From Acidobacteriota bacterium (GTDB lineage Bacteria; Acidobacteriota; Polarisedimenticolia; Gp22-AA2; AA152): DNA of 32,122 nucleotides. Below are positions 1-32,122 of this stretch, one piece after another. The stretch spans positions 1 through 32,122 of the forward strand of contig JAKEFJ010000126.1 of the NCBI GenBank assembly GCA_022616665.1, written 5' to 3'. The notes beneath the pieces were generated by a model, which was given only the letters and a program-made list of their open reading frames with translations, did no database searches and was not told the DNA's origin. Within the stretch, counting starts at the first letter, position 1. Each line of letters begins with the position of its first letter. Made by a program: the position numbers and the translations under genes.

Positions 1-1
1 C

Positions 2-2338
2 ATGCGGCTCCTGAAAACAGCAACGCTGCTGACCCTTCTCTGGTTCGCCTCCGGGATCGCATATGCCAACTGGACCGCGACCGGCACCTTCCGTTACGTG
101 GACCGCGAGTTCGATCAGAATGGCTTCACCGGCGCCCAGCCTTCCCTGCCCATCCGCCTCGCCAATGTGGAAGTGCGCGATTTCAATGCCACCGGCCCCA
201 AGGCGCTCTTGGCCACCGGATCCACCGATGCCAACGGCAACTTCAGCATCGCCGTCACCGACTCCAAGACGCGCACGGTGTACGTGCGCGTGGTCTCCGC
301 CTCAACGGCGGTTGCGACGCTGTACCTGAGGGTCGAGAATGTCCTCACGCCCAAGAACCCCTATTCCGTCGCCAGCTCCAACGTCCCCAACCACTCCCCG
401 AACACCAACGTCAATTTCGGGACCATTACCGCCAGCATCGGAGCGGGGGGAGAGGCGTTCAACCTTTATGATGTGGGCTTGAGGTCCATCGACTACATCG
501 CATCCCTCAATGGCTCCCGACCGGGCTCCGCCAACCTGCTCACTCTCGAATGGGAGCCCGCTTTTGGCAATCCCGTTTCCAGCTACGACTACGGCAACAA
601 GCGGGTTCATGTTGGGGATCCCTCCGGCTACAACGACACCGTCGTACAGCACGAGACGGGGCATTACGCCTATCACCTGAATTCCGCCAACGACAACCCC
701 GGCGGAACCCATCACCTGACCGATTGCAACCAGGACCTAAGGCTCGCCTTCGAGGAGGGTCGCGCCACCTGGTTCGGACAATCGGTGCGCAGGTTCTTTG
801 CCCTCAGCCGGCCCGATTTATACGTGAAGACCACCGGGGCACCGGGCGCGGGAAACCTCGATTTCTACTTCAACGTGGAGTCCGAGACTCCCTACTACTG
901 CGACGGGGCGGCCAGCGAAGTGGCGGCTTACGCGGCGCTGTGGGACATCAACGATTCCTCCAGCACCGCGGACGGGACCCCCGGTGTGGACGATGACTCC
1001 CTGGCCAGACCCGATGCCGACAACTGGGACGTTGACAAGAACTACATCCCTTCGGCGGCGAACAAGAGTCTGGAGGATTTCTGGGACGGATGGTTCACCC
1101 GGGGAAAGGGTTTCAAATCCGCCATGGAGGCCACGTTCGATCTCACCAACGCGGAGTTCTTCAAGGATTCCAGCGAGCCGAACGACACGGCTGCGACAGC
1201 CATGCCGAATTCTGGCGCGGGAACCCCGGTCCATCTGACTTATTTCGCTGATTCCAACAACGACGGGGTGGGCGAGGCCGACAGCGACTTTTTCTCCTTC
1301 AACGCCACCTCCGGAATTCCCTACACCATCGAAACCCTGAATCTATGGGGGGACGCGAACACTTCCCTGGAGCTGCTGGCAAGCAACGGCAGCACGGTCC
1401 TGGCCTCCAACGACAATCGGTCCCCTTCGGATTTCAGTTCGCTGATGAGCTACACCCCCTCCAGCAGCGGCGTTCTCTATGTGCGCTCGTTCCACGCGAC
1501 GGATCTGGGGGTTTATGGCTCTTACGATCTGAAGATCAGCGGAAATGCGCCGGTGGACGCCGACTCGGACGGCTACAACAGTATCGTGGATTGCAATGAC
1601 AACAATGCCTCCATCCACCCGGGCGCGACCGAGGTTTGCGACGGCGTCGATCAGGACTGCGACGGGATTCGGGACGATGGATTCCCCGATGGAGATGCCG
1701 ACGGCTGGGCGTCCTGCGGCGGCGACTGCAATGATGCCAATGCCGCGGTCAACCCGGGCCAGACAGAGGTGTGCAACGGCATCGACGACAACTGTGCCGG
1801 CGGCACCGATGAAGGATTCGACGCCGACACCGACGGGTTTACCACCTGCGGCGGTGACTGCAATGACGCAAGCGCGGCGGTGCACCCCGGTGTTACGGAG
1901 GTCTGCAACGGCATTGACGACAATTGTGTCGGCGGTGTGGATGAAGGATTCGACGCCGACGCGGACGGCTACACCACCTGCGGCGGTGATTGCAACGACA
2001 ACAACGCCGCCATCCGCCCCAACGCCGTGGAGAACTGCTCCAACGGTTTGGACGACAACTGCAACAACCTGACCGATGCCCAGGACCCGGCATGCCAGAG
2101 CGATACGGTGGTCATTACCAAGGCGGAGTGGAAGAATGCGGGCAAAAAGCTGACGGTCTGGGCCACCAGCAGTCAGGCTCCCTCGGCGGTCCTGACACTG
2201 GTGGGGTACGGCACCATGATTTACGACAGCAACAACAACCGTTACACGTTCACCAAGAACAACACCCCCAACCCGGGTTCGGTGACCGTCACGTCGAGCC
2301 AGGGAGGCTCCGACACGGAAACGGTCACGCCGATTTGA
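2..2338 (+). CDS. Secreted zinc metalloprotease-like protein with bacterial pre-peptidase C-terminal (PPC) domain and four MopE-type putative metal-binding repeats
   Basis: Signal peptide MRLLKTATLLTLLWFASGIAYA; HETGH (HExxH) followed by LAFEEGRATWFG (gluzincin-like third ligand); PPC-like SSEPNDTAATA...YDLKIS; four tandem DADxDG...DCNDxNxxxxPxxxExCxGxDxxC repeats. Confidence 0.85.
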   Translation: MRLLKTATLLTLLWFASGIAYANWTATGTFRYVDREFDQNGFTGAQPSLPIRLANVEVRDFNATGPKALLATGSTDANGNFSIAVTDSKTRTVYVRVVSASTAVATLYLRVENVLTPKNPYSVASSNVPNHSPNTNVNFGTITASIGAGGEAFNLYDVGLRSIDYIASLNGSRPGSANLLTLEWEPAFGNPVSSYDYGNKRVHVGDPSGYNDTVVQHETGHYAYHLNSANDNPGGTHHLTDCNQDLRLAFEEGRATWFGQSVRRFFALSRPDLYVKTTGAPGAGNLDFYFNVESETPYYCDGAASEVAAYAALWDINDSSSTADGTPGVDDDSLARPDADNWDVDKNYIPSAANKSLEDFWDGWFTRGKGFKSAMEATFDLTNAEFFKDSSEPNDTAATAMPNSGAGTPVHLTYFADSNNDGVGEADSDFFSFNATSGIPYTIETLNLWGDANTSLELLASNGSTVLASNDNRSPSDFSSLMSYTPSSSGVLYVRSFHATDLGVYGSYDLKISGNAPVDADSDGYNSIVDCNDNNASIHPGATEVCDGVDQDCDGIRDDGFPDGDADGWASCGGDCNDANAAVNPGQTEVCNGIDDNCAGGTDEGFDADTDGFTTCGGDCNDASAAVHPGVTEVCNGIDDNCVGGVDEGFDADADGYTTCGGDCNDNNAAIRPNAVENCSNGLDDNCNNLTDAQDPACQSDTVVITKAEWKNAGKKLTVWATSSQAPSAVLTLVGYGTMIYDSNNNRYTFTKNNTPNPGSVTVTSSQGGSDTETVTPI
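1556..2098 (+). repeat. Four tandem ~43-aa coding repeats (MopE-type metal-binding motif)
   Basis: Translated repeats DADSDGYNSIVDCNDNN..., DGDADGWASCGGDCNDAN..., DADTDGFTTCGGDCNDAS..., DADADGYTTCGGDCNDNN...; period about 130 nt. Confidence 0.85.
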
Positions 2339-2371
2339 ACCCGTCCCGGGACAGCCGGGAAGCGCGAAAAC

Positions 2372-2411
2372 AAAAACCCCCGCTTCGGAACTCCGGAGCG
2401 GGGGCTTTTTT
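2372..2411. terminator. Bidirectional intrinsic terminator between convergent genes
   Basis: AAAAA-CCCCCGCTTCGGA-ac-TCCGGAGCGGGGG-C-TTTTTT; A-run on the 5' side gives a U-run on the minus strand; lies between convergent CDS ending at 2338 (+) and 2429 (-). Confidence 0.85.
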
Positions 2412-2428
2412 GTTGAAGCTCGAGAGTG

Positions 2429-2908
2429 TCAGGCCTCCAGGACCTGCTGGTGGTCATCCCTGAACATGGCTCCCAGGAGCCGGTTCACGGGATTTCCCCG
2501 GGCCAGGAACGGCAGGATAGGTCGGCGGCGAATTCCCAGCGAATGCACATCACCCAGGATCCCCCGATGGCTGGGATGGAGCTGGAGTCCCCTGAGCAGG
2601 ACGGGATAGGCACGGTCCCTCCGGCCCATCCTGAGGTGGACGCGGGCCAGGTTATGGAAGAGATCGGGATTGTAGAACTCCACGGCCACCGCGCTCTCGC
2701 AAAGCTCCAGCGCAGTCTGCGACTTGGTGGAGACCATGGCCAGACAGAGACCATAGTAGGAGAGATATTTGGGAGGCGGGGCAATCTTCTCCACTTTCTT
2801 GGCCAGCTCGATGGCGGCCTCAAAGTAGGCGAGTCCGGAAAGGAAATCGCCCTTTGCGACCGACTCAACTCCCTTGGTGTAGCTCTTCTCGGCGACGACA
2901 TTGCTCAT
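2429..2908 (-). CDS. TPR-repeat protein
   Basis: Helical repeats GLAYFEAAIELAKKV..., ALELCESAVAVEFYNPDLFHNLARVHLRMGRRDRAYPVLLRGLQLHPSHRG; ORF intact. Confidence 0.75.
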   Translation of the reverse strand: MSNVVAEKSYTKGVESVAKGDFLSGLAYFEAAIELAKKVEKIAPPPKYLSYYGLCLAMVSTKSQTALELCESAVAVEFYNPDLFHNLARVHLRMGRRDRAYPVLLRGLQLHPSHRGILGDVHSLGIRRRPILPFLARGNPVNRLLGAMFRDDHQQVLEA

Positions 2909-2961
2909 GCTTGAATATCCCCCAGGGTTCGCGGTCCGCTTAGCTCAAAGGGTCTTCGGCG

Positions 2962-2989
2962 AATATAGTCCCGCCGCGCAGGCGGTCAA
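2962..2989 (-). promoter_or_regulatory. Sigma70-type promoter for the TPR gene
   Basis: Minus strand TTGACC-N16-TATATT (-35 at 2989-2984, -10 at 2967-2962). Confidence 0.65.
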
Positions 2990-3049
2990 CCTGTGAGGGA
3001 TCACGAGCATGTAAGGAGCCGGGGGAGTTCGCCCCGGGCTGCAACCGAG

Positions 3050-4969
3050 TCAGCTCCGGTCTATCTGCTCAACCAGGGCTGCATTGATCTCAGCCGGATG
3101 CTCCGCCCGGAGGCGGTCCACATAGGCCCTGAACAGTCGGTCCCTTTTGGTATAGAGGAGATTGTTGCGAAGGGAGGCTTTCTGGGCGGCGAATCCCTGC
3201 ATCGGATCGGGTCGATCCACCATCTTCACCACGGCAACGGACCCGGAGGGAAGCGCCAGAGGGGGTGAGGTCTCTCCGATTTTCAGTGAAAAAATCTCCC
3301 TCAGGACAACTGCGTCAGCGCCCAGCTCTCCCGCCGGACCCGTCTGCGGGATGGGACCGGTCTTTTTCACCTCGAGCTTGAGCCGCTTCGCAACGGCTGC
3401 AAGGTCTGAGCCGCCCCCGGCGGTATCGAGGATTCGACGCGCCGCCTCCACTCGCATCTGGCGGAGAGCATCGGCCGCAACGCGATCCCGTACTTTCTCC
3501 AGGGGGAGGGCGGCGCCGGGGGTCACCTCCAAGAACTGCACCACTACCACGCCCGTCCCGACCGTCACGGGAGTTCCGGCATCGCCGATTTTCAGGGCGA
3601 AGAGGCCTGCCGTCACCGCCGGTTGCAGTCCCAGATCCGGAAATGGCTCGCCGGGATGGACTCCCTTGAATTCCTTGGGAACCACAGCCGAGTCCCGGGC
3701 GGCCTTGGCGAAATCGTCTCCCGCCGATTTGAGCTTGGCCGCGAACTCGGAGGCGCGGCGCTGGGCTTCGTCGCGAGACCGGGCTTCCTTCAGGGAAGCG
3801 AGGATTTGAGGCCGGGCCTCCTCCAAAGTCAGCTCCCGCGCCGCCTGCATGTCGGTCAGCAGGATCACGTGGAATCCGAATGGGGAGCGGACCGGGTCTG
3901 AGATCTGCCCCACCTTCAAGGCCCAAGTCGCGTCGGCGAACTCGCGAACCATCTGATCGCGAGTGAAATAGCCCAGGTCTCCCCCTGAGGAAGCGGTGGA
4001 GTCCTCGGAGACCTCTTTGGCAACCTTCGCGAAGTCTTCCCCCGAGCGGACCCGCTTCAGCACTTTTTGGGCCTTATCTTCGGCGGCTTTCACCTGGGCG
4101 GTGGAGGCATCGGAGGAGACCTTGATCAAGATGTGGCTGGCCCGGCGCTTCTCGGGAGTGCTGTAGACGGTTTTTTGATCCTGCAGGAATTGGGAGCGAA
4201 TCTCCGATTCGGGAACGTCGATTCCCGCGGCGATGTCTTTGGTGTTGAAGAGCACGTACCGGCCCGAGCGGCCCTCGCCGCTCTGGTAGTCGGCCAGGTG
4301 TGTCTGGTAATAATTCTCGATGGCGGATGCCGAGGGTTGGTCGGCGGGCAGCTTGGAGGAATCCAGCACGAGGTAGTCAAAGGCAGCCTTTTCATTCTGC
4401 CGCCGGTATGCGTCTTCCAGCTCCGCTTCACTGACCGTCACGGAGTCCTCCAGGAGGGAGCGCAATTTGTTCTGCAGGACCTGACGCCTGACAGCCGCCT
4501 CGTAGCTCTCGAACATCACCGGATTGGACTGGTAGAGCTTTTCATAGCGCTCGCGGCCGATAAAGGCGCCGTTCTGCTGGAGAGAAGGGTCCTTGATGAT
4601 CGCATTGGCGACTTCCTGCTCCGTGACGCTCAAGGCCGCCCGTTTGGCCTCCTTTTCCAGCAGGCTTTCGTTGATGAGCCGGTCGATGGCGGTTTGCCCC
4701 ACCCGCAGGAAGGCTCGCTGCTGATCGTACTGCGCGCCCAGGAGCTGTCGGTAGCTGGCGTCCAGGTTGCGGGCCTCGGTCTGGAAATCCTGGATGCTGA
4801 TCACTTCCCCATCCACACGCGCCGCCCAGGATTGGGCACCATCCGGCGAGGAATCATTCTGGCTCACCCCTCCTCCCCACACCGCATAGATCGTAAGGAT
4901 GAAGGAGAACACCACCAGCAGGAGAATCCACTTGAGGTGTCTGAGGTTTTCCCTGAATACATTCAACAT
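3050..4969 (-). CDS. ppiD: Membrane-anchored SurA_N/parvulin peptidyl-prolyl isomerase, PpiD-like
   Basis: N-terminal TM MLNVFRENLRHLKWILLLVVFSFILTIYAVW; parvulin core RRASHILIKVSSDAS...GGDLGYFTRDQMVREFADATWALKVGQISDPVRSPFGFHVILL. Confidence 0.85.
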   Translation of the reverse strand: MLNVFRENLRHLKWILLLVVFSFILTIYAVWGGGVSQNDSSPDGAQSWAARVDGEVISIQDFQTEARNLDASYRQLLGAQYDQQRAFLRVGQTAIDRLINESLLEKEAKRAALSVTEQEVANAIIKDPSLQQNGAFIGRERYEKLYQSNPVMFESYEAAVRRQVLQNKLRSLLEDSVTVSEAELEDAYRRQNEKAAFDYLVLDSSKLPADQPSASAIENYYQTHLADYQSGEGRSGRYVLFNTKDIAAGIDVPESEIRSQFLQDQKTVYSTPEKRRASHILIKVSSDASTAQVKAAEDKAQKVLKRVRSGEDFAKVAKEVSEDSTASSGGDLGYFTRDQMVREFADATWALKVGQISDPVRSPFGFHVILLTDMQAARELTLEEARPQILASLKEARSRDEAQRRASEFAAKLKSAGDDFAKAARDSAVVPKEFKGVHPGEPFPDLGLQPAVTAGLFALKIGDAGTPVTVGTGVVVVQFLEVTPGAALPLEKVRDRVAADALRQMRVEAARRILDTAGGGSDLAAVAKRLKLEVKKTGPIPQTGPAGELGADAVVLREIFSLKIGETSPPLALPSGSVAVVKMVDRPDPMQGFAAQKASLRNNLLYTKRDRLFRAYVDRLRAEHPAEINAALVEQIDRS

Positions 4970-5052
4970 CGTCGGTCTCTCCAGCTTGCGTCGGGGGCCC
5001 AGAGGGTCTCCCGGTTTCCCGGGAAGGATGTTCCGCTGAGAGGTGAATGCGC

Positions 5053-5082
5053 ATTCTAGACAAAACGGGCCCGTCCGATCAA
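5053..5082 (-). promoter_or_regulatory. Candidate sigma70 promoter for ppiD
   Basis: Minus strand TTGATC-N18-TAGAAT upstream of ppiD ATG at 4969. Confidence 0.45.
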
Positions 5083-5128
5083 GGCGTGGCGCTCTTCGAA
5101 TTTGGGTTCGCCTTTTATTTCAAAGGGG

Positions 5129-5156
5129 TTGCGCCTCTGAGGATTGTTCCTATATT
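5129..5156 (+). promoter_or_regulatory. Candidate sigma70 promoter for the FecR-domain gene
   Basis: TTGCGC-N16-TATATT; -10 identical to the mreB promoter -10. Confidence 0.5.
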
Positions 5157-5168
5157 TGACCGGGTGTC

Positions 5169-5196
5169 GGCAGGCTCCGGCTTGGAGGAGCCTGCC
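5169..5196 (+). repeat. Perfect 10-bp inverted repeat in predicted 5'UTR
   Basis: GGCAGGCTCC-ggcttgga-GGAGCCTGCC, immediately downstream of the predicted transcription start and about 80 nt before ATG 5278. Confidence 0.7.
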
Positions 5197-5277
5197 TCGG
5201 CTTTGCTGTCCAGCCGCTGCACGGAAGGGGCGAAAGAAGTGGCATCCAGCCGACAGGCGACTTCAGGCAACATCCTC

Positions 5278-6702
5278 ATGGACTGGTTCACGGTCTCCTA
5301 TCGGAGCATCGTGCTGGCGCTTGTCTTCCTGGTGGGCGCCGGTGGGGCCGTCTTTCTCTTTCTGTATCTGAGGGCGGAAACGGGCGACACGCCCGAAGGC
5401 CTGGCGCTGCGGGAGCTGACACGGGCCGAGCGCCTGTTCTCGGAAGCCGAGTCCTCCGCTCATGGGGAGCAGTTCTCGCACATCATCAACCAGTCGGGAC
5501 GTCTGCTGGAATCTGCGCGCCATTCCTACCGGGACCGGCACTATGTCGAAAGCAAGGATCTCTCGCTCCAGTCCCAGAGCTTTTCCAGAAAAATCCTGGA
5601 ATCAACCACCTCCGAGAGCAGCTTCACCGCAAAGATCTATCGCTTCGAAGGAGACGTAAAAATCAAGCGGGTCAAGCAATTCGTCTGGGAGAACATCGCC
5701 GGCAACGTCGCTCTGAAGGTCGGGGACCAAATCAAGACCTCCTCCAATGGAAGCGCACAGATTGTCTATTTCGATGGCACCATCACCACCATCAAGCCGG
5801 GCTCGCTGTTGGAAATCCGGGAGCTGTTCGAAGATCCCGCCACGAAGGTGCGAAAGGTGCGCGAGCGGTTGAATTTCGGAGGAGTCCAGGCGGTCACGCA
5901 GGGGGGGAACGCGACGGGGTCGTTCCACGAAGTCTCCACCGAAACGACCGTGACCCGAACTCAGGATCGTGCCCATATGTCCATGGAGTACGACCAGAAG
6001 GCCAAGACGACGCGCACCTCGGTGGAGAGCGGGGAAGCGGAAGTCACCGCCGGTGAGAAGACCGTGAAGCTTGGCTCTCTGCAGTCGGTGACGGTCCATC
6101 ACACCCGTCAGATGGCTCCCAAGGAGACCATTTTGGCTTCGCCGTCCCTGGAAGAGCCCATCGACCAGAGAGTATTCCTGTACAAGGAAAAGGAGCCTTC
6201 CAGCACGACCCTACGCTGGGAGGGAGTGCCCGGGGCGGCCATTTACCGGCTGCAGATCTCCCAGCAACCCCTCTTTGGATACCTCCTGCTGGACAAACCT
6301 GACATTAACTCGACTTCGGTGGTTCTGCCCGACCTTTCTGGAGGCAGCTATTACTGGCGGGTCAGCGCCAGGGATCAGAAGGGAAGCGAAGGAGCGTTTT
6401 CCGAAATCCGCAAGTTCCGCATCGGCTCGGAGCATGATCGCGGTCCCGAGGATCGCGTGCCCCCCGCGCTTCAGCTGGTGGACTTCCTTCCCAGCGGAGC
6501 CCTGGTGATCATCCGGGGGCGGACGGAAGCGGCGGCCAGTGTAGCGATTGACGGACAGAGGGTGGACGTGGAGGACGACGGAGGTTTCACCGCGGTGGTC
6601 AAGATGAAGCATGACGGCCCCAACACCCTCGAAATCGTCGCGCAGGACGCCTCGGGCAACGAAACGCGCTTGAAGAAGAACGTTTACGTGGAGACCTTTT
6701 AG
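5278..6702 (+). CDS. FecR-domain membrane-anchored envelope protein with FN3/Ig-like C-terminal modules
   Basis: ORF track starts at 5047, but ATG 5278 begins MDWFTVSYRSIVLALVFLVGAGGAVFLFLYL (TM); FecR signature FEGDVKIKRVKQFVW...LKVGDQIKTSSNGSAQIVYFDGTITTIKPGSLLEI. Confidence 0.8.
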   Translation: MDWFTVSYRSIVLALVFLVGAGGAVFLFLYLRAETGDTPEGLALRELTRAERLFSEAESSAHGEQFSHIINQSGRLLESARHSYRDRHYVESKDLSLQSQSFSRKILESTTSESSFTAKIYRFEGDVKIKRVKQFVWENIAGNVALKVGDQIKTSSNGSAQIVYFDGTITTIKPGSLLEIRELFEDPATKVRKVRERLNFGGVQAVTQGGNATGSFHEVSTETTVTRTQDRAHMSMEYDQKAKTTRTSVESGEAEVTAGEKTVKLGSLQSVTVHHTRQMAPKETILASPSLEEPIDQRVFLYKEKEPSSTTLRWEGVPGAAIYRLQISQQPLFGYLLLDKPDINSTSVVLPDLSGGSYYWRVSARDQKGSEGAFSEIRKFRIGSEHDRGPEDRVPPALQLVDFLPSGALVIIRGRTEAAASVAIDGQRVDVEDDGGFTAVVKMKHDGPNTLEIVAQDASGNETRLKKNVYVETF

Positions 6703-6703
6703 G

Positions 6704-8110
6704 ATGCCGGCACTGCCGGAGATTCTTCTCCTCGTGGGGGCTGAGAAGCGGTCCACGGAGATGGTGCGCTCGACGGGGGTCGCTCCGGCGAAACTGCGGA
6801 TCCTGCGATGGGATCGGGTGCGGGGCGAGGACTTTGCGCGCCGGGATCTCCGGGCCGTGGTGTTCGAACCGTGCGATTTTGCCGCCGATCGCAGGCGGCG
6901 CGAGGCGCTTCTGCGGCAGGTCCCCCAGGGTGTGGCGAGAGTTTCCCTGGCAAGACGGACCGGCCGCGTGGAGTCTCAGCGGCGAGGAGCACCCGCGGAT
7001 CTCCAACTTGCCGCCCCGGTGGACCTGAGAGTCCTGACCTCGTTGCTGAACCTGGGACGTCGGTGCCGGAATCTGGAAGAAGCATCCAAGCGATCCCGCA
7101 GGGTGGCAGGTCAGCTCTCGCGCCACCTGAAGACCATGGGGGAGCTGCTCCGCCTGTGCAGCGCCGAATCGGAGCCCAAACGAATTATCGAGGCGGCTCT
7201 CGCGCCGATCCAACGCCTCTGCCCGGTGGATTCCTGGTCGGTGCTTCTGGTGGATTCAGAGAAGAGCTGCCTGGCCTTCCAGGCCTGCGGCGGGCAGGAA
7301 ATGGTCCCCAGGATTGGCCAGCGTCTGGGAATGGGGGAGGGGGCCGCAGGGAGGGCGATCAAATCCCGCTCACCCGTCCTGGTCTCCCGGGCCTCGGGGG
7401 CGGGGCTCCCGGAGATTCCGGATGGGCTCGAGTGGAGAGAGGTGCTGGCGCTGCCGCTCATGAGTCGTGGGAAGGCGCTGGGAGTCGTGGAGCTGATCCG
7501 ATCCTGCATGGGCAAGCCGTTTCGACGCCGGGATGTGCGTGTCCTGTCGCTGATGCTGGAGCCCGTGGCCGTGTGCCTGGAGAACATGCAGCTGTTGAAG
7601 CATTCCGAGGAGCTCTCGGTCACCGACGACCTGACAAAACTCTACAACTCCAGGTATCTCAATTCCTGCCTGCTGCGGGAAGTACACCGGGCGAGGCGAT
7701 ATCGCTCCCAAGTTTCCCTGATCTTCCTGGACCTGGACGGGTTCAAAAACGTCAATGATAATCACGGCCACCTGGCCGGGAGCCGAGCGCTGGTGGAGGT
7801 CGGGGCGGTGATTCGCAACATGGTGCGGGAAATCGACGTGGTCTGTCGCTTCGGCGGAGACGAGTTCACGGTCATTCTTCCCCAGACCGGACCCGAGGGA
7901 GCTCGCATCATCGCCGACCGCATTCGCTGCCGCTTGGAGGAGACGGTGTTCCTGGAGACCTTCTCCCTTTCAGTGCGAATCACGGCCAGCTTCGGGGTCG
8001 CCTCCTTCCCGGATCACACGGACAGCGAGAAGGGATTGATACAAAAAGCAGACGAGGCCATGTATCGGGTGAAGGGGAGCGGAAAGAACGCCATTGCCGA
8101 GGCGCGATGA
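6704..8110 (+). CDS. GAF-GGDEF diguanylate cyclase with possible degenerate N-terminal receiver
   Basis: GAF-like middle region; ELSVTDDLTKLYNSRYL...FLDLDGFKNVNDNHGHLAGSRAL...REIDVVCRFGGDEFTVILPQ: intact GGDEF A-site and RxxD I-site five residues upstream. Confidence 0.9.
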   Translation: MPALPEILLLVGAEKRSTEMVRSTGVAPAKLRILRWDRVRGEDFARRDLRAVVFEPCDFAADRRRREALLRQVPQGVARVSLARRTGRVESQRRGAPADLQLAAPVDLRVLTSLLNLGRRCRNLEEASKRSRRVAGQLSRHLKTMGELLRLCSAESEPKRIIEAALAPIQRLCPVDSWSVLLVDSEKSCLAFQACGGQEMVPRIGQRLGMGEGAAGRAIKSRSPVLVSRASGAGLPEIPDGLEWREVLALPLMSRGKALGVVELIRSCMGKPFRRRDVRVLSLMLEPVAVCLENMQLLKHSEELSVTDDLTKLYNSRYLNSCLLREVHRARRYRSQVSLIFLDLDGFKNVNDNHGHLAGSRALVEVGAVIRNMVREIDVVCRFGGDEFTVILPQTGPEGARIIADRIRCRLEETVFLETFSLSVRITASFGVASFPDHTDSEKGLIQKADEAMYRVKGSGKNAIAEAR

Positions 8111-8117
8111 CGGAAGA

Positions 8118-8146
8118 TTGACAAGGGTGGGATGGGGACCTATATT
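8118..8146 (+). promoter_or_regulatory. Sigma70 promoter of the mreB cluster
   Basis: TTGACA-N17-TATATT upstream of mreB. Confidence 0.8.
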
Positions 8147-8209
8147 GGGTCCACCGGACGACAAGCGGTTTTGTTTCGAACCGGTTACAAGAGAGGTCAG
8201 CGCAGCGTG

Positions 8210-9256
<1,047 letters not shown>

Positions 9257-9300
9257 AAACCTGGGTCGAACCCGCTTGCCGCCGGAAACACGTTCCAACC

Positions 9301-10152
9301 ATGTCCATGAATAGGTCCTTCCCGGAGCGCAGGCCTTTTTTCCTCCTAGTCCTCATCCTCGCCTCCCTGCTCATCCTCATGTCGCATCAAGTTAGGACCG
9401 GGCAGGGCAATACTCTCCTGGAAGACAGCCTGCTCAATGTCTCGTCGCCCCTGGTCAAAGGCGCCTCGGGCGGCGTGGGACTCCTCTCGGGCCTCTGGCA
9501 GGGGTATGTGGATCTGCGGGGAGCCCGCGGGGAGAATCTCGCCCTCAAGTCGAACCTGGAAAGGATGGAGGAAGTGGGGAGGGTCGGGGAAGAGTTCCGC
9601 CGGGAAAACCTGCGACTGCGGGATCTCCTGGAGCTCCAGAGGAGCCTGGAAATCCCCTCCCTGGCGGCTGCAGTGGTCTCCCTGGGGGTCTCCTCCCAGG
9701 CCCGCACCGCGCTTATCAACCGCGGCAGCAAAGACGGGGTGAAGCGCGACATGCCGGTGATCAGCAGGAAGGGAGTGGTGGGAAGAATCATCGCCGTGGG
9801 AAGTGGGATGGCCAAGGTCCAGCTACTCATCGACCCCAACAGTGGAGTCGCGGGGATTTTCCAGAGGAGTCGGGGCCAGGGGATGGTGGTGGGAGTCGGG
9901 GATCGGGGCTGCCGAATGGACTATGTCTCGGACCTTGAAGATGTGGCGGTGGGGGACGTGGTCGTGACCTCGGGACTGGACGAGATCTACCCCAAGGGAG
10001 TGACCGTGGGCGTGGTCTTCTCCGTCGCGGAAGGGGACCAGCTCACCAAGAACATTTTCATCCGCCCGGAGGTGGACTTCCGGCATCTGGAAGAGGTTCT
10101 GGTTCTGCTGACCAGCCAGGAGGCGGCGGGCCACGCCGATCTTTCCCAATGA
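9301..10152 (+). CDS. mreC: Rod shape-determining protein MreC
   Basis: N-terminal TM, coiled coil, VVSLGVSSQARTALINRGSKDGVKRDMPVISRKGVVGRI...; position between mreB and mreD. Confidence 0.95.
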   Translation: MSMNRSFPERRPFFLLVLILASLLILMSHQVRTGQGNTLLEDSLLNVSSPLVKGASGGVGLLSGLWQGYVDLRGARGENLALKSNLERMEEVGRVGEEFRRENLRLRDLLELQRSLEIPSLAAAVVSLGVSSQARTALINRGSKDGVKRDMPVISRKGVVGRIIAVGSGMAKVQLLIDPNSGVAGIFQRSRGQGMVVGVGDRGCRMDYVSDLEDVAVGDVVVTSGLDEIYPKGVTVGVVFSVAEGDQLTKNIFIRPEVDFRHLEEVLVLLTSQEAAGHADLSQ

Positions 10153-10616
10153 CTCCGGTCTGGCGAGGCATCCTGGCCCTGGTGCTGGCGGCCGGCGCTC
10201 AGGTCCTCCTGTCGCGATATTTTCCGGCGGCCGGGAAGATGGTGGACTTCTACACGGTGCTGGTCATGTATTATGCCGTTTCCCGCCGCAGGGTGGCTGT
10301 CATGGTCATGGGGACCACCGCCGGATTGGTGGAAGACCTCTTGACGCACACGGTCCTCGGAATGAATGCGTTCAAGAAGACCCTGGTGGGCTACGTCATG
10401 GGAACCTTGGGCTCCTTCTTCATGCTCAGCCAGCCCCTTCCCCGCTTTGGGGTTTTGTTCCTCGCGACGGTGCTGGAGGCCCTGACGGAGGCGGGATTGG
10501 TCCTGGTGCTGGGCCAGCATGTCGTACTCCCGTCGGCCGGGGATTTGATTCGTCTGGGAATGGGAAACGGCCTGGTGGGGATTCTCATTTACTGGATGGT
10601 CTCGAAGTTGGAGTAG
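10149..10616 (+). CDS. mreD: Rod shape-determining protein MreD
   Basis: Small polytopic membrane protein overlapping mreC by 4 nt (ATGA); syntenic position. Confidence 0.88.
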   Translation: MTPVWRGILALVLAAGAQVLLSRYFPAAGKMVDFYTVLVMYYAVSRRRVAVMVMGTTAGLVEDLLTHTVLGMNAFKKTLVGYVMGTLGSFFMLSQPLPRFGVLFLATVLEALTEAGLVLVLGQHVVLPSAGDLIRLGMGNGLVGILIYWMVSKLE

Positions 10617-10620
10617 GGAA

Positions 10621-12504
10621 GTGGCCTGGGACTACCGGAGCAGCAAGGACTTCAAGGACTACTATGAAGAGCGCCGGCTGCAGCGCCGGATCAGCCTCAT
10701 CTTCGTCCTCCTGGCCGGATTGTTCCTGTCTTATCTATTCAACCTCTGGTACCTGCAGGTGGTCAACGGGGACAACTATCGCCGCCTGGCGGATAACAAT
10801 CGCCTGCGCCAGGTGGTGGAAAGCCCATTGCGGGGGCTCATCCTGGATCGGGATGGAAAGCCCATCGTCCGGAACCGTATCGCCTTCAATGTCCTGCTGG
10901 ACCGGGAGAAGATCGAGAGCCTGGAAGAGACAGTGACAACGCTGTCGAAGATTCTAAACCTGCCTGAGCAGACGGTGCGCGAGCGCATCGAGCGCTACCG
11001 CAATCGGCCGATCTTCGAGCCGGTCATCGTGAAGGAAGACGTGGATCTGGCGGAGGCCGCCTACCTGGAATCCCGCAGGTTGGAGCTGCCCGAAGTCTCG
11101 GTGGCCATCGAGCCGAAGCGCAGTTACGAGGATCACGACTTGGCGGCCCATGCCCTGGGGTATGTGGGAGAAATCTCCGAGGCCCAGCTGGGCAAGCCCC
11201 GCTTCGCCGGGTACCAGCTGGGCGACGTGGTGGGAAAGGCGGGGCTGGAGAGCTATTACGATAACGACCTGGCGGGGGAGAAGGGTTGGAAGCAAGTGAT
11301 CGTCAACAGCCTGGGGCGGGAGATCCGCGCGCTTCCGGTGGGCAAGCGCCCGCTCCCGGGCAATGCCTTGCGATTGACCCTCGATCTGGACCTGCAGGAA
11401 GAGCTGGAGGCTGCCTTCGAGGACAAGATGGGCTCCGCCGTCTTCCTGGATCCGGATACGGGAGAAATCCTGGCCATCATCAGCAAGCCGTCCTTCGATC
11501 CCAATGTCTTCGCACGCCGGTTCTCCGTCGAGGAGTGGAAGGAGCTTATCAACTCCGAAACCCATCCCCTGCAAAACCGGGCCATCCAGAGCAAGTTCGC
11601 GCCGGGCTCCGTGTTCAAGATCGTGATGGCCATCGCCGCCCTGGAGTCGGGGAAGGCATCCCCCGCGAGAACCGACTTCTGCCCTGGCTACACGGTCATC
11701 TACGGCAGGAGATTCCTCTGCCATCAGGACGGGGGACACGGCAATGTGGCCATGAGGGAAGCCATCAAGAAATCCTGCAACGTCTACTTCTACCGCCTGG
11801 GAAAGGACCTTGGGATTCAGATCATTTCCCAGTGGGCGCACCGTCTCGGATTCGGACAGCCCACCGGCATCGATTTGGCGCATGAGGAGGGCGGCACCGT
11901 ACCGGACGATGCCTGGAAACGCCGCACGCGGAACGAGCCATGGTACCCCGGGGAGACCATTTCGGTGTCCATCGGGCAGGGGGCCCTGGAAGTCACCCCG
12001 ATCCAGATGGCGGTCTTCGCTTCGGTGATTGGCAACGGCGGAACGTTCTACCGACCGCACCTGCTCATCAGCCGCGAGGTTCGGGGCGGGGTCGAGGATG
12101 CGATCAGGCCGCCCGAAGTGCTGGGAAAAGTGAGTCTCAAGCCTTCGACGCTCCAGGTTGTCAAGGAAGCGATGTGGGAGGTGGTGAACCAGGGCGGCAC
12201 CGGCACGAAAGCCGCCATCCCCGGGAAGGATGTCTGCGGAAAGACAGGCACGGCGCAGGTCGTGAAGGCCTCCGCGGGAGTCAAGAGCGAGAAACTGGCC
12301 GAGGCAATCCGCGATAACGCCTGGTTCATGGGCTTCGCACCGAAGCAGCATCCCCGGATCGCCTTCTCGGTGTTCGTGGAGCGCGGGGGCCACGGCGGAG
12401 AAGCCGCCGCTCCCATCGCCCAGAGAGTAATGCTCAAGTTCTTCGAGAAACAGGAGCCTGGCATGGAGGGGAGCCAGATTGCTCGAGCGGCGCAGCATCC
12501 ATAA
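10621..12504 (+). CDS. mrdA: Penicillin-binding protein 2
   Basis: GTG start; RGLILDRDGKPIVRN, SKFAPGSVFKIVMA (SxxK), SCN (KKSCNVYFYRLG), KTGTAQ. Confidence 0.96.
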   Translation: MAWDYRSSKDFKDYYEERRLQRRISLIFVLLAGLFLSYLFNLWYLQVVNGDNYRRLADNNRLRQVVESPLRGLILDRDGKPIVRNRIAFNVLLDREKIESLEETVTTLSKILNLPEQTVRERIERYRNRPIFEPVIVKEDVDLAEAAYLESRRLELPEVSVAIEPKRSYEDHDLAAHALGYVGEISEAQLGKPRFAGYQLGDVVGKAGLESYYDNDLAGEKGWKQVIVNSLGREIRALPVGKRPLPGNALRLTLDLDLQEELEAAFEDKMGSAVFLDPDTGEILAIISKPSFDPNVFARRFSVEEWKELINSETHPLQNRAIQSKFAPGSVFKIVMAIAALESGKASPARTDFCPGYTVIYGRRFLCHQDGGHGNVAMREAIKKSCNVYFYRLGKDLGIQIISQWAHRLGFGQPTGIDLAHEEGGTVPDDAWKRRTRNEPWYPGETISVSIGQGALEVTPIQMAVFASVIGNGGTFYRPHLLISREVRGGVEDAIRPPEVLGKVSLKPSTLQVVKEAMWEVVNQGGTGTKAAIPGKDVCGKTGTAQVVKASAGVKSEKLAEAIRDNAWFMGFAPKQHPRIAFSVFVERGGHGGEAAAPIAQRVMLKFFEKQEPGMEGSQIARAAQHP

Positions 12505-13570
12505 TCTCGATTGGCTGCTTGCCTTCGCGGTGCTCTCCCTGTGCGCCGCGGGGATGGGGATGGTCTACTCGGCGACTCTGGGCGGGCCCCTTGCCCCGTT
12601 GGCCGCCAAGCAGATGATTTACTTTGCCGTGGGGCTCGCGGCCATGGGGTTGGCGCTCACCATCGACTACCATACCCTGGCCTCCCTCAGTTATCTGTTC
12701 TACGCCGGCTCCCTGGTCCTCCTTCTCTACCTCCTCTTCTTCGGCCGAGCCATCGCCAACACTCGCGGCTGGCTGGAACTAGGGCCCGTGAACTTCCAGC
12801 CGGCGGAGATAACCAAGCTCACGACGCTGCTGGCGCTTTCCAGCTATCTCAGCCGGCACCGATCCGCAAACCTGACTCCCTCCAACATGCTCGCCATCGT
12901 GTTGATCGTCGGGGTCCCTTTCGTTCTCATCGCCCGCCAGCCCGATCTGGGGACCGCCATCACTTTTCTGCCTCTGATCGCCGTGGCAGCATTCCTGGGA
13001 GGGATGAGGGTCCGGACGATCCTGATCTTGGTGACGATTCCAATCCTGGCGCTGCCGCTGTTCTGGAACCACTACCTCAAGGACTACCAGAAAACCCGCG
13101 TCCAGACGTTCTTGGATCCCGCACGGGATCCCAAGGGGGCCGGTTACCAGGTCCTGCAATCTCGCATCGCGGTGGGATCGGGCGGGCTCAGCGGGAAGGG
13201 GTTCCTGGAAGGAACCCAGGGGCAGCTGAAATTCCTGCCTGCGCAGCACACCGATTTCATTTTTGCCCTGATGGCCGAGGAGCGGGGTTTCCTGGGCAGC
13301 CTGGTTGTGCTGTCTTTATACTTCGTTGTAATCTACCGCTGCATCGCCATCGCCCGGGCCGCGCGCGATCTTCTCGGCGTTTACTTGGCTATGGGGACGG
13401 TGGCACTGTTCGCCTGCCAGGTTCTCATCAACATCGGAGTGGTGCTCGGGCTCCTGCCCACCACGGGCGTCCCGCTCCCTCTGATGAGCTACGGTGGCTC
13501 CTCCCTCATCACGACCCTCGCGGGAATGGGCCTCGTGCTCAATGTCTGGATGAGGCGTCTGGTCAACTGA
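12479..13570 (+). CDS. rodA: Rod shape-determining SEDS glycosyltransferase RodA
   Basis: TTG start; GAGYQVLQSRIAVGSGGLSGKGFLEGTQGQLKFLPAQHTDFIFALMAEERGFLG, GVPLPLMSYGGSSL; follows mrdA with overlap. Confidence 0.96.
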   Translation: MLERRSIHNLDWLLAFAVLSLCAAGMGMVYSATLGGPLAPLAAKQMIYFAVGLAAMGLALTIDYHTLASLSYLFYAGSLVLLLYLLFFGRAIANTRGWLELGPVNFQPAEITKLTTLLALSSYLSRHRSANLTPSNMLAIVLIVGVPFVLIARQPDLGTAITFLPLIAVAAFLGGMRVRTILILVTIPILALPLFWNHYLKDYQKTRVQTFLDPARDPKGAGYQVLQSRIAVGSGGLSGKGFLEGTQGQLKFLPAQHTDFIFALMAEERGFLGSLVVLSLYFVVIYRCIAIARAARDLLGVYLAMGTVALFACQVLINIGVVLGLLPTTGVPLPLMSYGGSSLITTLAGMGLVLNVWMRRLVN

Positions 13571-13618
13571 GGCGCGTCCAGAGAGCCGGCTTCCCGCGTC
13601 GAGTCCAGGAGAATTCTC

Positions 13619-16231
13619 GTGAGTGTCCACAGCGAGGCGATCGAGCGGATCCTTCCACGGGTGCAGAAGCCTGCCCGCTACATCGGCGGAGAATGGAATT
13701 CCGTGGTGAAGGATCTGAGCACCGTCGACATCCGGATGGCGCTGGCATTTCCGGATTCGTACGAGCTGGGAATGTCACACCTGGGGCTGAGGATTCTCTA
13801 CAGCCTGCTGAACTCCCGGCCGGGTGTGTGGGCGGAGAGGGTGTTCTGTCCCTGGCTGGACATGGAGGCGGAGCTGCGGCGGGAGCGTGTTCCTCTGACC
13901 ACCCTGGAAAGCGAGACGCCTCTCAGGGAATTCCACGTCGTCGGCTTCTCGCTCCAGTATGAGCTCAACTACACCAATATCCTGACGATGCTCCACCTGG
14001 GCGGGATACCGCTGTTCACGGCAGATCGGAAAGAGGACGACCCCCTGATCATCGGCGGGGGCTCCATGGCCTGCAATCCCGAGCCGCTGGCCGACTTCTT
14101 CGACTGCATTCTTGTCGGGGACGGCGAGGAGCTGGTGCTGGACTTCCTGGCCAAGCTGCGATCGCTGCGCCGATCCGGGGCGTCCCGAGCGGACACGCTG
14201 AGGGAGCTCTCCACCGTGGAGGGGGTGTACGTTCCCTCCCTTTACGAAACCGCCCCGGATCCCTCCACCAGGTTCCTCCTTCCTCTGCCCACCCCTGGCG
14301 CGCCCTTCCCGGTGAAACGGAGGATTCTCTACGACATCGATCGATATCCTTTTCCAGATGACGTGGTGGTGCCATTCAACGAGATTGTCCATGACCGGGT
14401 CTCTGTGGAGATCATGCGCGGCTGCACCGTAGGATGCCGATTCTGTCAGGCGGGGATCATCTATCGCCCGGTGCGGGAGCGCTCTCCGGAGTCGATCAAG
14501 GCGGTGCTGGAAAAGAGCCTGAGGCGCACCGGGTTCGACGAGGTTTCCCTCACCTCCCTGAATTCGGGGGAATACGGCTCGGTGGCCGGCTTGATCTCCG
14601 ATCTGATGGACGACTTTCAGGAGGAGAAGACCTCGCTCTCCTTGTCCTCCCTCAGGCCCTCCAGCCTGAACGAGCGGATTGCCGAGCAGATCCGCCGGGT
14701 TCGAAAAACCGGATTCACCATGGCCCCCGAGGCGGGGACCCAGCGGCTGAGGGACGTAATCAACAAAGGAACCAGCGAGAGCGATATCCTCGCGGGGGCC
14801 GAGAACGCCTTCCGGCAGGGATGGGAACAGCTCAAGCTCTACTTCATGATCGGGCTTCCCACCGAAACCGACGAGGACATTCAGGGAATCCTGGACCTGG
14901 CCCACAAGATCCTTCGCATCGGTAAGCAGCACGCGCGCCGTGGAGCCCGGATTACGGTCTCCGCCTCTTCCTTCATTCCCAAGCCGCACACGCCGTTTCA
15001 ATGGCTCCCCATGGAGCGGATGGAAGCGCTCCGGGAGAAACAGGCGCGAATTCGAAGCGGGCTGAAGAATCCGGCCATTCAATTCAAGTGGCATGACGTG
15101 GAAATCTCCTGGCTGGAGGGAATCTTTGCCAAAGGGGATCGCTCCTTGGGCCGCACCTTGCTGCGCGCCTGGGAGCGTGGCTGCCGATACGATGGCTGGA
15201 CTGAGCACTTTCGCTACCGGGAGTGGGTGGAGGCTTTGAATGAGACGGGAGTCGACACGTCACGCTACCTCTACCAGAGACTGGAAGTGGGCTCCCGGCA
15301 CCCCTGGGATCACATCGATTCCGGCGTGGAGGAGCGGTACCTTGCCAAGGAGCTGGAGCTGAGCCTCACCTCGCGTCCCACCGACACGTGCGGAATCGAC
15401 AAGTGCTACGGCTGCGGATCCTTCGCCCGTCAGTGTCTCTCTGGAGAGCTGGTTCCCGGCAAGATGCAGGAGAGCTCCGAAGTGGAGCCGCCCCGGCCGG
15501 TCCCGCCTCCCTCGCCGCCCCCTCCTCGGTTCCGCTATCGGGCCCGCTACCGTAAGCTGGGCAGGATGAAATACCTCTCCCATCTGGAGCTCTCGCGTAC
15601 GATCATGCGGGCGTTCAGGCGGGCGCAAGTCCCCCTGAGCTACACGGAGGGTTTCCACCCCATGCCCCGCCTGGCCTTTGCCTCTGCCCTTGCGGTGGGC
15701 GTCGAATCGCAAGGGGAGTACCTGGATTTCGAGGTCAGCCGCCCTATTTCCCCGAAGCCGCTGCGCGATCAAATCAACCAGTGCCTCCCCCGCGGTCTCG
15801 GCCTGGATCAGGTGGCGGAGGTGGCGAGTGGGGCTCAGAGTCTGGGCGATTTGATCAACGCGGCCAGCTATTCAGCCCGTCTGGAGGCTCCGCTCTCTTC
15901 CGCATTGCTGGCTCGCGACCTGGCGGAGAGGCTGGGGGGAGTCACCGAGCTGAAGGTGACGCGGGAGCGGAAAGGCCAGCAAGAGGAGGTCGATGTGCTC
16001 CCCTCCATCCACCATATCGCCGCTGCTGAAGACGGAACCCTGGAAATGGTGCTCCGCGTCGGTGGAACCGGAGCGGCACGTCCCGATGACGTGATCCGGG
16101 GCCTGTTCGGACCCGCCGCGTCGGCGCGTATCACGCGACAGGATCTCCTGGTCCTGCGCGACGGAGAAGCCCTCTCCCCCATGGCCTGCCGAGGCCTGTT
16201 GCGCGTGCCACCCGCTCCGGCCGGCGCCTGA
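13619..16231 (+). CDS. TIGR03960-family radical SAM protein fused to C-terminal DUF2344/TIGR03936 domain
   Basis: B12-binding-like N terminus; MRGCTVGCRFCQAGIIYRPVRERS (CxxxCxxC); C-terminal FRYRARYRKLGRMKYLSHLELSRTIMRAFRRAQVPLSYTEGFHPMPRLAFASALAVGVESQGEYLDFEV. Confidence 0.92.
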   Translation: MSVHSEAIERILPRVQKPARYIGGEWNSVVKDLSTVDIRMALAFPDSYELGMSHLGLRILYSLLNSRPGVWAERVFCPWLDMEAELRRERVPLTTLESETPLREFHVVGFSLQYELNYTNILTMLHLGGIPLFTADRKEDDPLIIGGGSMACNPEPLADFFDCILVGDGEELVLDFLAKLRSLRRSGASRADTLRELSTVEGVYVPSLYETAPDPSTRFLLPLPTPGAPFPVKRRILYDIDRYPFPDDVVVPFNEIVHDRVSVEIMRGCTVGCRFCQAGIIYRPVRERSPESIKAVLEKSLRRTGFDEVSLTSLNSGEYGSVAGLISDLMDDFQEEKTSLSLSSLRPSSLNERIAEQIRRVRKTGFTMAPEAGTQRLRDVINKGTSESDILAGAENAFRQGWEQLKLYFMIGLPTETDEDIQGILDLAHKILRIGKQHARRGARITVSASSFIPKPHTPFQWLPMERMEALREKQARIRSGLKNPAIQFKWHDVEISWLEGIFAKGDRSLGRTLLRAWERGCRYDGWTEHFRYREWVEALNETGVDTSRYLYQRLEVGSRHPWDHIDSGVEERYLAKELELSLTSRPTDTCGIDKCYGCGSFARQCLSGELVPGKMQESSEVEPPRPVPPPSPPPPRFRYRARYRKLGRMKYLSHLELSRTIMRAFRRAQVPLSYTEGFHPMPRLAFASALAVGVESQGEYLDFEVSRPISPKPLRDQINQCLPRGLGLDQVAEVASGAQSLGDLINAASYSARLEAPLSSALLARDLAERLGGVTELKVTRERKGQQEEVDVLPSIHHIAAAEDGTLEMVLRVGGTGAARPDDVIRGLFGPAASARITRQDLLVLRDGEALSPMACRGLLRVPPAPAGA

Positions 16232-16260
16232 AGGGACGCTACGTCCCAGCCCGTGACTCC

Positions 16261-17727
16261 TTGACCAAAGAGCTGATCGTCAATGCGGGGCTTCAGGAAA
16301 CCCGCGCCGCCCTGCTGGAGGATGGCCTTCTCGCCGAGATCTTCATCGAGCGCACTGACCATCCCGCCCTGCTGGGCAACCTGTATCTGGGGAAGGTCAG
16401 TAACGTGCTCCCCGGGATGCAGTCGGCTTTCGTGGACATCGGCTTGGAACGGGACGCCTTTCTCTATGTGGCCGATCTGCTCCCTCCGGAAAACTCCGAA
16501 GACACCCAGCCGGAAGTCAGAAAACCAGTCCCGGCGATTGAGAGCCTTCTCAAGGTCGGACAGGATCTCTTGGTCCAGGTGGTGAAGGAGCCCCTGGGCC
16601 GGAAGGGACCGAGGGTCACTGCCCAGCTTTCTCTGCCCGGAAGGAGGCTGGTCTTTCTGCCGGGGGGAAGGGGGCGAATGGTTTCGCGCCGGGTCGAACC
16701 CGAGGCCGAGAGGGAGCGGCTCAAGCAGCTCTCCGAGGGAATTCCCGGAGAGGGAGGCTTCATCCTCAGGACGGCGGCGACGGGGATATCCCTGCCTGAG
16801 CTCCAGCAGGACGCCGAGGGGCTGAGGCGGAGATGGTCGCAGATTCTGGGAAGGACGAGCGGGGCCCCGGTGCCCGCATGTCTGCACCAGGAAGAGGATC
16901 TGCCGTTGCGAATCCTGCGTGACCTGCTGACCGAATCAGTCGACCGGGTCCTGGTGGACGATGCAAAAACCCTGGAGCGCTGTCGTGAGTACGCGCGATG
17001 CAGCCTTCCCCACCTGGCCCCGCGCATCGAGAGATACGATCGCCCGGACCCGGTTTTCGATTTCTTTGGCATCGAGAAGGAAATTCACAAGGCCTTGCGG
17101 CGGCGAGTGTGGCTTCCCTCGGGCGGATACCTGCTCATCCACCCCACCGAGGCGCTGGTGGCTATCGACGTCAACACGGGGAAGTTCGTCGGCAGCACCG
17201 ATTTCGAGGAGACGGCGCTGCTCACCAATCTCGAGGCGGCCCGGGAAATCGTCAGACAAATTCGACTCCGAGACCTGGGTGGCATCCTGGTCATCGATTT
17301 CATCGACATGCCGTCGCATGACAATCGCAGGCAGCTGGCCGAGACTTTGGAGCAAGCGCTGAAATCAGACCGGGCCCGCAGCCGAGTTCTCCAGATCAGC
17401 GAATTTGGCCTCGTGGAGATAACCCGGCAGCGCATCCGGCAGGGCCTGGAAGGTTTGCTGTGCGGCCCCTGTCCCACCTGCCGAGGGACCGGACGGCTGA
17501 AGAATCCCATGACCATGCGCCTCGAGATCTTGAGGGAACTGAGAAAAAGCGTCGCCCTCTCGCCGCAGAGCTCGTTCCGGCTCCGCGTCCACCCGGACGT
17601 GGCGGTCTCCATCCGGGCCAACTGGACGGTTTTCCTGCAGGAATCGGGTGGAACCGCGGAAGTGGCGATCGAGGTCGAGCCGGCACCGGAGCTTCATCCG
17701 GAAGATTTCGAGATTCTCACTTTCTAG
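16261..17727 (+). CDS. rng: Ribonuclease E/G family protein
   Basis: TTG start; NLYLGKVSNVLPGMQSAFVDIGLERDAFLYVADL (S1 domain), LIHPTEALVAIDVNTGKFVG, GGILVIDFIDM, CGPCPTCRGTGR Zn-link. Confidence 0.95.
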   Translation: MTKELIVNAGLQETRAALLEDGLLAEIFIERTDHPALLGNLYLGKVSNVLPGMQSAFVDIGLERDAFLYVADLLPPENSEDTQPEVRKPVPAIESLLKVGQDLLVQVVKEPLGRKGPRVTAQLSLPGRRLVFLPGGRGRMVSRRVEPEAERERLKQLSEGIPGEGGFILRTAATGISLPELQQDAEGLRRRWSQILGRTSGAPVPACLHQEEDLPLRILRDLLTESVDRVLVDDAKTLERCREYARCSLPHLAPRIERYDRPDPVFDFFGIEKEIHKALRRRVWLPSGGYLLIHPTEALVAIDVNTGKFVGSTDFEETALLTNLEAAREIVRQIRLRDLGGILVIDFIDMPSHDNRRQLAETLEQALKSDRARSRVLQISEFGLVEITRQRIRQGLEGLLCGPCPTCRGTGRLKNPMTMRLEILRELRKSVALSPQSSFRLRVHPDVAVSIRANWTVFLQESGGTAEVAIEVEPAPELHPEDFEILTF

Positions 17728-18235
17728 GGCGGGAGATTTCGGAACGACCCCGGAGACGATAGTCGCGCCGGCGGCCGGCCTCTGCCTCGACCCGCCGGTC
17801 CTCTTCGCTTTCAACGAGCAACCGGGGAGCCTGTTGGGGGCGCCCGGACGCATCGAGGGATACCATGGTCACGTAGGCGGTGGTCGTGTGCCGCCTCTCG
17901 CCCGTCAACACCTCCTCCGATTCCACCCGAACGCCCACCTCCATGGAGGATCGGAAAACCGCGTTCAGCCGTGCTTCGATGACCACGATGCTTCCCAAGC
18001 GGATGGCCGAAAGAAAGGTCAGGCTGTCCACCGACGCCGTGGCCACCTGGGTGTGGCAGTGGCGCAGCGCCACCACGGAAGCAGCCTTGTCGATGAGCGA
18101 CATGACCCGGCCGCCGAAGATGTTCCCCTGGGAGTTGGTGTCCTCGGTAATCACCAGCTCGGTCATGATCACCCGGGAGGCGGAGGCTGGCTTCGCATTG
18201 GGCGGGGCAGGTTCCTTCGATAAGCGCGCGCTCAT
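17717..18235 (-). CDS. Acyl-CoA thioesterase (hotdog fold)
   Basis: MTELVITEDTNSQGNIFGGRVMSLIDKAASVVALRHCHTQVATASVDSLTFLSAIRLGSIVVIEARLN; typical YciA/BACH-type signature. Confidence 0.9.
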   Translation of the reverse strand: MSARLSKEPAPPNAKPASASRVIMTELVITEDTNSQGNIFGGRVMSLIDKAASVVALRHCHTQVATASVDSLTFLSAIRLGSIVVIEARLNAVFRSSMEVGVRVESEEVLTGERRHTTTAYVTMVSLDASGRPQQAPRLLVESEEDRRVEAEAGRRRDYRLRGRSEISRPRK

Positions 18236-18344
18236 GCGGCGCAGTCTACCCCAGGGCAGCCCGCGCGCGCCAATGGAACGGTGTGGGCCCGCAAGCTTTC
18301 CAGCCTCATCGAAGACCTAGATGAGACTGAGTCGCAGTTTTATC

Positions 18345-18373
18345 TTGCACGCCGGAGCGTCTTCGGTTATCCT
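18345..18373 (+). promoter_or_regulatory. Sigma70-type promoter of the fur-led cluster
   Basis: TTGCAC-N17-TATCCT. Confidence 0.6.
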
Positions 18374-18386
18374 GCGCGCCTCATTT

Positions 18387-18401
18387 TGAGAATGATTCTC
18401 A
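18387..18401 (+). promoter_or_regulatory. Fur-box-like operator
   Basis: TGAGAAT-G-ATTCTCA, perfect 7-1-7 palindrome differing from the canonical TGATAATnATTATCA by one base per half site; sits just after the predicted start site and 20 nt before the fur ATG. Confidence 0.8.
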
Positions 18402-18421
18402 GTTTGTTAAGTGGAGGGGCC

Positions 18422-18871
18422 ATGAATCGCCAGAGCCGATTCAGTCAATTCCTGGAGAGTCGCAACCTACGGAGCACTGCGGGCCGAAGGGTCATGCTGC
18501 AGGAAATCTCAGCGCTGGGGGAGCGCCACTTTTCGGCGGAAGACCTGGTAGCGCGCTTCCGCCGGCGGGGGAGGGCTGTGTCCCGTGCGACCGTGTACCG
18601 GACCCTGGAGCACCTTCTGGCAGGAGGGCTGGTCCGGCGTCTGAGTCTGGGGCACAAGCACTCGCTCTACGAAAGCAACCTGGGACGGCGGCACCACGAG
18701 CACCTGATCTGCCTGCGCTGCGGAGAGGTCACGGAATTCGGCAGCGGAACCCTGGAGAGGCTCCTGGATGGCGTCTGCCGCCGGCGCCGCTTCGTGGCAC
18801 AAAGGCTCTCCATCCAGCTGTTTGGAATGTGCGCTCGATGTGCGGAGGAGGGGCGTGCCAAACGGAATTAG
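18422..18871 (+). CDS. fur: Fur-family transcriptional regulator
   Basis: ATG 18422 preceded by GGAGGGG; winged-helix SRATVYRTLEHLLAGGLVRRL; metal-binding HHEHLICLRCGEVTEFG and C-terminal CARC. Confidence 0.9.
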   Translation: MNRQSRFSQFLESRNLRSTAGRRVMLQEISALGERHFSAEDLVARFRRRGRAVSRATVYRTLEHLLAGGLVRRLSLGHKHSLYESNLGRRHHEHLICLRCGEVTEFGSGTLERLLDGVCRRRRFVAQRLSIQLFGMCARCAEEGRAKRN

Positions 18872-19946
18872 CCGCTCTTCGCGGTTCGCCGGCGCCAGAA
18901 TTGGTCTGTGCTTTCTGCTTCTCTCGGGCGGCGCTCAGGCCTCTGCCGTCGCAGGACCTCCCGCCTCGACGATCGTCCGGGCCCGATACCTCATGGGAAC
19001 CATCTTCCGAATCGAAGTGCCCGTGTCGGAAAACTTTTCTCCCACCGCGGCGGCGCTGGAGGAGGCGCTCGATGAGATCGGCCGCCTGGATGCTGTTCTC
19101 AGCAACTGGAAAAGCGACAGCGAGCTGTCTCGACTCAATGCCCGCGCAGGCAAGGGGGCGACTCGCGTTTCCCCTGCGTTGTTCGAAGCGGTCCGATCCT
19201 CCCTGGAATGGGCACGTGAAACGAGCGGCAGCTTCGACCCTACCGTGGAACCCCTCACACGACGATTCCGATCCGAAACCCTTCGTTTGAATCCCACGTC
19301 GGCCGGTCCCTCCGGCCAGCCAATGCGTCCTGCGGGCGGGTGGGACCGAATCGAGTTGAATCCTACGGCGCGCACGGTGTCCGTACCCGCCGGGGGGGGG
19401 CTGGACCTGGGCGGAATCGGCAAAGGTATGGCCCTGGATCTCGCGGCCAAAGTCCTCTCGGAGCGGGGGATTCACGACGCCCTGCTCGATGCCGGCGGAC
19501 AGCTGTTGGCCCTAGGGTCGCCTCCGGGGGAGCCGGGGTGGAGCGTGGCGGTGGCGGACCCGGTCAGCCGCCAGAGGCCGGCCTATGCCCTGATTCTCAG
19601 AGACGTATCGCTCGCCACCAGCGGTAACTCGGAAAGGCCCGGAGAGATTCTGGATCCGGCCACGGGCCGACCCGTCGAGGGACGAATCAGCGCAACGGCC
19701 GTGGCCCTGGACGCCACTTCCGCTGACGCGCTCTCCACGGCCCTGTTCGTGATGGGCCCGGAGCGAGGGGAGAGATGGGCCCGCGCCCGCAGCGATCTCT
19801 TGGCGCTCTTTCTCGAGCCTTCCAAAGTAGCAGGTAACCTGCCCCGGGTGAGCGGGACCTTGATGCCGGCTCCCCCTGGGCATTTGCTTTTCATAACAAC
19901 CCGTCCAAACGGCAACCTAAGGAGCTTGCATGTCGAGGTTCGGTAA
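18855..19946 (+). CDS. apbE: FAD:protein FMN transferase (ApbE), secreted
   Basis: GTG 18855 with RBS GGAGGAGGGG; signal peptide; RARYLMGTIFRIEV, LDLGGIGKGMALDLAAKVLSERGIHDALLDAGGQLLALG, LATSGNSE, EILDPATGRPV. Confidence 0.94.
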   Translation: MPNGISRSSRFAGARIGLCFLLLSGGAQASAVAGPPASTIVRARYLMGTIFRIEVPVSENFSPTAAALEEALDEIGRLDAVLSNWKSDSELSRLNARAGKGATRVSPALFEAVRSSLEWARETSGSFDPTVEPLTRRFRSETLRLNPTSAGPSGQPMRPAGGWDRIELNPTARTVSVPAGGGLDLGGIGKGMALDLAAKVLSERGIHDALLDAGGQLLALGSPPGEPGWSVAVADPVSRQRPAYALILRDVSLATSGNSERPGEILDPATGRPVEGRISATAVALDATSADALSTALFVMGPERGERWARARSDLLALFLEPSKVAGNLPRVSGTLMPAPPGHLLFITTRPNGNLRSLHVEVR

Positions 19947-21357
19947 TCGTTCCTGCGTTACGTTTCTGGCGCTTGTCCTCTCGGGAGTGTGGCCCGTTGC
20001 TGCCGGAGCGCAATCATCTCCCCAGCCCAGCCCGGCCAACCCATCCGCCGCCGAGTCGGATGACAGGCTGGAAGCCCTTGAAAAGAAGATTCAGGAGCTG
20101 ATGGCGGAGGTGGCGGCACTCCGGAAGGCAGCGCAGGCACCTCCGAGCACGCAGATCGAGGAGCTGGAGAAACAGATCGATGCCCTGACGCGGGAGATCG
20201 AGGCTCTGAAGATTGGCGAGGCGGCTGCGCCCACAGCGGGCCCCTCGAGACACGGATTTGGTCCCGCGGCTTCCAAGGTCTATCAGGTGCGGGAGGGAGT
20301 CTCGCTGGGCGGCTACGGCGAGATGGCCTATCTGGACCCTGCCGGAACGAACGATGCCGGAGGGGCCTCCGGTGGAGCGGACCGGCTGGACATGCTGCGC
20401 GCCGTCTTCTACTTCGGCTACAAGTGGAACGACAGGATACTGTTCAATTCTGAAGTCGAGTACGAGCACGCCACCACGGGCGAAGGCGCCGAAGAGAAGG
20501 GCGAGGTGTCGGTGGAATTCGCCTACCTGGACTTCATGTTCAAGCAGGGGTTCAACGCCCGTGCAGGACTTCTCCTGCTTCCCGTGGGTATCATCAACGA
20601 GAAGCACGAGCCGACCACCTTCCCTGGAGTGTTGCGACCACAGGTGGAGCGTGTGATCCTTCCCACCACCTGGCGGGAAAACGGAGCCGGAATTTTCGGA
20701 GAAACCCAATGGCTCGCTTACCGCGTCTATCTGGTGGCGGGACTGGACGCCTTGGGCTTCTCCGCCCAGCAGGGGATTCGCGGTGGGAGACAAAGCGGCT
20801 CGAACTCCCTGGCCAACAACTTCGCCCTGACCGGCCGGCTGGATCTGACGGGTGTGCAAGGATTGCTGGCGGGCGTCTCCGCCTACTCAGGGGACTCCGG
20901 CCAGGGGCAAATTCCCGCCGATGCCCGGGTCACTTTGTATGACGTTCACGCGCAATACCAGTGGCGGGGGTTCGAGGGGCGCGGACTCTGGACGCGCGGC
21001 TCGATCGAGGACACCGCGCAGATCGACCAGGCGTTGGGCATTCCCCCCGGCAGCGACGAATCGGTTGGAGAACACCTGAAGGGATGGTACCTCCAGGCCG
21101 AGTGGGATATCCTTTCGCTTCGCAAAATGAGTCGCCAGGTGCTGGCCCCGTTCTTCAGGTACGAGGCTCTGGATACGCAGGACGGTGTGCCGGCGGGATT
21201 TCTCGAGAATCCGGCATTCCAGCAGCGGATTCGGACCCTGGGACTGACCTGGAAGCCCATTCCCCAGGTGGTCCTCAAGGCTGATTACCAGGACATCGAT
21301 AACGGGGCGGGAACGGGAGTGGACGCGCTCCATCTGGGGTTAGGCTGGATCTTTTAG
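19930..21357 (+). CDS. Outer-membrane porin-like beta-barrel protein with N-terminal coiled coil
   Basis: Signal peptide, coiled coil (LEALEKKIQELMAEVAALRKA), then alternating amphipathic strands ending in ...LHLGLGWIF with terminal Phe. Confidence 0.75.
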   Translation: MSRFGNRSCVTFLALVLSGVWPVAAGAQSSPQPSPANPSAAESDDRLEALEKKIQELMAEVAALRKAAQAPPSTQIEELEKQIDALTREIEALKIGEAAAPTAGPSRHGFGPAASKVYQVREGVSLGGYGEMAYLDPAGTNDAGGASGGADRLDMLRAVFYFGYKWNDRILFNSEVEYEHATTGEGAEEKGEVSVEFAYLDFMFKQGFNARAGLLLLPVGIINEKHEPTTFPGVLRPQVERVILPTTWRENGAGIFGETQWLAYRVYLVAGLDALGFSAQQGIRGGRQSGSNSLANNFALTGRLDLTGVQGLLAGVSAYSGDSGQGQIPADARVTLYDVHAQYQWRGFEGRGLWTRGSIEDTAQIDQALGIPPGSDESVGEHLKGWYLQAEWDILSLRKMSRQVLAPFFRYEALDTQDGVPAGFLENPAFQQRIRTLGLTWKPIPQVVLKADYQDIDNGAGTGVDALHLGLGWIF

Positions 21358-21457
21358 CTGGCAATGCTGACACAGGTGATGCCTCGCTGCAAACAGTGGT
21401 AGGTCTGGGGGAGGCATTCCAAAGCCATCGTCGAGGGTGCGTCGGCGAGTAACTTCA

Positions 21458-21472
21458 GCCTGCCCGGCAGGC
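21458..21472. repeat. 7-1-7 palindrome upstream of the FMN-binding gene
   Basis: GCCTGCC-C-GGCAGGC. Confidence 0.6.
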
Positions 21473-21525
21473 ATTTCGCTTCCGCGGAGGGGCGAGACGG
21501 CGGGCAGGTGGGAGGTTGGTGAGAG

Positions 21526-22089
21526 ATGAGATCCGACCCGTGGAAATGGAAGGGCTGCGGACGAAAACTGGCTTTAACCTCGGTGCTGGCTCTGTCCAGT
21601 TCCCTTTGCATGGGAAAGGTGTACCTGACACAAGAGGCGGCGCTGAAGAGCGCTTTTCCGCCTCCCATCCAGGTGGAGCGCAGAACTCTGTTCTTGAGTG
21701 AGGAACAGGCATCGGCCGTGGAGCGCGAGGCCGGCTCAAAAATCACCGGCAGGGTCTTCAGCTACTACGTGGGAAGCGAGCAATCCGGAATTCGGGGTTA
21801 TGCCTATTTCGATACGCACCCGGTGCGCACGCTTCCTGAGACGGTCATGGTGCTCCTGGCGAGTGATGGCGCAATACGGCGGGTGGAAATTCTCTCCTTC
21901 TCGGAGCCCGAGGATTATTTTCCCCGGGAGGCCTGGCTCGGGCAATTCGCCGGGAGGAGCCTGGATGCCGATTTGGCAATTCGACGCGGCATTCGTAACC
22001 TCTCGGGCGCGTCGCTGACCGCCGAGTCGATCACGGCCGCGTGCCGGAGAATTCTCGCGCTGCATCGATTGGCGATGGGGAGCAAGTGA
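21526..22089 (+). CDS. Exported FMN-binding-domain protein (likely ApbE substrate)
   Basis: Signal peptide; GIRGYAYFDTHPVRTLPETVMVLLASDGAIRRVEILSFSEPEDYFPREAWLGQFAGRS; C-terminal SGASLTAESIT resembling the flavinylation motif SGA(T/S)xT. Confidence 0.85.
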   Translation: MRSDPWKWKGCGRKLALTSVLALSSSLCMGKVYLTQEAALKSAFPPPIQVERRTLFLSEEQASAVEREAGSKITGRVFSYYVGSEQSGIRGYAYFDTHPVRTLPETVMVLLASDGAIRRVEILSFSEPEDYFPREAWLGQFAGRSLDADLAIRRGIRNLSGASLTAESITAACRRILALHRLAMGSK

Positions 22090-22595
22090 TCAGCCGCTTC
22101 GAGAAGATCCTCCTCATCACCACGGTATTCCTGACCGGCGGCACCGGTCTCGCCTACGCCTGGATGAAATACCTGATGAAAAGCGCCGATCCTTTCTCGG
22201 TCGTGAACCACCCCTGGCAACCGTTCCTGCTTGCAGCCCATGTCTTGGCAGCCCCGGCGCTGCTCTTTGCGTTGGGCCTCATCACGCGGGAGCACATCGT
22301 GGGAAAGTACCGGGATCCCAAGGCCAGGAGGGGAAGGAAGACCGGGATAGTCCTGGCCTGGATTCTCCCGCCCATGGTGGTCACAGGCTATGGCCTCCAG
22401 GTGTTGACTTCCCGGGGCCCAAGGCAAATCATGGGATGGGCGCATCTGGCTGTGGGAGTACTCTTCCTGCTCCTGTACGGCGCCCATGCACTTCTGTCGA
22501 GTCCGGGAAAGGCGCGGGAGGGAGTGTCCCGCGCCGCGAGATCAGCGGCGCCTGTTGCGGCGCGGAGATTGAAGCGCCAGGGGGATGCCTTATAA
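22086..22595 (+). CDS. Four-TM membrane protein with conserved-looking membrane histidines (candidate b-type cytochrome/electron-transfer subunit)
   Basis: GTG 22086 overlaps the upstream stop (GTGA); four hydrophobic helices; His in HPWQPFLLAAHVLAAPALL and GWAHLAVGVLFLLLYGAHALL. Confidence 0.65.
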   Translation: MISRFEKILLITTVFLTGGTGLAYAWMKYLMKSADPFSVVNHPWQPFLLAAHVLAAPALLFALGLITREHIVGKYRDPKARRGRKTGIVLAWILPPMVVTGYGLQVLTSRGPRQIMGWAHLAVGVLFLLLYGAHALLSSPGKAREGVSRAARSAAPVAARRLKRQGDAL

Positions 22596-22596
22596 T
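22569..22596 (+). promoter_or_regulatory. Sigma70 promoter for the TPR gene
   Basis: TTGAAG-N16-TATAAT; the -10 overlaps the stop codon of the preceding gene. Confidence 0.65.
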
Positions 22597-22641
22597 TCTA
22601 AGGAACCGGGCGAGCGGTTCTGCCCGGCAGGAGTGAGACCC

Positions 22642-24009
22642 ATGAAGACGATGAGCGAGAAATGGATTCGTTTCGGGTTGGCTTTGTTGGGCGGGGTGAT
22701 TCTGGTCCTCGCCGCCGGCAAGCCGGCTCGAGCAGAGGTTACCGCCAAGGTGAGCGGGACCGTGACGGACATCACTGGGGCGCCTCTTGAGAAGGTGGAG
22801 GTTTGGTTCGAAAACGCCACGATCCAGGGCAAGCGCGTTGGACCCGTCAAGACCAGCAAGAAAGGAAAGTACGTCTATCCCTATTTGGACATCGGCATCG
22901 AGAACCTCTGGAGGGTGGTTCCGAAACTGCCCGGATATCTGGTCCTGAAAGTCACCTGGAAGCTCATCGACTCCCAGCGCAACGAGCGCGCCGCCGACGA
23001 GCAGATCCTGAATACCAAGCAGGAGTTCCCATCAATCAAACCGGTCCCGGTGGGCGACGTGGGCGTCAATCAGATGGATTTTGTCCTAGTGAAGGAGGAA
23101 GAGTTCAACAACGCCTTGAGACAGGCCGTAGCCACCAAGCAGGGAGGGGGGGCGGCGCCTGCCGCCGCTGCGTCACCCGAACCCGGAGGGGCCGTCGCCC
23201 CCGCGGCTCCGGCCGCGGTAGCGCCCGCGACCCCGGCCGCGCCGCCAAGCCATACGGTCACCGAAGCGGTGGACTTGATCAAGGCGGGAAAGAGCGATCA
23301 GGCCGTACCCATATTGAAGGAATACTTGGAGAAGACTCCCGAGAACGCGGCCGTCCAATTCACCCTGGGGAAGGCTTATATCAATACGAAGCAATTCGAT
23401 CTGGCCATCCCGCCTCTGCAGAAGGCCCTGGCGCTCAAACCAGACCAGCCGGGTGCCCACTTCTATCTAGGCATTGCGTATTCCCAGATGGGGCAGGATG
23501 CGGAGGCTTTGAAGGAGTTCGAAGCGGAGATTCCCATCAGCCCCGATCAAGATGCCGCCTATTCCAATGCGGCTGCCATTTATCAGAAGCAGGGGAACCT
23601 GAACAAGGCATTGGAGTATTACAAGAAAGCCGCGGAGATCGCCCCCAATCGTCCCGAGCTGCACGCGAGCATGGCGGCGATTTACGAAAAGCAGGGGAAC
23701 CAAGCCGCCGCCCAGGCGGAGTACAAGGCTCTGGCGGCAGCGGATCCCGAGCATGCAGCCGTAACCTGGTTCAATATCGGCGCCATTGCTAAGAACAGCG
23801 ATCGGAATGAGGAAGCCATTCGTGCCTTTCAGAAGGCGGTGGAGCTGGATCCGGCGTATGCCGCGGCCCACAAGGAGCTGGGGTACGCGCTGGTGAAGCA
23901 GGGGGACTTCAAAGGGGCCGTGGCCCAGTTCAACAAGTACCTGGAGCTCGCACCTAAGGCCCCCGATGCCGGTGAGATTCGAACGATGGCCAAGCAGCTC
24001 AGCCAATAG
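22642..24009 (+). CDS. Exported carboxypeptidase-regulatory-like plus TPR repeat protein
   Basis: ATG 22642 with RBS AGGAG; signal peptide; KVSGTVTDITGAPLEKVEVWFENA; Ala/Pro linker; multiple TPRs (AAIYQKQGNLNKALEYYKKAAEIAPNRPEL). Confidence 0.88.
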   Translation: MKTMSEKWIRFGLALLGGVILVLAAGKPARAEVTAKVSGTVTDITGAPLEKVEVWFENATIQGKRVGPVKTSKKGKYVYPYLDIGIENLWRVVPKLPGYLVLKVTWKLIDSQRNERAADEQILNTKQEFPSIKPVPVGDVGVNQMDFVLVKEEEFNNALRQAVATKQGGGAAPAAAASPEPGGAVAPAAPAAVAPATPAAPPSHTVTEAVDLIKAGKSDQAVPILKEYLEKTPENAAVQFTLGKAYINTKQFDLAIPPLQKALALKPDQPGAHFYLGIAYSQMGQDAEALKEFEAEIPISPDQDAAYSNAAAIYQKQGNLNKALEYYKKAAEIAPNRPELHASMAAIYEKQGNQAAAQAEYKALAAADPEHAAVTWFNIGAIAKNSDRNEEAIRAFQKAVELDPAYAAAHKELGYALVKQGDFKGAVAQFNKYLELAPKAPDAGEIRTMAKQLSQ

Positions 24010-24023
24010 ACGGACGGATTCAG

Positions 24024-24055
24024 ACATTCCCGTTGCCCCGGGGGAGTGTTTTTTT
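24024..24055 (+). terminator. Intrinsic terminator after the TPR gene
   Basis: ACATTCCC ... GGGAGTGT hairpin followed by a run of seven Ts. Confidence 0.75.
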
Positions 24056-24058
24056 GAA

Positions 24059-24682
24059 TCAATCCGGTGGTCGAAGGGCAGGAAAGAGGACTCTCTCGAC
24101 GGCTTCGCAGAAGAGATGTCCCGCGAAAAGGTGTACCTCCTGAATGCGGGCGGTCACGGGAGCTTCAACGACCAGGGGAATCTCCGCCAGTGCCCGGGCC
24201 AGTCCCCCGTCCCTCCCAAGCAAAGCCACCGTGAGCAGACCTTTGCGCTTGGCAGCCTCCAGCCCCCGCACGATATTCGGGGAGTTCCCCGAAGTGGAGA
24301 GCGCCACCGCCACATCGCCGCTCTTCCCCAATGCCTCGATCTGCCGCGAGAAAACCTGCTCATAGGAGGAATCATTGGCGATGCTGGTGAGGGCGGAAGT
24401 GTCGGTGCTCAGCGCCACGGCCGCGAGTGCCGGCCGGTCCCGGGTCATGCGGTTGACCAGCTCGGCGGAGAGGTGCTGGGCCTCTGCAGCGCTGCCGCCG
24501 TTGCCGAAGAAGAGCACCTTGCCGCCGCGAGAGAGCGAGGCGGCGGTTTCCCTGGCCGCGCGGAGGAGTGCTGCTCCGTGCAAGCGCAGAAATTCCTGCA
24601 CGGCACGCTCCAGATCTTCCCGCTCGAACTGGAATGTCTCCAGGGAGTTCCCCTCCATGCAAGGCGCGAACGCGCCGCCCAT
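24059..24682 (-). CDS. gmhA: SIS-domain phosphoheptose isomerase-like protein
   Basis: FFGNGGSAAEAQHLSAELVNRMTRDRPALAAVALSTDTSALTSIANDSSYEQVFSRQI...ALSTSGNSPNIVRGLEAA; true start may be the internal ATG at 24658. Confidence 0.82.
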   Translation of the reverse strand: MGGAFAPCMEGNSLETFQFEREDLERAVQEFLRLHGAALLRAARETAASLSRGGKVLFFGNGGSAAEAQHLSAELVNRMTRDRPALAAVALSTDTSALTSIANDSSYEQVFSRQIEALGKSGDVAVALSTSGNSPNIVRGLEAAKRKGLLTVALLGRDGGLARALAEIPLVVEAPVTARIQEVHLFAGHLFCEAVERVLFPALRPPD

Positions 24683-24710
24683 GCTAGAGGCCGCGGCACG
24701 CGGGTGTCAA
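24681..24710 (-). promoter_or_regulatory. Candidate sigma70 promoter for the gmhA-like gene
   Basis: Minus strand TTGACA-N18-TAGCAT; the -10 overlaps the ORF-track start codon at 24682. Confidence 0.45.
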
Positions 24711-25447
24711 GACGCGGATGTCGATCCCAGAAAGGTGAGGATTCTGCCGGCGCCGGCGCCTTCCCGGCGATAGGAGGGAAACAGCGTTGGAAGGCAGTGA
24801 GTGCAGAGTCCCGACGAGTAGATTCTCGCCGGGTCCACGCCGGATTCCACAAGGGCACGACGATTCATCCCAGCAAGGTCCAGGAAACCTCCGTCACCTT
24901 CCTCCTGCCATAACCCATCCAGAACGTGTCCGGCTGCGCGAAACTCCTCCAGCACATCCTTGCCGACGCGGTAACAGCACGGCCCGATGGAAGGGGCAAT
25001 CATGGCCTTGAGAGATTCGGGACGGCTTCCGAAGCTCTGTTGAAGGGTTTCCACCCCGGCTCGGACGATTCTCGACCGGGTCCCGCGCCATCCCGCGTGC
25101 AAGATGGCTCCGGCGGAATGATCCGGGTCGAATAGCGCGATCGGGACACAGTCGGCAGACGCCACGGCCAGGACGACCCCCCGCAGCGAGGTCGCCAGAC
25201 CGTCACCTTCCGGAAATGGAGGTTGATGCGTGTCCCGTGGGCCAACGGGAATGACGCGTGCCCCGTGCCGTTGCACAAGCCGGAACACGGGAAGCCCGGG
25301 CAATCCCAGGATGGGCAGGACTCCGGAGAGATCTCCCCCGGCACGGCGCGTGGTGAATCCGGCGCGCCAACCGTCGCTTCCGGGGAATCCGGTGACTTCC
25401 AGCCAGAGAGGTCCCGATGGGGGCATGGGACGCTCGGGGTCGGGCAT
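24707..25447 (-). CDS. pgeF: Multicopper polyphenol oxidase/YfiH-family protein (PgeF, purine nucleoside phosphorylase-like)
   Basis: ADCVPIALFDPDHSAGAILHAGWRGTRSRIVRAGVETL...IAPSIGPCCYRVG; ATG 25447 preferred because a promoter lies at 25504-25533. Confidence 0.9.
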   Translation of the reverse strand: MPDPERPMPPSGPLWLEVTGFPGSDGWRAGFTTRRAGGDLSGVLPILGLPGLPVFRLVQRHGARVIPVGPRDTHQPPFPEGDGLATSLRGVVLAVASADCVPIALFDPDHSAGAILHAGWRGTRSRIVRAGVETLQQSFGSRPESLKAMIAPSIGPCCYRVGKDVLEEFRAAGHVLDGLWQEEGDGGFLDLAGMNRRALVESGVDPARIYSSGLCTHCLPTLFPSYRREGAGAGRILTFLGSTSAS

Positions 25448-25503
25448 GGCAAATCTCCGGGGAGCTCGCTGAGTTTCACTGCACACGGTCGGAAAGCGCC
25501 GGG

Positions 25504-25533
25504 AGTCTAGGCCAGAGCGCCCGCCGGGGTCAA
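25504..25533 (-). promoter_or_regulatory. Candidate sigma70 promoter for pgeF
   Basis: Minus strand TTGACC-N18-TAGACT. Confidence 0.5.
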
Positions 25534-25689
25534 CCGCGCCGCGCTGGAAAAGGCGCCTTGACAATTCACTCCGCTTCGGGCACGCTATCGGCCCTGTGCG
25601 AACACTGGCGACCGTTCCCGCCGGGTTGTCCCCGGTTGGAACGGTTCTGTTTTGAGAATCGCAATTTCAGGCACACTCGGATTGCAACG

Positions 25690-26013
25690 GTGCTGTTTTC
25701 AAGCCTGGCTTTGAGTCTGACGCCGCCCCCCCAGGGGCAGGGGAGTCCCAACCTGCTCCTGCAGTTCCTTCCCCTGGCCCTGATCTTCCTGATCTTCTAT
25801 TTCCTGCTCATTCGTCCGGCCCGCGCCAAGCAGAAAGCCATGCAGACCATGCTGGAGGCCCTCAAAGCCGGGGACAAGGTCATCACCTCCTCCGGCATCC
25901 ATGGAACCGTAGTGGCACTCCAGGACGACATCGTGCAGGTGCGAATCGCGGACAACGTGAAGGTGGATTTCTCCAAGAGCGCCATCGTGACCGTCGTGGG
26001 AAAGAGGGAGTGA
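25690..26013 (+). CDS. yajC: Preprotein translocase subunit YajC
   Basis: LPLALIFLIFYFLLIRPARAKQKAMQTMLEALKAGDKVITSSGIHGTVVALQDDIVQVRIADNVKVDFSKSAIVTVV; start codon uncertain (ORF opens at 25417; GTG 25690 chosen). Confidence 0.85.
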   Translation: MLFSSLALSLTPPPQGQGSPNLLLQFLPLALIFLIFYFLLIRPARAKQKAMQTMLEALKAGDKVITSSGIHGTVVALQDDIVQVRIADNVKVDFSKSAIVTVVGKRE

Positions 26014-26017
26014 AAGC

Positions 26018-27604
26018 ATGCCGCTGAAATGGCGCTGGGTACTCATCATAAGCGTGACTCTTCTGGCCTCCTACCTCTGTTTTCCCCTTCAAGAGAAGAT
26101 CAAACTCGGCTTGGACCTAAAGGGCGGAATCCATCTGGTCATGCGGGTGAAAACCGATGACGCCGTCAAGGCCTCCACGGATCTGGACGCGGAAACTCTT
26201 CGTACCGAGCTGGTCAAGCGCGGCGTGACACCGCAGAAGCTGGAATCGGCGGGAGTGGGCAGGATTTCGGTGCAAGGGGTGGATTCCGCCAAGGCTTCCG
26301 ACTTCCGGGATCTCGTCTCATCCCAATTCTCCGCCTACAGCGTTTCTTCCAAAGGGGGCGGTGATTACGAGCTGGAGATGAAACCTGCGCGAGTGCGGGA
26401 AATACGGGAGTCCTCCCTCCGGCAGGCACTGGAGACCATCCGCAACCGGGTGGACAAGTTCGGGGTGGCGGAGCCGGTGATCCAGCAGGTGGGATTCGCG
26501 GGCGGTGGAGATGAGCGAATCCTGGTGCAGCTCCCCGGAATCCAGAATACGGAGCGGGTGAAGGAGCTCATCGGGTCACCGGCCTATCTCGAGTGGAAGC
26601 TGGTCAGCATTCCGCCCGGCCATCGGGTCGAGGATTTTCGAACTCTCGCACCGGCAAGCCGTGAGAGCCTGCTATCACTTTTCGGCGGAACGCTTCCCGC
26701 GGACACGGAGTTGTATCCGGCGGAGCTTCAGCAAGCCGGCGAGTTGCTTTACTGGCCGTGCAAGAAAGCTTCCCCAATCACCGGAAATGACCTTCGGGAC
26801 GCCCGCCGCGACGTGGGGCGCCTCGGAGATGCCGTGGTCAACTTCCGGCTCACCGCCGATGCGGGCCAGCGCTTCGAGGATCTGACCCGGGCCAACGAGG
26901 GGCAGCTCCTGGCCATCCTCCTGGACAAGAAGGTCATCTCCGCTCCGAGGATCAACGCCGTCATTCGCGATTCAGGGGTCATCGAGGGAAGCTTCACAGT
27001 GGAAACGGCCGAAGACCTGGCGATCAAGCTGCGATCGGGAGCGCTTCCGGCGGGGATGGAGCTCCTGGAGGAGCGAACCGTCGGGCCGTCCCTGGGGTCC
27101 GACTCGATCCGCAAGGGGATCGTGGCTTCGGTGATGGGGGCCGCTCTGGTGGTGATCTTCATGCTCGTCTATTACCGGCTGTCGGGCCTTAACGCCATCA
27201 TCGCCCTGGGGCTCAACATTCTGCTCCTTCTGGGAGCGATGGGCTACTTAAAAGCCACACTGACGCTTCCCGGGATCGCGGGAATCGCCCTCACCATCGG
27301 CATGGCAGTGGACGCCAACGTGCTGATTTTCGAGCGAATTCGCGAAGAGCTCAGGCTCGGAAAAACCGTCAAGGCCGCCGTGGCCAGCGGTTTCACCAAG
27401 GCCTTCAGCACCATCGTCGACTCTCACGTGACGACCCTGATCGCCGCGCTGTTCCTGTTTGGCTACGGCACCGGGCCGGTCCGGGGCTTTGCCGTGACGT
27501 TGTGCATCGGAATCATCGCCAACCTGTATACCAACATATTTGTTTCCCACGCCTTGTTCGACACCTACCTGAGCTCTCGTCGGGTGGACCACCTGAGCAT
27601 CTGA
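26018..27604 (+). CDS. secD: Protein translocase subunit SecD
   Basis: KIKLGLDLKGGIHLVMRVKTDDAV, GTGPVRGFAVTLCIGIIANLYTNIFVSHALFD; follows yajC, precedes secF. Confidence 0.97.
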   Translation: MPLKWRWVLIISVTLLASYLCFPLQEKIKLGLDLKGGIHLVMRVKTDDAVKASTDLDAETLRTELVKRGVTPQKLESAGVGRISVQGVDSAKASDFRDLVSSQFSAYSVSSKGGGDYELEMKPARVREIRESSLRQALETIRNRVDKFGVAEPVIQQVGFAGGGDERILVQLPGIQNTERVKELIGSPAYLEWKLVSIPPGHRVEDFRTLAPASRESLLSLFGGTLPADTELYPAELQQAGELLYWPCKKASPITGNDLRDARRDVGRLGDAVVNFRLTADAGQRFEDLTRANEGQLLAILLDKKVISAPRINAVIRDSGVIEGSFTVETAEDLAIKLRSGALPAGMELLEERTVGPSLGSDSIRKGIVASVMGAALVVIFMLVYYRLSGLNAIIALGLNILLLLGAMGYLKATLTLPGIAGIALTIGMAVDANVLIFERIREELRLGKTVKAAVASGFTKAFSTIVDSHVTTLIAALFLFGYGTGPVRGFAVTLCIGIIANLYTNIFVSHALFDTYLSSRRVDHLSI

Positions 27605-27626
27605 TGCGCGAAGCGGAGATTCCAGC

Positions 27627-28835
27627 GTGAAGCAATTCCATCTCTTGACCAATACGAACCTGGACATCATGGGAAAGAAGCTCTTCTTCATCGGCATCTC
27701 GGCGGTGGCGGTGTCTGCCAGCCTCTTCGCGTTATTCACTCGCGGCCTCAACTGGGGCGTCGATTTTCGCGGCGGCACGGAGGTACGGGTCCGTTTCCTA
27801 AACGACCCCACGGTGGAGCAAGTGAGGAAAGACCTGGAGGCGCTGGGAATCGGAGAGGTGGATTTGCAGCGCATCGGCAAGCCCGAAGACCACGAGCTCC
27901 TCATCCGCATCGGGCAAGGCAGGCAGACGCAATCGGAAGGGGGCCTGATCGGCTCCAGCGATGTCTCGCAGAAGGTCTTGGCGGCGCTGGCGACGCCAGA
28001 GGATAGAAACCTGGCGGCGGCCGGCAAAATCGACCTGAACCAGGCGAGCGCAGGCTCCCTGGAGGCTCTGCTTGCGACCCGGATCGAGGCAGCAAAACAG
28101 GCAGGCACCCTTCCCGCAGGCTCCCAGGTGGAGGCGCGGGCGTCCGCCGAAGCGGTCATCGCGGCCCGGGATGCCGCCGGGGGGCTATTCCGATCTCTCG
28201 AGGAGGTCCAGCGGATTCCGACCCTTCCTCCCGCGGTTCAGACGATCCTGAAGGACAGCACGTTCATAGGCCAGACGTCAGCCCGGAGCGTTGAGTACGT
28301 TGGGCCCAGCGCGGGCCGGGATCTCATCCGCAAGGCCACCTGGGCCGTGATCGGATCCAACGTTTTCATTCTGCTCTACATCTGGGTTCGCTTCCGCTTC
28401 ATCTGGGGCATCGCGGGCGTGGTCGCCCTGTTCCACGACGTGATCATCGCCATGGGCGCTCTCGCTCTCACCCAGAAGGAATTCACCCTGCCGGTGGTGG
28501 CGGCCCTGCTCACCATCGTCGGCTACTCCATCGCCGACACGGTCGTGGTCCTGGACCGGATTCGGGAAAACCTCCGCATCTATCGCACGCAGGACTTCGA
28601 GCGGGTCGTCAACGCCTCCATCAATCAGACCTTCAGTCGAACCATCCTCACGCAGTTCACCGTGATGCTGTGCACCACGGCCCTGTACCTATACGGCGGG
28701 GACCGGATGGACGCCCTGTCGTTCACCCTGCTGGTGGGTTTCGCCGCGGGGGCTTATTCCTCCGTTTTCGTAGCGAGCCCGATTCTGGTGCTCCACCAGC
28801 GATGGTGGAACGAAAGGCGCCGGCGCAAGGCCTGA
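27627..28835 (+). CDS. secF: Protein translocase subunit SecF with inserted helix-hairpin-helix-like segment
   Basis: GLNWGVDFRGGTEVRVRF, FIWGIAGVVALFHDVIIAMGALALTQKEFTLPVVAALLTIVGYSIADTVVVLDRIRENLR; insertion at aa ~134-210. Confidence 0.95.
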   Translation: MKQFHLLTNTNLDIMGKKLFFIGISAVAVSASLFALFTRGLNWGVDFRGGTEVRVRFLNDPTVEQVRKDLEALGIGEVDLQRIGKPEDHELLIRIGQGRQTQSEGGLIGSSDVSQKVLAALATPEDRNLAAAGKIDLNQASAGSLEALLATRIEAAKQAGTLPAGSQVEARASAEAVIAARDAAGGLFRSLEEVQRIPTLPPAVQTILKDSTFIGQTSARSVEYVGPSAGRDLIRKATWAVIGSNVFILLYIWVRFRFIWGIAGVVALFHDVIIAMGALALTQKEFTLPVVAALLTIVGYSIADTVVVLDRIRENLRIYRTQDFERVVNASINQTFSRTILTQFTVMLCTTALYLYGGDRMDALSFTLLVGFAAGAYSSVFVASPILVLHQRWWNERRRRKA

Positions 28836-28845
28836 CTTCCTCCCG

Positions 28846-28874
28846 TTGCGGCGGGCCCCTCCCTGAGCTATCCT
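28846..28874 (+). promoter_or_regulatory. Candidate sigma70 promoter for the RelA/SpoT gene
   Basis: TTGCGG-N17-TATCCT. Confidence 0.45.
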
Positions 28875-28947
28875 TGGTCCAGACAGCGCTCAATCTCGGA
28901 AGGCGCGCGCCCGCGGGGTCGTTCCTTCCTGAACGGGATCGGCCGGT

Positions 28948-31095
28948 TTGATCCGCTTCGAAGACATCCAGGAACAGGTTCTCTCGTACATGCCGGACGC
29001 GGACATGGAGCTCCTGCGTCGGGCCTATGTCTTTTCCGCCATGGAGCATCGCGGGCAGGTCCGCTCCTCCGGAGAGCCCTATCTCACCCATCCCTTGGAG
29101 GTGGCTCAGATTCTGGCGGAACTGCGATTGGACCTAACCTGCGTGATCGCGGGGCTCCTGCACGACGTCATCGAGGACACCCTGACGACGCGGGAAGTCC
29201 TGGAGGAGTATTTCGGCAAGGACATCGCACACCTGGTGGAGGGACTCAGCAAAATCAGCAGGATCGCTTTTACCTCGCGGGAGGAGGCCCAGGCGGAGAA
29301 TTTCCGAAAAATGATGCTCGCCATGGTGGACGACATTCGAGTCATCCTGGTGAAGCTGGCAGATCGCCTCCACAACATGCGCACCCTGGAGCACCTCTCC
29401 CCGCGCCAGCAGCAACGCATCGCCCGGGAAACGATGGAAATCTACGCTCCCATCGCCAACCGCCTGGGCATGGGAAAAATCAAGAGCGAGCTGGAAGACA
29501 TTTCTTTGGCATACCTGGATCCGGAGGGTTACGCGTCCCTGGTATCGGCTCTGGAAGAGCGGAGAAAGATCAGCGACGATTTCATCACCGAGATTCGCAC
29601 GACTCTGGAGACCAAGCTGCAGGAGCAAGGAATTCGCTGTGACATCACCGGGCGCGTCAAGCATCTTTATAGCATCTACAAGAAACTGAGGGTCCAGGGG
29701 ATTGATGTTGGACAGGTCTACGACTACCTGGCTTTCCGCATTCTCACCCCCACCGTGAAGGACTGCTACGCGGCCCTGGGAACCATCCATTCCATCTGGA
29801 GGCCGGTGCCGGGCCGCATCAAGGACTTCATCGCCATGCCCAAGCCCAACATGTACCAATCGCTCCACACTTCCGTGATGAGCGAAAAGGGGCAGCCCTT
29901 CGAGGTGCAGATCCGCACGCCGGAGATGCATGGAATCGCTGAGGAGGGCATCGCGGCTCACTGGAAGTACAAGGAGGGTAAGAAAGTAAAGGCCGGGGAG
30001 GACCCGAATATTCAATGGCTGCGTCAGATCATGGAGTGGCAACAGGAGCTCAGGGACCCCCGGGACTTCCTGAAGATGGTGAAGGTGGAGCTTTACCCGG
30101 AGGAGGTTTACGCCTTCACCCCCCAGGGACAGGTCAAGAGCTTCCCTCGCGGGGCGACGCCGGTGGACTTCGCCTACTCCATCCACTCCGAGGTAGGACA
30201 CCATTGCCTAGGGGCCCGCGTGAACGGCAAGCTGGTTCCCCTCAAGACCCCTCTGCACAACGGCGACATCGTGGAAATCCTCACCAATCCCGCACACCGC
30301 CCCAGCCAGGATTGGCTGAGCTTCGTGGTGACCTCTCGGGCCCGCAGCAAGATCCGTCAATGGCTGAACACGGACCGCAGGAGTAGCAGCATCCAGCTGG
30401 GGAAATCCCTGGTGGAGCGGGAACTGAAGCGTTTCCACATCTCCGCGAAGATTCTCCACGGGGACGGCAAGCTCACCGAGGCGCTGAACTCCCTGGGGTT
30501 CCCCAGTCTGGACGACTACTACGCCGCCGTGGCCTATGGAAAAGTCTCGGTGAAGCAGCTGGTGGGCCACCTGGTGCCCGAGACCGATTGGAAAGAGCCC
30601 ACCGAATCGAAGATCACCACCGTGGTGAAGAAGGCGCTGGGCCTCTCCGGCGCGGCAGTCAAGGTGCGGGGGCTGGACGACGTCATGGTCTATCTCGCCA
30701 AGTGCTGCGGCCCCATCCGCGGGGAGCCGATCGTGGGTTACATCACTCGGGGGAAAGGGGTTTCCGTACATTCTCAGCGCTGCCCAAACGTCGAGAGGCT
30801 GCTCTACGATCCCGAACGAAAGATCGAGGTGGCCTGGGCTGGGAGCAAGGAAACCAAGTTTCAGGTGCGCCTCAACATCACCTCAGAAGACCGACAAGGG
30901 GTGTTGGCCCGGGTCACCTCCGCCATTGCCGACGAAAAATCCAATATCAGCGACGTGAGCGCCAAGACCTTCGAGGGCAAGCAGGGGCAGATCATTCTGA
31001 CCCTGGACATTTCCGATCTGGACCATCTGGAGCGCATCGTGAAACGCCTGCGCGGGATCCAGGGGGTCCATCAGGTAGAACGACAAAGCGGCTGA
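28948..31095 (+). CDS. rsh: Bifunctional (p)ppGpp synthetase/hydrolase, RelA/SpoT homologue
   Basis: HD domain HRGQVRSSGEPYLTHPLEVAQILAELRLDLTCVIAGLLHDVIEDT; synthetase GRIKDFIAMPKPNMYQSLHTSV; TGS and C-terminal ACT. TTG start; ATG alternative at 28990. Confidence 0.96.
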   Translation: MIRFEDIQEQVLSYMPDADMELLRRAYVFSAMEHRGQVRSSGEPYLTHPLEVAQILAELRLDLTCVIAGLLHDVIEDTLTTREVLEEYFGKDIAHLVEGLSKISRIAFTSREEAQAENFRKMMLAMVDDIRVILVKLADRLHNMRTLEHLSPRQQQRIARETMEIYAPIANRLGMGKIKSELEDISLAYLDPEGYASLVSALEERRKISDDFITEIRTTLETKLQEQGIRCDITGRVKHLYSIYKKLRVQGIDVGQVYDYLAFRILTPTVKDCYAALGTIHSIWRPVPGRIKDFIAMPKPNMYQSLHTSVMSEKGQPFEVQIRTPEMHGIAEEGIAAHWKYKEGKKVKAGEDPNIQWLRQIMEWQQELRDPRDFLKMVKVELYPEEVYAFTPQGQVKSFPRGATPVDFAYSIHSEVGHHCLGARVNGKLVPLKTPLHNGDIVEILTNPAHRPSQDWLSFVVTSRARSKIRQWLNTDRRSSSIQLGKSLVERELKRFHISAKILHGDGKLTEALNSLGFPSLDDYYAAVAYGKVSVKQLVGHLVPETDWKEPTESKITTVVKKALGLSGAAVKVRGLDDVMVYLAKCCGPIRGEPIVGYITRGKGVSVHSQRCPNVERLLYDPERKIEVAWAGSKETKFQVRLNITSEDRQGVLARVTSAIADEKSNISDVSAKTFEGKQGQIILTLDISDLDHLERIVKRLRGIQGVHQVERQSG

Positions 31096-31120
31096 ACCAT
31101 TTCCGACAGGAGCATGCGCT

Positions 31121-31507
31121 ATGACGGCACGAAGCGTGGTGCAAACCCATTCCGCCCCGGCGGCCATCGGACCCTACTCCCAAGGCATCGTCGCCGGCGG
31201 CTTCCTGTTCGTTTCCGGACAGATTCCCCTGGACCCGGCGACGGGAGAGATGATCCAGGGAGATATTGCCCAGCAGGTGAGACGGGTTTTAGAGAATCTG
31301 GAAGCCATCCTAGTAGCGGGGGGAGCAGGGATGGATCGGGTTGTGCGGACAACCGTCTATCTATTGGATCTTGGTGAGTTTCCAAAGATGAACGAAGTCT
31401 ATCGGGAGTATTTCGGGGCCAATCCACCGGCTCGCTCCACCGTGGGGGTGGCAGCCCTCCCGAAGGGAGCACGGGTGGAGATTGACGCTATCGCTCGGGT
31501 GGAATGA
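31121..31507 (+). CDS. ridA: RidA family deaminase
   Basis: APAAIGPYSQGIVAGGFLFVSGQIPLDPATGEM...RSTVGVAALPKGARVEIDAIA. Confidence 0.94.
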   Translation: MTARSVVQTHSAPAAIGPYSQGIVAGGFLFVSGQIPLDPATGEMIQGDIAQQVRRVLENLEAILVAGGAGMDRVVRTTVYLLDLGEFPKMNEVYREYFGANPPARSTVGVAALPKGARVEIDAIARVE

Positions 31508-31513
31508 GCAGGC

Positions 31514-31708
31514 TCAGGAAACGGCTTTGGCCACCGCTCCTGATCGGATGCAACGCGTACAAACGCGGCGCCTTCGGCGATTTCCCTTCACCTCGATTCG
31601 GACGGACTGAAGATTCGCCTGCCACACCCGCTGAGAGACATTGTGGGCGTGGCTGATCTGATGCCCGAAGCGCGGTCCCTTCCCGCAAATCGTGCAGACG
31701 CGGGCCAT
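31514..31708 (-). CDS. rpmB: 50S ribosomal protein L28 (zinc-ribbon form)
   Basis: MARVCTICGKGPRFGHQISHAHNVSQRVWQANLQSVRI...CTRCIRSGAVAKA; two CxxC pairs. Confidence 0.96.
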   Translation of the reverse strand: MARVCTICGKGPRFGHQISHAHNVSQRVWQANLQSVRIEVKGNRRRRRVCTRCIRSGAVAKAVS

Positions 31709-31744
31709 GCGGCTCTCCTTCTGCCTGAACCCAAAAGAGCGCGC

Positions 31745-31774
31745 ACTCTAGCACAGTAAACAGGTCCGAATCAA
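31745..31774 (-). promoter_or_regulatory. Sigma70 promoter of rpmB
   Basis: Minus strand TTGATT-N18-TAGAGT with extended -10 (TGC TAGAGT). Confidence 0.5.
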
Positions 31775-31800
31775 GACCCCATCCGGGCCACCCCCCTGTC

Positions 31801-31828
31801 AAAAAGCCACCGGTGACAAACCAGTGGC
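31801..31828 (-). terminator. Intrinsic terminator reading on the minus strand
   Basis: Minus strand GCCACTGG-tttgtca-CCGGTGGC-TTTTT (one mismatch in the 8-bp stem). Confidence 0.55.
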
Positions 31829-31922
31829 ACCCTCATACTCCTTCTTCCAATCCCCTTCCCGCGGCGTTCCTGGCGGCGAACGGCACTTAGAAACAATCAA
31901 TTACACACACATTCAATTATGA

Positions 31923-31940
31923 AAAGTCAGCGATGACTTT
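31923..31940. repeat. Perfect 7-bp dyad upstream of the pilM promoter
   Basis: AAAGTCA-GCGA-TGACTTT. Confidence 0.7.
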
Positions 31941-31954
31941 CGTGACAGATGAAC

Positions 31955-31982
31955 TTGCAAACCCTGGACGCCGACATATATT
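31955..31982 (+). promoter_or_regulatory. Candidate sigma70 promoter for pilM
   Basis: TTGCAA-N16-TATATT. Confidence 0.55.
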
Positions 31983-32002
31983 GAAATCCCGTGGAGTCGC
32001 AA
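31975..32002 (-). promoter_or_regulatory. Candidate divergent promoter sharing the -10 with the pilM promoter
   Basis: Minus strand TTGCGA-N16-TATATG; overlaps the plus-strand -10 TATATT. Confidence 0.4.
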
Positions 32003-32058
32003 AAGGTCAGGAAATTCGCGAGGCCGTTCCACAAACCTCTGAGATAAGGAGAGATCGG

Positions 32059-32122
32059 GTGTTCTTCTCAAGGAACAAAAACCTGGTGGGCTTGGACATC
32101 GGTTCCAGCAGCATCAAGGTCG
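32059..32122 (+). CDS. pilM: Type IV pilus assembly protein PilM (5' fragment, truncated by window end)
   Basis: GTG 32059 with RBS AAGGAGA; (M)FFSRNKNLVGLDIGSSSIKV. Confidence 0.8.
   Translation, partial: MFFSRNKNLVGLDIGSSSIKV

Follow-up and report, generated by a model that had tools for sequence, protein, structure and literature searches.

Gene clusters that link flavinylation to iron are known (PMC8238504). PepSY-like systems combine ApbE with DUF2271, DUF4198, and PepSY proteins, and Fur represses them in Shewanella as well as in Caulobacter (PMC8238504, PMC3751524). The Caulobacter ApbE/DUF2271/DUF4198 cluster has been tabulated as iron-responsive and Fur-regulated, with changes of ∼12- to 51-fold (PMC3751524). 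In P19/FTR1 (FetMP-Fet) uptake, Gram-positive bacteria use FMN_bind proteins such as SifE and Gram-negative bacteria use thioredoxins (PMC8238504, PMC10783030, PMC5449479). An FMN_bind protein is part of the Sif iron system of Bifidobacterium (PMC5449479). DUF4405 proteins and the ferrosome protein FezC bind heme b (PMC11334425). In addition, a Fur-controlled porin, psp, has been predicted in Geobacter metallireducens and Desulfuromonas, where a role in iron transport was proposed (PMC545781).

The locus described here lies in a 32,122-nucleotide contig of an Acidobacteriota bacterium, the whole of which was analyzed (the window). Five genes on the + strand encode, in this order, a 149-amino-acid Fur-family regulator (18,422–18,871; Pfam FUR, 4.3e-27), an ApbE FAD:protein FMN transferase (18,855–19,946; Pfam ApbE, 1.9e-60), an outer-membrane porin (19,930–21,357; assigned with AlphaFold2 and Foldseek), an exported FMN_bind protein (21,526–22,089; assigned from the Pfam matches of its relatives and its acceptor motif), and a four-helix membrane protein (22,086–22,595; assigned with AlphaFold2, Foldseek, and hhalign). 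The apbE gene begins with a GTG codon preceded by GGAGGAGG, and the four-helix gene also starts with GTG. The fur/apbE, apbE/porin, and FMN_bind/four-helix junctions overlap by 17, 17, and 4 nt, exactly as recorded in a first-pass annotation made from the sequence alone. The best explanation for this locus is that Fur represses an assimilatory iron reductase module, a reading to which we give a probability of roughly two in three.

Two features near these genes were missing from the first-pass annotation. A gap of 168 nt separates porin and FMN_bind. The five genes are likely to be carried on a single transcript; since the gap provides room, a second promoter is possible before FMN_bind. A weak hairpin in the gap is within the expectation from shuffled sequence. 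The other feature is a gene for a TPR protein whose N-terminal domain is CarboxypepD_reg-like (22,642–24,009, + strand), which begins 46 nt past the four-helix gene and follows the operon in ∼12 loci, all from close lineages. It is likely a sixth operon gene in its own lineage and peripheral to the system. A promoter-like TTGAAG-16-TATAAT element is present ahead of it at 22,569–22,596. At the far end of the window, the product of positions 2–2338 contains multiple copies of a MopE-type putative metal-binding motif (Pfam E = 1e-44).

To follow the operon across genomes, the porin served as the scan query; the FMN_bind alignment held no stretch conserved enough for a collection scan. The porin scan of GTDB genomes found at least 579 relatives, and 80 loci were kept. 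Their titles name Acidobacteria, Gemmatimonadota, Planctomycetota, Elusimicrobia, Ignavibacteria, KSB1, Bacteroidia, Verrucomicrobia, Delta- and Gammaproteobacteria, and Bdellovibrionales/Oligoflexia. After removal of near-duplicates, the locus set comprised 101 nonredundant porin loci from ∼10 phyla, mostly metagenome bins in which related lineages are not independent. One cluster (c22) proved to be an artefact of out-of-frame translation and was excluded. Because the porin was the query, the locus statistics are conditioned on it: FMN_bind lies downstream from the porin in 97 of 101 loci, the window-type four-helix protein is downstream in 71, and fur is upstream in 15. The five genes are therefore co-conserved to different degrees, with a core made up of the porin, FMN_bind, and the membrane partner. 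FMN_bind homologs were found in 86 of 297 genomes of a phylum sample. Among 53 genomes tested for the two families, 27 encode both porin and FMN_bind, two encode FMN_bind alone, and none encodes the porin alone (counts 27/2/0/24; Fisher p = 4e-13).

Regulation by iron is indicated by the DNA upstream of the operon. A perfect 7-1-7 palindrome, TGAGAATGATTCTCA (18,387–18,401), is located 20 nt ahead of the fur start, which bears out the Fur box originally noted at this promoter. A second Fur-type 7-1-7 palindrome, TGAGACTGAGTCGCA (18,322–18,336), lies 65 nt upstream of the first, and the same palindrome precedes the operon in close relatives. When up to two mismatches are allowed, 66 of the 101 loci have the box TGAGAnTnAnTCTCA ahead of the operon, with 90 matches in 299 kb of upstream sequence versus 14 in 1128 kb elsewhere in the same loci (24-fold enrichment). 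This pattern had been picked after a first look at the data, and hence a second ranking of 7-1-7 palindromes was made with no prior pattern. The same box family supplied the top match, with TGAGACT, TGAGAAT, and TGAGATT half-sites ranking near the top. Half-sites TGAGACT, TGAGAAT, TGAGATT, and TGAAAAT were present in 23, 10, 8, and 6 loci, against a background of 0–1 matches.

Fur-type boxes are enriched also at loci that have no linked fur. Because the box is present where fur is unlinked, the feature that generalizes is the operator rather than a dedicated fur, and the earlier view of a dedicated Fur regulator as a hallmark of the system, given its occurrence upstream in just 15 loci, does not survive. 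The organism's own assembly (2.82 Mb), on which genome-wide tests were run separately for each family or pattern, contains five box matches at ≤1 mismatch. Two are at the operon, two are inside long open frames, and one is located 19 nt before a second fur gene (fur2), which makes this the sole other noncoding box in the genome. A 7-1-7 operator at the promoter, shared with iron genes, is thus well supported by computation, and Fur would repress the operon through it. As judged by sequence comparison, the defining parts of the system are this operator and the porin–flavoprotein pair; the linked fur is not one of them.

The window Fur has a FUR domain with a metal site and structural cysteines according to a ligand table. 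It retains H33, E81, H88, H90, and the four structural cysteines (Escherichia coli numbering), and H125 is replaced by leucine. The Fur of a genus-mate (L031) has lost H33, H87, H88, D89, and H125, leaving a degraded metal site; this loss of ligands suggests relaxed constraint on the linked fur. ApbE, which has a signal-peptide-like N terminus, is the only ApbE found by a genome search of its own assembly. An apbE gene is near the porin in 75 of 101 loci (53 upstream, 22 downstream). The apbE of the other 26 loci, which have none nearby, may be encoded elsewhere in the genome.

The likely substrate of ApbE is encoded in the same operon. Although the window protein matches Pfam FMN_bind below the cut-off (E = 0.0017), 26 of 27 aligned family members match this model. 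A PF04205 search of the organism's own genome was empty because the window protein scores below the threshold. The protein carries the flavin-acceptor motif SGAS, with Ser163 as the acceptor (codon 22,012–22,014), and serine or threonine occupies the flavin position of the GA/GS[ST] acceptor in all 99 aligned flavoproteins. Thus apbE adjoins a predicted substrate with an [S/T]GA[S/T]-like motif, as in ApbE flavinylation clusters in the sense of Meheust 2021. From its sequence, the FMN_bind protein is probably a candidate for covalent attachment of FMN at Ser163 by ApbE. In a genus-mate (L032/L071), ∼22 residues of the FMN_bind domain are missing (PEDYF...LDAD) and the frame is open, which reflects either a true deletion or an assembly error.

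The four-helix protein resembles a small membrane cytochrome. Its AlphaFold2 model (pLDDT 93.6) gives Foldseek matches to cytochrome b6, the cytochrome b of bc1, STEAP2, and hydrogenase cytochrome b (E ∼0.1, probability 0.9–1, TM ∼0.5). Five histidines (H42, H52, H70, H120, and H134) do not vary among 26 sequences and are conserved at 90% or more in a set of 35; the near-invariant H52, H70, H120, and H134 sit in helices 2 and 4. The protein falls below the hmmscan cut-off for PF14358 (DUF4405; E = 0.11), and hhalign aligns it to DUF4405 over the last two membrane helices with E = 7e-6 and a probability of 84.5% (unrelated controls, E ≥ 0.2). These results point to a remote similarity to DUF4405, and we infer that the protein is a candidate DUF4405-like b-type cytochrome that would bind heme. 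NapH-, MsrQ-, PepSY-, DsbD-, and Nqr/Rnf-like families are absent from the Pfam matches listed for 26 cytochrome relatives, and such modules are likewise absent from the recurrent neighbors scanned.

In 21 of 101 loci, a different histidine-bearing 4TM family (motifs LLExxHFHxF...L.HL and GWLVRF) follows the flavoprotein instead. Examples are L116:9808–10,416 and L143:10,043–10,549, with 19 further loci, and the family is found in methanotrophs, KSB1, Ignavibacteria, and others. No Pfam match was obtained for the two members scanned.

Pfam assigns the porin to no clear family, and weak similarity to Porin_O_P is seen in seven of 27 relatives. The AlphaFold2 model of the window porin (pLDDT 87) shows a barrel of 16 strands and, at the N terminus, a coiled coil, and Foldseek matches it to OmpU, OmpF, and OprP (E = 1e-12 to 1e-10), which is the fold of general porins. 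The porin may admit small ferric complexes.

Additional genes connect the operon to iron import. FeoB is encoded as a co-directional neighbor at 11 of the 101 loci, spanning at least five named groups, where ∼0.4–1 would be expected (related lineages are not independent); one locus (L075) has the order fur, feoB, apbE, porin, FMN_bind, cytochrome. Searches of the organism's own assembly, which is 89.5% complete, detected neither FeoB nor Nramp. In this genome, the third noncoding box precedes fur2, and the genes after fur2 encode an FTR1-FtrD fusion, a pair of FtsX permeases, and an ABC ATPase. The ATPase (L200, G000:C198, 930–2033, − strand) carries a fused iron-dependent-repressor (DtxR-type) metal-binding/dimerization domain as its C-terminal part, and is possibly an iron-sensing transporter ATPase.

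The main competing explanation is that the operon encodes a Fur-controlled extracytoplasmic reductase for another substrate, such as a siderophore, heme, copper, or an oxidized periplasmic compound. In that case, control by Fur would belong to a general response to iron starvation. The general-porin fold is compatible with this idea, as is the fact that most of the 101 loci have no adjacent iron importer. However, the extra neighbors that do recur are FeoB and Fur rather than other metal or TonB systems, and the same box stands ahead of the FTR1 operon in the organism's own genome. We therefore regard a different substrate as unlikely, though the most credible of the alternatives. Large same-strand neighbors considered as TonB receptors or metal transporters proved to belong to unrelated families or had no matches.

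Somewhat less probable still is an iron-sparing or respiratory chain, in which, at low iron, quinol electrons would reach an external acceptor by way of the flavoprotein rather than through cytochromes rich in iron. Substitution of flavin for iron has been proposed, and several respiratory systems use flavinylated proteins (PMC8238504). However, a membrane partner with five near-invariant histidines looks like a heme b protein, so that little iron would be spared. Moreover, no terminal reductase gene recurs among the neighbors scanned, and the FeoB and FTR1 linkage favors assimilation.

An improbable variant concerns the outer membrane. MtrA docks inside MtrB, and by analogy the flavinylated protein could dock at or inside the barrel, such that porin and flavoprotein form a physical conduit. 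Such a complex would leave porin and FMN_bind almost always paired from phylum to phylum, also where the membrane partner is a different one, and the pairing found here fits. If the conduit were real, then the carrier that brings electrons to iron, on the cell surface or beyond it, would be flavin and not heme. Finally, a chance grouping of unrelated genes behind fur, for which the scarcity of upstream fur (15/101) might be cited, is refuted by the comparative data, since gene order and operator recur in ∼10 phyla and the co-occurrence p is 4e-13.

An assimilatory iron reductase would work as follows. A drop in cytoplasmic Fe(II) would release Fur from its box and allow the operon to be expressed. 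The porin would let small ferric complexes into the periplasm, and ApbE would modify the FMN_bind protein with FMN at Ser163. Quinol-derived electrons would reach this flavin by way of the four-helix cytochrome, and the flavin would convert Fe(III) into Fe(II), to be taken up by an inner-membrane importer, FTR1 in this organism and FeoB in others. The operon anatomy, Fur operator, protein families, acceptor residue, histidines, barrel fold, and association with iron importers are well supported by computation. The source and direction of electrons and the choice of Fe(III) as substrate are presumed. The first-pass proposal of iron-responsive, flavin-based electron transfer in the envelope remains the best-supported reading, given the Fur operators, FeoB neighbors, conserved acceptor motif, FTR1 operon under the same box, b-cytochrome-like partner, and 16-strand porin.

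No paper describing the exact gene combination was found in the open-access literature, the scope of this search, which agrees with the initial impression that it is not a recognized named system; the gene set seems not to have been described before as one system. It may mark a route of iron acquisition that is widespread in poorly cultured phyla and apparently has no name. The analysis also suggests a function for the 16-strand porin family and the DUF4405-like cytochrome, and a possible supply of reduced iron to Gram-negative bacteria that requires no siderophore receptors.

Among described systems, the PepSY-like clusters share with the operon a Fur-controlled ApbE, an exported flavinylated protein and a heme-type membrane partner (both predicted here), and a link to iron assimilation. 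In contrast, the operon has FMN_bind in place of DUF2271, a four-helix DUF4405-like protein in place of PepSY, and its own 16-strand porin. The apbE-associated DUF4405 cytochromes and FezC resemble the four-helix protein in their four paired histidines, in being small membrane proteins near apbE, and through the remote profile match. They differ in that the window protein has four helices in one chain, not six, scores below the Pfam DUF4405 cut-off, and is partnered by FMN_bind rather than Flavodoxin_4; a porin and Fur box are unreported in PMC11334425. As in P19/FTR1 uptake, an FMN_bind redox protein would serve an iron importer, and in the organism's genome the same box precedes an FTR1-FtrD-FtsX-FtsX-ABC operon. 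However, this FTR1 is at another locus where no P19 is seen, and the operon adds a porin and a b-type cytochrome candidate. The psp porin, by its description, likewise has upstream Fur boxes, weak Porin_O_P similarity, and a proposed role in iron transport; unlike the operon porin, it is described with no link to a flavoprotein or ApbE (PMC545781). Assimilatory reduction of iron in the envelope, as a working mode, is better supported than membership in any single named system, and the operon is best read as a variant of the flavinylation-based iron systems exemplified by the Caulobacter PepSY/DUF2271 cluster and P19-FTR1.
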